DNA of 64,000 bases, from positions 248,001 through 312,000 of the forward strand of contig NZ_JAJAVC010000006.1 in assembly GCF_020532725.1 (NCBI RefSeq), in the 5' to 3' direction. The stretch comes from Methylobacillus arboreus. GTDB lineage: Bacteria; Pseudomonadota; Gammaproteobacteria; Burkholderiales; Methylophilaceae. Each line of letters starts with the position of its first letter. Position 1 is the stretch's first letter. Under the pieces are notes generated by a model. The model ran no database searches, had not been told where the DNA came from, and saw only the letters and a list, made by a program, of their open reading frames with translations. Shown piece after piece: positions 1 through 64,000 of the stretch. The translations under genes were made by a program, and so were the position numbers.

Positions 1-1674
1 ACTTTTCTCCTTGAGCCTGTCCACGGCAGAAGTTTTCTGCTTTTGCAGATAGGCATCTTTCAATTGCTTGCGCACGCCCTCAAACTCCAGGGCAAGATCC
101 AGGCTTTCATCCAGCAAGTGCAATTCGCGTTGCAAATCATGCAGCAATCGGACATCAATCAAAGATTCAAGCGTATGCAATATTGCCGCCGGCTTGGCAG
201 TTGGGCCGGATAAAGCCAGCCTCACCACTTGCCGCACCATTTCATCTTCAGCACTGTTATCCGTCAGCCATGATTGATCCTGCTCCTGCACCAAATGCGG
301 CTGCATGATCGCCATGATTGCAAACCTGCGCTGCAAAGACATCGTAGTGCGTGCCTGCTTGGGAGCAGACCGCGACTTGGCGCGATTAGTTTCCGGCAGC
401 TTAATCATGCGGCGCATTTCATCGCCAGAAATATCCGCCAGCTCCGCAATACGTTTACGCAAAAGCAATGCAAGCCTGGGCGCCTGAATCTGCTTCAGGA
501 TCGGTTCCGCCTCATTCAGGAACTGCACCTTGTCTTCCTGCGACTGCAAGCGGTTATTGGCACTCAACTCCTGCACCAGGTATTGCGACAAAGGCAAGGC
601 TTGCGTCATCAAACCCTCAAAAGCCTCCTTGCCAAACTCACGCACATAACTGTCCGGGTCGTGCTCGGTGGGCAGAAACAAGAAGCTGAGCCGCAAGCCA
701 TCCTTAAGCGCGGGCAATGCGTTCATTGCCGCACGCCAGGCTGCGCCCCGCCCGGCATTATCCCCATCAAAGCAAAATACAATATCCTCGGTCTGGCGCA
801 TCAGCTTGGTGATATGCGAAGGCGTTGTTGCAGTACCCAGCGCCGCCACGGCATATTCAATGCCGTACTGCGCCAACGCCACCACATCCATGTAGCCTTC
901 AACTACCAATGCCCTTCCCGCTTCGCGAATAGCCCGCCGCGCGAGGAACAGGCCATACAGCTCATGGCCTTTCTGAAATAAGGGCGTTTCCGGCGAATTC
1001 AAGTATTTGGCGCCAACATCAGCACTTTCCAGCACCCGGCCACCAAAGCCGATCACCTGGCCCTTCTGGTCATGAATCGGGAACATAATGCGGTCGCGGA
1101 AGCGGTCATAACGCCGCCCTTGCTCATTATCAATCACCAACCCCGCCGTTTGCAGCACTTCATGGCGATAATCCGCGAACACCGCCTCCAGGTTCTGCCA
1201 GCCAGGCGGCGCATAGCCAACCTGAAAGCGGGCAGCAACCTGGCCGCTCAGTCCACGCCCCTTGAGATAATCAATCGCGCGCGGCGACTTCTTCAACTCT
1301 GCCTTATAGTAATTTGCCGCCTGCTGCATGACTTCCTGCAAGCCCGGAATCACCTTGGCCCTGACCGCATCTTCCGGCCGGGTTTCCTGCGGCACAATCA
1401 TGCCAACCGATTTGGCCAGCTCATGTACCGCTTCCACAAAGCTGATGCCTTGATATTCCATGATAAAGCCCAACGCAGAACCATGCGCGCCACAACCAAA
1501 GCAATGGTAGAACTGCTTGGTCGGGCTCACGGTAAAGGAGGGTGATTTCTCGTTATGGAACGGGCAACAGGCAGAATAATTGGCTCCTGCTTTCTTCAAG
1601 GGAACGCTGCGGTCAATCACATCGACGATGTCGACGCGGTTAAGCAGCTCTTGAATGAAAGAATCAGGGATCAT
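1..1674 (-). CDS. dnaG: DNA primase DnaG (3' end cut by window edge)
   Basis: DnaG makes the RNA primers for replication forks and works with the DnaB helicase. The frame reads open from an ATG at 1674 to the window edge (558 codons), with only the last few residues missing for a primase of normal length. The protein begins MIPDSFIQELLNRVDIVD. An N-terminal CHC2-type zinc motif follows (CPFH, then CFGCGAHG near residues 40-65), and a Toprim segment VVEGYMDVVA lies near residue 260. It is the third gene of the leftward run rpsU-yqeY-dnaG, the usual macromolecular-synthesis operon; rpoD would be expected beyond the left edge. A hairpin with a T-tract lies just upstream and may lower dnaG expression relative to rpsU. 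I am sure of the identity; only the C-terminus is unseen. Confidence 0.97.
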   Translation of the reverse strand, partial: MIPDSFIQELLNRVDIVDVIDRSVPLKKAGANYSACCPFHNEKSPSFTVSPTKQFYHCFGCGAHGSALGFIMEYQGISFVEAVHELAKSVGMIVPQETRPEDAVRAKVIPGLQEVMQQAANYYKAELKKSPRAIDYLKGRGLSGQVAARFQVGYAPPGWQNLEAVFADYRHEVLQTAGLVIDNEQGRRYDRFRDRIMFPIHDQKGQVIGFGGRVLESADVGAKYLNSPETPLFQKGHELYGLFLARRAIREAGRALVVEGYMDVVALAQYGIEYAVAALGTATTPSHITKLMRQTEDIVFCFDGDNAGRGAAWRAAMNALPALKDGLRLSFLFLPTEHDPDSYVREFGKEAFEGLMTQALPLSQYLVQELSANNRLQSQEDKVQFLNEAEPILKQIQAPRLALLLRKRIAELADISGDEMRRMIKLPETNRAKSRSAPKQARTTMSLQRRFAIMAIMQPHLVQEQDQSWLTDNSAEDEMVRQVVRLALSGPTAKPAAILHTLESLIDVRLLHDLQRELHLLDESLDLALEFEGVRKQLKDAYLQKQKTSAVDRLKEKS

Positions 1675-1702
1675 GAGTGAAAATAATAGCTGAAAAAAGC
1701 AA

Positions 1703-1727
1703 AAAAGGAGCCTGAAGCTCCTTTTTC
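1703..1727 (-). terminator. Hairpin with T-tract between yqeY and dnaG
   Basis: The arms AAAAAGGAGC and GCTCCTTTTT are perfect complements around a 5-base loop. Read on the minus strand, the hairpin follows the yqeY stop and precedes the dnaG start, and it ends in a run of T. It is symmetric and could act in both directions. The position parallels the internal terminator known between rpsU and dnaG in E. coli, so it probably attenuates rather than ends the operon. Confidence 0.75.
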
Positions 1728-1749
1728 AACATCAATCGAGCAATTCACC

Positions 1750-2196
1750 TCAAGCGGCAAGCCTGGATTTGATCAATCCCGAAATCTTGCCCATGTCGGC
1801 ACGCCCCACCACTTTCGGCTTGACTGCCGCCATTACCTTGCTCATATCCTTGATGCTGGCTGCCCCAGTCTCGGCAATCACGCTGTCAAGGATGGCACTT
1901 ACTTCATCTTCAGTTAATGCAGCAGGCAGGTAAGTTTGCAATACCGTGACTTCAAACTTCTCCACATCGGCAAGATCTTGGCGATTAGCCGCTTCATATT
2001 GAGAAATGGAATCACGGCGCTGCTTGAGCATCTTCTCGATAGCCTCAATCACCTGGCCATCGTCCAGCTCAATGCGCTCATCCACCTCGCGTTGCTTGAT
2101 GGCAGCCTGCAAAAGGCGAATAGCCCCAAGACGCGCGCTATCCTTGGCACGCATTGCGGCTTTCATATCTTCGGCAAGTTGCGCCTTGATCGTCAC
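1750..2196 (-). CDS. yqeY: GatB/YqeY domain protein
   Basis: This 148-residue protein is full length for the YqeY family, which resembles the tRNA-binding C-terminal domain of the GatB amidotransferase subunit. The N-terminus (TIKAQLAEDMKAAMRAKD) and the C-terminal ADMGKISGLIKSRL region are typical. The start is GTG at 2196; no ATG gives a better N-terminus. It lies between rpsU and dnaG, a placement common in betaproteobacteria. Its exact role is not settled; tRNA binding or amidotransferase-like activity is inferred from the family. Confidence 0.9.
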   Translation of the reverse strand: MTIKAQLAEDMKAAMRAKDSARLGAIRLLQAAIKQREVDERIELDDGQVIEAIEKMLKQRRDSISQYEAANRQDLADVEKFEVTVLQTYLPAALTEDEVSAILDSVIAETGAASIKDMSKVMAAVKPKVVGRADMGKISGLIKSRLAA

Positions 2197-2214
2197 AGCG
2201 GAATTACCTGATGC

Positions 2215-2427
2215 TTAGTAAAGCTTGGTAGGCAGAGTCTGGCTGCGAATACGGCGATAGTGACGCTTAACGGCAGCAGCAGCCTTACGCTTGCGCTCCC
2301 AGGTTGGCTTCTCATAGAACTCGCGAGCGCGCAAGTCGGTCAGAAGGCCAGTCTTTTCAATCATGCGCTTGAAACGGCGCAGAGCCACATCAAACGGCTC
2401 ATTTTCTTTTACACGTACGCTAGACAT
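2215..2427 (-). CDS. rpsU: 30S ribosomal protein S21
   Basis: This 70-residue, very basic protein of the small ribosomal subunit helps 30S subunits initiate at natural mRNA start sites. The sequence begins [19 protein letters not shown] and carries the R/K-rich tail typical of S21 ([17 protein letters not shown]). It is the first gene of the leftward rpsU-yqeY-dnaG run and is preceded by a good sigma70-type promoter. It diverges from tsaD, with 86 bases between the two starts. Confidence 0.97.
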
Positions 2428-2468
2428 TTAAATCACTTTACCTTTGAGAAAGGGTGAAAAAGTTTGCT

Positions 2469-2497
2469 ATTCTAGCGCCTCATGATTGTTTTATCAA
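2469..2497 (-). promoter_or_regulatory. Sigma70-type promoter of the rpsU operon
   Basis: On the minus strand, TTGATA (2497-2492) and TAGAAT (2474-2469) are separated by exactly 17 bases. Each box is one change from consensus. The -10 box lies about 40 bases upstream of the rpsU ATG, inside the divergent rpsU/tsaD spacer. Confidence 0.75.
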
Positions 2498-2513
2498 CAT
2501 TATCCGCAAACTT

Positions 2514-3533
2514 ATGTTAATTCTCGGCATTGAATCTTCCTGCGATGAAACTGGCCTGGCCTTGTACGACACAGAACAAGGCCTGCTTGCCCATGCCCTG
2601 CATTCGCAGATCGACATGCATGCCGAATACGGCGGCGTAGTGCCAGAACTCGCCTCGCGCGACCACATCCGCCGCACATTGCCATTGACCCGCCATGTGC
2701 TGGACGCGGCAGGCAAATCATTGAGCGACATTGACGGCATTGCCTATACCCAGGGCCCTGGCCTTTCCGGCGCCTTGCTGGTCGGCACCAGCATTGCCGA
2801 ATCCCTAGCATTCAGCCTCAACCTGCCCACCATAGGCGTACACCATCTTGAAGGCCACCTACTGGCTCCATTGCTTGAGGCTGATCCGCCGGAATTCCCT
2901 TTTGTCGCCCTGCTGGTATCCGGAGGGCATACCCAATTGATGCGGGTCTCCGCCATCGGCGACTACGAATTGTTAGGCGACACCCTGGATGACGCAGCCG
3001 GCGAAGCTTTCGACAAGACCGCCAAGTTGCTCGGCCTGAGCTATCCAGGCGGCCCGGCGGTTTCAAAACTTGCAAGCCAGGGAGAGCCCGGCGCCTGCCA
3101 GCTGCCGCGGCCCATGCTCAACAGCGGAGACCTCAATTTCAGCTTCAGCGGCCTCAAGACCGCTGTACTCACATTGGTCAACCAATATGGCGACAAACTG
3201 GACGACACTGCACGTGCCAATATTGCCTATGAATTCCAGGAGGCCGTGACGGAAGTACTCACCAAGAAATGTATGGCAGCATTGCGCAAAACCGGCTTAA
3301 CGCAATTGATTGTCTCAGGCGGCGTGGGCGCCAATGCCCGGCTGCGCGAACGGCTCAATACCGCAGCCAAACGCAGGCAATACAATGTACATTACCCCAG
3401 GCTGGAATTCTGCACCGACAATGGCGCGATGATCGCCTTTGCCGGCGCCATGCGCATGCAACATGCCAAGCAAAGCGACCACAGCTTTACGGTAAGACCG
3501 CGTTGGGACTTGGCAGAACTAAGCCGGCCTTGA
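2514..3533 (+). CDS. tsaD: tRNA N6-adenosine threonylcarbamoyltransferase TsaD
   Basis: TsaD is the catalytic subunit that transfers threonylcarbamoyl to A37 of ANN-decoding tRNAs, with TsaB and TsaE. I chose the ATG at 2514, which gives the family N-terminus [14 protein letters not shown] and 339 residues; an in-frame upstream start at 2454 would add 20 atypical residues. The metal-binding H-x3-H motif is at His111 and His115 (HLEGH). The nucleotide-binding ASKH-fold motifs VSGGHTQL and VSGGVGAN are present. The gene diverges from rpsU, a conserved neighbour, and ends 5 bases from the convergent plsY. Confidence 0.97.
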
Positions 3534-3538
3534 ATTGG

Positions 3539-4129
3539 TCAAGGCTTCTTGCCGAAACCTGCCTCAGTTCCATCCAGCAATTTGCGGATATTGCTGCGGT
3601 GACGCCAGATCAGCAGCATCGACAGCACAAACACCACAATGATGTAGCCCACTTGCGGTAGCAGCAGCCAGGCAAAACCAGGCGCCAGGGCAGCAGCCGT
3701 CAATGCGGCAAGCGAAGAAAAACGCGTCAAGGCAAATACGGCAATCCAGCTCAACAAGGCTAGCCCTGCCAGCAGAGGAGAGAACGCCAGCAAAACGCCC
3801 AGAGCCGTTGCTACGCCCTTGCCACCCTTGAATTTATAAAACACCGGATACAAGTGCCCGAGGAACACGGCAAGCGCAATCCAGCACACCGCCTCAACCT
3901 CAAGGCCATACGCCTTGGCAAGCCACACCGGCAGCCATCCCTTGGCCGCATCACCCAGCAGGGTCAGCAATGCCGCTGCCTTCTTGCCGCTACGCAACAC
4001 ATTGGTGGCGCCCGGATTACCCGAGCCGACAGTGCGGGGGTCAGGCAAATCGAAGGCCTTGCTGACCAGAATGCCAAACGAGACAGAACCGAGAAGATAG
4101 GCAAGAATGACGAAAACTGCGGTATTCAT
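3539..4129 (-). CDS. plsY: Acyl-phosphate:glycerol-3-phosphate acyltransferase PlsY
   Basis: PlsY is an inner-membrane enzyme that moves an acyl group from acyl-phosphate to glycerol 3-phosphate, giving lysophosphatidate for phospholipid synthesis. The 196 residues hold several hydrophobic membrane segments and the conserved loops LLGSVSFGILV, GSGNPGATNVLR and FKGGKGVATALG. It is convergent with tsaD and divergent from folB, 69 bases away. Confidence 0.96.
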   Translation of the reverse strand: MNTAVFVILAYLLGSVSFGILVSKAFDLPDPRTVGSGNPGATNVLRSGKKAAALLTLLGDAAKGWLPVWLAKAYGLEVEAVCWIALAVFLGHLYPVFYKFKGGKGVATALGVLLAFSPLLAGLALLSWIAVFALTRFSSLAALTAAALAPGFAWLLLPQVGYIIVVFVLSMLLIWRHRSNIRKLLDGTEAGFGKKP

Positions 4130-4198
4130 GTGGATTGGATTAAAATTGAATGCCGTATTCTACCAGCCCGACAGGCTTAACGCAGGATTCCAGCCCCT

Positions 4199-4552
4199 AT
4201 GGACATTATTTTTCTCAGCGAAGTCAAGGTTCAAACCCACCTCGGCGTGCCAGACTGGGAGCGCCTCACAGCGCAAACCATCATCCTCGATATTGAAATC
4301 GCCATGCCGGACAACAGCTCCTGCCAAACCGACGCCATCAGCGACACCATAGACTACGGCGTAGTGGTTTCCCGTATCCGCGAAACGCTGGCAGAACGCT
4401 CGTTCAAGCTAGTCGAGGCATTGGCGGAACACATCTGCCAGCTCATCATGCAGGAATTCGGCGCGCCCTGGGTCAAATTGCGCGTAGCAAAGCCCGGCAT
4501 ATTGCCGGGGCTGAAGGCGCTGGGGGTAGTGATTGAACGGGGACACAAGTAG
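4199..4552 (+). CDS. folB: Dihydroneopterin aldolase FolB
   Basis: FolB cleaves 7,8-dihydroneopterin to 6-hydroxymethyl-7,8-dihydropterin and glycolaldehyde in folate synthesis. The 117-residue protein is full length, with the family features LGVPDWER near residue 15, DTIDYG near residue 50, and FKLVEALAEHI with a conserved Glu. A nudB homologue, acting one step earlier in the same pathway, is also in this window at 61.4-61.9 kb but is not linked. The stop is 1 base from the stop of the convergent DUF3047 gene. Confidence 0.94.
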   Translation: MDIIFLSEVKVQTHLGVPDWERLTAQTIILDIEIAMPDNSSCQTDAISDTIDYGVVVSRIRETLAERSFKLVEALAEHICQLIMQEFGAPWVKLRVAKPGILPGLKALGVVIERGHK

Positions 4553-4553
4553 C

Positions 4554-5633
4554 CTACTTTATTGGAACAACGCGGCCTTCAGCCAACAATTCAATATCCT
4601 GATACTCACACTTTCCCGGACGATGCTGGAACAGGCTCAAGGCAATCAGCCATACACGCACAATCCGCCCCGGCATGGCGCCGCCTATATACTTGGCATA
4701 ATCCTCGTAAAGGTTGCGTTGTTCATTCAGCCATTTACCCAGTTCCTGCCCACCTGACCGAATCACGACATGGGTTTCCCGCGCCGTCCAGCTCGGAATG
4801 GGACAACGATAACCGGCACCCACCGGCAGGCCGGCGCTCCAGTAATAAGTAATATCCTGCCCATTATCAAACTCCACGGCAATGCTCATGTAATCGTGAG
4901 TCAGCAATGTGTCCTCGGCTACTTCGGATGGTAAAAGGTCGACCTTCCAGGCCCATCTCAGTTGAGCATCAGGAACCAATGGCACATCCACATCCTGTTG
5001 CAGCAAGCCGACATCATTCTCCGTATTGCAGCACATCGTTTCGCCATGGGTATGTTTGTGTTTGCGATAAATTTCCGCAGGGCCGATGAACCATAAATAT
5101 TTCCATCCTTCGGGCACTTCGACCCCATTCGCAAGCCGATCAAGCTCTCCTTGCAATAATCCCTCAACATCACCCAATTGCCTCAGGTGTTCCAGCCCTT
5201 GTCGAGGCTCTACGTTCCAACGTATCAACAACAGGCTAAAGCCTCCTTCGACAAGCCCATACGCTTCATTCGGCGTTGCCAGACTGCCATGCACGTCCGC
5301 CCATTCACCAGGGAAATAACTCGCAAGATACAGCCGTCCAGAACATGTTGCCTGCCAAGAATGCGTATCACGCGTACCGCGGAACACCTCGCCGTCCTCC
5401 CCGACGCGAAACCACAGCTGGTAATGCGGACCAATCCATATCTGGGTTCCGCTCAATGTTGTCCTGCCAATCGCAAAGCTGCTGAACCGGTCGCCTTCCT
5501 GTATGTCGATTCCGCTATCCAGCCAAGGCACGTCGCGGGATGACAAATCAAAAAAATGAAAGTCCTGCAGCACGCCCGCAGGAAGCTGCTTCAAAATAAG
5601 CTCAAACCCGTCCTTGAATTCATCCGTACCCAT
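4554..5633 (-). CDS. DUF3047 family protein of unknown function
   Basis: This 359-residue protein appears soluble. Its C-terminal half (about residues 210-355) matches my recollection of DUF3047, with LRWAWKVD, DDYM-like HDYMSIAVEF and ITYYWSAG. The N-terminal half is rich in aromatic residues and predicted strands (YQLWFRVGEDGEVFRGT) and may be a separate beta-sandwich unit. I chose the ATG at 5633, which has a GGAGACGG ribosome site; an in-frame start at 5663 lacks one. I see no signal peptide or catalytic motif. The function is unknown, and the neighbours (folB, AraC regulator) give no clear hint. Confidence 0.7.
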   Translation of the reverse strand: MGTDEFKDGFELILKQLPAGVLQDFHFFDLSSRDVPWLDSGIDIQEGDRFSSFAIGRTTLSGTQIWIGPHYQLWFRVGEDGEVFRGTRDTHSWQATCSGRLYLASYFPGEWADVHGSLATPNEAYGLVEGGFSLLLIRWNVEPRQGLEHLRQLGDVEGLLQGELDRLANGVEVPEGWKYLWFIGPAEIYRKHKHTHGETMCCNTENDVGLLQQDVDVPLVPDAQLRWAWKVDLLPSEVAEDTLLTHDYMSIAVEFDNGQDITYYWSAGLPVGAGYRCPIPSWTARETHVVIRSGGQELGKWLNEQRNLYEDYAKYIGGAMPGRIVRVWLIALSLFQHRPGKCEYQDIELLAEGRVVPIK

Positions 5634-5736
5634 TTCCGTCTCCACTTTAAAATATGCAAGCAATTGAAGCTATTCAGGTTTTCAATAGGTTGATATTCTA
5701 GGCATTCCGAGCTATCGAGTCTTGTAAGAACCGGCT

Positions 5737-6504
5737 ATGCTGACTGCTTACCCTACCCATCTCAGGTTGTTTCTATGGCCAGGCAAAGTGCTGTATTTCG
5801 GCCCCTCGCCCCCACTCGGCCAACATTTATACGGTGCTGCGGCAATCCATGTTGGCATATACAAGCCATTCCAAATCAGAATCAACAATGGAGCTGCCGT
5901 TGAATGCAGCTGTGTCATCATCCCTCCCGGCGTTAACCATGAAATTGATTTTGGCCAAGGCATACACGGCAAAATGTTTGTAGAAATGGACAGCCCCGAG
6001 TTTCTGTTGATGCGGCAACGCTTTCCCTACCGGATGCGCTCCGCCACGACTTTTCACGATGCAAACCTGGTCAATTGCTTCCGCAGCATCTACGAGGATG
6101 ACCCGACCAAGGATGAAATCAATGCCCGGTTGAGCCGGTTATTGGGAGAAGTGCCCGGCACGCCCGCTATCGACCCGCGGATACGGGCCGCGATCGACAT
6201 AATGCGCAATGAACCTGATCGCAACTTTTCAAATGAGCATCTTGCTGTCGCAGTAGATCTATCGCCCTCGAGATTCCTGCATTTATTCAAAACGGAGACC
6301 GGGAACCCTTACAGGCGGTTCAGGCGGTGGAAGAGGTTGATGACAGCCGCCGGGGAGTTTCACCATGCCGACAATATGACCCATATTGCGCTCAATAACG
6401 GCTTCACCGACTCGGCGCATTTCAGCAACTGCTTCCATCAAAGCTTTGGCGTCCAGCCAAGCTTTGTATTTCGCGCAATCAAGCGATTTGAGGTCATGAC
6501 CTAA
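5737..6504 (+). CDS. AraC-family transcriptional regulator
   Basis: The 255-residue protein has an N-terminal cupin-like sensing half (about 1-145) and a C-terminal AraC/XylS double helix-turn-helix (about 155-250). The second helix region contains MTHIALNNGFTDSAHFSNCFHQSFGVQPSFVFR, split here only by its normal AraC pattern, ending in the conserved GxxPSxFR-like motif. The start has no strong ribosome site, so a shorter N-terminus is possible. It diverges from the DUF3047 gene and may control it; that is inference from position. It is convergent with xerD. Confidence 0.85.
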   Translation: MLTAYPTHLRLFLWPGKVLYFGPSPPLGQHLYGAAAIHVGIYKPFQIRINNGAAVECSCVIIPPGVNHEIDFGQGIHGKMFVEMDSPEFLLMRQRFPYRMRSATTFHDANLVNCFRSIYEDDPTKDEINARLSRLLGEVPGTPAIDPRIRAAIDIMRNEPDRNFSNEHLAVAVDLSPSRFLHLFKTETGNPYRRFRRWKRLMTAAGEFHHADNMTHIALNNGFTDSAHFSNCFHQSFGVQPSFVFRAIKRFEVMT

Positions 6505-6514
6505 GTACGAAGCC

Positions 6515-7408
6515 TCAGCCTCGCGGATGATGTACTCCGTGCAGCTGCTTCAGGCGCTCGCGGGCGACATGGGTGTAAATCTGCGTGGTGGAAATATCGG
6601 CATGACCGAGCAGCATCTGCACCACGCGCAGGTCAGCGCCATGGTTCAACAAGTGGGTGGCAAAGGCATGGCGCAGCACATGCGGTGACAGCGAAGTTTG
6701 AATGCCCGCCTGCAATGCATAGCGCTTGATGAGATACCAGAATGCCTGGCGCGTCATACCCTGGCCGCGCTGGGTGACGAACAGGTGGTCGCTCAGGCGT
6801 TGTTGCAGGATGGCGGGCCGCCCTTCCTGCAGATAACGCGCCAGCCAGTCCACAGACTGCTCGCCCAAAGGCACCAGGCGCGTCTTGCTGCCCTTGCCGG
6901 TGATGCGCACCACGCCATCGTTCAGGCTCAGTTCCGTGACCTGCATGCCGACGAGTTCGGAGACCCGTAAACCGGTGGCATAAAGGGTTTCCAGCATGGC
7001 GCGGTCACGCAGGCCAAGGCTGGTCTTGATGTCAGGTGCTTCGATCAAGCGCTCCACGTCATCCTCGCTCAGGCTCTTCGGCAATGAGCGCGGCAGCTTG
7101 GGCGATTCGATATGCAGGCTGGGGTCAACACTGATTTTTGCTTCGCGCAGGGCGTAACGGTAGAAGCGGCGCAAACTGGCAATGAGGCGGCTGATGCTGC
7201 GCGGCTTGCTCAGGGGAAAGCGCAGGGCAATGAATCCCTGGATATCTTCCGACCCGGCCTCCAACATGGCTTTTTTCCTGTCTTCTTGCAGCCAAGCAGC
7301 AAAGGCAACCAGATCCTGCCGGTAGCTGGACAAGGTGTTTTTCGCCAGCCCGTCCTCCAGCCACAAGTGGTCGAGAAATTCGTCAAGCAGCGCTTCAGCG
7401 ATAGCCAT
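6515..7408 (-). CDS. xerD: Site-specific tyrosine recombinase XerD
   Basis: XerD acts with XerC and FtsK at the dif site to resolve chromosome dimers. With the ATG at 7408 the protein has 297 residues, the family length; an upstream in-frame start at 7480 would lie inside ogt. An N-terminal SAM-like core-binding domain (about 1-90) is followed by the catalytic domain with Arg148 (GLRVSEL), Lys172, His243 and Arg246 (HVLRHAFATHLL), His269 (LLGHA) and nucleophile Tyr278 (IYTHV). Its start overlaps the 3' end of ogt by 14 bases, which suggests coupled translation in pepN-ogt-xerD. Confidence 0.95.
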   Translation of the reverse strand: MAIAEALLDEFLDHLWLEDGLAKNTLSSYRQDLVAFAAWLQEDRKKAMLEAGSEDIQGFIALRFPLSKPRSISRLIASLRRFYRYALREAKISVDPSLHIESPKLPRSLPKSLSEDDVERLIEAPDIKTSLGLRDRAMLETLYATGLRVSELVGMQVTELSLNDGVVRITGKGSKTRLVPLGEQSVDWLARYLQEGRPAILQQRLSDHLFVTQRGQGMTRQAFWYLIKRYALQAGIQTSLSPHVLRHAFATHLLNHGADLRVVQMLLGHADISTTQIYTHVARERLKQLHGVHHPRG

Positions 7409-7886
7409 CAACCTGCTCGTGCCGCAACAGCCAGCGCTTAATTTCCAGGCCCTGCTTTTCTCCCTGCATGAATCCACCAATCCCAGCCTTGGCGACGATG
7501 CGGTGGCAGGGAATCAGCAGCGGCAAATTGTTGGCGCCACAGACATTGGCGACTGCCCTGGGGCCGGAACCGACATGTTCAGCAAGTTCGCCGTAGGTCC
7601 AGGCCTGCCCCAGCGGAATCTGCGCCATGGCCTGCCAGACACGCTTCTGGAATAGCGTGCCCTGCAATAGGTAGGGAATATCCAGCGGATTGGCGGCATC
7701 TTCAAGATATTGCCGCACCTTGAGCACGACATGCTGGACAAACGGCTGCTCGGCACAATAAGGTGCCACCGGTCCAGGGATTAGCTTGATGCCGGTGACG
7801 TAATCATTTGCCACGGTAATTCCCACTGCGCCAAACGGCGCGGTGATAACTGCATCAAACCCTGCCTTGTCGCTTATTTCAGGCAC
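7395..7886 (-). CDS. ogt: Methylated-DNA--protein-cysteine methyltransferase
   Basis: This suicide DNA-repair protein takes the alkyl group from O6-methylguanine onto its own cysteine. The 163-residue protein has the acceptor motif IPCHRIV with Cys127, the asparagine-hinge region ANVCGANNLP before it, and FQKRVWQAMAQIPLGQAWTYGELA as the DNA-binding helix region. It starts at GTG 7886, overlapping the end of pepN by 13 bases. In a methylotroph that makes formaldehyde such repair is plausible housekeeping; nothing in the sequence shows induction. Confidence 0.93.
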   Translation of the reverse strand: MPEISDKAGFDAVITAPFGAVGITVANDYVTGIKLIPGPVAPYCAEQPFVQHVVLKVRQYLEDAANPLDIPYLLQGTLFQKRVWQAMAQIPLGQAWTYGELAEHVGSGPRAVANVCGANNLPLLIPCHRIVAKAGIGGFMQGEKQGLEIKRWLLRHEQVDGYR

Positions 7887-10477
7887 TTGCTCACGACCTC
7901 GAACACATCGCTGGAAAGGTTGGGGCTATCTATAATGGTTTGCAGTGCAGCCTTCATCTGCGCCTGGAGGGCGGGCGTGTAGCGCCTCCATTCACGGAAT
8001 GGGGTGACCTGGCGCGCGGCGATTTGCGGATTGATCGCGTTTAGTTCGATGACGGCGTCCCTGACGATCGCGTAACCTTGCCCGCTTAGGTCGTGGAATT
8101 TCACCGGGTTATTCACTACGAATGCCGAGTAAAGTGCACGCACGCGGTTGGGGTTCTTGATATTGAATTCCGGATGCTGGCGCAGCTTGGCAAAGTCCTC
8201 GAATATGCCTTCCCGGTTGGCGATGGCCTGCAGCGAGAACCATTTATCGACGACGAGCTGGTAATCCTTGAAGCGGTGATGGAAGTCTGAAAAGACTTCG
8301 TCGCGTTGCGGCTGGGTGCTGTCGGCCAAGCTGGATAGCGCGGCAACGCGGTCCGTCATGTTGTCCGCATGGTCATAATGCGCCTTGGCCCTGGCGGCAC
8401 ACCCGGTGCCGTTGGTCACCGTCAGCAATTCCAGCAGCGTATTTCGCAACGCGCGGCGCCCCATGGCGGCAGGCGAGATGGAGAATTCGCCTGTGCTGCG
8501 GTTGTGTTCGTAAAGCCGGGCCAGCAAATCCTTATGGGTGCGCTTGACGGCCTTGAGAATGGCAGTACGGGCGAGATCAATGGCGGCGGGGTCAACAACG
8601 TCCTGTGCTTGTGCAATGACAGCAATGGAAGGCAGGGATAAGGCACGTGCCACCAAGGCCTTGTCGGCATCTTCGCCCAAGCCTTGCTCGAGCAGGATGC
8701 CGAAATCATCGATGAATTGTACAATATCAGCTCCGGGATCGGCCATCACGCGCTGGATGGTGCGCAGCGCAATGTTTTGCCCCGCCTCCCACTTGTTGAA
8801 TCCGTCGGTATCCCTGAGTTGCAGCAGGCGCAGGTCATCGTCGCTCAAGTCCGTGGTCAGTTTCACCGGCGCGGAGAAGCCGCGCAGGATGGAAGGCACC
8901 GGACGGGAAAGGACATTATCGAAAGTAAAGCTTTGCTCGCGCTCGGTCATTTCAAGAATACGGGTCGCATGCGTTTCCTCACCCGCTTCATTCAGCAAAC
9001 CCACGGCAACAGGGACATGCAACGGCTTTTTACCAGTTTGGCCCGGCGTGTCCGGCTGGGATTGCGTTAATGTCAGCGTGTACTGATGGGCCTCATGGTC
9101 ATAGCGGCCAGCTGCTTTCAAAACCGGCGTGCCCGCCTGCTTGTACCAGAGGAAGAACTGGGACATGTCGCGCCCAGAAGCATCGGCCATGCACTGCACG
9201 AAGTCGTTGATGGTAACGGCATGCCCGTCATAACGCTCGAAGTAGAGGTCGGTCGCCTTGCGGTATGACTCTGCCCCCAGCAGGGTATGCTGCATGCGGA
9301 TAAGCTCCGAACCCTTTTCATACACGGTCATGGTGTAGAAATTGCTGATCTCGATAAAGTGGTCGGGCTGCACGGAATGGGCCAGCGGACTGGCATCCTC
9401 GGGGAATTGCAGCCTGCGCAACTGGTCGACGTCATCGATGCGCTGCACGGCGCGCGAGTTCATGTCCGCGCTGAATTCCTGGTCGCGGAACACGGTCAGG
9501 CCTTCTTTCAACGATAGCTGGAACCAGTCGCGGCAGGTCACGCGGTTGCCCGTCCAGTTGTGGAAATATTCATGCGCAATCACGGCCTCGACGCTGATGA
9601 AGTCGGTATCGGTGGCGGTTTCCTGATGGGCGAGCACCAGCTTAGTATTGAAGATGTTGAGCGATGTATTTTCCATCGCCCCCATGTTGAAATCGCTGAC
9701 CGCCACGATATTGAACAAGTCGAGCTCATATTCGCGGCCGTATTTGTCCTCATCCCATTTCATGGCCTTCTTCAGTGATTCCATGGCATGCGTGCACTGC
9801 CCCTCATCCCCGCTCCTGACGTAGATATGCAGGTCTACATTGCGGCCGGATTTGGTTCGGAACGTGTCCGCAATCTGGACAAGATCACCGGCAACTAGCG
9901 CGAAGAGATAGCATGGCTTAGGGAATGGATCATGCCATGCGGTGAAGTGACGGCCATGCTCCAGGTCGCCTGAATCAACCAAGTTGCCATTGGAAAGCAG
10001 CACAGGATATTGGTTTTTATCCGCCTCGATGCGCACGGAGAAGATGCTCAGCACATCAGGACGGTCCTGGAAGTAGGTAATCCGCCGGAAGCCTTCGGCC
10101 TCGCACTGTGTGCAGAATGTGCCCTGGGATTTATACAGGCCTTCCAGCGCGGTATTGGCTTCGGGATGAATCTCGGATGTGATGGCAAGAGTGAACTCAT
10201 CACCAGCGTTGTCTATGATCATCCTGCCGTCTTCTAGGCTATAGCCATCGAACGGCGCGCCGTTCAACTCGACCAAAAGTACGGTCTGGTCTTGTCCGTT
10301 TAATACGAGGCGATTTGAAATGCCGGCAGGGTTTTTGATGTACAAAACCTCTGACCTGACAATAGTCCTGTCCTCGAATAACTCAAAAGCAAGATCGACA
10401 CGGGCGGCCTGATAAGGAGCCGGTGCGTAATCCTTTAGATAAATCGTTTGTGGCGCAACTGCAGTATCTGGAAACAT
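7874..10477 (-). CDS. pepN: Aminopeptidase N (M1 zinc metallopeptidase)
   Basis: PepN removes N-terminal residues from peptides in the cytoplasm. The 867-residue length fits the gammaproteobacterial-type PepN. The exopeptidase motif GAMEN is at 266-270. Zinc ligands are in HEYFH (His302, His306), Glu303 is the catalytic base, and the downstream Glu325 is in LKEGLTVF. The C-terminal helical domain (about 550-867) is of the DUF3458 type. It heads the overlapping set pepN-ogt-xerD, all leftward. Confidence 0.96.
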   Translation of the reverse strand: MFPDTAVAPQTIYLKDYAPAPYQAARVDLAFELFEDRTIVRSEVLYIKNPAGISNRLVLNGQDQTVLLVELNGAPFDGYSLEDGRMIIDNAGDEFTLAITSEIHPEANTALEGLYKSQGTFCTQCEAEGFRRITYFQDRPDVLSIFSVRIEADKNQYPVLLSNGNLVDSGDLEHGRHFTAWHDPFPKPCYLFALVAGDLVQIADTFRTKSGRNVDLHIYVRSGDEGQCTHAMESLKKAMKWDEDKYGREYELDLFNIVAVSDFNMGAMENTSLNIFNTKLVLAHQETATDTDFISVEAVIAHEYFHNWTGNRVTCRDWFQLSLKEGLTVFRDQEFSADMNSRAVQRIDDVDQLRRLQFPEDASPLAHSVQPDHFIEISNFYTMTVYEKGSELIRMQHTLLGAESYRKATDLYFERYDGHAVTINDFVQCMADASGRDMSQFFLWYKQAGTPVLKAAGRYDHEAHQYTLTLTQSQPDTPGQTGKKPLHVPVAVGLLNEAGEETHATRILEMTEREQSFTFDNVLSRPVPSILRGFSAPVKLTTDLSDDDLRLLQLRDTDGFNKWEAGQNIALRTIQRVMADPGADIVQFIDDFGILLEQGLGEDADKALVARALSLPSIAVIAQAQDVVDPAAIDLARTAILKAVKRTHKDLLARLYEHNRSTGEFSISPAAMGRRALRNTLLELLTVTNGTGCAARAKAHYDHADNMTDRVAALSSLADSTQPQRDEVFSDFHHRFKDYQLVVDKWFSLQAIANREGIFEDFAKLRQHPEFNIKNPNRVRALYSAFVVNNPVKFHDLSGQGYAIVRDAVIELNAINPQIAARQVTPFREWRRYTPALQAQMKAALQTIIDSPNLSSDVFEVVSKCLK

Positions 10478-10532
10478 GGGCTGGCGTTTCTTTATTGTGA
10501 TGTTGATGTTCTCAACAGTATAAAAGAGATTG

Positions 10533-10549
10533 CGCAGCCTGAGGCTGCG
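10533..10549 (-). terminator. GC-rich hairpin between arsR-type gene and pepN
   Basis: CGCAGCC and GGCTGCG pair around a 3-base loop. On the minus strand it is followed by CAATCTCTTTTATA, a weak T-rich tail. It may end transcription of the upstream regulator gene or belong to the pepN leader. The rest of the 227-base spacer shows nothing else I can name. Confidence 0.4.
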
Positions 10550-10704
10550 TTCGCAGCGGGCAATACGAATATACAGAGGAACAAACCCGGGGTTGGCTTT
10601 ACCATTCAGCCGGCACGAACTATGAAATGAGTGTTCTCAAGTCTCTGATACGCTTGCCCAACAAGGTTTGGTTTACCTGCGCCTGTAAGAAGGGATGGCT
10701 ACCG

Positions 10705-11088
10705 CTATTTCTTGTCGGACGGCGGTTGCCAACTGGCAACCAGGGCAAGCAGGCCTGGGAAGCGTGCCTCGAGGTCCCCGCGCCGCAGCCGGCTTCGACG
10801 CTCCAGGCCGTACTGCCGCTGGCGGATTATCCCCGCCTCGCGCAGCGCCTTGAAGTGGTGGGTCAGGGACGACTTGGGCCGGTCTAATCCGAACCAGCCG
10901 CATGGATGATCGTAGGCCTGCGCTTCCAGCATCAGCTTGCGTACGATAGTCAGGCGCAGAGAATCGGCCAGCGCGCCCAAGATGGCTTCAAGGCGCAGGT
11001 CTGCGATATCCGGTTCTGGTAGCGGTTCGGGCAGGTCGGCAGGTTCACCGTCAAGCCCAGTCGATTCGGTTTTTCTGACGGCACTCAT
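10705..11088 (-). CDS. ArsR-family winged-helix repressor
   Basis: The 127-residue protein has an ArsR-type winged helix-turn-helix, with LGALADSLRLTIVRKLML as the first helices and KSSLTHHFKALREAGIIR as the recognition region. No metal-binding Cys pair of the ELCVCDL kind is visible; Cys63 is single. It is transcribed away from a truncated KefF-like gene and an MFS exporter, with a long palindrome between them, so it probably represses that operon in response to a small molecule. The region is clearly richer in G and C than the neighbours, suggesting acquisition. The signal is unknown. Confidence 0.85.
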   Translation of the reverse strand: MSAVRKTESTGLDGEPADLPEPLPEPDIADLRLEAILGALADSLRLTIVRKLMLEAQAYDHPCGWFGLDRPKSSLTHHFKALREAGIIRQRQYGLERRSRLRRGDLEARFPGLLALVASWQPPSDKK

Positions 11089-11094
11089 GGGCCG

Positions 11095-11123
11095 ATTGTA
11101 GCAACTGTCCGAAATTTATCGAA
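11095..11123 (-). promoter_or_regulatory. Candidate promoter of the ArsR-type gene, possibly leaderless
   Basis: On the minus strand, TTCGAT (11123-11118) and TACAAT (11100-11095) are 17 bases apart. The -10 box ends only 6 bases before the ATG at 11088, so transcription would begin at about the start codon. The -35 box overlaps TTTATCGAA (11115-11123), a copy of the half-site found in the palindrome downstream, which suggests autoregulation. Confidence 0.5.
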
Positions 11124-11163
11124 TAGGTTCTTCCATACTCCTATCCAGAGTCAGGCCGGGACA

Positions 11164-11212
11164 CTATACGAGTTTTATCGAACTGAAGTATAGTACGATA
11201 AAACTCGTATAG
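11164..11212. promoter_or_regulatory. 49-bp interrupted palindrome, likely repressor operator
   Basis: CTATACGAGTTTTATCG (11164-11180) and CGATAAAACTCGTATAG (11196-11212) are perfect 17-base inverted repeats around a 15-base spacer. The spacer contains TATAGT (11189-11194), a possible -10 box for the rightward operon. The right arm ends against the ribosome site AGGAG of the next gene. The core TTTATCGAA recurs at 11115-11123. Its place between an ArsR-type regulator and its divergent target makes it the likely operator. Confidence 0.75.
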
Positions 11213-11221
11213 GAGCCTGTT

Positions 11222-11389
11222 ATGCCAAACTCTTTGGTCATCGTTGCTTATCCAGACCTGTCGCAATCCCACATCAATGCCGCATGGATCGCCGCATTGC
11301 GGCAAGAACCTGCCATCTCGCTACACGCCCTGTATGGCCGCTACCCTGACACAGCCATCGACGTGCATGCCGAGAGGGTTTCCCGATGA
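11222..11389 (+). pseudogene. Truncated KefF-like NAD(P)H oxidoreductase (N-terminal 55 residues)
   Basis: The ATG at 11222 has an AGGAG ribosome site and gives a 55-residue product beginning MPNSLVIVAYPDLSQSHIN. It aligns with the start of the flavodoxin-like KefF/MdaB family, including the intact paralogue in this window at 43125-43739: both have a V(I/V)VAxxP core, an S-x-(I/V)N motif, and a YxxYPxxxIDVxxE stretch. The family is normally about 190-200 residues, so roughly 140 residues with the FMN site are gone. The stop codon overlaps the MFS start (ATGA). Translation here may now serve mainly to couple ribosomes into the MFS gene; that is inference. Confidence 0.65.
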
Positions 11390-12558
11390 AAGCCGCGCCT
11401 GCGCCCTCCGGCCTCTGGGCCGCCGCCTGGGTGGTGACGGCCGTGTTCATGCTGTCCAACTCGCCGACGCCGCTGTATGTGCATTGGCAGCAGCAGCTCG
11501 GCTTCTCATCGGGCACGCTGACAGTCATCTTCGCGCTCTACATCGCGGGTTTACTGGGGACGCTGCTGATCGCCGGCCAGCTATCTGATCGCTACGGACG
11601 CAAGCTCGTCCTCATCCCAGGGCTGTTGGCTGCCTTGGTGGCGTGCTTGCTGTTCGCCTCGGCCACTTCGATCGTGATGCTGGCGATAGGCCGGCTCTTG
11701 GCTGGTATCGCGGTGGGCGTGATCGTCTCGGTGGGCATGGCGGCGGTGGTCGATGTGGGCGGCTCGGAACACAAGCGACGGGCGGCGCTCCTGGCTTCGG
11801 CGGCGATGGTGCTGGGTGCCGGGCTTGGGCCTTTGCTGGCCGGGGGGCTTGCACAAGGCCTGGCGCAGCCGGTGCTGCCGATCTTCGGCATCGAGGCGCT
11901 GGTACTGCTCAGTGCGCTGGGCATCGTGTGGTGGCTGCCGCTGCGCCGTCCGGTCGCGTCCGGCCCCGCACGGCTGCGCCTGCCCACGGTGCCGCAGGCC
12001 AATCGTCGGCAGGTCGGCTGCGGCATTGCCACCTTCGGCCCCGGCATCACCGCCACGTCTTTCGTACTGGCGCTGGGGCCTTCGCTGCTGTCGCATTTGC
12101 TCGACGTACGCAGCCCGCTGCTGGCCGGTGGAATGGCATGTGCGATGTTCCTGACCGCTACCGGTGTGCAGTTCGCGGTGCGCCAGTGGCCGATACCGCG
12201 CATCTTCGCCGCCAGCACTGCGGCGACGGTGCTGTCGATGGTCGGGTTGGCGTTGGCCATCCATGCCTCGCTGGTGCCGGCGTTGGTCGCGTCCGCACTG
12301 CTCGCCGGCGCCGGCCAGGGGCTGGGTCAACTGGGCGGCTTGACCCTGATCGGCCTGCACGTCCCCGACAGCCATCGCGCGCAAGCCAACGCAGTCCTCA
12401 ACATCGGCGGCTACATCCCGGCCGGCTTGCTGCCGGTAGCGACGGGCTATGTGATGGACGCCGTGGGATTGGCGACGGGCGCGACATTGTTCGCGCTGGT
12501 GTTGATGGTCACTGCGCTGGTCGGAGGCATCTGGGCCGCGCAGCAAGCAGGCGATTGA
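11386..12558 (+). CDS. MFS transporter, probable drug or solute exporter
   Basis: The 390-residue protein has about 12 hydrophobic segments. The major-facilitator signature between segments 2 and 3 is present (AGQLSDRYGRKLVLIPG, near residues 64-80), as is a glycine-rich segment 5 region (LGAGLGPLLAGGLAQG), suggesting an exporter. It overlaps the truncated KefF-like gene by 4 bases and is divergent from an ArsR-type regulator. Codon use is strongly G/C at third positions compared with the flanking rplS and pepN genes, and the antisense frame is also open over most of the gene, as happens in GC-rich DNA. The substrate is unknown. Confidence 0.88.
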   Translation: MKAAPAPSGLWAAAWVVTAVFMLSNSPTPLYVHWQQQLGFSSGTLTVIFALYIAGLLGTLLIAGQLSDRYGRKLVLIPGLLAALVACLLFASATSIVMLAIGRLLAGIAVGVIVSVGMAAVVDVGGSEHKRRAALLASAAMVLGAGLGPLLAGGLAQGLAQPVLPIFGIEALVLLSALGIVWWLPLRRPVASGPARLRLPTVPQANRRQVGCGIATFGPGITATSFVLALGPSLLSHLLDVRSPLLAGGMACAMFLTATGVQFAVRQWPIPRIFAASTAATVLSMVGLALAIHASLVPALVASALLAGAGQGLGQLGGLTLIGLHVPDSHRAQANAVLNIGGYIPAGLLPVATGYVMDAVGLATGATLFALVLMVTALVGGIWAAQQAGD

Positions 12559-12580
12559 ACCGTCGATGGAGGAAAAACAT

Positions 12581-12610
12581 ATGGAACTCCGCCATTCGCG
12601 CTGTTTTATA
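12581..12610 (+). pseudogene. Possible remnant of a LysR-family gene start
   Basis: A strong ribosome site GGAGG lies 8 bases before an ATG whose first codons read MELRHSRCFI. LysR regulators very commonly begin MELRHLRYFI/V, so this fits the first ten codons of such a gene with two changes. After that the frame runs into the terminator hairpin and shows no LysR sequence. I infer that the right end of the acquired patch was deleted here. Ten residues are few, so chance similarity is possible. Confidence 0.35.
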
Positions 12611-12625
12611 CATGGTGAAATAACA

Positions 12626-12651
12626 AAAAGCCCCGACGATGCGGGGCTTTT
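12626..12651. terminator. Bidirectional terminator between MFS gene and rplS
   Basis: AAAAGCCCCG and CGGGGCTTTT form a perfect 10-base stem with a 6-base loop. Each strand has T residues at the 3' end of the hairpin. It sits between convergent genes and can end both the rightward MFS transcript and the leftward rpsP-rimM-trmD-rplS operon. Confidence 0.88.
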
Positions 12652-12669
12652 CTATCACAGGCAAGCAGT

Positions 12670-13068
12670 TTATTCTGCGCTGCTTGCTGCCTTGTTGGTG
12701 TCTTTGGTGCGCAGTTGCAGCTTTTCCTTGATACGTGCGGACTTGCCGGAACGCTCACGCAGGTAGTAGAGCTTGCTGCGGCGTACGTCACCACGGCGCT
12801 TGACTTCGATGCTGGCAATCAGCGGGGAGTAAGTCTGGAATGTACGCTCCACACCTTCGCCGGAAGAAATCTTGCGCACGATGAAAGAAGAGTTCAAACC
12901 ACGGTTACGGATGGCAATGACAACGCCTTCGTAAGCCTGCACACGCTTACGTGTACCTTCAACCACGTTCACACCAACCACTACGGTGTCACCAGGGGCA
13001 AAGCTAGGAATGGTCTTGCCAAGACGGGCAATCTCTTCCTCTTCTAACAACTTGATAATATCAGCCAT
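12670..13068 (-). CDS. rplS: 50S ribosomal protein L19
   Basis: L19 sits at the 30S-50S interface of the ribosome. The 132-residue protein has the family features [20 protein letters not shown] and [20 protein letters not shown]-like sequence (positions about 85-106). It is the last gene of the rpsP-rimM-trmD-rplS operon, 13 bases after trmD, and is followed by a strong terminator. Confidence 0.97.
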
Positions 13069-13081
13069 TTTGTGCTTCCTT

Positions 13082-13840
13082 TTAGTTATGGGAATCTTGT
13101 TCCTGCTCTATTTCCATGAGCAGCCGAGATTCCTCTTTCGTCAACGACCTTGCGGCCAATAAATCCGGGCGCCTGGCCCGGGTTCGCGCCAGCGATTGTT
13201 TCAATCGCCAGCGCTTGATCTTTGCATGGTTGCCGGAGAGCAACACTTCCGGCACCTTCTGCCCCGCATACTCCTCGGGGCGTGTGTAATGCGGGCAATC
13301 GAGCAAGCCATCGACAAATGAATCTTCCTCTGCCGACCCTGCATCGCCGAGACTGCCCGGCAATTGCCTGACGATCGCGTCTATCAATACCATCGCGGGA
13401 ATTTCACCGCCGGACAGCACATAGTCGCCTATCGAATATTCTTCATCCACCACACTGTTGAGCAAGCGCTCATCCACGCCTTCATAACGGCTTGCCAGCA
13501 ATATCAGGCCCGGATCCTCGCTCAACTGCATGACATGCTCATGCTTGAGCGGCACACCTTGCGGCGAAAGGTGAATCACCTTGCTGCCTGCCACACCCGC
13601 CTGCTGCTGCCTTACCTTGGCAGCCTGGACTGCGCTTGCCAGCGGCTCTGCCAGCATCACCATGCCTGGGCCGCCGCCATAGGGCCTGTCGTCTACCGTA
13701 CGATAATTATCGCTGGTGAAATCCCGCGGATTCCACAAAGCCAATTCGTAAATCCCGCGTTCCTGCGCTCGCGAAGTAATGCCAAACCGGGTCAGCGCAT
13801 CGAACATTTCCGGGAACAAGGTCACCACATCAAACTGCAT
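13082..13840 (-). CDS. trmD: tRNA (guanine-37-N1)-methyltransferase TrmD
   Basis: TrmD methylates G37 of tRNAs with a G at position 36, using S-adenosylmethionine, and so prevents frameshifting. I chose the ATG at 13840, giving [14 protein letters not shown] and 252 residues; an open frame extends further upstream to 13906, overlapping rimM, without family sequence. The knot-fold motifs [23 protein letters not shown] and [10 protein letters not shown] are intact. Confidence 0.96.
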
Positions 13841-13887
13841 GGTGCGCTTTTCCTGTGCTGCCTTTTCGAGCGCCATCTCGGCCTCGC

Positions 13888-14400
13888 TCAAAACTCGGCA
13901 TCCCAATCGACCAGCATGGTTTTGGCTGCCATATCAACCTCCAGCACCACTTGGCCAATAAATGGAATCAAGCGCTCGCGCTCGCCTTTGACCACAATCA
14001 CGTCGTTGGCGCCGGTGGCAAACACATCCACAATCCTACCCAGGTCAACTGCCTGCTGGTTTTTCACTTCCAGCCCGATCAGGTCCGACCAGTAATACTC
14101 ATCTTCACCGGCAGGAGGCAATGCATCACGCGGCACTGCCACTTGCATGCCCTTGCAGGCAAAAGCCGCATCCCGGTCATCCACACCCGCCAATTTGACT
14201 AAAAGCAGCGCATTATGGACTTTTGCCTTTTCAACCTCAAGTTCACGCCACTGCGTGGCATCTTGCGGGTCTCCCCGCCCCAGCCACCAGCTGTCGTAAT
14301 CGAACAGGCTATCCAGGTACTCTGTATCTGGCTGGATTTTCAGCCAGCCATAAACGCCATAAGGGGCGACAACGCGCCCCATAATGACTAATTCACTCAC
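13888..14400 (-). CDS. rimM: Ribosome maturation factor RimM
   Basis: RimM binds ribosomal protein S19 and helps mature the head of the 30S subunit. The 170 residues comprise an N-terminal RimM barrel ([18 protein letters not shown]) and a C-terminal PRC-barrel (about 95-170, [18 protein letters not shown]). It starts at GTG 14400. It lies between rpsP and trmD as in most proteobacteria. Confidence 0.95.
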
Positions 14401-14435
14401 AAATCAGCTACCCGCCGTTTTACAACGGCAAGGCA

Positions 14436-14684
14436 TTAAGCCGCTTTGGCAGCTTGCTTGACCAGACGGGCAACGCTGTCTGACAGCTGCGCGCCATTGC
14501 TGCGCCAGTGAGCGATACGCTCGCCGTTCAGGCGCAAGCCTTCTTGACCTTCTTTAGCCAAAGGGTTGTAGAAACCTACACGCTCAATGAAACGGCCATC
14601 ACGGCGGTTGCGGGAATCTGCCACAACAACGCTGTAAAAAGGAGCTTTCTTCGCGCCACCGCGGGCGAGACGAATAATCACCAT
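14436..14684 (-). CDS. rpsP: 30S ribosomal protein S16
   Basis: This 82-residue small-subunit protein is needed for 30S assembly. It starts [20 protein letters not shown] and has the family segments [18 protein letters not shown] and [12 protein letters not shown]. It is the first gene of the rpsP-rimM-trmD-rplS operon and has a good promoter immediately upstream. Confidence 0.97.
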
Positions 14685-14720
14685 AATCTTGTTCTCTTTA
14701 GACTAGACAGAAAGGCGCGG

Positions 14721-14750
14721 ATTTTACGTTATTTTTTATGGTCTTGGCAA
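14721..14750 (-). promoter_or_regulatory. Sigma70-type promoter of the rpsP operon
   Basis: On the minus strand, TTGCCA (14750-14745) and TAAAAT (14726-14721) are 18 bases apart, with an A/T-rich spacer. The -10 box lies about 36 bases upstream of the rpsP ATG. The promoter is in the 71-base gap after queC. Confidence 0.65.
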
Positions 14751-14755
14751 GACAA

Positions 14756-15445
14756 TTATGTATTTCTTGCCGAATCCGCATAACGTGTCGGGTCCGCGAG
14801 GCCTGCAGCAATAAAGCCCTGCCTGCGCAAACGGCATGAATCGCAAACGCCGCAGGCATGGCCGTGGTCGTCAGCCTGGTAGCAGGAAACCGTGCTGGCG
14901 TAGTCCACGCCCAGCGCTGTGCCCTGGGTGACAATCTCGGCTTTGGTCATATCAATCAAGGGCGCATGGACGGTGATGGTCTTGCCTTCAACAGCGCTCT
15001 TGGTCGCCAGGTTGGCCATGCGCTGGAAAGCCTCCACATATTCGCCGCGGCAATCAGGATAGCCCGAGTAATCCAGCGCATTGACGCCAATAAAGATATC
15101 CCGCGACTCCAGCACCTCTGCCCAGGCCAGTGCCAGGGAAAGCATGATGGTATTGCGTGCAGGCACATAAGTGACTGGTATGCCCTCTGTAGGCTCCTGT
15201 GGGACATCGATTGCGTTGTCCGTGAGGGCCGACCCGCCGAACATGGAAAGATCGAGCTGCGCGGTACGGTGCGCGGCAGCGCCAAGCAGCTTGGCGACAT
15301 TCTCGGCAGCGTGCAACTCGGCACGATGGCGCTGGTGATAATCCAAACTCAGACAATAGGACTCATAGCCCTCGCTACGCGCAATGGCGAGCACGGTGGC
15401 GGAATCCAGCCCGCCTGATAATAGCACTACGGCTTTCTTACTCAT
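14756..15445 (-). CDS. queC: 7-cyano-7-deazaguanine synthase QueC
   Basis: QueC turns 7-carboxy-7-deazaguanine into preQ0 with ATP and ammonia, a step in making queuosine for tRNA. The 229-residue protein has the PP-loop [11 protein letters not shown] near residue 10 and the C-terminal zinc-binding cysteines (CYQAD, then [10 protein letters not shown]). The preceding gene on the strand is queE, which makes the QueC substrate. The gap between them holds one copy of a short dispersed repeat. Confidence 0.96.
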
Positions 15446-15494
15446 GATTTTTTCCTAGAAGGACTTTCCACCAGCGCTGGGCGGCTAATTCAGA

Positions 15495-15520
15495 GCGGCT
15501 AACAAAACTCAGCGAAGCGG
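15495..15520 (-). repeat. Dispersed 26-bp intergenic repeat, copy 1
   Basis: This 26-base stretch contains ACAAAACTCAGCG on the plus strand and matches the copy at 58329-58354 at 22 of 26 positions. It starts 17 bases downstream of the queE stop, in the same orientation relative to the gene as the other copy. An internal GCGGCTAA is also repeated at 15481-15488. It could be a short extragenic repeat or a processing or termination signal; there is no T-tract. Confidence 0.5.
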
Positions 15521-15536
15521 TCTTGGCTAGGCGCTC

Positions 15537-16175
15537 TTACTTGCCTGGGGTCTCGCCCCAGAGAATCTTGTGCAGTTGCACCTGCATGCGCACAGGCAGC
15601 CTATCGGCAAGCACCCAGTCGGCAAGATCGGTAGGCGTGACCTGGCTGAACACCGGAGAGAATATCACCTGGCATTTCTCATTGAGGGCATGCTCGGCTA
15701 GCAACTGCTTGGCCCAGTCATAATCCTCGCGGCTGCAGAGCACAAACTTGATTTCGTCATTGGGCTTGAGCCGTTGCAGGTTTTCCCATTTATTCTTGGC
15801 CAGCTCGCCCGAACCAGGCGTCTTGATATCCAGGATCACGGCGACGCGCTCATCCACGCCATCGGTGGCAATAGCGCCGCCAGTTTCAAGTGAAACTTCG
15901 TAACCCTCGTCGCACAAGCGCTTGAGCAGCTTGAGGCATTCCTTCTTTTGCGCCAGCGGCTCGCCGCCTGTGACGCAGACATACTTGGCGCCATAGCTCT
16001 CAACCTGCGCCATGATATCGTCGAGGGACATATTGCTGCCGCCCTTGAAGGCGTATTCGGTATCACAATAGACGCAGCGCATCGGGCAGCCGGTCAGCCG
16101 CACAAAAACGGTAGGCATGCCAACACGTGACGACTCCCCTTGCAGGGAGTGGAATATTTCGTGGATGCGCAACAC
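15537..16175 (-). CDS. queE: 7-carboxy-7-deazaguanine synthase QueE
   Basis: QueE is a radical SAM enzyme that makes 7-carboxy-7-deazaguanine from 6-carboxytetrahydropterin. The 212-residue protein has the cluster-binding cysteines 30, 34 and 37 in GCPMRCVYCDTEYAF, a C-x3-C-x2-C spacing, and the SAM-binding VTGGEPLAQK. The start is GTG 16175, 7 bases after cpoB ends, so it probably shares the tol-pal transcript. Confidence 0.95.
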   Translation of the reverse strand: MLRIHEIFHSLQGESSRVGMPTVFVRLTGCPMRCVYCDTEYAFKGGSNMSLDDIMAQVESYGAKYVCVTGGEPLAQKKECLKLLKRLCDEGYEVSLETGGAIATDGVDERVAVILDIKTPGSGELAKNKWENLQRLKPNDEIKFVLCSREDYDWAKQLLAEHALNEKCQVIFSPVFSQVTPTDLADWVLADRLPVRMQVQLHKILWGETPGK

Positions 16176-16182
16176 GGGAAAG

Positions 16183-16998
16183 CTATCTGGACTTGATGGA
16201 GTCCAGCACGTTCAGGCGCCGTTTGGCACTCGGGGCCAGCTCGTGATTGGGGAATTTATCCAGCAGGCTGTGCAAGGTCTTCTTGGCATTGTCCACCTCG
16301 GAAAGCTGGATCTGGCTATTGGCAATGCTGAACAAGGCATCCGGCACCTTATCGCTATTGCCGTACTGCGAAACCAGTTTTTGCTGGGTATTGATAGAGG
16401 CTTTATAGTTCTTCAACGAGAACTGGGCACTGCCCAGGCCTAGCAAGGCATCCGGCACTAGCGGAGAGCCAGGGTGCGCCTGCAGAAACTTGCTATAAGC
16501 ATCAAATGCTTCCTTGAACTTGCCTGATGCGGCGAGTGCCTTGGCAGCCTCCAAATCACGCGCCTCAGGGTTGTCGCCATTGCCTGCAGCATCAGCTGCT
16601 CCTTCACCCTCAGAGCCATTGGCTGATGCAGGTACGCCGCCTTCTTCCAGCTTGCGCAAGCGGCCATCAGTGTCAGCATACAAATCACGCTGACGTTGCT
16701 GGGTATTTTCAACATTGTGATTAACAACTTCAAGCTCGCCCTTGAGGCGGCTTATTTCCTGATTGAGCCTGTCAATCTGGCCCATTAAGTCCAGCATGCC
16801 CTGGCTTCTGGTTTCCAAGGCCTGCTGGCTTTTTTTCAACTCATCCAATGCGGCTTGCGTTTCCTGATTCTGGCTCTGCACCTGCTGCTGCAGATCAGCG
16901 ATCTTTTTTCTTGCTTCATCATCGCCGAACAGTGCAGCTTGCGCCAAATAAGGCAGTGAGAGAAATCCTGCTAGAACCAGAACCAGTGAACGCTGCAT
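16183..16998 (-). CDS. cpoB: Cell division coordinator CpoB (YbgF)
   Basis: CpoB is a periplasmic protein that links Tol-Pal-driven outer-membrane constriction to peptidoglycan synthesis. The 271 residues contain a signal peptide (about 1-21), a glutamine-rich coiled coil (about 27-100), an A/G-rich linker, and TPR repeats (about 145-271, with YSKFLQAHPGSPLVPDALLGLG and similar). It follows pal by 6 bases in the leftward tol-pal operon. Confidence 0.94.
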   Translation of the reverse strand: MQRSLVLVLAGFLSLPYLAQAALFGDDEARKKIADLQQQVQSQNQETQAALDELKKSQQALETRSQGMLDLMGQIDRLNQEISRLKGELEVVNHNVENTQQRQRDLYADTDGRLRKLEEGGVPASANGSEGEGAADAAGNGDNPEARDLEAAKALAASGKFKEAFDAYSKFLQAHPGSPLVPDALLGLGSAQFSLKNYKASINTQQKLVSQYGNSDKVPDALFSIANSQIQLSEVDNAKKTLHSLLDKFPNHELAPSAKRRLNVLDSIKSR

Positions 16999-17004
16999 GA
17001 TGAA

Positions 17005-17544
17005 TTACTCGCCTTGGTACAGAATATCTACACGGCGATCCTGCTGCCAGCAAGTCTCATCAGCACAAGCAGCATTTGCCTTTTCCTTGCCGAAGCTCAC
17101 GGTCTCAATCTGCGCATCCTGCACGCCGAGGAGGTTCAGCACCTTTTTGACGGCAACAGCACGGCGTTGACCCAGCGACAGGTTGTACTCGCGCGTACCA
17201 CGATCATCGGTATTGCCTTGCAGGAACACCTTGGCATCGCTGTGCGAGGACAGGTATTGCGCATGCGCTTCGATCAATGGACGATATTCTGACTTGATCG
17301 CATCGCTGTCAAAGTCGAAGTACACATTACGCTTGGACAGGATGTTGTTGGGATCCTTCAGCGGATTGCTAGCCAGGGAAGAATCGGAAACACCACTGGT
17401 GGCTGAATCACTGCTGGTGGTGCTTTGAGTCGTTACCGGACTCTTGTCCTCAACAGCCGCTTGTGGGGTTTCCTTGACTGCTTTGCTGGAGCAGGCTGCC
17501 AACATTGCAACCAGCAGAACGCTCATCACTATATTTTTGTTCAC
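17005..17544 (-). CDS. pal: Peptidoglycan-associated lipoprotein Pal
   Basis: Pal anchors the outer membrane to peptidoglycan and binds TolB. The 179-residue precursor has a lipobox LAAC with Cys18 as the lipid site. A linker rich in Ser and Thr follows, then an OmpA-like domain (about 70-179) with VYFDFDSDAI and GNTDDRGTREYNLSLGQRRA. It starts at GTG 17544. The OmpA-like region carries the Asp and Arg residues expected to bind diaminopimelate. Confidence 0.96.
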   Translation of the reverse strand: MNKNIVMSVLLVAMLAACSSKAVKETPQAAVEDKSPVTTQSTTSSDSATSGVSDSSLASNPLKDPNNILSKRNVYFDFDSDAIKSEYRPLIEAHAQYLSSHSDAKVFLQGNTDDRGTREYNLSLGQRRAVAVKKVLNLLGVQDAQIETVSFGKEKANAACADETCWQQDRRVDILYQGE

Positions 17545-17599
17545 TTTGTTCTCTCCTTTAGATTATGTAAGACACACCATCAACTGTTACAGCACTACA

Positions 17600-17681
17600 A
17601 ACTTGCCTGTTGTTACAAAAACGCCCGGCGATAAGTCATAACGGCCGTTTTTACAATAACTTGCTTGTTATTACCAAAATC
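17600..17681 (-). repeat. Imperfect direct repeats in the tolB-pal spacer
   Basis: Two 24-base stretches, 17600-17623 and 17658-17681, share AACTTGC, TGTT, TTAC and AAAA blocks in the same order and spacing. A 10-base palindrome AACGGCCGTT (17640-17649) lies between them. The spacer is otherwise A/T-rich. This could be an operator or an RNA element controlling pal separately from tolB; I see no terminator. Confidence 0.4.
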
Positions 17682-17683
17682 AT

Positions 17684-18973
17684 TTACTGATTGACGATAG
17701 GTCCCCAGGCAGGCTCGCGCACATCGCCGCCGCTTTCGCTCAGGCGTTGCTTCACCTTGCCATCGGCAGAAACCGCAGCCAAGGCTCCGCGCGCGCCAAT
17801 ACGGGTAGCATGCAATATCATGCGGCCATTCGGAGCAAAGCTGGGAGATTCATCCTTGGCACCATCACTGAGAATTTGCACTTGGCCAGACTGTAAATCC
17901 TGCAAGGCGACCTTGAACTTGCCTTCGTCACGGCGGATATAAGCAAGAGACTTGCCATCCGGAGAAATACGCGGACTTACAACATATCCCCCTTCAAACG
18001 TCATGCGACTTGCTTCACCGCCAGTGGTTGGCATGCGGTAGATTTGTGGACTGCCGCCACGATCGGAAGTGAAATAGATATAGCGGCCATCGGGCGACCA
18101 GGTAGGCTCGGTATCGATTGCACTGGTGCGGGTCAATTGCTGCAAGCCAGTGCCATCCGCATTAATAGCGTAGATCTGCGAATTGGCTGCATAGGTCAGC
18201 ACAATAGCAAGCCGTTTGCCGTCAGGCGACCAGGAAGGCGCACTGTTATTGCCCTTGAAGTTAGCCAATACGGTGCGCTGCCCGGATATCAGGGATTGCA
18301 CATAGACAATCGGCTTTTTCTTTTCAAACGACACATACGCCAGCTTGGTGCCGTCCGGCGACCAGACTGGCGAAATGATGGGTTCGGCAGAAGAAACCAC
18401 GGTCTGCGGGTTGTAACCGTCGGAATCCGCTACTTGCAGTGCATAACGGCCGCCAGACTTGCTGACATAAGCGATGCGGGTAGCAAACACGCCCTGCTCG
18501 CCAGTGAGCTTCTGGTATATCACGTCCGCAATTTTATGGGCTGTCATGCGTAACTGCGCTGGCGTAATGTTGTATTCCATGCCAACCAGCTGGTTTTGCT
18601 TATAAACATCAAGCAAGCGGAAAGAGACCTTGAGGCGGTTGTCAGGCAAGGCCTCCACATTGCCGATGGTCAGCGCCTGCGCCTGGATTGCGGCCCAATC
18701 AGCATAGTTGACCTGATTGATGTCCCCACCAGGCTGGTTGGCAACCCCGCGAGTTTCCAGCACACGGAACAAGCCGCTTCGCCGCAGATCGGCACCGATC
18801 ACATTGGCAATGGTGTCCTGCTGGCCGGGGACTGGCGTCTGCTGGGCGAAAGGCACGACAGCAATCGGGATTTGCTGGGCAGCGCCGCCGACAATTTCAA
18901 CGGTCAGGGCAGCATGGGCACCGAGTGGCAGGAATAAAACTAAGAGACTGAGTAATAAGCGTAATTTGTTCAT
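17684..18973 (-). CDS. tolB: Tol-Pal system beta-propeller protein TolB
   Basis: TolB is the periplasmic partner of TolA and Pal. The 429-residue precursor has a signal peptide (about 1-21), an N-terminal domain (about 25-165), and a six-bladed propeller whose blades repeat the pattern WSPDG (for example VWSPDGTKLAYVS, SWSPDGKRLAI and TWSPDGRYIYFTS). It lies between tolA and pal in the standard order. Confidence 0.97.
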   Translation of the reverse strand: MNKLRLLLSLLVLFLPLGAHAALTVEIVGGAAQQIPIAVVPFAQQTPVPGQQDTIANVIGADLRRSGLFRVLETRGVANQPGGDINQVNYADWAAIQAQALTIGNVEALPDNRLKVSFRLLDVYKQNQLVGMEYNITPAQLRMTAHKIADVIYQKLTGEQGVFATRIAYVSKSGGRYALQVADSDGYNPQTVVSSAEPIISPVWSPDGTKLAYVSFEKKKPIVYVQSLISGQRTVLANFKGNNSAPSWSPDGKRLAIVLTYAANSQIYAINADGTGLQQLTRTSAIDTEPTWSPDGRYIYFTSDRGGSPQIYRMPTTGGEASRMTFEGGYVVSPRISPDGKSLAYIRRDEGKFKVALQDLQSGQVQILSDGAKDESPSFAPNGRMILHATRIGARGALAAVSADGKVKQRLSESGGDVREPAWGPIVNQ

Positions 18974-19093
18974 CGTTGTTTAGGGCAGTAAAATAATGCA
19001 AAGTTCCCCGACGGTTAAGCGCACATTCTATCAATTCGCCCATACACTTGCTATGGGCGCTTGCTGCTTATTGGTAGTTAACCTCTATCAGCT

Positions 19094-19927
19094 TTAGTTA
19101 TCTTCGTTAGGGCGGAACTTGAGCCTGAGATCGCGGAAGCGTGAAAACAGCTCGGGCTGCGATGGTACAGGCAACGGCTGGGCCTGCAAGATCGCCCGCT
19201 CAATTGCTTCATCGCAGGCAGGCAGCCCGCTGCTCTTCAATATGCGGGGCACCCCAATGACCTCGCCTGTTGGCATCAAGCTGATGCCAACCTCAAGTTC
19301 CGGCTTGCCAGTGCCACAAAGCTGGCGGTTGACGTTGCGCTTGATCTTGGCCTGAATCTGGCCGATATATTTATCAATCTCGCTCTGGTCGGCTGCATTG
19401 GCACCGGCCTGGGCTGGCCCCTGCTTTTGCGCAGGCGCAGGCGCAGGCTGCGAGTTTTCTTCAAGCAGCTCCTGCTGTAACTTTTTCAACTCATCCAGCT
19501 TGACCTTGTCCTCTTTCTTGGGCTCCGGCTTTTTAGGTTCGGGCTTCTTGGGTTCAGGTTTTTTCTCGGGTTTTTTCGGTTCAGGTTTCTTTTCCGGCTT
19601 GGGCTTTTCAGGTTCTTTCTTTACCTGTATTTCAGCCTGGGGCTCCGGTTCCGGTGCGGGCTCTGGCTTGGGTTCAGGTTTGGGCTCGGGTTGCGGTTCC
19701 GGCTTTGACTCGGGTTTGGGCGGCTCCGGAACAGGTTCAGGCTGTGGCGGCTTGGCCACCGGCTTATCTGCAGGCAGATTTTCCCATAGCTCCACCTGTG
19801 CCACCATGACTGGCTGCTGGGTTTTCCAGTCGAATGACACCAGAAACACAACCGCCAGCAGCAAATGCACCAGCAGGGCAAGTGCAGCGGCGCGCGCTTT
19901 ATAAGGGTTGGCTTTACGTGATTTCAT
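19094..19927 (-). CDS. tolA: Cell envelope protein TolA
   Basis: TolA spans the periplasm and transmits proton-motive force from TolQR to Pal-TolB. The 277-residue protein has one membrane segment (about 15-32), then a long Pro/Glu/Lys-rich stalk (about 57-140) instead of the Ala/Lys-rich helix of E. coli, a short helix, and a globular C-terminal domain III (about 180-277). The C-terminal domain has IKRNVNRQLC and ELEVGISLMPTGEVIG, with the Cys pair. The stalk resembles that of TonB, but the position between tolR and tolB and the C-terminal domain favour TolA. Confidence 0.93.
   Translation of the reverse strand: MKSRKANPYKARAAALALLVHLLLAVVFLVSFDWKTQQPVMVAQVELWENLPADKPVAKPPQPEPVPEPPKPESKPEPQPEPKPEPKPEPAPEPEPQAEIQVKKEPEKPKPEKKPEPKKPEKKPEPKKPEPKKPEPKKEDKVKLDELKKLQQELLEENSQPAPAPAQKQGPAQAGANAADQSEIDKYIGQIQAKIKRNVNRQLCGTGKPELEVGISLMPTGEVIGVPRILKSSGLPACDEAIERAILQAQPLPVPSQPELFSRFRDLRLKFRPNEDN
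19508..19759 (-). repeat. Coding repeat for the Pro-Glu-Lys stalk of TolA
   Basis: This part of tolA encodes about 84 residues made almost wholly of PEPKPE- and EKKPEPKKP-type units. The bases form a degenerate tandem repeat of GGTTCAGG/GGCTCCGG-like blocks on the plus strand. Such tracts tend to change length by slippage. Confidence 0.8.
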
Positions 19928-19930
19928 TAA

Positions 19931-20317
19931 TCAGTTGGCTGGCTTGAGCAGAAGACCGACCTTGTATTGCTTGAGGCTATCCATCAAGGTCACCACCTTG
20001 TCGTATTGCACGTTTTTATCCGCAGCAATCACGATGGCACGGTCGGGCGTCTTTTCAACCTGGTTCTTAACCTCGAACAGCAACTGGTCGCGCTCCATGA
20101 CCTTGCTTTCGAGCTCAGCCCGGCCATCCGCCTTGACCGTAATCACGATAGGCGCAGCTGCCTGCTTGAGCGTCTGCCCGACCTGGGGCAACTCGACAAC
20201 CCCGGGGTTGGTCATAGGCGCTGTCACCATGAAAATCACTAATAACACCAGCGTAACGTCAATATAGGGGACGACGTTGATCTGGTTCATCAGGCGGCGG
20301 GATTTGCGGCGGCTCAT
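19931..20317 (-). CDS. tolR: Tol-Pal system protein TolR
   Basis: TolR is an ExbD-like inner-membrane protein that forms the proton channel with TolQ. I chose the ATG at 20317, which follows a GGAGGT ribosome site and gives 128 residues starting MSRRKSRRLMNQINVVPYID; a longer frame to 20425 would overlap tolQ by nearly 100 bases. The single membrane segment (about 17-37) contains the functional Asp of PYIDVTLVLL. It is followed 3 bases later by tolA. Confidence 0.94.
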   Translation of the reverse strand: MSRRKSRRLMNQINVVPYIDVTLVLLVIFMVTAPMTNPGVVELPQVGQTLKQAAAPIVITVKADGRAELESKVMERDQLLFEVKNQVEKTPDRAIVIAADKNVQYDKVVTLMDSLKQYKVGLLLKPAN

Positions 20318-20327
20318 CACGACCTCC

Positions 20328-21002
20328 TTATGCCTTGCGTTGCAGGATATTGGTAAATTCTTCGATAAAGCTTTCGTAGCGCACGGCAAGTCGATCTGCC
20401 GAGGCAGTGAAACGGTTATAGGCAATCACGGCAGGAATTGCAGCAAACAGGCCGATAGCGGTTGCCACCAGCGCCTCGGCAATCCCAGGCGCCACATGGG
20501 AAAGGGTAGCCTGCGCCATGTTGGCAAGCCCGCGGAAGGCATTCATGATGCCCCACACAGTACCGAACAAACCAACGTAAGGACTCACGGAACCCACCGA
20601 GGCAAGGAAAGGCAGATGAGAGTCCAGTTCGTCCATCTCGCGGTTATAGGCTGCGCGCATGGCGCGGCGTGCGCCTTCGGTAACATCGCCGGCATCCAGG
20701 CTGGATTGGCGCTTGAGGCGCGCATATTCCTTGAAGCCAGCCTCGAAAATGCTGGCCAGCCCTTGCACATTGCGGCGGCCGGAAGTGACGCTCTCGTAGA
20801 GCTGGTTGAGGTCGCCTCCTTTCCAGAACACGCGCTCGAACTCCTCGGCTTCACGGTCGGCGCTGCGAATGGAGAAAAACTTAATGAAGATGTACCACCA
20901 TGAAACCAGCGAAGTGAGCAGCAGCAAGACCATCACGATCTGTACCGGCACGCTGGCACCGCTGATCAGCGATATAAACGACATGTCTTCAGTAGGGTTC
21001 AT
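20328..21002 (-). CDS. tolQ: Tol-Pal system protein TolQ
   Basis: TolQ is an ExbB-like protein with three membrane segments (about 18-40, 135-160 and 170-195) that forms the motor with TolR. The 224 residues include the conserved SPYVGLFGTVWGIMNAF and GIAEALVATAIGLFAAIPAV segments. The start overlaps the ybgC stop by 4 bases (ATGA). Confidence 0.96.
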   Translation of the reverse strand: MNPTEDMSFISLISGASVPVQIVMVLLLLTSLVSWWYIFIKFFSIRSADREAEEFERVFWKGGDLNQLYESVTSGRRNVQGLASIFEAGFKEYARLKRQSSLDAGDVTEGARRAMRAAYNREMDELDSHLPFLASVGSVSPYVGLFGTVWGIMNAFRGLANMAQATLSHVAPGIAEALVATAIGLFAAIPAVIAYNRFTASADRLAVRYESFIEEFTNILQRKA

Positions 21003-21433
21003 TCAAGCTCCGTAGGGTTTGATCTCACAGGATCGATCATATTTCGCACAACTGCCGGAATGGTCACCGGCCTGAACTGCTCGGCATCGATACAGACAAT
21101 ATCCACCGTGGCGTCGATCAGGAGTTCATCGCCGCGATATATCTTCTGCTCGAATTTCATAAGACTGCGTCCGAACTCCTTGAGACGCGTGACGACTTCA
21201 AGCGCATCGTCAAAACGTGCGGGACGGCGGTATTGTAACGCAAGGCTGCGCACGACAAACAAGACTCCGAGATCACCTCTTAGTTCCGCCTGGCCGAAAC
21301 CCAGGCTGCGCAGGAATTCGGTACGCGCACGCTCCATGAACTTAAGGTAGTTGGCGTGGTAGACCACGCCGCCACTGTCTGTATCCTCATAGTAAACACG
21401 TATCGGCCAACGGAACTCCCTGCTTGCACTCAT
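20999..21433 (-). CDS. ybgC: Acyl-CoA thioesterase YbgC (hotdog fold)
   Basis: YbgC-type proteins hydrolyse acyl-CoA or acyl-ACP thioesters and sit at the head of many tol-pal operons. The 144-residue protein carries the family signature [25 protein letters not shown] (given here as its opening [10 protein letters not shown], residues about 13-22, and [13 protein letters not shown] after it), with the catalytic Asp in EDTDSGG. The start overlaps ruvB by 4 bases, so ruvB-ybgC-tolQ are probably translated as one coupled unit. Confidence 0.94.
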
Positions 21434-22467
21434 TGCTGCCAGAGCTCTCCTGTACCGAGTTTTCCTGGCACTGCCAGACCGAAATGCTGGTAAGCCTGCT
21501 GGGTGGCGATACGTCCGCGCGGGGTGCGCATGAGGTAGCCCTGCTGGATCAGGTAGGGCTCAAGCACGTCTTCGATGGTGTCGCGCTCCTCGCCGATCGC
21601 CGCTGCAAGGTTATCCAGGCCGACCGGACCGCCGTCGAACTTCTCGAGCACAGCCAGCAACAGCTTGCGGTCCATGACGTCGAAGCCCAGCTTGTCCACA
21701 TCCAGCATCTTCAGGGCGGCGTCCGCGATTTCAGGGGTCACCACCCCATCCGACTTCACTTGCGCATAATCCCTTACACGGCGCAGCAAGCGGTTGGCGA
21801 TACGCGGCGTGCCACGCGAGCGGCGCGCGATTTCCAGGGCGCCTTCCTGTTGCATGGAAACTTCAAGCAAGCCGGCTGAACGATAAACAATGCGTGACAG
21901 CTCTTCAGAAGTGTAAAACTCCAGGCGCGACACTATGCCAAAACGGTCCCGCAATGGATTAGTCAGCATACCGGCGCGGGTGGTAGCCCCGACCAGGGTG
22001 AATGGCGGCAGGTCCAGGCGCACGGAGCGTGCCGCCGGGCCTTCGCCTATCATGATGTCGAGGCGGTAGTCTTCCATTGCCGGATAGAGGATTTCCTCGA
22101 CTACGGGAGACAGCCTGTGAATCTCGTCGATGAACAGCACATCGTTGGGCTCGAGGTTGGTGAGCAGAGCGGCAAGGTCGCCCGCACGTTCCAGCACCGG
22201 CCCCGAGGTCTGGCGCATATTGACGCCCATTTCCTTGGCGATGATGTGCGCAAGCGTGGTCTTGCCCAGGCCGGGCGGCCCGAACAACAACACATGGTCG
22301 AGCGCCTCCGAGCGGCCGCGCGCAGCATTGATGAAAATCTCCAGCTGCGAGCGGGCCTTTTCCTGCCCCACATACTCATCCAGCACCTTGGGACGCAAGG
22401 CACGCTCCAGCGCTTCTTCCTGCGGGCTTTGGGGAGAGGGGGCGATTAAACGGTCAGTTTCTATCAT
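21430..22467 (-). CDS. ruvB: Holliday junction helicase subunit RuvB
   Basis: RuvB is the AAA+ motor that drives branch migration with RuvA. The 345-residue protein has Walker [14 protein letters not shown], Walker [10 protein letters not shown], sensor [18 protein letters not shown] and the C-terminal winged helix. Unlike the usual arrangement, ruvA and ruvC are not directly upstream but at 34.3-35.4 kb on the same strand, with an accessory locus between. An untranslated spacer of 116 bases separates it from the aldo-keto reductase gene and may carry its own promoter. Confidence 0.97.
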
Positions 22468-22583
22468 CAGGTGGAATTTTAGCTTTGCTTAACTCCGCAG
22501 CTGCAACCAGCCAGCGATATATGCGCATGATACAGAAAAGCCAGTGATTGTTCTCCACCTTGCCTTAAAACATTACATCATGA

Positions 22584-23624
22584 CTATTTCCATTCGCTGG
22601 AGGAACCCGCCCATAAATCAATGCCGCCTTCCTGGGCAAGCGAGTCTATGGCTGCAAGCTCTTCCTGTGAAAATGCAAGATTCTGCAATGCGGCGACATT
22701 CTCGTGGATTTGCCGGCTATTGCTGGCACCGATCAAGGTGGAAGTCACCCGTTCGTCGCGCAACACCCAGGCCAGCGCCATCTGCGCGAGGGATTGGCCG
22801 CGCTGCAAGGCGATCTGGTTGAGTCCGCGGATGTGGTTGAGGTTTTCCTCGCTCAGGTGGCTAGCTTGGATGGAATTACCACCGGGGCGATTGATACGTG
22901 CATCCTGCGGGATACCGTTGAGGTACTTGTCTGAAAGCAGCCCCTGCGCCAGGGCTGTAAAAGTGATACAGCCCATGCCTTCCTGCTGCAGGGTGGCAAG
23001 CAGGTCTTTCTCTATCCAGCGGTTCAACAGATTGTAGGAAGGCTGATGGATCAGGCAAGGCACTTTCCATTCCCGTAACAGCCGGGAAGCTTCCAGTGTT
23101 TTGGCTGGAGAATACGACGATATGCCCACATATAGCGCTTTGCCTTGCTGCACTGCACTGGCCAGGGCGCCCATGGTTTCCTCGAGAGGCGTTTCCGCAT
23201 CGAAGCGGTGGGAGTAGAAAATATCCACATAGTCCAGACCCATACGCTGCAAACTCTGGTCGAGGCTAGCAAGCAAGTATTTGCGCGAACCGCCGCCCTG
23301 GCCATAAGGGCCAGGCCACATGTCCCAGCCCGCCTTGGTGGAAATGATGAGTTCGTCGCGGTAGGGCCGGAAGTCCTGCTTGAATATCTGCCCAAAATTG
23401 GCTTCCGCGCTGCCATACGGCGGGCCGTAGTTGTTGGCGAGGTCGAAATGGGTAATGCCGAGGTCGAAAGCGGTGCACAGCATATCGCGCTGCACGGCAA
23501 TATTGGTGTTGTCGCCAAAGTTATGCCACAAGCCCAGCGACAACAGCGGTAGCTTGAGCCCGCTGTTGCCACAGCGGCGGTATTGCATCTGGTCATAACG
23601 GCTGGCATTGGCCTGGTAAGTCAT
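22584..23624 (-). CDS. Aldo-keto reductase, YghZ/Gpr-like
   Basis: The 346-residue TIM-barrel protein resembles the aldo-keto reductase group of YghZ, which reduces L-glyceraldehyde 3-phosphate and methylglyoxal with NADPH. The catalytic set is visible: Asp and Tyr in HFDLANNYGPPYG, Lys in STKAGWDMWPGPYG and His in FYSHRFDAETPLEETM. The cofactor-binding end has TLIGASNSRQIHENV. It follows the LacI-family regulator by 26 bases on the same strand, so it is probably in its regulon. The true substrate is not known. Confidence 0.88.
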   Translation of the reverse strand: MTYQANASRYDQMQYRRCGNSGLKLPLLSLGLWHNFGDNTNIAVQRDMLCTAFDLGITHFDLANNYGPPYGSAEANFGQIFKQDFRPYRDELIISTKAGWDMWPGPYGQGGGSRKYLLASLDQSLQRMGLDYVDIFYSHRFDAETPLEETMGALASAVQQGKALYVGISSYSPAKTLEASRLLREWKVPCLIHQPSYNLLNRWIEKDLLATLQQEGMGCITFTALAQGLLSDKYLNGIPQDARINRPGGNSIQASHLSEENLNHIRGLNQIALQRGQSLAQMALAWVLRDERVTSTLIGASNSRQIHENVAALQNLAFSQEELAAIDSLAQEGGIDLWAGSSSEWK

Positions 23625-23650
23625 TACTCACTCCTTCAATTCATCAAAAT

Positions 23651-24676
23651 TCAAGCGCTCTCTCGCGCAATCAATTCACAGTCGAGCAGGTTGAGGTGTT
23701 TAAGCGGACCTTCAGCAGCCGCTTCTCCCAATGCCTGCAATATCCGCAAGGCCGCCACCTCGCCGATCTCCCTGGCAGGCGGACGTATGGTGGTCAGGCT
23801 GGGCAGCAGCATCTCGGAAAAAGCATAATTGCCGAAACCGAAGATGGCGCAATCCTCCGGAAAACGCATACCGGCACGCGCCCCTGCGAGCATGCCGCCC
23901 GCTGCCAGGTTGTCGTTGGCAAAGATGATCGCCTCGGCGGGTTGCTTGCGCAACAACAAGGAATTGACCGCCTGCCGGCCTGCCTCGAACGGGTCTGCCT
24001 GGGTAGGCACAAATACCCAGGGTTCCAGGCCATGTTCGGTCATGCGGGCGATATAACCATCGCGCCGGTCCAGTGCGCTCAAGTCGCCGATCAGGCTGTT
24101 CTGCACAAATGCGATCCGTTTATAACCCTTGCCATGTAAATACTCTACCGATTGCCGCCCGACATCAATATGAGAGAAACCAACCTGCACAGGCTTGCGT
24201 TCGGGCACGTAATCCCAGGTTTCCACCACAGGCATGGTGGCCTTTGCAATCAGCCGCTCCGTGCCCTCGGAATGGTACTGGCTGGTCAGTACCAGGGCTG
24301 CGGGAGACCAGCCGAGGAACGCGCGCACGGCATCCTCTTCCTTTTCCACGGAGAAATAGCTGGAAGCAAGCAGCAGTTGGTATCCATGCCGGTTCAATTC
24401 ATCGCTGAAACTCTGGATGGTATTGGCAAAAATGGGGCCGGAAATATTGGGGATCACCATCGCCACGATGCGCCCCCGGGTAGAAGCCAGGCCACCCGCG
24501 GCATGATTGGGGAGGTAATCCAAGGCCTTGACTGCCTCGGCAATGCGGTCACGCAATGCCTGGGACACGATTTCCGGCTGCTTGAAATAACGCGAGACCG
24601 TAATTGAAGACACACCCGCCAGCTTGGCAACGTCATGAACCGTTGCCCTTCCCAGGCCCTTGCGCTTACCCGACAT
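23651..24676 (-). CDS. LacI-family repressor (GntR-gluconate-type subgroup)
   Basis: The 341-residue protein has the LacI DNA-binding domain (about 11-60, TVHDVAKLAGVSSITVSRYF) and a periplasmic-binding-type sensor domain. It resembles the GntR/IdnR repressors of E. coli gluconate genes in the AKLAGVSSITVSRYF helix. The palindrome ATGTTACCGGTAACAT lies between this gene and the divergent ABC operon and fits that subgroup's known operators. It likely represses the ABC importer, itself and the aldo-keto reductase until a sugar-like ligand binds. Confidence 0.9.
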   Translation of the reverse strand: MSGKRKGLGRATVHDVAKLAGVSSITVSRYFKQPEIVSQALRDRIAEAVKALDYLPNHAAGGLASTRGRIVAMVIPNISGPIFANTIQSFSDELNRHGYQLLLASSYFSVEKEEDAVRAFLGWSPAALVLTSQYHSEGTERLIAKATMPVVETWDYVPERKPVQVGFSHIDVGRQSVEYLHGKGYKRIAFVQNSLIGDLSALDRRDGYIARMTEHGLEPWVFVPTQADPFEAGRQAVNSLLLRKQPAEAIIFANDNLAAGGMLAGARAGMRFPEDCAIFGFGNYAFSEMLLPSLTTIRPPAREIGEVAALRILQALGEAAAEGPLKHLNLLDCELIARESA

Positions 24677-24769
24677 GCTTGTTTATCTCTTTTCTATATA
24701 ACATTTTTAACTATTTATTTTTTATTTAATTCTTTGACAGCATACAAAGACTTGCCCAAACTTTTCTCA

Positions 24770-24785
24770 ATGTTACCGGTAACAT
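24770..24785. promoter_or_regulatory. Palindromic operator of the LacI-family regulator
   Basis: ATGTTACCGGTAACAT is a perfect 16-base palindrome with the central CG step typical of LacI-family operators. It is close to the E. coli GntR consensus, as I recall it. It lies 94 bases from the regulator start and 105 bases from the ABC ATPase start, in the only divergent spacer of the locus. A TTGACA at 24734-24739 may be part of a rightward promoter, but the -10 is unclear. Confidence 0.8.
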
Positions 24786-24890
24786 CAGCGAGATTATCAG
24801 TGTTTATTCAAAATTCAAAACATTCGTTTATGGGGAGAGGCAAGCTCTTCTTGAACACCGCGCACACCTTTACGCCGCAGTCGGGAAGAT

Positions 24891-26030
24891 ATGGCCAAGC
24901 TTAGCCTGCAGCGATTGGGCAAACGCTTTGCCCAGACGGTCATCCTTAAGGAAATCGACCTCGATATCGCTTCGGGCGAGTTCATCGTCCTGGTCGGTCC
25001 TTCGGGTTGCGGCAAGTCCACGCTGCTGCGCATCCTGGCCGGCCTGGAAGAAGCCGACGAAGGCCAAGTAATCCTCGACGGCCGCAGCATCAACCGCCTG
25101 CCTCCGCGCGAACGCAACATGGCCCTTGTGTTCCAGGACTACGCACTATATCCGCACAAGACCGTTTATGACAATCTGGCCTTCGGCCTCAGCATCCGCG
25201 GCACCCAAAAGCATGAAATCCAGCAAAAGGTACATGCCGCCGCCGATCTGCTGCAGCTGACAGGCTTGTTGCAACGCAAGCCTGCTGCCCTTTCCGGCGG
25301 CCAGCGCCAGCGCGTCGCCATCGGCCGTGCGCTCGTACGCGAAGCCCAACTTTTCCTGTTTGACGAGCCACTATCCAATCTGGATGCCAAGCTGCGCACC
25401 GAGATGCGCATGGAGATCAAGCGCCTGCACCAGCGCCTGGGCAAAACCATGATCTACGTCACGCATGACCAGGTGGAGGCGATGACACTGGCCGACCGCA
25501 TCGCCGTCATCAACCATGGCCGTATAGAGCAGCTGGGCACGCCTGCGGAAATCTACCAATTCCCGGCCACGACATTTGTCGCAGGCTTCATGGGTGCGCC
25601 GCCAATGAACCTGCTCACACTGCCTTTGCAGTGGTCAGCCGGAAACGCCACAGCGTTCATCGCAGGGCAGGCATTGCCTACCCATCCTCTGGAAAACACT
25701 TCGGAAAAGGAAATTACGCTCGGCATCCGGCCGGAACACTTGCGCATCAACGACTCTACCCTCAATGGCCAGCCAGGCCTGCTCCTGAACGCTGCGGTTG
25801 AGCTAGTCGAACCGCTGGGTTCCGAGACCATTGCCACATTGCGCCTGGAACAGCCTACGGCGAATCTTGAGCAATACACCGTGCAGGCCCGCTTTCCAGG
25901 CAACCAGTCCATATCGAACGGGCAAAATCTGCAAGTCCATGTCGCCTATGCCAACCTCCACTGGTTTGACAGCAATAGCGGCATTCGCCTTACCACCAGC
26001 CAAGCCAGCAGTGCGGAGCAGGTAGCGTGA
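24891..26030 (+). CDS. CUT1-type ABC sugar importer, ATP-binding subunit
   Basis: The 379-residue protein belongs to the MalK/UgpC group. It has Walker A GPSGCGKSTLLRIL, signature LSGGQRQRVAIGRAL, Walker B LFLFDEPLSNLDAKLR and the H-loop YVTHDQVEAMTLADR. The C-terminal OB-fold (TOBE) domain (about 240-379) includes LGIRPEHLRI. It is the first gene of a rightward operon with a binding protein and two permeases. The GAPPMNLL segment is nearer to UgpC/trehalose-type than to E. coli MalK. The substrate is probably a di- or oligosaccharide or a sugar derivative. Confidence 0.93.
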   Translation: MAKLSLQRLGKRFAQTVILKEIDLDIASGEFIVLVGPSGCGKSTLLRILAGLEEADEGQVILDGRSINRLPPRERNMALVFQDYALYPHKTVYDNLAFGLSIRGTQKHEIQQKVHAAADLLQLTGLLQRKPAALSGGQRQRVAIGRALVREAQLFLFDEPLSNLDAKLRTEMRMEIKRLHQRLGKTMIYVTHDQVEAMTLADRIAVINHGRIEQLGTPAEIYQFPATTFVAGFMGAPPMNLLTLPLQWSAGNATAFIAGQALPTHPLENTSEKEITLGIRPEHLRINDSTLNGQPGLLLNAAVELVEPLGSETIATLRLEQPTANLEQYTVQARFPGNQSISNGQNLQVHVAYANLHWFDSNSGIRLTTSQASSAEQVA

Positions 26031-27295
26031 TGAGCATCACCCCCCCATTGCGCATCATTGGCCTGTGCCTGCTCCTGCTGACGGCAATCCCGGCGCAGGC
26101 AGAAACCGTGCTGCGCGTCTTCATCGGCGGCGCAGCGCAGCGCCCGGATTTATTCCGCACATTGGCTGACCGCTATGAGGCCAGCCATCCCGGCATCCGC
26201 ATAGAAATCGGCAGCGGGGCCTCCACTTCCGAGCTGCAACGCAAATACCTTTCCGTACTGCTCAATGCGCACGACCCGAGCTTTGATGCCTTGATGCTGG
26301 ATATCGTCCATCCATACCAGTTTGCCACTGCGGGCTGGATTGCGCCTCTCGACCCCTATTTCGGCGAAGAAAGGGAAAAATTGCTGGCCGACGGCCTGCC
26401 GGTCTACCGCCAGACCAACCTGGTCAAGGACAAGCTCTACACCTTGCCTGCGGTAACCGACGCCATGTTCATGTACTACCGCAAGGATCTGCTGTCGCAA
26501 TACGGCATCGCCCCACCGCAAACCTGGCAGGAGCTGGAAACTGCCGCGCAGACCATCCTCAAGCAAGAGAAAAAGCCTCTCCTGCAAGGACTTTCTATCC
26601 AGGGCGCGCCGATTGAAGGCACGGTGTGCAGCTTTTTGCTGCCTTACTGGAGCCAGGGCAAAGATATCCTGGATGCCAACGGCAAGCTGGCGCTGGATAA
26701 ACCCGCGGCATTGCGCAGCCTGCAACTGTGGAAAGGCCTGATCGAGAAGAACGTGATCCGCCGCCACGTTGCCGAGGTCAAGACCGGCGACACCGTCAAT
26801 ACATTCAAGGCCGGCAATGCCATTTTCGCGATCAACTGGGGGTTCGCCTGGGGCGTGTTCCAGAACGACGCGGACTCTCGCGTCAAGGACAAGGTCGGCA
26901 TCATCCGCATGCCAGCGATGCAAGACGGGGAACATGCCACCTGCCTGGGCGGCTGGCAGTGGGCGCTCTCCAACTATTCGCGCAACAAGGCGCAGACAGC
27001 CGACTTCCTGCGCTTCTTGGCATCGCCTGAAAGCGTGCGCTACATCACCCTGCAAGGCGCGCTGCTGCCGCCTTACCTTTCGCTTTATGACGACGCGGAT
27101 GTCCAGGCCATCATTCCCTGGCTCAACAATGCCAAACCTGCCCTGATGGGCGCCAAGTCACGTCCGCTGACCCCGCGCTACGCCCAGGTATCGGACGTGC
27201 TGCGCATATCGACTTCCGCCGTGCTGGCGGGCTCGCTGACAGCCGAAGAAGGCCTGGAAGACATCAGCCGCCGGCTGGAAAGGATATTGCGTTGA
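26030..27295 (+). CDS. ABC sugar importer, periplasmic substrate-binding protein
   Basis: The 421-residue precursor has a signal peptide (about 1-25, ending PAQAE) and a family-1 extracellular solute-binding fold, with GWIAPLDPYF, YRKDLL, TWQELETAAQ and GNAIFAINWGFAWGVF. The pattern resembles trehalose/maltose-type binding proteins. ATG at 26030 overlaps the ATPase stop (TGATG); the codon before it, GTG, is an alternative start. No lipobox is visible, so it is soluble in the periplasm. Confidence 0.92.
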   Translation: MSITPPLRIIGLCLLLLTAIPAQAETVLRVFIGGAAQRPDLFRTLADRYEASHPGIRIEIGSGASTSELQRKYLSVLLNAHDPSFDALMLDIVHPYQFATAGWIAPLDPYFGEEREKLLADGLPVYRQTNLVKDKLYTLPAVTDAMFMYYRKDLLSQYGIAPPQTWQELETAAQTILKQEKKPLLQGLSIQGAPIEGTVCSFLLPYWSQGKDILDANGKLALDKPAALRSLQLWKGLIEKNVIRRHVAEVKTGDTVNTFKAGNAIFAINWGFAWGVFQNDADSRVKDKVGIIRMPAMQDGEHATCLGGWQWALSNYSRNKAQTADFLRFLASPESVRYITLQGALLPPYLSLYDDADVQAIIPWLNNAKPALMGAKSRPLTPRYAQVSDVLRISTSAVLAGSLTAEEGLEDISRRLERILR

Positions 27296-28215
27296 GCGTG
27301 CGCACACTTTTCAGTCGGCAACAGGACGGCCTGCGCAACAGGCTGGGGGATATCAGTGAAGCATCGCTGGCGTTCTGGCTATTGCTGCCCGCGACTCTGC
27401 TGCTGGGACTGATTGTCGTTTATCCAGTCGCCAAGGTCATCCATGACAGCTTGTACTCCATCAGCCTGTTCAGCGAGAGCGGCCCAGTTTTCATCGGCCT
27501 GGCCAATTATGCCGATGCCCTACGCGACCCGGATGTCTGGCGCGCCGTCCGCTTCACGCTGGCCTTGTGCATCGTCACCGTTCCCGGTGCATTGCTGGTC
27601 GGCCTGGTGCTGGCGCTGCTCGCCGACCGCCAGTGGAAATGGCGCTGGCCGGTGCGGCTGGCGCTCCTGCTGCCCTGGGCATTGCCGCTGGCATTCTCCG
27701 GCATGATCTTCGCCTGGTTCTTCAATACCGAATACGGCGTGGTCAATGACCTGTTGCGCCGTGCCGGGTTTGCGCCCATCTCTTTCCTGCTGATCCCGCA
27801 ATGGGGTTTCCTCGCCATCTGCATTGCCACCATCTGGAAGACATCCTCCTTTGTTGCGCTGATCCTGCTCGCAGGCCTGCAAACCATCCCGCGCAGCCTG
27901 TACGAAGCAGCCGAACTGGAAGGTGCCAGCCGCTGGCAAATTTTCCACCACGTCACATTACCATTGCTGGTTCCCGCGCTGATGGTTGCGCTGATCTTCC
28001 GCACCATCAGCGCATTGCAATCCTTCGATATCCCGTATGCCATGACGCAAGGCGGCCCGGCGCGGTACACGGAAACGCTTTCCATCCTGATCAACACCAC
28101 CGCCATCGAATACATGGATGTCGGTTATGGTTCCGCCCTTGCAGTGCTGCTATTCGTTCTTTCCATGGCCGTGAGCTCGATCTACCTGCGCAAGCTATAC
28201 AAGGGGACGCTGTGA
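27292..28215 (+). CDS. ABC sugar importer, permease subunit 1 (MalF-like)
   Basis: The 307-residue protein has six membrane segments and the EAA loop YEAAELEGASRWQIFHHVTLP near residue 205, which docks on the ATPase. The likely start is TTG 27292, overlapping the binding-protein stop by 4 bases and preceded by AGGA; GTG 27298 is an alternative. Its SLYSISLFSESGPVFIGLANY first periplasmic loop is typical of MalF/UgpA-type CUT1 permeases. Confidence 0.92.
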   Translation: MSVRTLFSRQQDGLRNRLGDISEASLAFWLLLPATLLLGLIVVYPVAKVIHDSLYSISLFSESGPVFIGLANYADALRDPDVWRAVRFTLALCIVTVPGALLVGLVLALLADRQWKWRWPVRLALLLPWALPLAFSGMIFAWFFNTEYGVVNDLLRRAGFAPISFLLIPQWGFLAICIATIWKTSSFVALILLAGLQTIPRSLYEAAELEGASRWQIFHHVTLPLLVPALMVALIFRTISALQSFDIPYAMTQGGPARYTETLSILINTTAIEYMDVGYGSALAVLLFVLSMAVSSIYLRKLYKGTL

Positions 28216-29033
28216 TGCTGAAGCTGCCCTTGCGCTGGATTGCTGCTGCCGTGTTGTTGATCAATGGCTTCTTCCCGGCCTTGTGGATATTGCTGACTTC
28301 GTTCAAGAGCGATATTGAGCTTGCCCAGACGCCGATCACCTGGCTGCCGCAGAATCCCGGCCTGAGCAATTACATCCATGCATTCAGCGACCAGCCCTTG
28401 CTGCTGTTCCTTGGCAACAGCTTCGCTGTCGCCCTGCTTTCCACCCTGCTCACGCTGTTTGCCGCCACCGGCGCCGCCTATGCATTGACCCGGCTGCACC
28501 TGCGCCACCGCGGGCTGATTCTCACCTTGCTCGTCGCCGTGGCGATGTTCCCGCCCGCCACCCTGCTGGTGCCATTGTTCGAGATCATGCGCGGCCTGGG
28601 TCTGATCAACACCTACGGCGCGCTGATCCTGCCTTATGCCGTGCAAAGCCTGCCGGTGTGCACACTGGTGCTGGCAAGCTTTTTCCAGCAAGTACCCAAG
28701 GACATCGAAAACGCCGCCATGCTCGATGGCTGCACCAGGCTGCAGGCACTCTACCGCATCGTCCTGCCACTGTCCGCTCCGGGCGTGTTTACCGCCAGCA
28801 TTCTCGCTTTCGTCAATTCCTGGGACGAGTTCCTGCTGGCATTGACGCTGAATGCCGCGCCTGGCAGCCGCACCCTGCCCGTGGGCATCATGCTCTACCA
28901 GGGCGAATTCACCTTTCCGTGGCCGGTCATTTCTGCCGCACTGGTGGTCGCCATCGTACCGCTCGCCATCCTCATCATTGTGTTCCAGGAGCGGGTCATC
29001 AGCGGACTGACGACAGGAGGCATCAAGGGATGA
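28215..29033 (+). CDS. ABC sugar importer, permease subunit 2 (MalG-like)
   Basis: The 272-residue protein has six membrane segments and the EAA loop IENAAMLDGCTRLQALYRIVLP near residue 175. The ATG at 28215 overlaps the stop of permease 1 (TGATG). It ends 84 bases before a TonB-dependent receptor gene. Outer-membrane import followed by this ABC system would make a full path across both membranes for a substrate too large or too scarce for porins. Confidence 0.92.
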   Translation: MLKLPLRWIAAAVLLINGFFPALWILLTSFKSDIELAQTPITWLPQNPGLSNYIHAFSDQPLLLFLGNSFAVALLSTLLTLFAATGAAYALTRLHLRHRGLILTLLVAVAMFPPATLLVPLFEIMRGLGLINTYGALILPYAVQSLPVCTLVLASFFQQVPKDIENAAMLDGCTRLQALYRIVLPLSAPGVFTASILAFVNSWDEFLLALTLNAAPGSRTLPVGIMLYQGEFTFPWPVISAALVVAIVPLAILIIVFQERVISGLTTGGIKG

Positions 29034-29117
29034 ACTGTTTCTCAACCTTCAGGGTTTCCCGGCAACGGGTACCAAACTTTACTGCACCAACTTTACAAAT
29101 AGATTAGGGGAATTTGT

Positions 29118-31403
29118 ATGAAACCAAACCACACTCATCTGCAACAGTTCCGGCGCCGGGGTATTGGCTTGGCGCTGGCATCTGCGCTGCTTTCCGGTGG
29201 CATGTCTGCCGTAATCGCTGCCGAAGGCGATGCTGAAGCCCAAACTGAAAACACGCCAGCTACCGCCGAGCAGGAAGCCCAGCCTGCGCTTGGCACCATC
29301 ACTGTCACCGCCACCCGCCGTGAAGCCAGCCTACAATCCATTCCGGTCGCGGTCTCAGTATTGGATGGACGCAAACTCGAGCAATCCAACCTCAACAGCA
29401 TCCAGACCATTGCCAACGAAGTACCCAGCCTGACCTTCCGCCAGCAGGGCGGCAACAAGGATTCCTCCATCTTCATCCGCGGCGTGGGCACCATCTCCAC
29501 CTCACCCGGCATCGAACCTACCGTCTCGACCGTGATCGATGGCGTCGTGTATGCCCGCCCAGGCCAAGCGACACTGGATCTGCTTGACGTGGAGCGCATT
29601 GAAGTATTGCGCGGCCCGCAAGGCACGCTATTCGGCAAAAACGCTTCTGCTGGCGTCATCAATATCGTCTCCAAGGAGCCCAGCGCCGACACGCACGCTT
29701 ATGTAGACGCTTCCTACTATGAAGGCGGGGAAAAACGTATCCGCTTCGGCCTTTCCGGCACATTGGTGCCTGACCTGCTCTACGCGTCCATCAACGGTCT
29801 CTGGGCCGACTATGACGGCAATGTGAAGAACGTGCTCGGCGGCCGTCTCAACGGTTATGAACGTGAAGGCGCCCGTGCCAAGTTCCTGCTGACACCGACC
29901 GAAGACCTCGACATCACCCTGATTGCCGACTACACCCATGGCACGAATGGTGTTAGTTCAGTCCCTTACCAATCCAGCAACGGCGCCTTCATCCAGGCCA
30001 TCAGCCCTGTCGTGCCAAGCAAGGGCAACCGCACAATCCGCAGCGATGGCAGGAACGAAGTCACCGATACTAACCAGGGGATTTCCGCACAAGTTGACTG
30101 GCGAATCAATGATTACACCCTGACGTCAATTACTGCGTTCCGCACCTGGGACAACACACAGAACACTTCCACATCGCAGATAGGCAACAATTACGACCCC
30201 AGCAGAATCACCAGCGATTTTCCAGCAACATACGATAGAGGCACGGTGGATTCCAAGCAGTTCTCACAGGAAGTCCGCATTGCATCACCCAAGGAAGGCT
30301 TCCTCGAATATGTGGCAGGTATCTATTACCTCAAGAGCAAGACCGATGAAGTCTATCAGCGCAGCGGTACGACCGATACCGGCACAAACTTCTTCGGACG
30401 TTCCGACTATAGCGTGGACAGTGACAGTATCTCGCTATTTGGCGAGAGCACTTTGAACTTCACTCCCGAGTTCCGCGGCATTGCCGGTCTGCGTTATACG
30501 CATGACGAACTTTCTTTCGATCATGTACGTAACAGCATTCTTCCCACATTCACAGGAGGTGTCAGACCCAATCAGCCACTCAGGAAAGGGGACACCAGCG
30601 CAAGCGAATACTCTGGACGGCTGGGTGCGCAGTATGACTTGAGCGAGGATGTGATGACCTACGCCACGTATTCCCGCGGCTACAAAGGTCCGGCCTACAA
30701 CGTCTTTTTCAATATGTTCGACGGCAACAATGATACCGAGGCATTGGCGCCCGAAACCTCCAACTCTTTCGAGGTCGGCCTGAAATCTGCATGGCTAAAC
30801 AATCGCCTCATCTTCAATGCCGCGGCTTTTTATACCAAGTATAAAAACTACCAGGCCAATATCCCAGACTATGTAGGTACCAACCTCGTATACCGGCTCA
30901 TCAATGCGGGTGAGGTCTCCACTCGTGGTGTGGAGTTGGATGCCAATGCCAAAGTCACTTCCCGGCTGAGCCTGTCTGGATCGCTGGCCTATGTTGATTC
31001 ACGGATAGACAATATCAATTGCCCTCCAGGCGCTACTGATTGCCTAGTCAATGGCAAGCCTCTACCGTATGCACCCAAGTGGAAATCCGTCGTTCGTGCC
31101 AACTATGCCATTCCTCTCAACAACGGCTATGTGGTTGACCTTGGCACTGACTACATCTGGCAAAGCAAGCAACAATTCCTGCTGATGCCACAGACAGACA
31201 ACACAATACAGGAAGCCTACGGCATCTGGAATGCCAGTGTTGCACTCTCCACCCAGGATGGTTGGCGCTTTGCCCTAGTCGGCCGCAACCTGCTGGACCG
31301 TTCATATGCCACCAACTTGTCTAGCAACGTCTTTGGTATTCAGCGCTTCGTCCCCCGTGACGACGCCCGCTACTTCGGCGTCCAAGTGAGGAAGGACTTC
31401 TAG
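29118..31403 (+). CDS. TonB-dependent outer-membrane receptor
   Basis: The 761-residue precursor has a signal peptide (about 1-35), a plug domain (about 55-170, with RGVGTISTSPGIEPTVSTVIDG and VEVLRGPQGTLFGKNASAG-like sequence), and a 22-strand barrel ending in the C-terminal Phe of VRKDF. A probable TonB box is GTITVTATRR. It resembles the FecA-like receptors used for siderophores and also for sugars and organosulfur compounds. A ribosome site AGGGGA precedes the ATG. Its place between a sugar ABC importer and a flavin monooxygenase points to organic substrate uptake rather than iron; that is inference. Confidence 0.92.
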   Translation: MKPNHTHLQQFRRRGIGLALASALLSGGMSAVIAAEGDAEAQTENTPATAEQEAQPALGTITVTATRREASLQSIPVAVSVLDGRKLEQSNLNSIQTIANEVPSLTFRQQGGNKDSSIFIRGVGTISTSPGIEPTVSTVIDGVVYARPGQATLDLLDVERIEVLRGPQGTLFGKNASAGVINIVSKEPSADTHAYVDASYYEGGEKRIRFGLSGTLVPDLLYASINGLWADYDGNVKNVLGGRLNGYEREGARAKFLLTPTEDLDITLIADYTHGTNGVSSVPYQSSNGAFIQAISPVVPSKGNRTIRSDGRNEVTDTNQGISAQVDWRINDYTLTSITAFRTWDNTQNTSTSQIGNNYDPSRITSDFPATYDRGTVDSKQFSQEVRIASPKEGFLEYVAGIYYLKSKTDEVYQRSGTTDTGTNFFGRSDYSVDSDSISLFGESTLNFTPEFRGIAGLRYTHDELSFDHVRNSILPTFTGGVRPNQPLRKGDTSASEYSGRLGAQYDLSEDVMTYATYSRGYKGPAYNVFFNMFDGNNDTEALAPETSNSFEVGLKSAWLNNRLIFNAAAFYTKYKNYQANIPDYVGTNLVYRLINAGEVSTRGVELDANAKVTSRLSLSGSLAYVDSRIDNINCPPGATDCLVNGKPLPYAPKWKSVVRANYAIPLNNGYVVDLGTDYIWQSKQQFLLMPQTDNTIQEAYGIWNASVALSTQDGWRFALVGRNLLDRSYATNLSSNVFGIQRFVPRDDARYFGVQVRKDF

Positions 31404-31405
31404 CC

Positions 31406-32713
31406 ATGAGCCAACCCCGTCAACTCAGCCTGGGCGCGTTTCTCATCCGCAATGGCCACCATGTGGCCGGATGGCGCTACCCGGACAATGTGCTGGATGA
31501 CGATCCGTTTGCCGTCTACAAGGAAGCAGCGGAGTTGGCTGAAGCGGCAAACTTCGACGCCGTGTTCTTTGCCGATGCGCTCACCGCGGCTGCCGGCCCT
31601 GCGGGGCTGGAGCCGCTGACGTTGCTCAGCGCGCTGGCAGCGGTGACCAAGCGCATCGGCCTGATCGGCACGGCGACCACCACCTATAACGAGCCTTACC
31701 ATATCGCGCGCAAATTCGCTTCTCTCGACCAGATTTCGCGCGGGCGTAGCGGCTGGAACCTGGTGACCTCGGACAATGCGTCCGAATCAGCCAATTTCGG
31801 CCTGCCACAGCATGTTTCTCATGCCGAGCGCTATGCCAGGGCACGGGAGTTTTATGACGTGGTGACCGGTTTGTGGGATAGCTGGGAAGAAGGCGCCTTT
31901 CTCAACGACAAGGAGAAAGGCATCTGGTTTGACCGCAGCAAGCTGCATGCGCTTGACCACCACGGCAAGCACTTCAATGTCGCCGGGCCGCTCAATGTGG
32001 CGCGCAGCCCGCAAGGGCGGCCGGTGATCGTACAGGCAGGCGGTTCCCAGGCAGGGCGCGAGCTGGCCGCAGAAACGGCGGAAGTGGTATTCACTGCCCA
32101 CCCCACGCTGTCATCGGCGCAGGATTTCTACCGCGACCTCAAGGAACGGCTGGCAAAATACGGCAGGCAGCCGGACAGCCTCAAGATCATGCCCGGCATC
32201 TTCAGTATTATTGGCAAGACACAGGCAGAAGCTGAGGCCAAGTTCAACAAGCTGCAGGAGCTGGTGGACCCCGAATCCGGCCTGGCATTGCTGGGACGCA
32301 TGATAGGCAACTTCGACCTTTCCGCCTATCCGGTGGATGGCCCGCTGCCGGAACTGCCGCTGACCGACAACGGCCAGCAAAGCCGGCAGAAATTGCTGAC
32401 CGAGCTGGCGCAGGGGGAAAACCTGACCATTCGCCAACTGTATCTCAGGATCGCCGGCGCGCGCGGCCACCTCACAGTGATCGGCACAGCGGCAACCGTT
32501 GCGGATAAAATACAGGAATGGTTCGAGCAAGGCGGTGCCGACGGCTTCAACGTCATGGCGCCCTGGCTGCCGGGAGGCCTGCGCGACTTCACCGAACTGG
32601 TAGTACCGGAACTGCAGCGCCGCGGCATTTTCCGCACGCAATACCAGGGCAGCACGCTGCGCGAACACCTGGGATTGCAAAAACCGGTCAACCGGTACAG
32701 CAAGACTGCGTAA
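31406..32713 (+). CDS. Flavin-dependent monooxygenase of the NtaA/SnaA/DszA family
   Basis: The 435-residue protein is a bacterial-luciferase-like TIM barrel of the group that includes nitrilotriacetate monooxygenase component A and DszA. Family features are SLGAFLIRNGHHVAGWRYP near the start, RSGWNLVTSDNASESANFG near residue 112-130, and PVIVQAGGSQAGRELAA near 208-224. These enzymes use reduced FMN and oxygen to cleave C-N or C-S bonds. It needs a flavin reductase; the nearest flavoprotein here is the KefF-like gene 12 kb away. It starts 2 bases after the TonB-receptor stop and ends at a strong terminator. Confidence 0.9.
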   Translation: MSQPRQLSLGAFLIRNGHHVAGWRYPDNVLDDDPFAVYKEAAELAEAANFDAVFFADALTAAAGPAGLEPLTLLSALAAVTKRIGLIGTATTTYNEPYHIARKFASLDQISRGRSGWNLVTSDNASESANFGLPQHVSHAERYARAREFYDVVTGLWDSWEEGAFLNDKEKGIWFDRSKLHALDHHGKHFNVAGPLNVARSPQGRPVIVQAGGSQAGRELAAETAEVVFTAHPTLSSAQDFYRDLKERLAKYGRQPDSLKIMPGIFSIIGKTQAEAEAKFNKLQELVDPESGLALLGRMIGNFDLSAYPVDGPLPELPLTDNGQQSRQKLLTELAQGENLTIRQLYLRIAGARGHLTVIGTAATVADKIQEWFEQGGADGFNVMAPWLPGGLRDFTELVVPELQRRGIFRTQYQGSTLREHLGLQKPVNRYSKTA

Positions 32714-32736
32714 CATCTGCCGATAGTTAGCCACTC

Positions 32737-32768
32737 AATGCCTGGTGAATATTCACCAGGCATTTTTA
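32737..32768 (+). terminator. Rho-independent terminator after the monooxygenase gene
   Basis: AATGCCTGGTGAAT (32737-32750) and ATTCACCAGGCATT (32751-32764) form a perfect 28-base palindrome followed by TTT. It probably ends the ABC-TonB-monooxygenase transcript. It lies only about 23 bases from the alkaline phosphatase start, so the promoter of that gene must overlap it or lie inside the monooxygenase gene. Confidence 0.85.
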
Positions 32769-32790
32769 TATGGGAAAGCATATTGAACAA

Positions 32791-34293
32791 ATGAAACAGA
32801 CACTATTCAAGATTTCCGCGTTTGCGGTCATCATGCTGCTGCATGGGCAGGCAACGGCAGAAGACGCCAACACCTGGTACCAGGATGGCCAGGAAGCCCT
32901 GGCAGCAGCCAAGAAGCTGCAACCCAACACGCGCAAGGCCAGGAACGTAATCCTGTTCGTGGGCGACGGCATGGGGGTTTCCACCGTGACGGCCGCGCGT
33001 ATCCTCGAAGGCCAACTGCAGGGCCGTGATGGCGAGCGCAACAAGCTGGCTTTCGAGAAACTGCCATACCTGGCTTTGTCCAAGACTTATTCTGCCAACC
33101 AGCAAACCTCTGACTCCGCCTCCACCATCACCGCCATCGTCACCGGCGTCAAAACCAACGGCGGCGTGATCTCCGTCGACCAGCGGGTGCGGCATGAAGA
33201 AAAGGATGGCAACAAGGTCGACGCTGCCAGGCTCAAGAGCATTCTAGAGCTTGCCGAGCAACACGGCCGCTCCACAGGCGTCATTTCCACCGCGCGCATC
33301 ACCCATGCCACCCCGGCCGCTACCTATGCCCACACTTCCGCACGCGACTGGGAGTCCGACAACAACATCCCTGCCGGTTCCAGGGTGAAGGATATCGCCT
33401 TGCAACTGGTCGACAACTTCGGTCCCGGCGGCATCGGCGACGGTATCGAAGTCGTGCTGGGTGGCGGGCGCAGCCGTTTTCTGCCTGATACTGTTGATGA
33501 TCCTGAAAATGCCGGACAAAAAGGCGAGCGCCGCGATGGCCGCAACCTGGTGCAGGAATATGCGGACAAGTTTGGCGCGGCTTTCGTCTGGAACCAGGCG
33601 CAATTCGATGCGATCGACCCCGCCAGCACCAAGCGCCTGCTCGGCCTGTTCGAGCGCTCCCATATGCAATACGAGCATGACAGGCCCAACGACCCCGGCA
33701 AGGAACCATCGCTAGCCGCCATGACGGAAAAGGCCATCGACATCCTGAAGAAAAACCCAGAAGGTTATTTTCTCCTGGTCGAGGCGGGCCGCATCGACCA
33801 TGGACACCATGCCAACAATGCCTACCGTGCCCTGACCGAGACCATCGCGTTATCGGACGCCGTGAAGAAAACCCTGGAAAAGGTCAATCTCGATGACACC
33901 CTAGTGATCGTGACGGCCGACCACAGCCATACCATGACGATCGGGGGCTATCCGGAGCGCGGCAATCCTATCCTGGGCAAAGTGAAGGTAGATGGTAAAT
34001 TGAGCAAGGCGGCCGATGGTAACCCATACACCACACTCACCTACGCCAACGGCAAAGGTTACGCGGCCACGTCAGAAGGCCATGCTCCCCGCGGCGGGCG
34101 TATCGAGGACCTGAGCAATATCGACACCGCGCATCCCGACTTTCACCAGGAGGTCACCGTGCCGCTGGGCGGCGAAACCCACGGGGCGGAAGAAGTGGAA
34201 ATCTTTGCAGGCGGCCCGAATGCCCACCTGTTCCAGGGTATTCAGGAGCAGCACTACATCTTCCATGTGATGAAAGATGCATTCGGCTTTTAG
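32791..34293 (+). CDS. Periplasmic alkaline phosphatase
   Basis: The 500-residue precursor hydrolyses phosphomonoesters in the periplasm. I chose the ATG at 32791, which begins a good signal peptide (MKQTLFKISAFAVIMLLHGQ, cleaved near Ala23); an in-frame ATG at 32770 would add seven charged residues. The metal ligand Asp59 (FVGDG), the catalytic Ser109 in TSDSAST, and the metal-binding VEAGRIDHGHH and VTADHSHTM are present. No Pho box is evident. It may be expressed apart from the upstream operon because of the terminator. Confidence 0.92.
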   Translation: MKQTLFKISAFAVIMLLHGQATAEDANTWYQDGQEALAAAKKLQPNTRKARNVILFVGDGMGVSTVTAARILEGQLQGRDGERNKLAFEKLPYLALSKTYSANQQTSDSASTITAIVTGVKTNGGVISVDQRVRHEEKDGNKVDAARLKSILELAEQHGRSTGVISTARITHATPAATYAHTSARDWESDNNIPAGSRVKDIALQLVDNFGPGGIGDGIEVVLGGGRSRFLPDTVDDPENAGQKGERRDGRNLVQEYADKFGAAFVWNQAQFDAIDPASTKRLLGLFERSHMQYEHDRPNDPGKEPSLAAMTEKAIDILKKNPEGYFLLVEAGRIDHGHHANNAYRALTETIALSDAVKKTLEKVNLDDTLVIVTADHSHTMTIGGYPERGNPILGKVKVDGKLSKAADGNPYTTLTYANGKGYAATSEGHAPRGGRIEDLSNIDTAHPDFHQEVTVPLGGETHGAEEVEIFAGGPNAHLFQGIQEQHYIFHVMKDAFGF

Positions 34294-34307
34294 GTTTTTA
34301 TAGGCTG

Positions 34308-34895
34308 TTAGTTTTTTGCAAGCGACTTGAGGGAAAGCTTGATACCCTCGGCAACCGCAATATCGGCTGGCAATTGCTTGACTGCGGCCAGCGCTTCGCG
34401 CTCGTTATAACCAAGCGCCAGCAGTGCATTCAGTACATCACCGCTGGCCGACTTGGCCTGCCCGGCAACACCTGCACCTGCTGTTATTCCATCAATGGAG
34501 AATTTGTCCTTGAGTTCCAGCAACAGCCGCTCAGCGGTTTTCTTGCCTATGCCCGGCACCTTGGTCAGCAGGCCGGGCTCCTGCAGGGCAACTGCCTGCG
34601 CAAGGTCATCCACGGAAAGACCACTCAGGATAGCAAGCGCTGACTTCGCGCCTATTCCGTTTACTTTCAAGAGCTGACGAAACGTTGTACGCTCCTGCTC
34701 ACTACCGAAGCCATAAAGCAATTGCGCGTCCTCGCGCACGATAAACTGGGTAAGCAGGACGACTTTCTCACCAGTAGCTGGCAAATTGTAGAAGGTACTC
34801 ATCGGCACTTCGCATTCATAGCCCACGCCGTTACAGTCGATCACCACCTGAGGCGGTGTTTTCTCGATGAGGATACCGCTCAATCTTGCAATCAT
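34308..34895 (-). CDS. ruvA: Holliday junction branch-migration protein RuvA
   Basis: RuvA tetramers bind the four-way junction and load RuvB. The 195-residue protein has an N-terminal OB fold ([20 protein letters not shown]), the helix-hairpin-helix pair ([13 protein letters not shown] and [16 protein letters not shown]), and a C-terminal RuvB-binding domain. The start overlaps ruvC by 4 bases. ruvB is not next in line but 11.8 kb further left. Confidence 0.96.
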
Positions 34896-35434
34896 ATCAA
34901 CCTGCCGCCCTTTACCCTGAATCCCGCTGTTGCCAGTTTACCCAAGCCCTGTCCGCCGTGCGCATGGCAAATCGCGCAGGCCAATGCATCTGCCGAATCC
35001 GGCCTGGGCAGGCCAGGCAGGTTGAGCAGACGCTTGACCATCTCCTGTACCTGGTCCTTGGCCGCATGCCCGTTGCCGACCACGGACTGCTTGACCTGTA
35101 GCGCCGTATACTCGGCGACCGGCAGGTTATTCAGCACCAGAGCGCTGATCGCGGCCCCGCGCGCCTGGCCTAAAAGCAGGGTGGATTGCGGATTGACGTT
35201 GACGAATACTTTTTCAATGGCCGATTGCTGGGGCTGGTAGGTAGCAATCACTTCCGCCAATCCATCCAGAATAGTTTTGAGCCGTGTCGGCAAGTCTTCG
35301 ATCTCGCTGCCCTTGCCAGTGGTGGTCTTGATGGTGCCGCTCGCCACATAGGCGATTTTTTCACCCGTTTTCTCGATCACACCGAAGCCGGTGAGCCTCA
35401 GGCCGGGATCGATGCCGAGTATGCGCAGCGTCAT
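34892..35434 (-). CDS. ruvC: Holliday junction resolvase RuvC
   Basis: RuvC cuts Holliday junctions as a dimer. The 180-residue protein has the catalytic acidic residues in [10 protein letters not shown] (Asp8), the Glu in [10 protein letters not shown], and the C-terminal Asp pair in [14 protein letters not shown]. Its ATG overlaps the yebC stop by one base (TAATG). Confidence 0.96.
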
Positions 35435-36159
35435 TACTCCTCGATCACGGCGTTAGTATAGACTTCCTGCACGTCATCCAAATCTTCCAGCGCATCCAGC
35501 AGTTTTTGCATCTTAGCCGCATCGTCACCGGTGAACACGGTTTCATTTTCCGCCCTCATGGTGACTTCAGCCAGCACGGCTTTCAGGCCGGCCGCCTCCA
35601 GCGCTTCCTTGACGGCTGTGAAGTCGCCAGGGGATGTAATGACCTCTACGCTGCCATCCTCATCCGTGACAACATCTTCCGCGCCCGCATCAAGCGCGGC
35701 TTCCATGACCTGGTCTTCACTGGTGCCCGGCTCGAACACCAAGACGCCACAGTGCTTGAACATGAACGACACCGAGCCATCGGTGCCCAGGTTGCCGCCA
35801 TTCTTGCTCAGCGCATGGCGTACATCCGCTACCGCGCGCTGTTTGTTGTCCGTGAGGCAGTCGATAATGATGGCTGCGCCGCCGATACCGTAACCTTCAT
35901 AGCGGATTTCCTCGTAATTGACGCCTTCAAGCTCGCCGGTGCCACGCTTGATCGCACGGGTGATGTTGTCCGCGGGCATATTCTGTTCCTTGGCCTCAGC
36001 CACGGCAGCGCGCAGGCGCGGATTGAAGTTAATATCCCCGCCGCCGATACGTGCGGAGACAGTGATTTCCTTGATCAGCTTGGTGAAAATCTTGCCACGT
36101 TTAGCATCCTGACGGCCTTTGCGATGCTGAATATTGGCCCATTTTGAGTGCCCTGCCAT
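35434..36159 (-). CDS. yebC: YebC/PmpR family protein
   Basis: YebC proteins act on ribosomes stalled at proline-rich stretches in some bacteria and as transcription regulators in others. I chose the ATG at 36159, which gives the invariant [22 protein letters not shown] opening (residues 1-22, shown in two parts: [11 protein letters not shown] and [11 protein letters not shown]) and 241 residues. Other conserved parts are [14 protein letters not shown] and [15 protein letters not shown]. It leads yebC-ruvC-ruvA. Confidence 0.96.
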
Positions 36160-36312
36160 TTGTAAAATCCTTTGATTGCGAATTGTGCAAAAAACCTTGC
36201 GGATTTTACCATAGAGGGCTAGCCGGCTCACCATCGCCGGGATAGTATCCATGGTGCCCATCTGGGATTGTCGGCAGTAGTTAACCGCAAGGCACCATGA
36301 GCCAAGCGCTGT

Positions 36313-37980
36313 TTATTTCAACAATTCCTGCAACTTTCTCTCGCCCTCCCTCAGCGCTTCAGCCGAGCCTTTCACTTTGGCATCCTTGTCAGGCTGGTCG
36401 GGGATGAAGCCGGAGAAAATCTCTCCGTGGTTATAGCCTTTCAGCCACTCGCGCGGGAACGGCGCCAGCTGCTCGCCAGTGCCTTCGTAGCGATAGACCT
36501 GGCCTTGGTTTAGCCGCTGGTTGTAAGGAATGACATTTTTCCCCTGCTGATCGCTCAGATCTTCATAAAGCTGCTTGCGCAGCGCGATCTTGGCCGTGAT
36601 GATTTTTTCATCATTGGAGTCGATCAAGTTGTGCTTTTCCTGCGGGTCATTCTTCATGTCGTACAACTCTTCCTTGTCCCACACGCCGTAATACTGGATG
36701 TATTTGTATTCCGGCGTGCGGATGGCAAACGTGGTGGGCGTTTGCGGGAAGCTGTATTCCCAGAAGTACTCATAGACGAAGTAGTCTTTCCGCTTCGGCG
36801 CACCGCTGCCATCAAGGCCAAGCTTCCAGAAACTCTGGCCGTCATAGTGCTGCGGCGCCTGCACGCCTGCCGCATCGAGAATCGTCGGGGCGATGTCGAT
36901 GTTCCTGACGATTTCCTCCACCACTTTTCCCTTGGCGAATCCGGGGCCTGACGCAATCAGCGGTACGCGGATCGATTCTTCATAGGCTGTGCGCTTGTCG
37001 ATCAGGCCATGCTCACCGAACATGAAGCCGTTGTCCCCCATCACCATGATGATGGTGTTCTTGTCCAACCCTTGCTGTTTCAGCCACTCGCGCACCCGCC
37101 CCACGCTGTCATCGACGGCACGCAGCGTTTCATAATAGTCGCGCTGGTATTTCTGGATATCCAGATCCGTGTTGTAGGGATAATCGACGCCATGCCAGCT
37201 ATTGCGCTGGTTTTTCACCCACATCGGTTTGCCGGCATAGTTTTCCGGCGTGTCTGCATAGGTATCGGGCAGCGGGAACTTGACATCCTGCATGCTGCCG
37301 CGGTGACGCTTGGCCGGCAGGAACTCGGAATGCACGCCTTTATGCGACAGATACATCATGAAGGGCTTGTCCTTGTCGAGTTGGTTCAGCCAACTCACCG
37401 CATAGTCGGTCAGTTCGTCAGTAATGTAGCCCTTTTGCGGCACCAGTTTTCCGTCGACATTGAGCATGACCGGCTTGCCATAGTTATCAATCGGGTAATA
37501 GCTGCCCTGCCCTAGCAGCCCGACCCAGCGGTCAAAACCGGCAAAGCCCTTGGTGGCAGTCTGGTCGGCGCCGCCGAAGTGCCATTTGCCAAAGAAACCG
37601 GTCTGATACCCTTTGTCACGCAGCCGTTCCGGGAAATAGTTCAGATGGGAAATATCCATCGGGTTGTTATCCGAAACGCGGTGGTTATGGGCGTACATGC
37701 CGGTCAAGATGCTGGCGCGGCTCGGCGAGCATAACGAGGTGGTGACGAACGCATTCTTGAAATGCGTTCCCTCCTTGGCGATGCTGTCCATGTTCGGCGT
37801 GCGAATCGACGGATTCATAAACCCGAATGCATCATAGCGTTGGTCATCCAGCAGGATGTACACCACATTGGGCTGCTTGCCGTTGGCCGGTGTTGCAGGC
37901 AAGGCGGCAAACGAGGCCGCCGGCACGACAGATTGTGACCAAGCCAACGCTATCGCGGCGATGAATTTTTTCCTTTTCAC
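36313..37980 (-). CDS. Secreted type I sulfatase
   Basis: The 555-residue precursor has a signal peptide (about 1-25) and an alkaline-phosphatase-superfamily sulfatase domain. Metal ligands Asp45 and Asp46 are in LLDDQRYD. The CSPSRASILTG motif carries Cys84, the residue oxidised to formylglycine in C-x-P-x-R sulfatases. MVMGDNGFMFGEHGLIDK holds the second Asp-Asn metal pair. Maturation needs a formylglycine-generating enzyme, not seen in this window. The start is GTG 37980 after AAGGAAT. Choline sulfate, aryl sulfates or sulfated glycans are possible substrates. Confidence 0.9.
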   Translation of the reverse strand: MKRKKFIAAIALAWSQSVVPAASFAALPATPANGKQPNVVYILLDDQRYDAFGFMNPSIRTPNMDSIAKEGTHFKNAFVTTSLCSPSRASILTGMYAHNHRVSDNNPMDISHLNYFPERLRDKGYQTGFFGKWHFGGADQTATKGFAGFDRWVGLLGQGSYYPIDNYGKPVMLNVDGKLVPQKGYITDELTDYAVSWLNQLDKDKPFMMYLSHKGVHSEFLPAKRHRGSMQDVKFPLPDTYADTPENYAGKPMWVKNQRNSWHGVDYPYNTDLDIQKYQRDYYETLRAVDDSVGRVREWLKQQGLDKNTIIMVMGDNGFMFGEHGLIDKRTAYEESIRVPLIASGPGFAKGKVVEEIVRNIDIAPTILDAAGVQAPQHYDGQSFWKLGLDGSGAPKRKDYFVYEYFWEYSFPQTPTTFAIRTPEYKYIQYYGVWDKEELYDMKNDPQEKHNLIDSNDEKIITAKIALRKQLYEDLSDQQGKNVIPYNQRLNQGQVYRYEGTGEQLAPFPREWLKGYNHGEIFSGFIPDQPDKDAKVKGSAEALREGERKLQELLK

Positions 37981-38191
37981 GGTAATTCCTTATGACTCTA
38001 TACCGTAACGTGCGGACTGGATGAGGCTGGCGCTGGCGGTATTCACTGCTCTAAAAGCAGGCGTGCCGGGCTCGCAAATCCGTAAGCGTCAACCGGTCAT
38101 GGTTGAAAACTGCTCTCCTGCGCCTGCTCCATGGTGGGAGTATTGGCGGACGGACAACAGTGTCAATGATAAATCAATTCATTGCCCGGAT

Positions 38192-39106
38192 TCAGTCCTG
38201 CCCCATGGCTGGGTCGACTTCTTCCTTGCGCCGCATGCTGTGCAGGGAAATGATCAGCAAGGCCACGCCAATCAGCAGCATGCCGATGATCTCTCCGCGG
38301 CTTGGGTCTTCTCCCAGTTGCAGCCAGGCAGCCAGCACCCCGATCACCGGCGCCAGCAGGGATGTCATGCTGGCAATCCCGGCGGGCAGGTGTTGCAATG
38401 CATAAAGCCAGAGCAGCCAGGCCAGCGCATTGCACAGCACCGCATTGAACAGCACGGCGCCGATGAAGTTGATGCTCCAGTCGATAGGCGGCGCCGGCAC
38501 GATGAAAGCCACCACCACCAGCGGCAGCGAGCCGAACAGCATCTGCCAGGCGGTGAGCGACATAAGGTCGAGGTCGGGCACGCGCTGGTGCAGCTTCTTG
38601 GCGACAATCACGGAAATCGCCCAGAACACGCCGCCCAATATCGCAAGAAACATGCTGAACAGGTCTGATCCCAAATGCAGCGGATCGAGGATAAACAGCA
38701 ATCCCATCACTGAAAACAGCACGGCCAGCCATTGCATGCCGCGGATTTTCTCGCCCAGCAACGGCCAGGCCAGCACCATGACCCAGAACGGCATGGTGTA
38801 GGTCAACACGGCAGTCTTGCCCGCCCCGCCCTCCACCAGCGCCCAGATGATGAGGCCGGTAAAGCCGCACGTCTGCAATATGCCCAGCCAGATCAGGGTG
38901 GGCACTTCGCGCGGTTTCAGCGGTTTGCGCATCAATACCAGCAGCGCAAACAAGCACACGGCGCCATAGAAAGTCCGCATTGCGCCGAACTGGAACGCCC
39001 CTGCATAGTCCAGCGCATGCTTCATGACCACCCAGTTGTAACCCCACAGCACGGCCAGCAGCAGCAACGCCGCAAAAGCACGCACAGTGGTCGATCCCGC
39101 TTTCAT
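38192..39106 (-). CDS. EamA/DMT-family transporter
   Basis: The 304-residue protein has ten hydrophobic segments in two repeated EamA halves (about 8-138 and 152-290). LWGYNWVVMK and the C-terminal LGEDPSRGEIIGMLLI match the drug/metabolite transporter superfamily. I chose ATG 39106 with GGGAG upstream over the in-frame 39121. It is the last gene of a leftward set starting with marR, with gaps of only 30 to 42 bases. It probably exports an amino-acid-like or other small metabolite. Confidence 0.88.
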   Translation of the reverse strand: MKAGSTTVRAFAALLLLAVLWGYNWVVMKHALDYAGAFQFGAMRTFYGAVCLFALLVLMRKPLKPREVPTLIWLGILQTCGFTGLIIWALVEGGAGKTAVLTYTMPFWVMVLAWPLLGEKIRGMQWLAVLFSVMGLLFILDPLHLGSDLFSMFLAILGGVFWAISVIVAKKLHQRVPDLDLMSLTAWQMLFGSLPLVVVAFIVPAPPIDWSINFIGAVLFNAVLCNALAWLLWLYALQHLPAGIASMTSLLAPVIGVLAAWLQLGEDPSRGEIIGMLLIGVALLIISLHSMRRKEEVDPAMGQD

Positions 39107-39136
39107 GTCAACTCCCGGCACAAGGCCCTGGTTAAG

Positions 39137-39517
39137 TTAATTCCAGATATGGCTCAGCAGCTTCCAATGACCGTCAGCCTGCTTTTTGTACAAAAGATGC
39201 ACGTTGCCGCTGAAACTCTGGCGTTGACCTTGCGCATCGACCACGGCAGCGCTCCAATGCCCGCGCTGGAAAGCGAGGTTACCGTCTGCCTCGGCATGGA
39301 TCAAATCCAGCTTGTGGTCGATGATGCCCTGGGCAATGGAAGTCTTCCAGAAACTCAGCAGCGCATCCTTGCCGTTGATCTGCGGTGCGCCGGAAGGCAA
39401 CACGGTCGCTGCATCATCATAAAAGGAGGTTACAAGCGCATGATCCTTGGCATTGAAGGCAGCATCCCAGGCCTGGTTGAGTTGCTCGGCTGTGGCTTTG
39501 AAATCTGAACTCGACAT
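39137..39517 (-). CDS. Cytoplasmic DUF4440/SnoaL-like protein
   Basis: The 126-residue protein fits the NTF2-like fold of DUF4440, a cone-shaped pocket used by steroid isomerases and related small enzymes. It contains LNQAWDAAFNAKDHALVTSFY and a C-terminal SGNVHLLYKKQADGHWKLL. There is no signal peptide. It is a tandem paralogue of the next gene upstream, sharing the FSGN(V/L)H(L/I)LYKKQ and H-x-WN end. No catalytic role can be assigned. Confidence 0.8.
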   Translation of the reverse strand: MSSSDFKATAEQLNQAWDAAFNAKDHALVTSFYDDAATVLPSGAPQINGKDALLSFWKTSIAQGIIDHKLDLIHAEADGNLAFQRGHWSAAVVDAQGQRQSFSGNVHLLYKKQADGHWKLLSHIWN

Positions 39518-39544
39518 CGTTATTCCCTTTGCGTTGTAAAAAGG

Positions 39545-40012
39545 TTAATTCCAGGTATGGGTGAGGATTTTCCAGCTGCCGTCATCCTGCTTTTTGTAGA
39601 GAATGTGCAGGTTGCCACTGAACTGCTGCGGCTCGCTATCCTCGCTCTTGAGTACGGCACTCCATTTGCCGCGCTGGTAAAGCGTGTTGCCGACAATGCC
39701 GGTTTCCACATTCGTGATCTGGTGCTCGGCAAACCCCTTGGCAAACAGGCCGGACCAGAAATCTGCAATCGCCTGGCTGCCAGTCACTTGCTCACCGCCA
39801 GCCGGCAACAGGCTGCCATTGGCATCGTAGTAAGAGCTTAGTGTACCGGCTGAAGCCTGGGCAAAAGCCTCATCCCATGCTGTGTTGAGCTTGCTCACGA
39901 TGGCTTTAGCGTCTTCTTCACTAGGCTTGGCATTGCATTGATAAACGGCAACAGCAGCGATAGCCACCAGTGCCAGCAAAACGACAGCGACGATAACCTT
40001 GCTGATCTTCAT
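39545..40012 (-). CDS. Exported DUF4440/SnoaL-like protein
   Basis: The 155-residue protein is the exported paralogue of the gene downstream. It adds an N-terminal hydrophobic segment (about 5-24, VIVAVVLLALVAIAAVAVYQ) followed by Cys26, which does not match a lipobox well, so it may be membrane-anchored. The NTF2-like domain spans about 35-155 and ends SGNLHILYKKQDDGSWKIL. Having one copy on each side of the inner membrane, beside an exporter, suggests binding or conversion of one compound in both compartments; that is inference. Confidence 0.8.
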   Translation of the reverse strand: MKISKVIVAVVLLALVAIAAVAVYQCNAKPSEEDAKAIVSKLNTAWDEAFAQASAGTLSSYYDANGSLLPAGGEQVTGSQAIADFWSGLFAKGFAEHQITNVETGIVGNTLYQRGKWSAVLKSEDSEPQQFSGNLHILYKKQDDGSWKILTHTWN

Positions 40013-40054
40013 GATGATGCTCCTCTCTTGATTATAGAAATACGTGCTTACTGC

Positions 40055-40645
40055 TTAACTACCCTTGCTTGGCGCCTGTTCAGACTTTTCATGAGGTTGA
40101 ACAGGCGCTTTAAACGATGTGCCTGAAGCATTGGCACCAGGCGCATCAAATGCCGTGATCCCGGCATTAAGCTTGACCAGGATGCCGTTGAGCATATCCC
40201 GCTCCGCTTCGTTCACCCCGGCCATGCAGTGACGCAAGCGCGTGTAATAATCCGGCATCACCTGGTCCAGCTTTTCCTGGCCTGGTGCCGTGAGCCTCAC
40301 GGATACCCGCCTGCGGTCATGTTTATCAAATATACGCTCGACCAGGCCGTCGCGCTCTAAACCATCAATCAAGCCGGTCATCGTGGCGCGGCTGACGCCT
40401 GCCTTTTCTGCCAGCACGGAAGGCAATGAGATGCCATGCTCTTCGCGCATGAGCAGGATGAGCACCCACCACCGCCCTTGCAGCAGACCATGCCGGCTCA
40501 AGCAGGCATCGAGCGCCAGGGAAAGATCGCTCGCCACGCGCAAGAGGTGCAGAAAGGAAGATACCGCACTGATATCCGCTTCCGGATAGCGCGCGGAAAA
40601 CTTATCCAATACGGCTTTGCTGGGAAGGTCTCTGAGCTGCAACAT
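40055..40645 (-). CDS. MarR-family transcriptional regulator
   Basis: The 196-residue protein has the MarR winged helix (about 55-145), with VLAEKAGVSRATMTGLIDGLERDGLVERIF (the central VSRATMTGLIDGLERDGLV is the recognition helix and turn) and the wing KHDRRRVSVRLT. I chose ATG 40645; a frame to 40687 adds residues encoded by operator-like DNA. The C-terminal tail of about 25 residues is low in complexity. It heads marR-DUF4440-DUF4440-EamA, and two palindromes cover its start, so it probably represses its own operon. Confidence 0.9.
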   Translation of the reverse strand: MLQLRDLPSKAVLDKFSARYPEADISAVSSFLHLLRVASDLSLALDACLSRHGLLQGRWWVLILLMREEHGISLPSVLAEKAGVSRATMTGLIDGLERDGLVERIFDKHDRRRVSVRLTAPGQEKLDQVMPDYYTRLRHCMAGVNEAERDMLNGILVKLNAGITAFDAPGANASGTSFKAPVQPHEKSEQAPSKGS

Positions 40646-40678
40646 AATTAGCCGAATTATAATTAGCTGACTAATTAT
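40644..40678. promoter_or_regulatory. Twin palindromes at the marR start, likely MarR operator
   Basis: ATAATTAG (40659-40666) and CTAATTAT (40671-40678) are perfect inverted repeats with a 4-base spacer. A second pair, ATAATT (40644-40649) and AATTAT (40655-40660), abuts it and overlaps the start codon. The sites are A/T-rich and of the length bound by MarR dimers. Confidence 0.7.
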
Positions 40679-40758
40679 GTCAATCACTATTCAACTCGCC
40701 ATGGTCATGCCTGGGATATTCAGGACAACAAGGTCAATATTTGTTGCCTGCTCAAACA

Positions 40759-40787
40759 TTTAACCATGACACAATAAGGTGTATATT
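40759..40787 (+). promoter_or_regulatory. Weak candidate promoter for the CBS-domain gene
   Basis: TATATT (40782-40787) is a fair -10 box about 37 bases before the start codon. TTTAAC (40759-40764), 17 bases upstream, is a poor -35. The call is tentative. Confidence 0.35.
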
Positions 40788-40824
40788 GGGCTTACGCCAA
40801 TAAGAAAACAACGGAGGAGCCAAC

Positions 40825-41253
40825 ATGAAAACCGTGAGGCAAGTTCTGGAAACCAAGGGCAGCACTGTTTATTCCGTCGCACCAGAAAGCCTGGTCTATG
40901 ACGCATTGCTCATCATGGCCGAGCACCATATCGGCGCGTTGGTGGTCACGCATCGCGACCAGATGGTGGGCGTTTTTTCCGAGCGCGACTACGCACGCGA
41001 AGTGGTCATCAAGGGCAAGACCTCAAAAACCACCACTGTGGGCGACATCATGTCAGTGCAATTGATCACGGTCAGCCCGGATGACACCGTCGATCACTGT
41101 ATGAACCTGATGTCAGGCAAACGCATACGCCACCTGCCCGTGCTAGAAGACGGCAGACTGATAGGCCTGCTCTCGATAGGCGACCTGGTCAAGGAAACCA
41201 TTGCCTATCAGGAGTTCCTGATCAAGCAGTTGGAAAGTTATATCCAGAGCTAG
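40825..41253 (+). CDS. CBS-domain protein
   Basis: The 142-residue protein consists of two CBS domains (about 10-65 and 75-130) that form one Bateman module, usually an adenine-nucleotide sensor. Family segments are VGVFSERDYAREVVIKG and RHLPVLEDGRLIGLLSIGD. It has no attached enzyme domain and a strong GGAGGAG ribosome site. It is convergent with kefC. Small proteins like this are common in betaproteobacteria; the target is unknown. Confidence 0.9.
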   Translation: MKTVRQVLETKGSTVYSVAPESLVYDALLIMAEHHIGALVVTHRDQMVGVFSERDYAREVVIKGKTSKTTTVGDIMSVQLITVSPDDTVDHCMNLMSGKRIRHLPVLEDGRLIGLLSIGDLVKETIAYQEFLIKQLESYIQS

Positions 41254-41270
41254 GCAGAAGCCGCTGCCTA
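41251..41270. terminator. Hairpin between convergent CBS gene and kefC
   Basis: TAGGCAG and CTGCCTA pair around a 6-base loop. The stem includes the stop codon of the CBS gene and ends 5 bases before the kefC stop. There is no T-tract, so termination efficiency is doubtful. Confidence 0.4.
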
Positions 41271-41274
41271 AGGA

Positions 41275-43125
41275 TCAGTCCTTGGGCGCGGGAGCTTTGG
41301 TTTGCCCTTCCCAGGCATTGTTATTGAGGCCGGCAACAACCTCTTCCATTTCCCGCGTCAAGGTCCGCTGTAGATCCTGCCGCGTGCGCACGCTATAGGA
41401 AACCACTTTCTGCATGTCGGTGTGGATAGGGTGCAGGCCATGCATCATTTTTTCATCGTTTTGCCTGAACTTCCATGCCGTGCTGTAGGCATGGAAGGCA
41501 CCGTAGCCCATTTCACGCAATGCCTTCTCGCCCAAATGCACGGCGCTGAGAAAAGTCTCCCGCACGCAGTCTATGCCCAGATCCATGTAGTCAAACACAT
41601 AGGTGCGGTTGCGCGCCCGTGCAAGTATCTTGACATCGGGATAATGCTGCCGCACATAACGCGCTGTTTCCAGCGTTTCCTCTGCATTATCTATCGCCAA
41701 TATCAGCAGCTTGGCATGCGCAATGCCGGCAGCCCGCAGCACATCCGGCCGGGTAATATCCCCATAGTAGGCCCGGTAGCCGAAACTGCGCATCAACTCG
41801 ATCTGGTTGGGGTCATGCTCAATCACGGTGGGCACCACGCCGGCACTGGTCAGCAGACGGGTAATGATCTGCCCCACACGGCCAAAACCAGCGACGATCA
41901 CAGGGCGTGCTTCCTCGAATTCGTCATGGTGTCCGTCCTTGCGCCGTTGTTGCAGCAAACGGCGATAGACAAAATGGAAACCCAGCAGCAACAGTGGCGT
42001 TGTCACCATGGACAGCGCCACTACCGAGTTGAGCAAAGCTCCGTGCTCCTGGCTGATGACCTTGGCGTCTACGGCCCCGCTGAAAATGACGAAAGCAAAC
42101 TCGCCCACCTGGGACAATGTGACGGCAAACATCAGGCCGCCGGCATTATCAAGCCGGAACGCCTTGGCAAGGCCGAACAGGAGCACCAGCTTGAACAGGA
42201 CAAAAGCCAGCGCCAAGCCTACGATCAGGCCCGGCTGCTGTAATACCAGGTCCAGATTCACCGACATGCCCACCGAGATAAAAAACAGGCCAAGCAGCAA
42301 GCCCTTGAACGGCTCTATGTCGAGTTCCAGCTCCTGGCGGTATTCCGAGTCGGCCAGCAATACGCCGGCGATAAAGGCGCCCAGCGCCATGGATAATCCA
42401 ACCAGCGTCATGAGGATGGAAACGCCGATGATGAGAAACAGGGAAAAAGCGATGAATATCTCACGCAAACCGGTGTTGGCGATATAACGCAGCACCGGCC
42501 GCAGCAGGTACTGCCCGCCGAGTATCAGGAGTATGACCAGCGACACCGCCTTGAGGATGGCGAGCCAGTCCATATGCACACCGTGCGCGGTATGCGCGCC
42601 CGGGGCAATCACCAACAGCAGGATCATGATCGGGATCACGGCCAGGTCCTGGAACAACAATACAGAAAAAGCGGAACGGCCCGATGGTCGGTTCAATGCG
42701 CCTTGCTCCGCCAGAATCTGCATCGCAATCGCTGTCGATGACATGGCGACTCCCATGCCGACCACCAGCGACAAGCGCCAATCCAGATCAAAAGCAGTGC
42801 CAAGACCATAGACAATCCCGCCGGTCAGCAACACCTGCAACCCGCCCATGCCAAAAATTGGCAGCCGCAGCTTCATGAGCTTGTCAGGCTCGATCTCAAG
42901 GCCGATCAGGAACAGCATCATGACGACGCCGAACTCGGAGAAATGCATCACGGTTTCGGTATCTGCCACCAATCCCAGTCCCCAGGGGCCGATGACGATG
43001 CCTGCAAAGAGGTATCCCAATACGGAGCCCAGCCCGATGCGCCGGAAGATAGGTACCGCCAGGACGGCTGCACCCAGGTAGATAGCGCCTTCCAGCAATA
43101 ATGGGGGAATATGGGCGGTTGCCAT
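41275..43125 (-). CDS. kefC: KefC/KefB-type potassium/proton antiporter
   Basis: The 616-residue protein has about 12 membrane segments of the CPA2 family (about 5-385) and a C-terminal RCK/TrkA-N Rossmann domain (about 405-520) with VIVAGFGRVGQIITRLL. KefC-type antiporters release K+ and acidify the cytoplasm to protect against electrophiles such as methylglyoxal when glutathione adducts appear. The gene overlaps the KefF-like gene upstream (TGATG), matching the known KefF-KefC partnership. In a methylotroph, formaldehyde or methylglyoxal stress is a plausible trigger. Confidence 0.9.
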   Translation of the reverse strand: MATAHIPPLLLEGAIYLGAAVLAVPIFRRIGLGSVLGYLFAGIVIGPWGLGLVADTETVMHFSEFGVVMMLFLIGLEIEPDKLMKLRLPIFGMGGLQVLLTGGIVYGLGTAFDLDWRLSLVVGMGVAMSSTAIAMQILAEQGALNRPSGRSAFSVLLFQDLAVIPIMILLLVIAPGAHTAHGVHMDWLAILKAVSLVILLILGGQYLLRPVLRYIANTGLREIFIAFSLFLIIGVSILMTLVGLSMALGAFIAGVLLADSEYRQELELDIEPFKGLLLGLFFISVGMSVNLDLVLQQPGLIVGLALAFVLFKLVLLFGLAKAFRLDNAGGLMFAVTLSQVGEFAFVIFSGAVDAKVISQEHGALLNSVVALSMVTTPLLLLGFHFVYRRLLQQRRKDGHHDEFEEARPVIVAGFGRVGQIITRLLTSAGVVPTVIEHDPNQIELMRSFGYRAYYGDITRPDVLRAAGIAHAKLLILAIDNAEETLETARYVRQHYPDVKILARARNRTYVFDYMDLGIDCVRETFLSAVHLGEKALREMGYGAFHAYSTAWKFRQNDEKMMHGLHPIHTDMQKVVSYSVRTRQDLQRTLTREMEEVVAGLNNNAWEGQTKAPAPKD

Positions 43126-43739
43126 CAAGAAGCCTCTACGCCGTTTGCCGGCGCCAGGTATTGCGCCTCTTCCGCTTGCAGGCTGTCTACGTCAGGAGGC
43201 CAATCGCCTGCGACAAGATTGTCCAGCCACGCGGCGTAACTGCTAGCCTGTTCGTGCAAAGCGGCGTCACTCAAGGTATCGGCAGCCTGGGTGAGGAAGG
43301 GCTGCAGATAACGCATATTGCATAAGCGTGCAGTCTGCTCAAACGGCCGTAACAGTTCAGCAAGTGAAAAACGATTGTAGCCATTGCGCTGGTAGACACC
43401 TTCCGACCCGCCCGTGGACACGGCTTGCACCCATGCCTTGCCTGTCAGTTTGGAAGTGCTTTCGCCGTAGGCCCAGCCATAACTCAGCACCGTATCAAAC
43501 CAGCTCTTGAGCAAGGCGGGGCAGGAATACCAATACAAGGGGTGCTGGAACACGAGTACATCATGTTCATCCACCAGGGCCTGCTCCTGTTGCACATCGA
43601 TCATCTGCTCGGGATACTGGGCATAAATATCCCTCACCTGAACCCCGGTGCAAAGCGCAGCAGCATCAAGCAAGGCACGGTTTACTCGCGAATTCTCCAG
43701 CATGGGGTGGGCCGCCACGACCAGCACGCGTTTTTTCAA
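43125..43739 (-). CDS. kefF: KefF-like NAD(P)H oxidoreductase, antiporter ancillary subunit
   Basis: The 204-residue flavodoxin-fold protein resembles KefF, the FMN quinone reductase that activates KefC. It has VLVVAAHPMLENSRVNRALL near the start, VFQHPLYWYSCPALLKSWFD near residue 85-104, and the FMN-contact STGGSEGVYQRNGYN. The likely start is TTG 43739, as no in-frame ATG fits. It overlaps kefC and begins 3 bases after the yjbQ stop. A broken relative is at 11222-11389. Confidence 0.9.
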   Translation of the reverse strand: MKKRVLVVAAHPMLENSRVNRALLDAAALCTGVQVRDIYAQYPEQMIDVQQEQALVDEHDVLVFQHPLYWYSCPALLKSWFDTVLSYGWAYGESTSKLTGKAWVQAVSTGGSEGVYQRNGYNRFSLAELLRPFEQTARLCNMRYLQPFLTQAADTLSDAALHEQASSYAAWLDNLVAGDWPPDVDSLQAEEAQYLAPANGVEAS

Positions 43740-43742
43740 TGT

Positions 43743-44162
43743 TCATTCGCCTATGATTTTGACGAGCACACGCTTGTTGCGGCGACCATCGAACTCGCCA
43801 TAGAAAATCTGCTCCCATGGGCCGAAATCCAGATGGCCGTCCGTAATCGCCACCACTACCTCGCGCCCCATGACCTGGCGCTTCATGTGCGCATCGGCAT
43901 TGTCCTCGCCGGTATCGTTGTGACGGTAGTTGCGGATAGGCTCGTGCGGCGCGAGGCGTTCCAGCCATTCGCGATAGTCATGATGCAGGCCCGATTCGTC
44001 ATCATTGATAAAGACACTGGCGGTAATATGCATGGCGTTGACCAGTACGAACCCCTCGCGTACGCCGCTTTCGCGCAAACAGGCTTCCACTTCGTGGGTA
44101 ATATTGATGAATGCCACGCGCGAAGGCGCATTGAACCAAAGTTCTTTACGGTAACTTTTCAT
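43743..44162 (-). CDS. yjbQ: YjbQ family protein (UPF0047)
   Basis: The 139-residue protein is full length for YjbQ, a small trimeric beta-fold family reported to have weak thiamin-phosphate-synthase activity in E. coli. Conserved parts are [22 protein letters not shown] (ending in the His-His-Asp group), [18 protein letters not shown] and [17 protein letters not shown]. It appears to start the yjbQ-kefF-kefC operon. How it relates to K+ efflux is unknown. Confidence 0.92.
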
Positions 44163-44313
44163 GAGTTTTGCCTTAAAAAATGGTAAGCCGGGAAATTATA
44201 GCCTGCCGCTGTTGTCATTGAGTGGCCCGCTAGCATTTTTGCATTTGCACCGGATTTAAGTTAAAACTACTCGATTCCACATTTCCATCCAATCAGAAAA
44301 GTAAGGAGCAACA

Positions 44314-44862
44314 ATGAGTGACAAGATTTTCATGCGCGTCGGTGAAGCACTGGTAGCTGGTGGGCCTCCGGGCACGGCTGCAGAGCCTGAAGTCATCATC
44401 GGCGAAATGGATGGCCCCATGGGCACCGCTTTCGGCACGCTGCTCGGCGACCAGGTCAAGGGCCACTCCCGCGTGCTTGCCATCCTCAATACCGATATCA
44501 TGGTGCGGCCCGCCACCATCATGGTGAGCAAGGTCACGGTCAAGAACGAGCGTTACACCAATATCCTCATGGGCACCGTGCAGGCAGCGATTGCCAACGG
44601 CGTGCTCGATGCCGTACGCAACGGCGACATCCCCAAGGAAAAAGCCAACGACCTCGGCATCATCGTCTCCGTCTGGCTCAACCCGATTGTGGTCGAGCAG
44701 GACAACCTGGACCACAAGATACTGTTCGACATCCATCGCAAAGCCACTGCCAACGCCATCCACAAGGCCATGAGCAACAAGCCCGACATCGACTGGCTGC
44801 TGGAAAACCAGGAAAAAATCGTGCATAAATATTTCCAACTGGGTCTGGACGGCAAAATTTAA
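44314..44862 (+). CDS. Formaldehyde-activating enzyme (Fae) family paralogue
   Basis: Canonical Fae condenses formaldehyde with tetrahydromethanopterin in methylotrophs. This 182-residue protein keeps the family outline (VGEALV at 9-14, IIG at 28-30, LNTDIMVRPATIMVSKVTV near 58-76) but is divergent. Where canonical Fae reads AHIDLIIG, with its catalytic His, this protein has AEPEVIIG, so Glu24 lies at the His position. It also carries an extra C-terminal tail (about 150-182). It is therefore probably a paralogue with another substrate or a sensing role. AAGGAG precedes the ATG, and a long hairpin follows the gene. It is the main evidence for a methylotrophic host. Confidence 0.88.
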   Translation: MSDKIFMRVGEALVAGGPPGTAAEPEVIIGEMDGPMGTAFGTLLGDQVKGHSRVLAILNTDIMVRPATIMVSKVTVKNERYTNILMGTVQAAIANGVLDAVRNGDIPKEKANDLGIIVSVWLNPIVVEQDNLDHKILFDIHRKATANAIHKAMSNKPDIDWLLENQEKIVHKYFQLGLDGKI

Positions 44863-44879
44863 TCTGCTATAACCCATTT

Positions 44880-44916
44880 AGGATGGCATCGGCATTACAC
44901 TTGCCGATGCCATCCT
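44880..44916. terminator. 15-bp stem hairpin after the Fae-like gene
   Basis: GGATGGCATCGGCA (44881-44894) and TGCCGATGCCATCC (44902-44915) pair perfectly around TTACACT, and one more A-T pair extends the stem. No T-tract follows. It may end transcription or protect the 3' end of the transcript. Confidence 0.55.
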
Positions 44917-44972
44917 CGTAGTCCCAATCATTTACCATCCGGTATGGCTGGCGCAACAATCAAAGGATGCTC

Positions 44973-46094
44973 ATGGCTGCAGCAAGTTTTCAGGTAGAGC
45001 AGGATGCCCAAGGCAGAAAGCGGATTGCCCTTAGCGGGCAATGGTCGCTGCGTGCCCTGGACAATGACTTTGCCCAGTTGCGCCATGCCCTCAAACCCTA
45101 TTTTTCAGATCCTGCCGCGCAATGGGACCTCACCCGGGTGGAGCAACTGGATACCGCCGGCGCAGCAGTGTTGTGGAACGGCTGGCAAGGCAAGCTGGAA
45201 GAAAAGGTAGCACTCACTGACGAGCAAGCTCAATTATTTGATACCCTGGCGACTATCCAGGCCGAGTCCCCCGAGAAAAAGGCCCCGCGTTTTGACTGGC
45301 TGAAGCTGGTGGCAGCTTCCGGCAAGCTCACGATTTTCATCACCAGCCACGTCGTAGACTTCGTCAAGCTGCTGGGATTGCTGGTGATAGAACTGGGCTA
45401 TCTCTTGCGGCGCCCACAGGATTTCCCCTGGCGCGAATTCAGCGCCAACATTTACAAGAGCGGCGTCACCGCTTTACCAGTCACGGCGTTGCTCGGCTTC
45501 ATGATTGGCATTGCCATGAGCTACCTCATGGCCACCCAGCTACGAACCTTTGGCGCGGACATCTTTATCGTCAATATCCTTGGCCTGGCCATCATCCGCG
45601 AGCTTGGGCCCATTCTGATGGCAGTGCTGGTCGCTGGTCGTTCGGGCTCCTCCATGGCAGCGCAAATAGGCGTCATGCGCGTCACGGAAGAAATTGACGC
45701 GCTTGCCACCATGGGCATTTCCCGCATCCTGCGCGTTGTCCTGCCGAAAGTGTTAGGGCTTACTTTTATCGCGCCGTTCCTGGTCATATGGACCTCGGCC
45801 TGGGGATTGTTTGGCGGCGCCCTGTCTGCCAACCTCGAACTCGGCCTGGGCTTCCGTTTTTTCTTCGACTATCTCGCTACCGTGGTACAACCGGTTAACC
45901 TTACCCTGGGCCTGATCAAGGGCGTCATGTTCGGTTTCATTGTCGCGGTAATGGCCTGTCATTTCGGATTGCGCATCAAGCCCAATACCGAAAGCCTGAG
46001 CCGCAGCACCACCAGTTCCGTGGTCACGGCCATCACCTGTGTCATCCTGATCGATGCCGCCTTCGCCATCCTCACCAGCGGCATAGGGGTATAA
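44973..46094 (+). CDS. MlaE-family ABC permease with N-terminal STAS-like domain
   Basis: The 373-residue inner-membrane protein has an N-terminal STAS-like domain (about 1-95, WDLTRVEQLDTAGAAVLWNGW) fused to an MlaE permease (about 120-373). The permease signature PILMAVLVAGRSGSSMAAQIG and MRVTEEIDALATMGIS is present. I chose ATG 44973, spaced 5 bases from AAGGA; ATG 44967 is an alternative. In E. coli the STAS protein (MlaB) is separate. The operon continues with ATPase, MCE protein and lipoprotein and probably moves phospholipids or other lipids across the envelope. Confidence 0.9.
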   Translation: MAAASFQVEQDAQGRKRIALSGQWSLRALDNDFAQLRHALKPYFSDPAAQWDLTRVEQLDTAGAAVLWNGWQGKLEEKVALTDEQAQLFDTLATIQAESPEKKAPRFDWLKLVAASGKLTIFITSHVVDFVKLLGLLVIELGYLLRRPQDFPWREFSANIYKSGVTALPVTALLGFMIGIAMSYLMATQLRTFGADIFIVNILGLAIIRELGPILMAVLVAGRSGSSMAAQIGVMRVTEEIDALATMGISRILRVVLPKVLGLTFIAPFLVIWTSAWGLFGGALSANLELGLGFRFFFDYLATVVQPVNLTLGLIKGVMFGFIVAVMACHFGLRIKPNTESLSRSTTSSVVTAITCVILIDAAFAILTSGIGV

Positions 46095-46098
46095 CGCG

Positions 46099-46872
46099 AT
46101 GGCCGAGCAAGCTGTGCGCCCCATCTGTGAAATCCGCAAAGTCTGGACCGTATTCGGCAGCAATGTCGTGCACCAGGACCTGGACCTTACGATTAATGCC
46201 GGGGAAATCGTCTCGCTGGTCGGCGGCTCCGGCAGCGGCAAGACCACATTGTTGCGCCATATCGTCGGCCTCACCCGACCAACCAAGGGCGAGGTATTGC
46301 TATTCGGCAAGAACCTGCACGAGATGGATAGAATCCCGCAGCAGCGCCTGATGAACCGGCTGGGCATGTTATTCCAGCAAGGGGCCTTGTTCTCCGCCCT
46401 GAGCGTGTTTGATAACATTGCCTTTCCCCTACGCGAGCTCAAGCAGTTTGACGAGGCGACCATACGCCAGCTGGTGCTGCATAAACTCTCGCTAGTGGAA
46501 ATGGAGCCGGATACCGGCTCGCGGCTGCCCTCACAACTTTCTGGCGGCATGATCAAGCGGGTGGCGCTGGCCCGCGCGCTGGCCTTGGAACCGGAATTAT
46601 TGCTGTTGGACGAGCCTACGGCCGGGCTCGACCCGGACCGCAGCGAGAAGTTTGTCGAGTTGATCAAGAGTATCAAGCATGCGCTTGGACTGACCGTGAT
46701 TTTTGTCACCCATGACCTGGATACCCTGGTATCGCTTACCGACAAGGTAGCCGTGCTTGCAGACAAGCGCATCGTCGCCAATTGCGGCTTGCGCGAGCTT
46801 GGCAATATCGATCACCCTTTTGTGCAAAACTTTTTCCAGGGCGTTCGTGTCCGATTGGAAAGAACTGGATAA
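46099..46872 (+). CDS. MlaF-like ABC transporter ATP-binding protein
   Basis: The 257-residue ATPase has Walker A VGGSGSGKTTLLRHIVG, signature LSGGMIKRVALARALA, Walker B LLLLDEPTAGLDPDRS and the H-loop FVTHDLDTLVSLTDK. It groups with MlaF-type ATPases of MCE systems. It starts 4 bases after the permease and ends 3 bases before the MCE gene. Confidence 0.93.
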   Translation: MAEQAVRPICEIRKVWTVFGSNVVHQDLDLTINAGEIVSLVGGSGSGKTTLLRHIVGLTRPTKGEVLLFGKNLHEMDRIPQQRLMNRLGMLFQQGALFSALSVFDNIAFPLRELKQFDEATIRQLVLHKLSLVEMEPDTGSRLPSQLSGGMIKRVALARALALEPELLLLDEPTAGLDPDRSEKFVELIKSIKHALGLTVIFVTHDLDTLVSLTDKVAVLADKRIVANCGLRELGNIDHPFVQNFFQGVRVRLERTG

Positions 46873-46875
46873 CTT

Positions 46876-47826
46876 ATGGAAAACCGCGCCCATGCCCTTG
46901 CCGTTGGCATTATTACCCTCATACTATTGGCCATTCTCGCCTTTGCATTCTGGTGGATGAGCGGAACGCGCCAATCGCTTACCGAATATAAAATCATTTC
47001 CAAACAACCGGTCACCGGGTTGAGCCAGGAAGCCTCGGTCAAGTTCCGCGGCGTCAATGTCGGCAAGGTTTCAAAGATTGCCCTGGACCCGGAATCTCAA
47101 TCAGAGATCGAAATCACTATACGTGTGGATGAAAAACTGCACCTGACCAAGGATGCCTATGCCGAGCTGCGTGCTCAAGGGGTCACCGGCCTCGCCTACA
47201 TCGACCTCAACGACCCGAACGATAATGGAGAACAGCTGGCCCAGGGCGCACTTATCACCATGCGTCCCTCGCTGATCGACCGCATCTCCGAACGCGTGCC
47301 GCAACTGGTAGACAAGGTGGAATCCTTCGTCAATCATGGTGTGGCAACCATTGAGCATGCCAATGCCGTGATGCAGAGCATCGATGTGCAGAGCCTGAAC
47401 CAAACCCTGTCCAACCTGGAACAGGCATCGTCCAACCTTGGCCCGACGCTGGCATCCGCTAACGAAGCCTTTGGCAAGGCCAGCAAGTTCATGTCGGAGC
47501 AAAACCAGCAGCAGTTCTCGCAAACGCTCACCAACCTGCAAGACGCTACCAACGCCGCTACACCGCTGCTCAATGAGCTGACTGCGGCGGTACAGGATGT
47601 ACGCGGCATGACTGGTGACATTCGTAACAGCGCCGGCCTAATTGGCGATACGCTGAATAATGAAACTCTGCCGCGCCTCAATGAATTGACGGCGACTGCC
47701 AACGACGATGCGCGACGTATCAGCCGCTTACTGGATATGCTGGAAGAAAACCCGCAAAGCCTGATTTTCGGAAAACCGGAATTGCGCCCCGGCCCAGGCG
47801 AATCCGGATTTAAACCTGCTCAATGA
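46876..47826 (+). CDS. MCE/MlaD-family lipid-binding protein
   Basis: The 316-residue protein has one N-terminal membrane segment (about 10-30) and an MCE domain (about 38-118) with KQPVTGLSQEASVKFRGVNVGKV and AQGVTGLAYIDL. A long helical, Asn/Gln/Ala-rich tail (about 140-290) predicts a coiled coil that could form a tunnel, as in PqiB- or YebT-like and longer MCE proteins. It is about twice the length of E. coli MlaD. Confidence 0.92.
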   Translation: MENRAHALAVGIITLILLAILAFAFWWMSGTRQSLTEYKIISKQPVTGLSQEASVKFRGVNVGKVSKIALDPESQSEIEITIRVDEKLHLTKDAYAELRAQGVTGLAYIDLNDPNDNGEQLAQGALITMRPSLIDRISERVPQLVDKVESFVNHGVATIEHANAVMQSIDVQSLNQTLSNLEQASSNLGPTLASANEAFGKASKFMSEQNQQQFSQTLTNLQDATNAATPLLNELTAAVQDVRGMTGDIRNSAGLIGDTLNNETLPRLNELTATANDDARRISRLLDMLEENPQSLIFGKPELRPGPGESGFKPAQ

Positions 47827-47834
47827 GGTATCCC

Positions 47835-48431
47835 ATGCAAAAAACATCATCGCTTGCCATCCTGTTGCTGGCGGCCGCTACGCTCAACGCTTGCGTCAGC
47901 TCGATCAAGCCTGAAACCAAACAACTGGACTTTTATGACTTCGGCCTGCAATCCGCAGAAAACCGGGTCGAATTTGCCTTGCCGATTGAGAGCCTGAATG
48001 CCGCTGATGCAATCCAGCACAGCAACATCCGTTATCGCCTCAATTACAAAAACCCTTCCCAGGTATTTGGCTATGCGGAAAGCCGCTGGTCAACCCTGCC
48101 TTTGGATCTGGTGCGCCAGAAGCTAGCCAATACTGCCCCAGCCCATGCCTCATGCAGCCTCAAACTGCAAATCCTGGCCTTCGACCAAGTATTCGACAGC
48201 GCAAGCAGCAGCCAGGGCATTGTCCAGCTACAGGCAAGCTTGGTGGATCGCCGTTCGCGCAAACTGGTGCAATCCACGCTGGTTTCAGCCCAGAGCCCTG
48301 CGAGCAGCGGTGATGCGAAAGGCGGCGTGGCCGCGCTCAATACCGCCAGTACCGAAGCGTTAAAACAAGCTGCGCAATGGGCGGGCGAAACCAGCGCTGC
48401 CGCCAGCGAATGCCAGGCTGCTGCAAACTAG
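47835..48431 (+). CDS. PqiC-like ABC-type transport auxiliary lipoprotein
   Basis: The 198-residue precursor has a lipobox ending in Cys20 (TLNAC) and belongs to the PqiC/DUF330-like family that pairs with MCE transporters at the outer membrane. I chose ATG 47835, preceded by GAGG; an in-frame start at 47823 overlaps the MCE gene. The mature domain has YDFGLQSAENRV and a C-terminal Ala-rich helix. It completes permease-ATPase-MCE-lipoprotein. Confidence 0.85.
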   Translation: MQKTSSLAILLLAAATLNACVSSIKPETKQLDFYDFGLQSAENRVEFALPIESLNAADAIQHSNIRYRLNYKNPSQVFGYAESRWSTLPLDLVRQKLANTAPAHASCSLKLQILAFDQVFDSASSSQGIVQLQASLVDRRSRKLVQSTLVSAQSPASSGDAKGGVAALNTASTEALKQAAQWAGETSAAASECQAAAN

Positions 48432-48459
48432 CAGCGATAATATCGATCCGCATCCCATC

Positions 48460-49287
48460 ATGCCTGAGACAAAAGTCTATCCGGCCTTTCGTGATATCAA
48501 TCGCACCTTCCCGGATCCTGACCTGTCATCCCTGCCCGTTGTGTCCCTGGTAGGCACCTACTCCAAGGGCTGGCAGGTGGAACCACATGCGCACCAGCGC
48601 GGGCAATTGCTGCTGGTCACCTCAGGCAGCATGCGTGTGGAAACGAAAGATGGTTCCTGGATTACGCCTCCCGGGCGCGCCTGCTGGATACCCAGCAAAG
48701 CCACACATAAAGTGACTTATACCCAGGCTGCAGAAATGCAGACGGCGCTGATCGTTCCGGAATTGTTGGACGGCCTGCCCAAACACTGTTGCGTCATCAA
48801 GCTGACGCCACTATTGCGTGAACTGGTATTGCAGGCAGTGGCGATAGACAATCAATATTCCCTGCATAGCCGCGAGCACAGACTGATGCAGGTCCTGATA
48901 GACCAGATCGGCCTTGCCCAGGAAACCCCGCTATTCCTGCCCGAAGGGCGCGACCCACGTCTGCGCCGCGTGACGGAAAGCCTGCATCGCAACCCGGGCG
49001 ATGACCGCAATATCGAGGAATGGGCGCAGCTTGCCGGTGCCAGTGCGCGTACCCTGGCACGCTTGTTCCAGAAGGAAACTGGCATGACATTTTCGGCATG
49101 GCGCCAGCAGCTATGCCTGATACGTGCGGTAGAAATGCTGATAGAAGGTCAGAGCATCACCAACATTGCCCTGGCATTGGGCTATGAAAGCACCGCCGGG
49201 TTCACCAGCATGTTTTCACGCACTATGGGAGAGTCTCCCAGTAATTACCTCACACGCCTGTCGCAGGACAAACCCGTGACTAAATAA
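48460..49287 (+). CDS. AraC-family regulator with cupin sensor domain
   Basis: The 275-residue protein has an N-terminal cupin (about 30-130, PHAHQRGQLLLVTSGSMRVET and PGRACWIPSKATHKV) and a C-terminal AraC double helix-turn-helix (about 165-265), ending ALGYESTAGFTSMFSRTMGESPSNYL. It resembles NimR-type regulators that control drug efflux. It is convergent with an RND efflux operon and may control it, or it may be the end of the MCE operon, 28 bases upstream. Confidence 0.9.
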   Translation: MPETKVYPAFRDINRTFPDPDLSSLPVVSLVGTYSKGWQVEPHAHQRGQLLLVTSGSMRVETKDGSWITPPGRACWIPSKATHKVTYTQAAEMQTALIVPELLDGLPKHCCVIKLTPLLRELVLQAVAIDNQYSLHSREHRLMQVLIDQIGLAQETPLFLPEGRDPRLRRVTESLHRNPGDDRNIEEWAQLAGASARTLARLFQKETGMTFSAWRQQLCLIRAVEMLIEGQSITNIALALGYESTAGFTSMFSRTMGESPSNYLTRLSQDKPVTK

Positions 49288-49290
49288 TCT

Positions 49291-49304
49291 GAGAACCGGT
49301 TCTC
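49291..49304. repeat. 14-bp perfect palindrome between convergent genes
   Basis: GAGAACCGGTTCTC lies 3 bases after the AraC-type stop codon and 27 bases from the OprM-type stop. As a hairpin it would have only a 5-bp stem with CCGG as the loop and no T-tract, so it may be a protein-binding site or mean nothing. Confidence 0.35.
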
Positions 49305-49330
49305 GGAATGGACACGTTTACGATCATGCC

Positions 49331-50770
49331 CTAGCTGGACGACTCATCCGCAGCCTGTTCTTGCTGCCAGCCGCCGCCTAAAGCGCGTATCAGCTCTACA
49401 CTGGCACGCAATTGGCTGACATTAAGTGTAAGCAATGCACGCTGGGTATCCAGTGCCTGCGTTTGCGCCGAAGTGACTTCAAGATAATTGGCAGCCCCTT
49501 CGCGATAACGGTTCATCGCAAAATCCATGGATTTCTGTGCAGCCTCGGCAGCGGCCCGTTCCGAGTTGGCAGCTGTCTGGTAATGGTTGAGGCGCGCAAG
49601 GTTATCCTCCACCTGCTGGAATGCCTCCAATACCACGTTGCGGTAACGTGCACCGACCTCTTCCAGCACAGCCTCGGCTTGGGCAACCTGGGCCTTGCGG
49701 CGTCCGCCATCAAATAACTGGAACACCATGCCCGGACCTATCGACCAGAAATTGCTCGGCGCATTCAGCCAGTTGCCGGTGGAAACACTTTGATAGCCAA
49801 AGGCGGCGCTGAGGCTGAGCGCGGGAAAGTAAGCCGTTTTTGCGACGCCAATACTGGCATTGGCTGCCTCTACGCGCCTTTGTGCCGCGGCAATATCCGG
49901 CCTACGCTGCAACAGCGTTGAAGGCACGCCCAGCGGAATTTGCGGCAAGGCAACCGGTGTTTCCTTGCTGGCAATGCTGAAGCTCGAAGGCGACTCGCCG
50001 ACCAGTGCAGCAATGGCATGCTCGACTACGGCACGCTGCGCCTTGACCTGCTCCAGTTGAGAGCGCGTGGTTTCAAGTTGCGTTTGGGCACGGCTGACAT
50101 CCAGCCCGGGCACGACACCGGCATCATGGCGCGTGCGGGTAATGGACAAGGCTTTGTCATTGGCCTGTACGGTTTCTTCAAGGATATGCAGTTGCTGGTC
50201 CAGGCCGCGCAGCACGATGAAATTATCGGCAAGCTGTGCCTGCAGGCTCAAGCGCGCGGATTCAAAATCAGCTTCGGCAGCGATGGCCTCGGCCACGCCC
50301 GCCTTGACTGCGTTGCGCACCCGTCCCCATAAATCCAGCTCGTAATTGGCCTGCAAGCCTATGCTGTAATTGGAATAAGTAGGTGGGATAACCGCATTGG
50401 GCGGTACCAGCGGACGGTTTTCAGATACCCGGTTGCGGCCTGCCTGGCCATTTGCCGACAGTGAAGGGAACAGGCCGGCGCGGGCTTGTTCGCTATAGGC
50501 CAAAGCCTGCTGGTAATGGGCAAATGCCGCTGCCAGGTTAGGGTTGTTGGTGATCAGCTTATCCTGCAGCGCATTGAGTTCTTCATCGCCATACAGCTTC
50601 CACCAGGCGCCGCGCGGCAATTGGTCCGCAGGCTGGGCAGGCACCCAGGGCTGCACTTCCTTGTAGGCTTCAGCAACCGGCACCTCCGGTAACTTGAGTT
50701 CGGGTGCGAATGAACAGGCACCCAGCAAAGCGAGCAGGCTGTAAGCCATCGCATGCCTTCTCATCCTCAT
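49331..50770 (-). CDS. Outer-membrane efflux lipoprotein (OprM/NodT family)
   Basis: The 479-residue precursor has a lipobox LGAC with Cys19 and two repeated outer-membrane-efflux (TolC-like) domains. Features are WWKLYGDEELNALQDKLI near residue 57-74, YELDLWGRVRNAVKAG near 145-160, and VSTGNWLNAPSNFWSIGPG. It forms the exit duct of an RND pump. Its start overlaps the membrane-fusion gene by 4 bases. Order on the strand is RND permease, fusion protein, outer-membrane channel. Confidence 0.94.
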   Translation of the reverse strand: MRMRRHAMAYSLLALLGACSFAPELKLPEVPVAEAYKEVQPWVPAQPADQLPRGAWWKLYGDEELNALQDKLITNNPNLAAAFAHYQQALAYSEQARAGLFPSLSANGQAGRNRVSENRPLVPPNAVIPPTYSNYSIGLQANYELDLWGRVRNAVKAGVAEAIAAEADFESARLSLQAQLADNFIVLRGLDQQLHILEETVQANDKALSITRTRHDAGVVPGLDVSRAQTQLETTRSQLEQVKAQRAVVEHAIAALVGESPSSFSIASKETPVALPQIPLGVPSTLLQRRPDIAAAQRRVEAANASIGVAKTAYFPALSLSAAFGYQSVSTGNWLNAPSNFWSIGPGMVFQLFDGGRRKAQVAQAEAVLEEVGARYRNVVLEAFQQVEDNLARLNHYQTAANSERAAAEAAQKSMDFAMNRYREGAANYLEVTSAQTQALDTQRALLTLNVSQLRASVELIRALGGGWQQEQAADESSS

Positions 50771-51930
50771 GACTTGCCAGCTCCTGCATCAGGCTTGGAA
50801 ACCACACGCACCTGCAAGCCATCGGCTATATCCTCAGGCGGACTGTCCACCAGCCTGTCATCCGCGCTGATGTCCCCGCTGAGCTCTATTGTCCTGCCCA
50901 GGTCGCGTGTAATCGTCACCTCTTTAAGTTGTACCTTGTCATCTTCGCCCAACACCGCGATATGCACACCATCCTGGCGGATGATCAACGCGCTGGCGGG
51001 AATACTTAGTGTCGCTGCACTGGAGGGAAGCTCCAGACTGGCGCGCGCAAAGCCTCCCGGCAATAACTCGCCATCATCATTCGGCACCAGGAACTGGAAC
51101 AGGGTAGTACCCGAAGCAGCATCGACAGACTGTGCGGATGCCACCAGGCTTGCTGTATACACCTTGCCTGGCTGGCCTGGGATACTGACCTTGGCCACGG
51201 TGTCTTTGCCTATCGCCGGCACATAACTTTGCGGCACATTGACATACAGGCGCAGCTTGCGCGTATCGGACACTACGAACAAGGGTTGAACACCTTCACC
51301 GGCATTGATCAGGGCGCCAATATCGGTTGAGCGTGCGGTGACCACGCCAGCGAAAGGTGCAACCAGTTTGGTGAAGCCCTTGGTAGCCTGGATGCGGTCC
51401 AGGTTGGCCTGTGCAGCTTGCAGAATAGCCTGTTTGGCGGCGTAATCACCCACCCGCTCATCCACTTCCTGCTTGGAGACCGAATCAGTATTGAGCATGG
51501 ATTGCCAGCGTTTGGCGGTCGTCCCTGCCAGTTCGGCATTGACCCTGGCACTCGCGACATCGGCCTTGGCTTGCAGCAACTGCTGATCCAAGTCGGGGGT
51601 TTCGATTTCCGCCAGTACCTGGCCCGCCTTCACCTGGCTGCCGATATCGGCACTCCAACTTTTGAGATAACCGCTGGCGCGCGCATAGATAGGCGCCCGC
51701 GCAAAAGCTTCGAGGCGGGCAGGCAGTTCCAGAGTACGCGCGGTAATATCGCTCGAAGGCTTGATCACAATCACAGAAGGAATAGCCTGTTCACCAGTCC
51801 ATTGCTTGAGCTCTTCATTTTCCTTGGCACGAATAGTGAGGCCATAAACCACGATCGCCACCGCCACCAGGGCAACTACCAGGCCACCCTTACGCAATGT
51901 ACGGCGCGGCGCACTAAGATCAGATGACAT
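50767..51930 (-). CDS. RND efflux periplasmic adaptor (membrane-fusion protein)
   Basis: The 387-residue protein has one N-terminal membrane segment (about 17-35), a split lipoyl domain (YARASGYLKSWSADIGSQVKAGQ and VAPFAGVVTARSTDIG), a helical hairpin (about 115-190) and a beta-barrel. I chose ATG 51930 after GGAG; ATG 51942 is possible. The relatively long C-terminal membrane-proximal part suggests the HlyD/AcrA family of multidrug pumps. Confidence 0.92.
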   Translation of the reverse strand: MSSDLSAPRRTLRKGGLVVALVAVAIVVYGLTIRAKENEELKQWTGEQAIPSVIVIKPSSDITARTLELPARLEAFARAPIYARASGYLKSWSADIGSQVKAGQVLAEIETPDLDQQLLQAKADVASARVNAELAGTTAKRWQSMLNTDSVSKQEVDERVGDYAAKQAILQAAQANLDRIQATKGFTKLVAPFAGVVTARSTDIGALINAGEGVQPLFVVSDTRKLRLYVNVPQSYVPAIGKDTVAKVSIPGQPGKVYTASLVASAQSVDAASGTTLFQFLVPNDDGELLPGGFARASLELPSSAATLSIPASALIIRQDGVHIAVLGEDDKVQLKEVTITRDLGRTIELSGDISADDRLVDSPPEDIADGLQVRVVSKPDAGAGKS

Positions 51931-51954
51931 TGACTTCTCCATGACTCGATTTCT

Positions 51955-54900
51955 CTAAATTTGTGCTGGCGATAACTCGCCTGTAGGCACTGGCTTGCGG
52001 TAATGACGATGCACAATACTGAATACCACAGGCACAAATATCAGGGTAGTAACGGTTGCAAACAACAGGCCGCCGATCACGGCACGGCCAAGAGGCGCGT
52101 TCTGTTCCCCGCCCTCGCCCAGGCCCAAGGCCATTGGCGCCATGCCGATCATCATTGCCAACGCTGTCATCAACACCGGCCGGAAGCGGACAAAGCCCGC
52201 CTCGATCGCAGCCTGTGTCGCATCGCCAAGCTCGGCAAGGCGCTCACGCGCAAAACTGATCACCAGCACGCTATTGGCAGTCGCCACCCCCATGCACATG
52301 ATGGCGCCAGTGAGCGCCGGCACAGAGAGCGGAGTGAAGCTTGCAAACAACATCCAGACAATCCCGGCTATCGCGGCAGGCAAGGCGCTGATGATGACAA
52401 AGGAATCGCTCCATGACTGGAAGTTCACCACAATCAGCAGGTAAATCAACACAATCGCGCCGACCAGGCCGAACAGCAGGCCAGAAAATGCCTGTTCCAT
52501 GGTTTGCACCTGGCCCAGCAAGACCACAGTGGAGCCTTTCGGCACCTCACTGGCAGTTTCCTCGATGATGCGGCGAATATCCTTGGCCACGGCGCCGAGA
52601 TCCCTGTCCTGGGTGGAGGCGTTGATTTGCACCAAAGGCTGGATATCGTACTGGCTGACGACCGCATTGCCGGTGGTACGGGTGAACGTGGCAAGGCCGC
52701 CGAGAATCTGCGGGTCCTGGCCGCCAGCTGCATTGCTGATGGTCAGGTTCTCCAGCGCAGAGAGCGAATCCATGCGGTACTGCGGCGTCTGCATCACGAT
52801 CGAGTAAGACACGCCATTGGCAGGATTGAGCCAGAATGTGGGCGCGACCTGCCCGCTGCCCGCCAGGCTGACCAGCATGTTGTTGGTCACATCGCGCGTG
52901 GTCAGGCCAATATCCTGCGCCCTTGAGCGATCAATATCGACGTTAAGCACCGGATTGCGCCGCGACTGCTGCACACGCACGTCGGCAATCCCCGGCACCG
53001 TGCGCAATCTGGCAACCAGCTTGCTGGCATATTCGAAGTTGCCATCAAGATTGTTGCCGCGAATCTGCAGATCGATCGGCGCTGGCGAGCCGAAGTTCAG
53101 AATCTGGCTCACGATATCCGCCGGCGGAAAGCTGAAGATGGTATCGGGAAACCGGCGTGGCAGCTCCTCGCGCAGGCGCTTGACATAGTCTGCCGTGGGC
53201 TTGTGCTCTTTGGTCAGCGCAATCTGGATATCCCCGTCCTGCACGCCAATCAGGCCGGTATTGTTGTAAGCCAGGTTAATCGTGCTGATCGGCATGCCGA
53301 TATTGTCCACCAGCGTGTCAATCTCTTCCGACGGAATGATGTTGCGGATGGCCTTCTGGATCTCGGCAAACCTGGCGGCAGTATCCTCCAGACGCGTGCC
53401 TATCGGCGCGCGGACATGCATGAGGATCTGGCCGCCATCCACCGCCGGAAAGAAATTACGCCCGAGGAAAGGCACCAGCGCAAAACTCAACAATACAAAG
53501 GCCAGGAAACCTGCAATAAATTTCCTGCGGTTCTGCAATGCCAATTGAAGAATGCCGAGATAGCCTGCCCGGAAACGCTCGAACCTGGCCTCGAACCCTC
53601 GCTGGAACCGCACCAGCGGATTACGGGACGGCGGCAGGGTCTCGCTATTGCCATGTAGGTCGGTATGCGGCGCATGCGGCTTCAGCAGGTATTTGGACAT
53701 GGTCGGCACCAACGTGCGAGAGAGGATGAAGGAGCTCACCATGGCGAATATCACTGCCTTGGCCATTGGCACGAACAAGAAGCCCGACACACCCCCGAGG
53801 AAAAACATCGGCACGAACACAATACAAATACACAGCAGGGAAACAAACGCAGGCGTCACGATCTGGCGCGCGCCGTCAAGAATGGCGGGTTCGACAGGCT
53901 TGCCCTGCTCGAGGTGCCAGTTGATATTCTCGATCGTCACGGTGGCGTCATCCACCAGGATACCCACCGCAAGCGCCAATCCGCCCAAGGTCATGATATT
54001 GAGCGTCTCGCCCGCCAGTGCCAACCCAGCAATTGCTCCCAGGATGGACAAGGGGATGGAAATCGCAATAATCACGGTGGAACGCCAACTGCCAAGGAAC
54101 AGCAAGATCATGACGCTGGTCAGCACCGCGGCAATAGCGCCTTCCAGTACCACGCCATTGATCGCGGCGCTGACGAAAATCGACTGGTCATTGATCGGCC
54201 GTACTTCCAACTCATCCGGCAAGCTAGGCTTGATCTCGACCAGCTTGTCCTTGATGCCCTGCACAATCGCCAACGTAGAAGTCGCGCCATTTTTTAGCAC
54301 CGACATCAGCACCGAACGCGCGCCATCAACGTGCACCACATTGGTTTGCGGTGGATTGCCATCGCGCACCTGTGCCACATCATGGATATAGACCGTTGCG
54401 CCGTTGACTACCTTGATCGGCAGGTTGCCGAGCTCCTCCAGCGCCGATGGGGCGTTATTCAGCTGTACGGTGTATTCATAACTGCCGATCTTTTGTGTGC
54501 CGACCGGCAAGATCAGGTTTTGTGCCGCCAGGGCATTGGCCACATCCTGACCGGAAAGCCCGCGCGCCTGCATGGCATCCGGGTCAAGATCAATCTGCAC
54601 CTGGCGTGTCTTGCCGCCAAACGGCCACGGAACTGCAGCCCCTGGCACAGACGTTAAACGCACACGCACTGCGTTCATGCCAAGGTCGGCCAGGTTCTGC
54701 TCTGTCAGGCCCTGGCCAGCAAGCGCGAGCTGCAGGATAGGAACGGTAGAAGCATTGTAGTTAAGAATCAACGGCGGGGTGGTACCGGTAGGCAGTGAAC
54801 GCAGCATCGTCTGCGAAATTGCCGTCACCTGCGCATTGGCGGTTGCAATGTTGACGCCGGGATGGAAAAAAATCTTGACGACGCCGAACCCGGCATAGGA

Positions 54901-55155
54901 ATTCGCCTCGATATGCTCAATATCGTTCACGGTCGTGGTCAATGAGCGCTGGAACGTCGTCATGATGCGCCCGCTCATTTGATCAGGAGAAATCCCGGAA
55001 TACGACCAGGCGACCGCAATCACGGGAATGCGAATTTCGGGGAAGATATCGGTCGGCATGCGCAATGCCGAGAAAATACCAGCGATCATGATCAGGATCG
55101 CCATTACCACGAACGTGTAAGGGCGCCTGAGCGCAACTTGTACTATGCCTAACAT
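51955..55155 (-). CDS. RND efflux pump inner-membrane permease
   Basis: The 1066-residue protein has twelve membrane segments, with segment 1 in RRPYTFVVMAILIMIAGIF and two large periplasmic loops. The paired Asp proton-relay residues are in AVGILVDDATVTIENI in segment 4. I chose ATG 55155, which matches related proteins; a longer TTG start at 55203 is open. It resembles acriflavine/multidrug or heavy-metal RND pumps; without the CzcA motif I favour organic substrates. It is followed 24 bases on by the adaptor gene. Confidence 0.93.
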   Translation of the reverse strand: MLGIVQVALRRPYTFVVMAILIMIAGIFSALRMPTDIFPEIRIPVIAVAWSYSGISPDQMSGRIMTTFQRSLTTTVNDIEHIEANSYAGFGVVKIFFHPGVNIATANAQVTAISQTMLRSLPTGTTPPLILNYNASTVPILQLALAGQGLTEQNLADLGMNAVRVRLTSVPGAAVPWPFGGKTRQVQIDLDPDAMQARGLSGQDVANALAAQNLILPVGTQKIGSYEYTVQLNNAPSALEELGNLPIKVVNGATVYIHDVAQVRDGNPPQTNVVHVDGARSVLMSVLKNGATSTLAIVQGIKDKLVEIKPSLPDELEVRPINDQSIFVSAAINGVVLEGAIAAVLTSVMILLFLGSWRSTVIIAISIPLSILGAIAGLALAGETLNIMTLGGLALAVGILVDDATVTIENINWHLEQGKPVEPAILDGARQIVTPAFVSLLCICIVFVPMFFLGGVSGFLFVPMAKAVIFAMVSSFILSRTLVPTMSKYLLKPHAPHTDLHGNSETLPPSRNPLVRFQRGFEARFERFRAGYLGILQLALQNRRKFIAGFLAFVLLSFALVPFLGRNFFPAVDGGQILMHVRAPIGTRLEDTAARFAEIQKAIRNIIPSEEIDTLVDNIGMPISTINLAYNNTGLIGVQDGDIQIALTKEHKPTADYVKRLREELPRRFPDTIFSFPPADIVSQILNFGSPAPIDLQIRGNNLDGNFEYASKLVARLRTVPGIADVRVQQSRRNPVLNVDIDRSRAQDIGLTTRDVTNNMLVSLAGSGQVAPTFWLNPANGVSYSIVMQTPQYRMDSLSALENLTISNAAGGQDPQILGGLATFTRTTGNAVVSQYDIQPLVQINASTQDRDLGAVAKDIRRIIEETASEVPKGSTVVLLGQVQTMEQAFSGLLFGLVGAIVLIYLLIVVNFQSWSDSFVIISALPAAIAGIVWMLFASFTPLSVPALTGAIMCMGVATANSVLVISFARERLAELGDATQAAIEAGFVRFRPVLMTALAMMIGMAPMALGLGEGGEQNAPLGRAVIGGLLFATVTTLIFVPVVFSIVHRHYRKPVPTGELSPAQI

Positions 55156-55522
55156 TCCTGGCCTAACATGATTGACTCTCTGGACGACTGACTTAACCCA
55201 CAATTATTCCAGAGATGATGAGCTCTGCTTAATCAAAACTGCCACATTATTGCTTTATTTTGCCATTATGACCCGGTAGAAAATAGGGGAATTTGCAACC
55301 AGGATGCAAAAAGATGAATTACCAACAGGATGCATGGATAAAACAACAGAAAGTGTTCAAATATAAACAGAAATTCTTCCTTTGCCATCTCCTCACTCAA
55401 CAAGCGAAAAAGCTCAATGTGGCGCAAAAATATCTTGGTATATTTGCCTTGAAAATACATCCTGTCAAAAAGCAAGAAGCCGCTTAAAAAGCGGCTGCTG
55501 TAGTTTGGAGCAATTGAAACAC
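55156..55522. other. Intergenic spacer upstream of the RND operon
   Basis: This 367-base spacer is A/T-rich and holds the leader of the leftward RND operon and the terminator at 55478-55496. I see no convincing promoter box. Short open frames are present but have low complexity or overlap the next gene, and none is supported. Confidence 0.6.
55478..55496 (-). terminator. Terminator after the MliC-like lipoprotein gene
   Basis: AGCCGCTT and AAGCGGCT form a perfect 8-base stem with an AAA loop. On the minus strand it is followed by TCTTGCTTTTTG. It lies 27 bases after the stop of the lipoprotein gene. Confidence 0.75.
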
Positions 55523-55894
55523 CTACTTGGTCGGCTGGTTGACCTTGCAATTATCATAGTCATGCTTGTAACCATCATCAAGCGTGGCTGTTTCGCCTTC
55601 AATTTCCAGCTTGGCGATGCTGTTGCTGTACTGACCGGCTTCTGTCTTGTTGAGCAGGACTTCACGGTCAGGCAGAACCAGCCAGGCCGCATTGCCGCCA
55701 TCCTGCAGCCTCACATAGAATTTCCGCCCCTTGTCACAGACATACTCGGTGCTGCCGGCGGGGCCTCGTGAACGCACGTCGGCATCATCCTCGCCAAATG
55801 GCCAAAGGCTGAATCCGCCACATGCGGACAACATGCTGGCCATGAGTACCAGCAGAAGAAACTTCCCGGACCAACCGGTTAAACGAACAGCCAT
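55523..55894 (-). CDS. MliC-like putative lysozyme-inhibitor lipoprotein
   Basis: The 123-residue precursor has a lipobox LSAC with Cys25 and a short mature domain resembling MliC/PliC lysozyme inhibitors: STEYVCDKGRKFYVRLQ, then AAWLVLPDREVLLNK, then YSNSIAKLEIEGETATL and a final NCK. The Cys pair (YVCD and DNCK) fits the family. I chose ATG 55894; the frame continues upstream to 56098 without a signal sequence at its start and overlaps the next gene. Such proteins block C-type lysozyme in the periplasm or at the surface. The match is moderate. Confidence 0.7.
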   Translation of the reverse strand: MAVRLTGWSGKFLLLVLMASMLSACGGFSLWPFGEDDADVRSRGPAGSTEYVCDKGRKFYVRLQDGGNAAWLVLPDREVLLNKTEAGQYSNSIAKLEIEGETATLDDGYKHDYDNCKVNQPTK

Positions 55895-55952
55895 ATTCAA
55901 TATCCCACTCAGGTTTCCGCGCCAATTGCGCCAAAACCGATAGTATAAACGA

Positions 55953-58031
55953 CTAGCCCGCCAGTTTCTCACTCGTAAAGTACTCGGTAATCTGTGCCGC
56001 AGGCATGGGCTTGCCAAGACCAAACCCTTGCAGCTCATCGCAGCCCAAATCCTGAAGGAAGGTTTTTTGCGCTTCTGTCTCCACGCCTTCTGCAACAATC
56101 CTGAAATTCAATGTATGGCCCAAGGCAATAATGGCCGACACAATAGCGCCATCATCAACCCCGCTGCCGTTGCCCAGGTTGCGGATAAAACCACGGTCAA
56201 TCTTCAACTCATTCGCCGGCAAGCGCTTGAGATACAACAAGCTTGAATATCCAGTGCCAAAATCATCAATAGAAATCTTGACGCCCAACCTGGTCAGCTC
56301 ATGCAGAATCTCCAACGTCGCCTTCACGTTGTGCATGGCCGTTGACTCGGTAATCTCCAGCGTCAGGCAATGCGCCGGCAAGCGCCAGCGCACCAATGTC
56401 GACTTGACGACTTCTAGCAGCCTGTCGTGGCTGAACTGCAACGCAGAAAGATTCACCGCCACATGCCAGTGCCGGTAGCCCATGTCATGCCAGGCACGCA
56501 TCTGCTTGCAGGCTTCGTTCAAGACCCACTCGCCAATCGGGATAATCAGGCCCGACTTTTCCGCCAGGGAAATAAACTGGTCCGGCGAAACCGTCCCCAG
56601 CGTCGGGTGCTCCCATCGCAGTAAGGCTTCAGAGCCCACGATATGTTCATGGCCCGCATCAAACTTCGGCTGGTACAACAATACAAACTGGTTTTTTTCA
56701 AGCGCCGAGCCCAGGTCGAGCATCATGTCGAGACGGCCCTGGGTGTTGATATGCATGGATGCTTCGAAGAAATGGTAGCCATTACGCCCTGAGCGCTTGG
56801 TGTGATACATGGCCGTGTCCGCATTGATGGCAAGCTCCCGGTAGGTCTGGCCATTGTCGGGGTAGATCGCAATGCCCAGGCTGGCAGAAATACGCAACTC
56901 GCGCCCGTTGGCAATAAACGGCTGATGAAATGCCAGCACGATCTTTTCCGCGACCACGGCAGCATCCTCCGGCGTGGCATTTTCCAGCAATACCACAAAC
57001 TCATCGCCGCCGATTCGGGCAATAGTATCCTGGGCACGCAACAGTTTGCGTAGCCGGTTAGCAGCCTCGACCAATAAATGATCACCAACATGATGCCCCA
57101 GTGAATCATTGATGGTCTTGAATCCATCCACGTCGATGAACATCAGGGCAAAGCTGTGATGCTCCCTCCTTGCCTTGTGCAGTGCCTGATTCGCGCGATC
57201 CTCAAGCAATGAGCGATTGGGGAGATGAGTCAGGTGGTCATGCAGGGTCTGATGCAAAAGCTCCTGATTCGCCTGCTCAAGAGATTTCGCCAGCTGCGCG
57301 GTACGCGATTCCAGCCTGGCATCCAGAATCGACACCAGCAAGGCGATCACCAGCACGCCGCTTGCGCCCATCACCACCATGATAGTCAAATGGTCAAGGT
57401 TGCCGCCTGTCGCTGCGCGGCAGACGCTGCCGACAGGAAAGTCTGCCGCAGCCATCCCGGTGTAATGCATACCGCAGATGGCAGCCCCCATCACCAGCGC
57501 CGCCAAGGCACGCGCAACCAATACCTGCGGCACGCGCTGGCGCAGCCTGAATGCAATCCACAAGGCAGCGCCAGAAGCAGCAACGGCAATCACAACCGAC
57601 AGCGCAAACAATCCCGGGTCATAATGCGGCGCAGGCGCCATCCGCATGGCAGCCATCCCGACGTAATGCATGCCCGCAACCCCGGCTCCCATGATGATGG
57701 CGCTGATAAACAAGCGCTTGAGCGGCAGGGCAGGCTGCACTACCTGGTACAGGGCGAATCCCGAAACGACGATCACCAATGCCAGGGAAAGCAGAGTGAT
57801 TGCCGGGTCGTAGCCCAACGGTATCGGCAGCCGGAACGCCAGCATGCCGATAAAGTGCATCGACCAGATGCCAACCCCCAGCGTTACCGCGCCGCCCAGC
57901 AACCACCACCTTGCAGCGCGCCCCTTGGCGGTATTGATCCGCTCCGTCATGTTGAGTGCGGTATAAGACGCGAACATGGCGACCACCAACGAAATGGCCA
58001 CGAGATTCAAATCGTAAAACTCTTGCAACAT
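55953..58031 (-). CDS. MHYT-GGDEF-EAL cyclic-di-GMP signalling protein
   Basis: The 692-residue membrane protein has seven N-terminal segments with three MHYT-type repeats (MHF at 58-60, MHY at 121-123 and MHY at 188-190), a family thought to bind copper and sense O2, CO or NO. A GGDEF domain follows (about 265-430), with GGDEF at 341-345 and the product-inhibition site RAQD at 332-335, and then an EAL domain (about 440-690) with EAL at 468-470. Both catalytic motifs are intact, so it may make and break cyclic-di-GMP depending on the signal. Confidence 0.95.
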   Translation of the reverse strand: MLQEFYDLNLVAISLVVAMFASYTALNMTERINTAKGRAARWWLLGGAVTLGVGIWSMHFIGMLAFRLPIPLGYDPAITLLSLALVIVVSGFALYQVVQPALPLKRLFISAIIMGAGVAGMHYVGMAAMRMAPAPHYDPGLFALSVVIAVAASGAALWIAFRLRQRVPQVLVARALAALVMGAAICGMHYTGMAAADFPVGSVCRAATGGNLDHLTIMVVMGASGVLVIALLVSILDARLESRTAQLAKSLEQANQELLHQTLHDHLTHLPNRSLLEDRANQALHKARREHHSFALMFIDVDGFKTINDSLGHHVGDHLLVEAANRLRKLLRAQDTIARIGGDEFVVLLENATPEDAAVVAEKIVLAFHQPFIANGRELRISASLGIAIYPDNGQTYRELAINADTAMYHTKRSGRNGYHFFEASMHINTQGRLDMMLDLGSALEKNQFVLLYQPKFDAGHEHIVGSEALLRWEHPTLGTVSPDQFISLAEKSGLIIPIGEWVLNEACKQMRAWHDMGYRHWHVAVNLSALQFSHDRLLEVVKSTLVRWRLPAHCLTLEITESTAMHNVKATLEILHELTRLGVKISIDDFGTGYSSLLYLKRLPANELKIDRGFIRNLGNGSGVDDGAIVSAIIALGHTLNFRIVAEGVETEAQKTFLQDLGCDELQGFGLGKPMPAAQITEYFTSEKLAG

Positions 58032-58212
58032 GAACGGTACCGTCAGAATGGGAATGAACTACTCATTACGGCTATTTGCACTTTATTCTTGAGCAAAAAA
58101 CGCTGCCAGACAGACATCAAGAAAATGCATCAACAGAAAAAGGGAGGCATTAATGAATTACTGCACTTACGCGATATGGGTGCTTGGATCGGGAAAGGCA
58201 TGTGACATAAGG

Positions 58213-58288
58213 TGGTGCCGCTGACCGGAATCGAACTGGTGACCTTCTCATTACGAATGAGCTGCTCTACCGACTGAGCTACAGCGGC
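58213..58288 (-). tRNA. tRNA-Thr (anticodon CGT)
   Basis: Read on the minus strand, GCCGCTG opens a cloverleaf that closes with CAGCGGC, then A and CCA. The D-arm reads GCTCAGTCGGTAGAGC, the anticodon loop TTCGTAA gives CGT, and the T-arm holds GTTCGATTC. It reads the ACG codon. The CCA end is encoded. The 181 bases to its right-hand neighbour, the MHYT gene start at 58031, show no other feature. Confidence 0.95.
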
Positions 58289-58328
58289 GCCTGTGCGCAT
58301 TTTACCGCAAACTCACCGTGAGTTAAGC

Positions 58329-58354
58329 GCGGCCGACAAAACTCAGCGCGGCGG
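58329..58354 (-). repeat. Dispersed 26-bp intergenic repeat, copy 2
   Basis: This copy shares 22 of 26 positions with 15495-15520, including ACAAAACTCAGCG. It lies 12 bases downstream of the clsB-like stop codon, in the same orientation as copy 1. Here GCGCGGC occurs twice (58327-58333 and 58346-58352), and TGAGTT just left of it can pair with AACTCA within it. Confidence 0.5.
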
Positions 58355-58366
58355 GAACCTGCCGTA

Positions 58367-59521
58367 CTATTGTTTCTCCTTCAGGCCGAACAAGCCGATC
58401 ATGAGCCGCACCACTATATACACCAGCAATGAAAACACCCGTTTGAATACATGCCTGCGCGACCAGTCCTCAGGCCGCACCTTGATGGATTTCTCCTCAA
58501 TGGCCTGTTCCAGGTCTGCTTTGAGCTGGGCATTGAAAGTTTTGTCCTGCACCATGATATTCGCCTCACGTGCCAGCAGCAGGCTAAACGGGTCAAGGTT
58601 GGATGAGCCCACGGTAGCCCAGCGGCTGTCGGTCACCGCCACCTTACTGTGCATGAAGCTGGCACGGTACTCGTAGATTTCAATGCCATGCCGCAAAAAC
58701 AGCCCGTACACCTCATGGGTGGCAAACATCAGCCAGTATTCCATACGCCCCTGCAACAACAGGCGCACCCGCACGCCGCGCTGGGCGGCCTTGATGAGGG
58801 CCTGGCGGAATTTCTTGCCCGGGACAAAATAGGCGCTGGCAATGATGATCTCTACCCTAGCTTTGCCAATAGCCTTGAGGTACCCACGCTCGATATCATG
58901 CCGGTGCAATACATTGTCCCGCACAACAAACGCGGCCCGCATGCCGTTGTTGATAAATAGCGGTGCCGGCAGGCTGGGAAAAGCCTCTACCTCGCGCAAA
59001 TGCATCCAGGCCAGGCGGCGCCACAGCTTGCGCACACTGGCGTGGATATCAAACACCAATGCGCCATCCACGCGCACGGCATAATCCACGCGCGGCGCAT
59101 CCAGGTTGCTGGGCACATTCATGTCGTCAATGATGTTGATGCCGCCGACATAGGCATGCTGGCCGTCGAACACCGAAACCTTGCGGTGCAATCGCCGCAA
59201 GCGGCTGCGCTTGAACGACCATGCGGAGATCTTGGGCCGGTAGTACATGACTTTGACGCCAAAGGCTTCCAGCTCCAATACATACTCCGGCGGCAATTTG
59301 CGGCTGCCGAATCCATCCAGAAACAAGTTGACCACCACGCCGCGCGCGGCGGCGGCCTTGAGCTTTTCACCTATCATGGTGCCTGTGGCATCCAGCTCAT
59401 AGATATAGGTCTGGATATAAATCTCGCGCTGTGCCGCTTCGATGGATGCAGCAAGCGCCGGGAAAAACTCGGTGCCGTTTCTGAGCAGGGTTATACGGTT
59501 GCCAGCCTTCCAACGCATCAT
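58367..59521 (-). CDS. clsB: Cardiolipin synthase B-like phospholipase D protein
   Basis: The 384-residue protein has two phospholipase-D HxK motifs: His112 in LHRKVSVFD and His291 in MHSKVAVTD, followed by GSSNLDPFS. It resembles ClsB (YbhO), which makes cardiolipin from phospholipids. A hydrophobic C-terminal segment (about 362-378) may bind the membrane. The start overlaps the stop of the YbhP-like gene (ATGA), an arrangement found in E. coli ybhP-ybhO. Confidence 0.9.
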   Translation of the reverse strand: MMRWKAGNRITLLRNGTEFFPALAASIEAAQREIYIQTYIYELDATGTMIGEKLKAAAARGVVVNLFLDGFGSRKLPPEYVLELEAFGVKVMYYRPKISAWSFKRSRLRRLHRKVSVFDGQHAYVGGINIIDDMNVPSNLDAPRVDYAVRVDGALVFDIHASVRKLWRRLAWMHLREVEAFPSLPAPLFINNGMRAAFVVRDNVLHRHDIERGYLKAIGKARVEIIIASAYFVPGKKFRQALIKAAQRGVRVRLLLQGRMEYWLMFATHEVYGLFLRHGIEIYEYRASFMHSKVAVTDSRWATVGSSNLDPFSLLLAREANIMVQDKTFNAQLKADLEQAIEEKSIKVRPEDWSRRHVFKRVFSLLVYIVVRLMIGLFGLKEKQ

Positions 59522-60279
59522 ATTCTCGATAGCACCGCCGTTAATGCTGCGTGATCGGAAACCTTGAGGAACTGCGGCCCAGCGTGAACCTCGACATGCC
59601 GGACATGAAAGCCCCGCACATAAATGCGGTCCAGCCTGAACAGAGGTAGGAAGGAAGGAAAACTGCGGGCGGGCTTGCCGCCGCCATGGTGCTCGAACAC
59701 TTCATGCAGGTGCAAGCCGTGCACCAGCTCACGCCCGGCGCTCATGCTCCAGTCATTGAAATCCCCGGCAATCACCAAAGGCGCATCGTCAGGTACCATT
59801 TCGGCGATACGGTCACGCAGGACATTAATTTGCTTGCGACGCCAACCCGCAAACAATCCCAGGTGCACGCAGATGCAATGCAGCGGCTGATGCCAGCCCG
59901 GCACCGCAATCTCGCAATGCAACAGGCCGCGCTGCTCGCTGTGGTGCGCAGATATGTCGGTATTTTCGTACTTGGTAATGGGAAATTTGGACAACAAGGC
60001 ATTGCCGTGATGCCCGGCAGGGTAGATCGAGTTCTTGCCGTAGGCATAATCGCTCCAGACCGCGTCGGCAAGAAACTCCACCTGCCCGGCCAGCGGCCAG
60101 GCACTGAAACGGCGGCTGTGCTTGATATGCTGGTCGCGCACTTCCTGCAGGAAAACGATGTCCGCCTGCAGCTTGCGGATCAGTTCGCGTTGCTCGTGCA
60201 GCGCAAAACGGGCGTTGAAACTGGTCACGCCCTTGTGGATGTTGAAGGTGGCAATCCGGATAACGCTCTGCAACCTCAA
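59518..60279 (-). CDS. Endonuclease/exonuclease/phosphatase family protein (YbhP-like)
   Basis: The 253-residue protein has an EEP-fold catalytic domain with IRIATFNIHKG (metal Asn), VFLQEVRDQH (catalytic Glu), PLVIAGDFNDWS (Asp and Asn) and a final KVSDHAALTAVL (His). The family covers nucleases and phospholipid phosphodiesterases. With clsB next to it, a role in phospholipid turnover is more likely than DNA cutting. The start is TTG 60279; a better start is not evident. Confidence 0.85.
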   Translation of the reverse strand: MRLQSVIRIATFNIHKGVTSFNARFALHEQRELIRKLQADIVFLQEVRDQHIKHSRRFSAWPLAGQVEFLADAVWSDYAYGKNSIYPAGHHGNALLSKFPITKYENTDISAHHSEQRGLLHCEIAVPGWHQPLHCICVHLGLFAGWRRKQINVLRDRIAEMVPDDAPLVIAGDFNDWSMSAGRELVHGLHLHEVFEHHGGGKPARSFPSFLPLFRLDRIYVRGFHVRHVEVHAGPQFLKVSDHAALTAVLSRI

Positions 60280-60286
60280 CCTTTCA

Positions 60287-61426
60287 TCAAGATGCGTCCA
60301 GCATGCGTTGCAGTGTCAGGCGTGCCAGCTCGGCCTCGTGCTCAGGCACTTTGATGCGGTTGACCACGTTGCCTTCCGCCAGGTTTTCCAATGTCCATGC
60401 GAGGTGCTGCGGGTCGATGCGCGCCATGGTAGAGCACTCGCAGATCACATGCGACATGAACTGGACGATCTTGCCCTGAGGCTTCATCTGCTCGGCGAGG
60501 CGGTTCACCAGGTTGAGCTCGGTGCCCACCAGCCAGTGCGTGCCGGCAGGCGCGTCGCTGACGGTTTTCAGAATGTACTCGGTGGAGCCGACATAATCGG
60601 AGTTCAGGCAGACCTCGAACGGCGACTCCGGGTGCGAGATCACAATGCCGTCAGGATGCTCGGCGCGGAAACGCGTGATGTTCTGCTCGCGGAACATCTG
60701 GTGCACAGCGCAATGGCCCTTCCACAGCAATATCTTGGCATTCTTGATCTGCTCTTCCGTCAGGCCGCCCATGGGCAAGTCGGGGTCCCACACCGGCATC
60801 TGCTCAAGCGGAATGCCCATCTTGTAGCCAGACCAGCGGCCCAGGTTCTGGTCGGGGAAGAACAGCACTTTCTCGCGTTGCTTGAAGCCCCACTCGATGA
60901 TCTTGGTGGCGTTGGTCGAGGTACAGACGATGCCGCCGTGCTCGCCGCAGAATGCCTTGAGGTCGGCAGCGGAATTGATATAGGTGATTGGGGTGATGGT
61001 GGCGTCAAAATCCAGCACCTTGGACAGCTCTCGGCGCGAACGCTCGACCTTGGCCAGGTTGGCCATATCCGCCATGGAGCAGCCGGCGGAAAGGTCGGGC
61101 AAGATGGAAATCTGTTCGGGGCGAGAGAGGATGTCCGCCACCTCGGCCATGAAATGCACGCCGAGGAACACAATGTACTCGGCATCCGTCTCACCTGCAA
61201 AACGCGACAGCTTGAGCGAGTCGCCGGTGTAATCGGCATGGCGGTAGACGCTCTCCTGCTGGTAATGGTGGCCCAGGATCACCAGCCTCTTGCCGAGCTT
61301 TTTCTTGGCGGCAATGATGCGCGCCTGCAGTTCGGCCTCCTGCGTCGCCTGGAATCGCTCGAACTTGATTGGCTCGGCGATCACCGTTTTTGCTGGTCTT
61401 TCTGTTGTCTCTACAGTTGCTTGCAT
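60287..61426 (-). CDS. nadA: Quinolinate synthase NadA
   Basis: NadA condenses iminoaspartate with dihydroxyacetone phosphate to make quinolinate for NAD synthesis, using a 4Fe-4S cluster. The 379-residue protein has the substrate-binding VILGHHYQQESVYRHADYTG (residues about 50-69), the cluster Cys residues in FCGEHGGIVCTST and VICECSTMARI, and the triose-phosphate site HPESPFEVC. nadB and nadC are not nearby. It ends 7 bases before the YbhP-like gene. Confidence 0.96.
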   Translation of the reverse strand: MQATVETTERPAKTVIAEPIKFERFQATQEAELQARIIAAKKKLGKRLVILGHHYQQESVYRHADYTGDSLKLSRFAGETDAEYIVFLGVHFMAEVADILSRPEQISILPDLSAGCSMADMANLAKVERSRRELSKVLDFDATITPITYINSAADLKAFCGEHGGIVCTSTNATKIIEWGFKQREKVLFFPDQNLGRWSGYKMGIPLEQMPVWDPDLPMGGLTEEQIKNAKILLWKGHCAVHQMFREQNITRFRAEHPDGIVISHPESPFEVCLNSDYVGSTEYILKTVSDAPAGTHWLVGTELNLVNRLAEQMKPQGKIVQFMSHVICECSTMARIDPQHLAWTLENLAEGNVVNRIKVPEHEAELARLTLQRMLDAS

Positions 61427-61436
61427 GGCTGCTGAT

Positions 61437-61916
61437 TCACAATGTTAAGTTGTTACGTTCACCCAGCTTGCGCAGGGCCTCGACATTTGTCCATGAGAAT
61501 ACACGTTTTGCTGCCTCGCGCCAGTCCACCCACTCATAAGCTACATGCTCTCGGGGAGCGAGTTGGACAGCAACAGGCTCTGGTAATTCCAACCCGAATA
61601 TATGTTCGGTATTTTCCGTTACGCCGGGCGCATAGCGAAAGCGCCAGTGCGGGTAGATTTCGTACACATGGGAAAGCTGCCAGTCCACCAGCTTGTAATC
61701 AGCGGTGTCAAGCCCGGTCTCTTCCCTGACCTCGCGGACTGCCGCATCAACAGGCCGCTCCAACTCACCATTATCCAGCACTTCAAGACTACCCGTGACC
61801 GACTGCCAAAAGCCCGGCTTATCCGCACGCTCCATGATAAGCACCTGCAAATTGGCCGTATGGATCAGCACCAAGGCTGAAACTGGCGTCTTGTATGCCG
61901 ATTGCTGACCTGTCAC
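61437..61916 (-). CDS. nudB: Dihydroneopterin triphosphate diphosphatase NudB
   Basis: NudB removes pyrophosphate from dihydroneopterin triphosphate, the committed folate step before FolB. The 159-residue Nudix protein has VTGSLEVLDNGELERPVDAA followed by VREVREETGL, the extended Nudix box of this subgroup. The start is GTG 61916, overlapping the apt stop by one base (TAGTG). Asymmetric diadenosine or other nucleotide substrates are possible. Confidence 0.9.
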   Translation of the reverse strand: MTGQQSAYKTPVSALVLIHTANLQVLIMERADKPGFWQSVTGSLEVLDNGELERPVDAAVREVREETGLDTADYKLVDWQLSHVYEIYPHWRFRYAPGVTENTEHIFGLELPEPVAVQLAPREHVAYEWVDWREAAKRVFSWTNVEALRKLGERNNLTL

Positions 61917-62443
61917 TAATCGCCCTCAAACTCGCACAGCGCAAACGTCTTGTAACCCAGCCCGCGCAAGCGCTGCTCGCCACCCAGGTCAGGCAGGCCG
62001 ATGATGAATGCACATTCCAGCACATTGCCACCGAGCTTTTCTATCAACACGGCTGCCGCTTCTGCAGTGCCTCCCGTGGCAATCAGATCATCAAGCAACA
62101 GGATATTTTCATTGGGGCTGATCGCATCACTATGGATCTCCACCCGGTCAGTGCCATACTCCAACGCATAGTCATGCCCCAGTACATCACCCGGCAACTT
62201 GCCTTTCTTGCGCACCGGCACAAAACCGACATTCAGCTTATAAGCGACAGCCGCACCGACAATAAAGCCACGCGATTCTATGCCCACCACTTTATCAACT
62301 TTGGCACCCACATAGCGTTCAACCAGGGCATCCACTACCTGCCGCAAGCCATCGGCATCCTTGAGCAGCGTGGTGATGTCGCGGAACTGGACACCGAGCT
62401 TGGGATAATCGGGGATGGTGCGAATGAGGGATTTGATGGTCAT
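61916..62443 (-). CDS. apt: Adenine phosphoribosyltransferase
   Basis: Apt salvages adenine to AMP with PRPP. The 175-residue protein begins MTIKSLIRTIPDYPKLGVQF and has the PRPP-binding loop ILLLDDLIATGGTAEAA. I chose ATG 62443; the frame is open to 62491, but that would overlap the upstream toxin gene. The gene is 14 bases downstream of the toxin-antitoxin pair and may be read from the same transcript. Confidence 0.95.
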   Translation of the reverse strand: MTIKSLIRTIPDYPKLGVQFRDITTLLKDADGLRQVVDALVERYVGAKVDKVVGIESRGFIVGAAVAYKLNVGFVPVRKKGKLPGDVLGHDYALEYGTDRVEIHSDAISPNENILLLDDLIATGGTAEAAAVLIEKLGGNVLECAFIIGLPDLGGEQRLRGLGYKTFALCEFEGD

Positions 62444-62457
62444 TAATCTCGTCCAGA

Positions 62458-62763
62458 TTACTTCTCGAACCTTGCTTTCAAGGTTTGCCAATATTCCGGC
62501 TTGCTATGTAAATGCCCGATCGCAACAACCAAAATTACATCGTCGATTTTTGTATAGATGACACCATAAGGAAAACGCCTTAACTGGCAACGTCTTGTTT
62601 TATCAGATACAGGATGCCAAGCATCAGGATATTGGCAAACCCGATTCAAACTTGCCAATACTTCCACCAAAAACCCTTGCCCCAAACCGGGCGCTTGGGC
62701 GTTGTAATAAGCTATAGCCTCATCCAATTCATACTGAGCAGGCTGTAAAAATCTGATCTGCAT
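62458..62763 (-). CDS. RelE/ParE-family toxin
   Basis: The 101-residue protein has the RelE/ParE fold pattern: QPAQYELDEAIAYYNAQAPGLGQGF at the N-terminus and RRFPYGVIYTKIDDVILVVAIGHLHSKP in the second half. ParE-like toxins hit gyrase and RelE-like ones cut mRNA on the ribosome; I cannot tell which from this sequence. The start directly follows the antitoxin stop (TAAATG), so translation is coupled. Confidence 0.85.
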   Translation of the reverse strand: MQIRFLQPAQYELDEAIAYYNAQAPGLGQGFLVEVLASLNRVCQYPDAWHPVSDKTRRCQLRRFPYGVIYTKIDDVILVVAIGHLHSKPEYWQTLKARFEK

Positions 62764-62979
62764 TTAACGGTATTTGGCTAATACCTGGTTCAAATCCAAC
62801 GCCAGCAATTCACCGTTTCGATATGCAGACAAACGACTTTCTGCTTCTGATGCCCACAAGGCATCAATTTCAGCATCTGGCTTATCTACAGTAGCCAGCA
62901 AAGCATCAATCAACTCGATTTTTTCATTGACGGAAAGCTGGGCCGCTTGCTCAACAATAGCTTGAGTCGCTTTGTTCAT
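62764..62979 (-). CDS. Antitoxin of the addiction-module (RelB-like) family
   Basis: The 71-residue acidic protein resembles the short antitoxins paired with RelE/ParE toxins (the 'addiction module component' family), with LSVNEKIELIDALLATVD and a C-terminal LDLNQVLAKYR. An AAGGAG ribosome site precedes the ATG. The 175 bases to aspS show a possible promoter region but no clear operator palindrome. It usually represses its own operon. Confidence 0.8.
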   Translation of the reverse strand: MNKATQAIVEQAAQLSVNEKIELIDALLATVDKPDAEIDALWASEAESRLSAYRNGELLALDLNQVLAKYR

Positions 62980-63154
62980 ACAGAGTGCTCCTTTACTTTA
63001 TTGCCGCATGGGTAACTCACCCTAAAAAACTCTGTGGAAGGACGGCCAACCAGCAAACCGGCAATACTAATGTCTTCGGCCAGTAAACCCCTTCACCATT
63101 ACCAAGTCATTCAAAATGCTCACGCATATCGCCAAAACCGTTGGCATCGTTCGT

Positions 63155-64000
63155 TCAGCCAGCCGTGATATTTTGCTGCCTGACGCGAATATGCAGTTCG
63201 CGCAACTGCTTCTCGTCCACATCATTAGGCGCCTTAGTCATCAGACACTGCGCGCGTTGTGTTTTCGGGAAGGCAATTACGTCGCGGATCGATTCTGCAC
63301 CCGCCATCAGGGTCACCAGGCGGTCGAGACCGAAAGCCAGGCCGCCGTGCGGTGGCGCGCCGTATTGCAATGCGTCAAGCAGGAAGCCGAATTTCTCCTG
63401 CGCTTCTTCCTTGCTGATCTTGAGCGCGTCGAATACCTTGGACTGCACCTCCTGCTTGTGGATACGCACGGAACCGCCGCCGACTTCCCAGCCGTTCAAC
63501 ACCATGTCGTAGGCTTTGGATAATGCCGCGCCTGGGTTGGCGCCGAGCAGGTCTTCGTGACCATCCTTAGGGCTGGTGAACGGGTGGTGCAAGGCGACCC
63601 AGCGGTCATTTTCCTCGTCATGCTCGAACATGGGGAAATCGACCACCCACAATGGCGCCCAGGCCCGGCCATCAACATGGCCCTTCTCATGGCCGACCTT
63701 GGCACGTAATGCGCCCAGCGCCTCGTTCACTACCTTGGCCTTGTCGGCACCGAAGAACACGATGTCGCCGTTTTGCGCGCCAGTGCGCTCAATAACCGCG
63801 TTCAGTGCGGCCTCGTGAATGTTCTTGACGATAGGGCTTTGCAGGCCTTCTTCGTTGAGCTTGGTGATGTCGTTGATCTTGATATAAGCCAGGCCCTTGG
63901 CGCCGTATATTTTAGCGAACTCGGTATAGGCATCGATTTCACTACGGGAAATCGATGCGCCGTTAGGCACGCGCAATGCCGCAACACGGCCGCCGGTGGA
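63155..64000 (-). CDS. aspS: Aspartyl-tRNA synthetase, C-terminal part (5' end cut by window edge)
   Basis: The open frame extends to the window edge, and 281 residues are visible of about 600. It contains the GAD insertion domain (about the first 150 visible residues) and class II motif 3 in [30 protein letters not shown] and the final ELHIRVRQQ are typical of bacterial AspRS. The gene reads leftward and is followed by the toxin-antitoxin pair. Confidence 0.96.

Follow-up and report, generated by a model that had tools for sequence, protein, structure and literature searches.

The gene fae3 lies on the plus strand at positions 44314..44862 of the window, by which we mean the whole 64-kb stretch of Methylobacillus arboreus DNA that was analysed. 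The open reading frame starts with an ATG, 5 bases downstream of a ribosome-binding-like AAGGAG (44303..44308, plus strand) that was read from the sequence, and codes for a Fae-family protein of 182 amino acids in which Glu24 replaces His22 of the formaldehyde-activating enzyme (Fae). The product matched the Pfam profile Fae (PF08714) over profile positions 1-158 of 159 with 202.6 bits (E 4.8e-60), above the gathering cut-off, and passed the NCBIfam model TIGR03126 with 127.8 bits at a cut-off of 118.05. An AlphaFold2 model of the protein (mean pLDDT 95.6) could be superposed on the solved Fae of M. extorquens (1y5y) over 161 residues with a Z of 25.7 and an rmsd of 1.2 Å; matches of the model to EF-G/EF2 and spliceosome-homologue folds (Z about 8-10) were set aside. 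The two profile matches and the superposition bear out the family membership proposed in the initial annotation of this DNA. According to Pfam and the model, the 182 residues correspond to the Fae fold alone, with no extra domain. An archaeal-type Fae-Hps fusion was rejected, as the NCBIfam fusion model scored 107 at a cut-off of 274. Weak matches of the product to chorismate mutase (E 0.57 and 0.72) were at chance level, and an antisense open reading frame at 44293-44877 was taken as a shadow of the conserved fae3 frame.

In the alignment to 1y5y, the segment AHIDLIIG reads AEPEVIIG in the fae3 product, with no gap inside the motif itself. The AEPE replacing AHID is encoded by the codons for Ala23-Glu24-Pro25-Glu26 at 44380..44391 (plus strand), and Glu24 occupies the column of His22, which we take to be the catalytic residue of Fae. 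The same placement was obtained in an alignment of 238 Fae rows, so that the loss of the canonical active-site His, already remarked upon in the initial annotation, is confirmed. A search for literature naming His22 of the formaldehyde-activating enzyme, conducted outside the subscription journals, found none. The C-terminal extension that had also been noted proved to be slight: 11 residues follow the conserved His171 in the fae3 product, compared to 6 in the 1y5y chain and 5 in the canonical Fae of the same genome, a difference of just about five or six residues.

Within the window, fae3 is flanked by yjbQ-kef genes and by an mla cluster, which are given here as context only. On one side lie the divergent neighbour yjbQ (UPF0047; 43743..44162, minus strand; PF01894 and TIGR00149), a KefF/KefG-like gene (43125-43739) and a gene for a KefC/KefB-like antiporter (41275..43128, minus strand; Pfam and NCBIfam matches), the latter two scoring under the cut-offs of the NCBIfam Kef models. 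On the other side, a gene for an MlaE-type permease (44967..46094, plus strand; PF02405) is the first of the Mla/MCE cluster. Elsewhere in the window, at 39137-40012, two adjacent small minus-strand genes (126 and 155 amino acids) resemble each other by eye, as would be expected from a tandem duplication. The Kef and MCE genes that had been pointed out beside fae3 are thus present, but no functional signal was found in this arrangement: when up to 10 kb on either side of 80 named Fae3 loci was inspected (these being the best 80 of 538 relatives), kefC was found at 4, yjbQ at 4 and mlaE at 2, both of the latter being Methylobacillus loci, and Kef, YjbQ and Mla were confined to Methylobacillus and Methylovorus. 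We also sought a stable neighbour by clustering 1,389 open reading frames, those of the window included, from the same 80 loci; the largest family was present at no fewer than 13 of them, all these counts being lower bounds, as some flanks were short and the picking of reading frames recovered fae3 itself in only 74 of the 80 loci. The Kef/Mla surroundings are a local feature shared among close relatives.

Across the 238 aligned rows, only three residues occurred at the His22 column, namely His (78 rows), Met (42) and Glu (118). The window protein is included repeatedly (as query and within retrieved loci), and one row was typed in from the 1y5y alignment; identical reading frames were merged, rows shorter than 110 amino acids were excluded, and many of the Glu rows stem from searches directed at the Glu clade. 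The motif of the Glu rows was AEPE in 116 and SEPE in 2. In a maximum-likelihood tree of 106 representatives, each residue class formed a single clade, with supports of 100/99, 99/98 and 100/97, the last being that of the Glu clade. Midpoint rooting joined the Met and Glu clades, and long branches meet at this point. The fae3 product fell outside the His-type clade and into the Glu clade, apart from both canonical Fae and Fae2, which answers the phylogenetic check against the Fae2/Fae3 groups that had been proposed for this gene. Since Glu was found in all 118 rows of its class and these form one clade, the substitution is more than chance. By its distribution, the Glu clade, including the M. 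arboreus product, fits the Fae3 of the literature. As for the Met clade, plasmid pMaq22A_1p (Methylobacterium aquaticum 22A) yielded a single Fae site, which belongs to this clade, and the available part of PMC7356819 locates fae2 of this strain, Maq22A_1p31155, on that plasmid; because of this, Met at the His22 column most likely marks Fae2. Fae3 is an old paralogue of the formaldehyde-activating enzyme and one of two His-less clades. The group as such was already known, and the present analysis adds the residue key, the degree to which Fae3 is conserved and the linkage of its gene.

The 3.05-Mb genome of M. arboreus carries three Fae genes, one of the His type, one of the Glu type and a third with the motif AMPEILIG. 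The His-type gene, on contig C11, lies about 5 kb from mch and, as read by eye, near a hexulose-phosphate isomerase gene. The fae3 product is therefore distinct from the canonical Fae of the methanopterin pathway, as the initial annotation had supposed. Glu-type Fae3 is patchy in the Methylophilaceae, being present in 57 of 150 genomes, 109 of which bear any Fae and 105 a Fae2-type protein. Among its carriers are Methylophilus methylotrophus, two Methylovorus species and a single-contig genome that is presumably Methylotenera versatilis 301. Sampling of the order, the class and the phylum, with M. arboreus itself counted each time, gave Fae3 in 5 of 300 genomes (four of them from the family; the copy in G417 is cut by a contig end), in 23 of 369 (some of only 1.0-1.1 Mb) and in 7 of 398 (with other classes of the phylum represented), respectively, and one further copy was found on a Methylobacterium plasmid. 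The table of nine Methylophilaceae genomes in the accessible portion of PMC4109929 gives Fae2 in nine and Fae3 in four, and our distribution was compared with it at the level of totals in the wider sample. In the draft genome G062, which matches Methylobacillus glycogenes, the fae3 match (contig C27, 191362-191877; L067) contains one TGA; mch of this draft is likewise split in two, and the TGA is possibly a sequencing error.

Canonical Fae was not detected in 7 of the 57 family genomes with Fae3. More generally, it was missing from 16 of the 86 family genomes of at least 90% completeness with any Fae, all 16 of which have Fae2 and Mch; four of them also have Fae3 and 12 have Fae2 only. The number of canonical Fae per genome was obtained by subtracting the matches to the window protein at E 1e-25 or better from all Fae matches, and the absence of canonical Fae was checked on the sequences only for G009, G020, G022 and G029. 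The Fae loci of these four near-complete Methylophilaceae (L259-L263) are all His-less, and Mch is present. The accessible text of PMC4109929 reports one strain without a true Fae, so that genomes with only His-less Fae now extend beyond this single case.

Fae3 turned out to be more conserved than the canonical enzyme. For 19 genomes with both proteins (20 were picked, G771 dropped out, and one canonical copy was used per genome), the mean pairwise identity was 77.3% for Fae3 compared to 68.5% for canonical Fae, and Fae3 had the higher identity in 149 of 171 genome pairs, while the mean identity of Fae3 to canonical Fae within a genome was 28%. To judge from these alignments, the constraint on Fae3 exceeds that on canonical Fae, and Fae3 is not a decayed enzyme; decay to a pseudogene was accordingly rejected for the window copy. 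His-type Fae has 23 conserved polar positions, and the residue is retained at 8 of them in Fae3 and at 12 in Fae2. Residues retained by Fae3 include Glu11, Thr68, Lys73, Gln90, Asp99 and His171. At 11 of the 15 changed positions, a new residue has been fixed in Fae3 to 94% or more, and the fixed residues include Glu24, Glu26, Asp61, Ser72, Tyr81, Ile84, His141 and Arg142. The His residues conserved in the clade are His51, His134, His141 and His171. This pattern suggests a re-specified pocket, and with 15 polar positions changed and 11 of them fixed, an altered function of Fae3 is likely. The change of function suggested in the initial annotation is thus probable, but we found nothing pointing to another aldehyde, which had been offered as the new substrate.

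A different kind of signal came from the genes of the N-methylglutamate (NMG) pathway of methylamine oxidation. Thirty Methylophilaceae genomes have both fae3 and mgsC, and in 17 of them, representing 7 of 11 genera, the two lie within 15 kb of each other, a limit that was chosen once the distances had been seen, and 7 of these 17 genomes belong to one genus; the controls mch and fae2 were within this distance of mgsC in 0 of 30 and 1 of 29 genomes, respectively. In the other 13 genomes, fae3 and mgsC are farther apart or on different contigs. M. arboreus is one of these, its fae3 not being physically linked to NMG genes, with mgsC on contig C15 and fae3 on contig C14. Presence of the two genes is also associated, as mgsC was found in 27 of 48 near-complete family genomes with Fae3 compared to 7 of 38 others (p 0.0004), where genomes of one genus are not independent of each other. 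Outside the family, the set comprised 80 of 84 Fae-matching genomes (G269, G299, G750 and G1097 being left out), and here we found no association of mgsC with Fae3 (10 of 29 Fae3 genomes vs 21 of 51 other Fae-bearing ones, p 0.64): mgsC was missing in 19 of the 29 Fae3 genomes, and linkage was found in one (G931) of the 10 with both. The mgsC matches, taken at E 1e-100, include distant ones (about 50-73% identical), which possibly differ in role.

The linked loci, among which named loci and numbered genomes overlap in part, show several gene orders. In L283 (the same stretch as L215), a divergent gene for an XRE-cupin regulator precedes fae3-mgdB-mgdA-mgdG-gmas-mgsABC, and L194 has the same spacing. 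One to a few genes separate fae3 from the NMG operon in L279, L281 and L285. The Methylovorus loci L183 (the same stretch as L287) and L184 have the order mgd-gmas-mgsABC-amidotransferase-fae3, and both plasmid pLVM1 of Methylobacterium and L288, from G931 in another class, have mgsABC-gmas-fae3. The annotations directly 5' of fae3 on the Methylobacterium plasmid are glutamine amidotransferase, glxC, glutamate-synthase family and glnT, which we read as mgsA-mgsB-mgsC-gmas. The large dehydrogenase subunit, MgdA, contains GCV_T folate-binding domains. Where mgsC occurs without fae3, fae2 lies within 15 kb of mgsC in 4 of 14 genomes. In three genomes of genus g20 that have no fae3 (L289, L290 and L294), the distance from fae2 to mgsC is 3.7-5.4 kb, start to start. 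Some further genes were seen near fae3. A gene for an N-formylglutamate amidohydrolase (PF05013), which may belong to glutamate-bound one-carbon salvage, is present at 4 of the 80 named loci (the best 80 of 538 relatives), and it adjoins fae3 in several family loci, namely L279:13282-14091, L282:3483-4310 and L285:3602-5006, the last with a HutD gene (PF05962). In G931, fae3 of the NMG locus is followed by a GcvT-like gene that stands alone and encodes the folate-binding domain PF01571 (L288:12832-13965). The accessible portions of the literature pairing fae3 with methylglutamate, subscription journals excepted, report no linkage of fae3 to NMG genes.

Published data exist for several genes named fae3, which we took as Glu-type solely by name and distribution. 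According to the available text of PMC5023235, the gene of M. universalis FAM5 is almost 10-fold up on methylamine and its deletion causes no growth defect; on methylamine plates, a fae1 mutant gave revertants and a fae1-fae3 double mutant gave none, and deletion of fae3 did not abolish the growth on methylamine of a fae1 revertant. The authors proposed Fae3 as a candidate methylene-H4F/H4MPT shuttle. For M. alcaliphilum 20Z, the accessible part of PMC11748545 describes no growth defect upon deletion of fae3 and a failure of this gene to complement a fae mutant of M. extorquens, and calls the function of the Fae-like groups beyond the canonical bacterial and archaeal ones unknown. The available sections of PMC3728764 describe moderate transcription of both fae2 and fae3 in three Methylophilaceae, with 'no response to environmental conditions', and expression of the NMG genes of one of the three on methylamine only; the same source proposes sensing, signalling or regulation for Fae homologues. 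In view of these data, the unlinked copy of M. arboreus and the missing association outside the family, Fae3 is not an NMG enzyme in general, and the NMG linkage may be one place where its partner pathway shows.

Under our leading reading, a tentative prediction that could well fail, Fae3 acts at the formaldehyde/methylene-pterin node with its Fae fold intact, but the pocket has been re-tooled to take a different carrier or adduct, folate being the first candidate. Nearly all Fae3 genomes searched also carry mch of the tetrahydromethanopterin pathway. The pocket of Fae lies between subunits, and Fae3 would keep this inter-subunit pocket with a different set of polar residues. The altered pocket would no longer serve formaldehyde and tetrahydromethanopterin; at the same node, Fae3 would deal with a one-carbon unit on a different carrier, most likely by exchanging formaldehyde with tetrahydrofolate (methylene-H4F <-> H4F + formaldehyde) or with an amine adduct. 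In bacteria that use methylamine, Fae3 would then couple the product of N-methylglutamate dehydrogenase, with its folate-binding large subunit, to the formaldehyde pool. A narrower version, which we regard as quite doubtful, predicts that Fae3 is an enzyme specific for tetrahydrofolate, which either activates formaldehyde or splits methylene-H4F, has Glu24 in place of the catalytic His and works for N-methylglutamate dehydrogenase as well as for other one-carbon oxidations. Such an enzyme would catalyse a step that is usually regarded as spontaneous.

It is possible, if rather unlikely, that Fae3 is instead a sensor or regulator, i.e. a Fae ring devoid of catalysis that would bind formaldehyde or a pterin and pass a signal on to its partners. 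The loss of the catalytic His despite very strong sequence conservation, the deletions of genes named fae3 without growth phenotype (in the accessible text of PMC5023235 and PMC11748545) and the variable neighbourhoods, with no stable neighbour at the best 80 of 538 relatives (largest family at least 13 loci), would agree with a sensor, whereas the 182 residues offer no extra domain and the genes adjoining fae3 at the NMG loci examined are mostly for enzymes, the XRE-cupin regulator being encoded by a separate gene. The retained polar residues, the score above the cut-off of the NCBIfam Fae model, the presence of Mch in 34 of 36 Fae3 genomes searched (the two misses being 75-76% complete; the set consisted of 7 of the 57 family genomes with Fae3 and 29, including G417, from the other samples) and the four genomes of at least 90% completeness with Fae2, Fae3 and Mch and no canonical Fae could be explained by a backup or differently regulated isozyme that acts on formaldehyde and tetrahydromethanopterin with Glu24 as acid/base. 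We consider this isozyme unlikely, as the majority of the polar positions conserved in His-type Fae is altered, the M. alcaliphilum gene named fae3, putatively of the Glu type, failed in complementation of M. extorquens (available part of PMC11748545), and the 12 genomes with Fae2 as their only Fae indicate that Fae3 is not needed where canonical Fae is missing. A role as partner subunit, joining canonical Fae or Fae2 in mixed rings and tuning these enzymes, would be in line with the preserved fold and with at least one more Fae match in 36 of the same 36 genomes, but the lack of canonical Fae in part of the Fae3-bearing family genomes and the low identity of the two proteins within a genome make it very improbable.

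A practical outcome of these results is that a key of one residue (His, Met or Glu) sorts Fae proteins into three clades. The automatic label 'formaldehyde-activating enzyme', which a protein receives by passing TIGR03126, may be misleading for Fae3. Methylotroph genomes with mch and only His-less Fae, 16 of 86 in our sample, would escape a pathway marker built on the canonical enzyme, and the methylotrophs with NMG-linked fae3 are the place to seek a fae3 phenotype, which is a testable lead.

Compared to canonical Fae of M. extorquens AM1 (PDB 1y5y/1y60), Fae3 has the same fold over nearly the whole length and the same Pfam family, and the fae3 product is 28-30% identical to the solved chains. 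The six retained residues named above are common to both, whereas His22 and Asp24 of the canonical protein are replaced by Glu and Glu, Asn134-Tyr135 by His-Arg, and QMFGPAQ by ILMGTVQ. With no His22 and a position outside the His-type clade, the fae3 product differs from the canonical enzyme of EC 4.2.1.147. The likeness to the Fae3 of the literature (PMC4109929, PMC3728764, PMC5023235 and PMC11748545, each in its accessible part) is one of distribution, and in this respect we found no difference; none of the sequence records retrieved carries the label fae3, the Methylovorus species sampled here being other than the strain of the paper. Fae2, the Met type, is the other His-less clade and adjoins Fae3 on the midpoint-rooted tree. 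The two have xPE, Gly34-Pro35, Gly37, His51, Val89, Trp121 and Pro124 in common and are about 41% identical within a genome, but Fae2 has Met rather than Glu at the His22 column and, unlike Fae3, keeps Asn134-Tyr135 as in canonical Fae.
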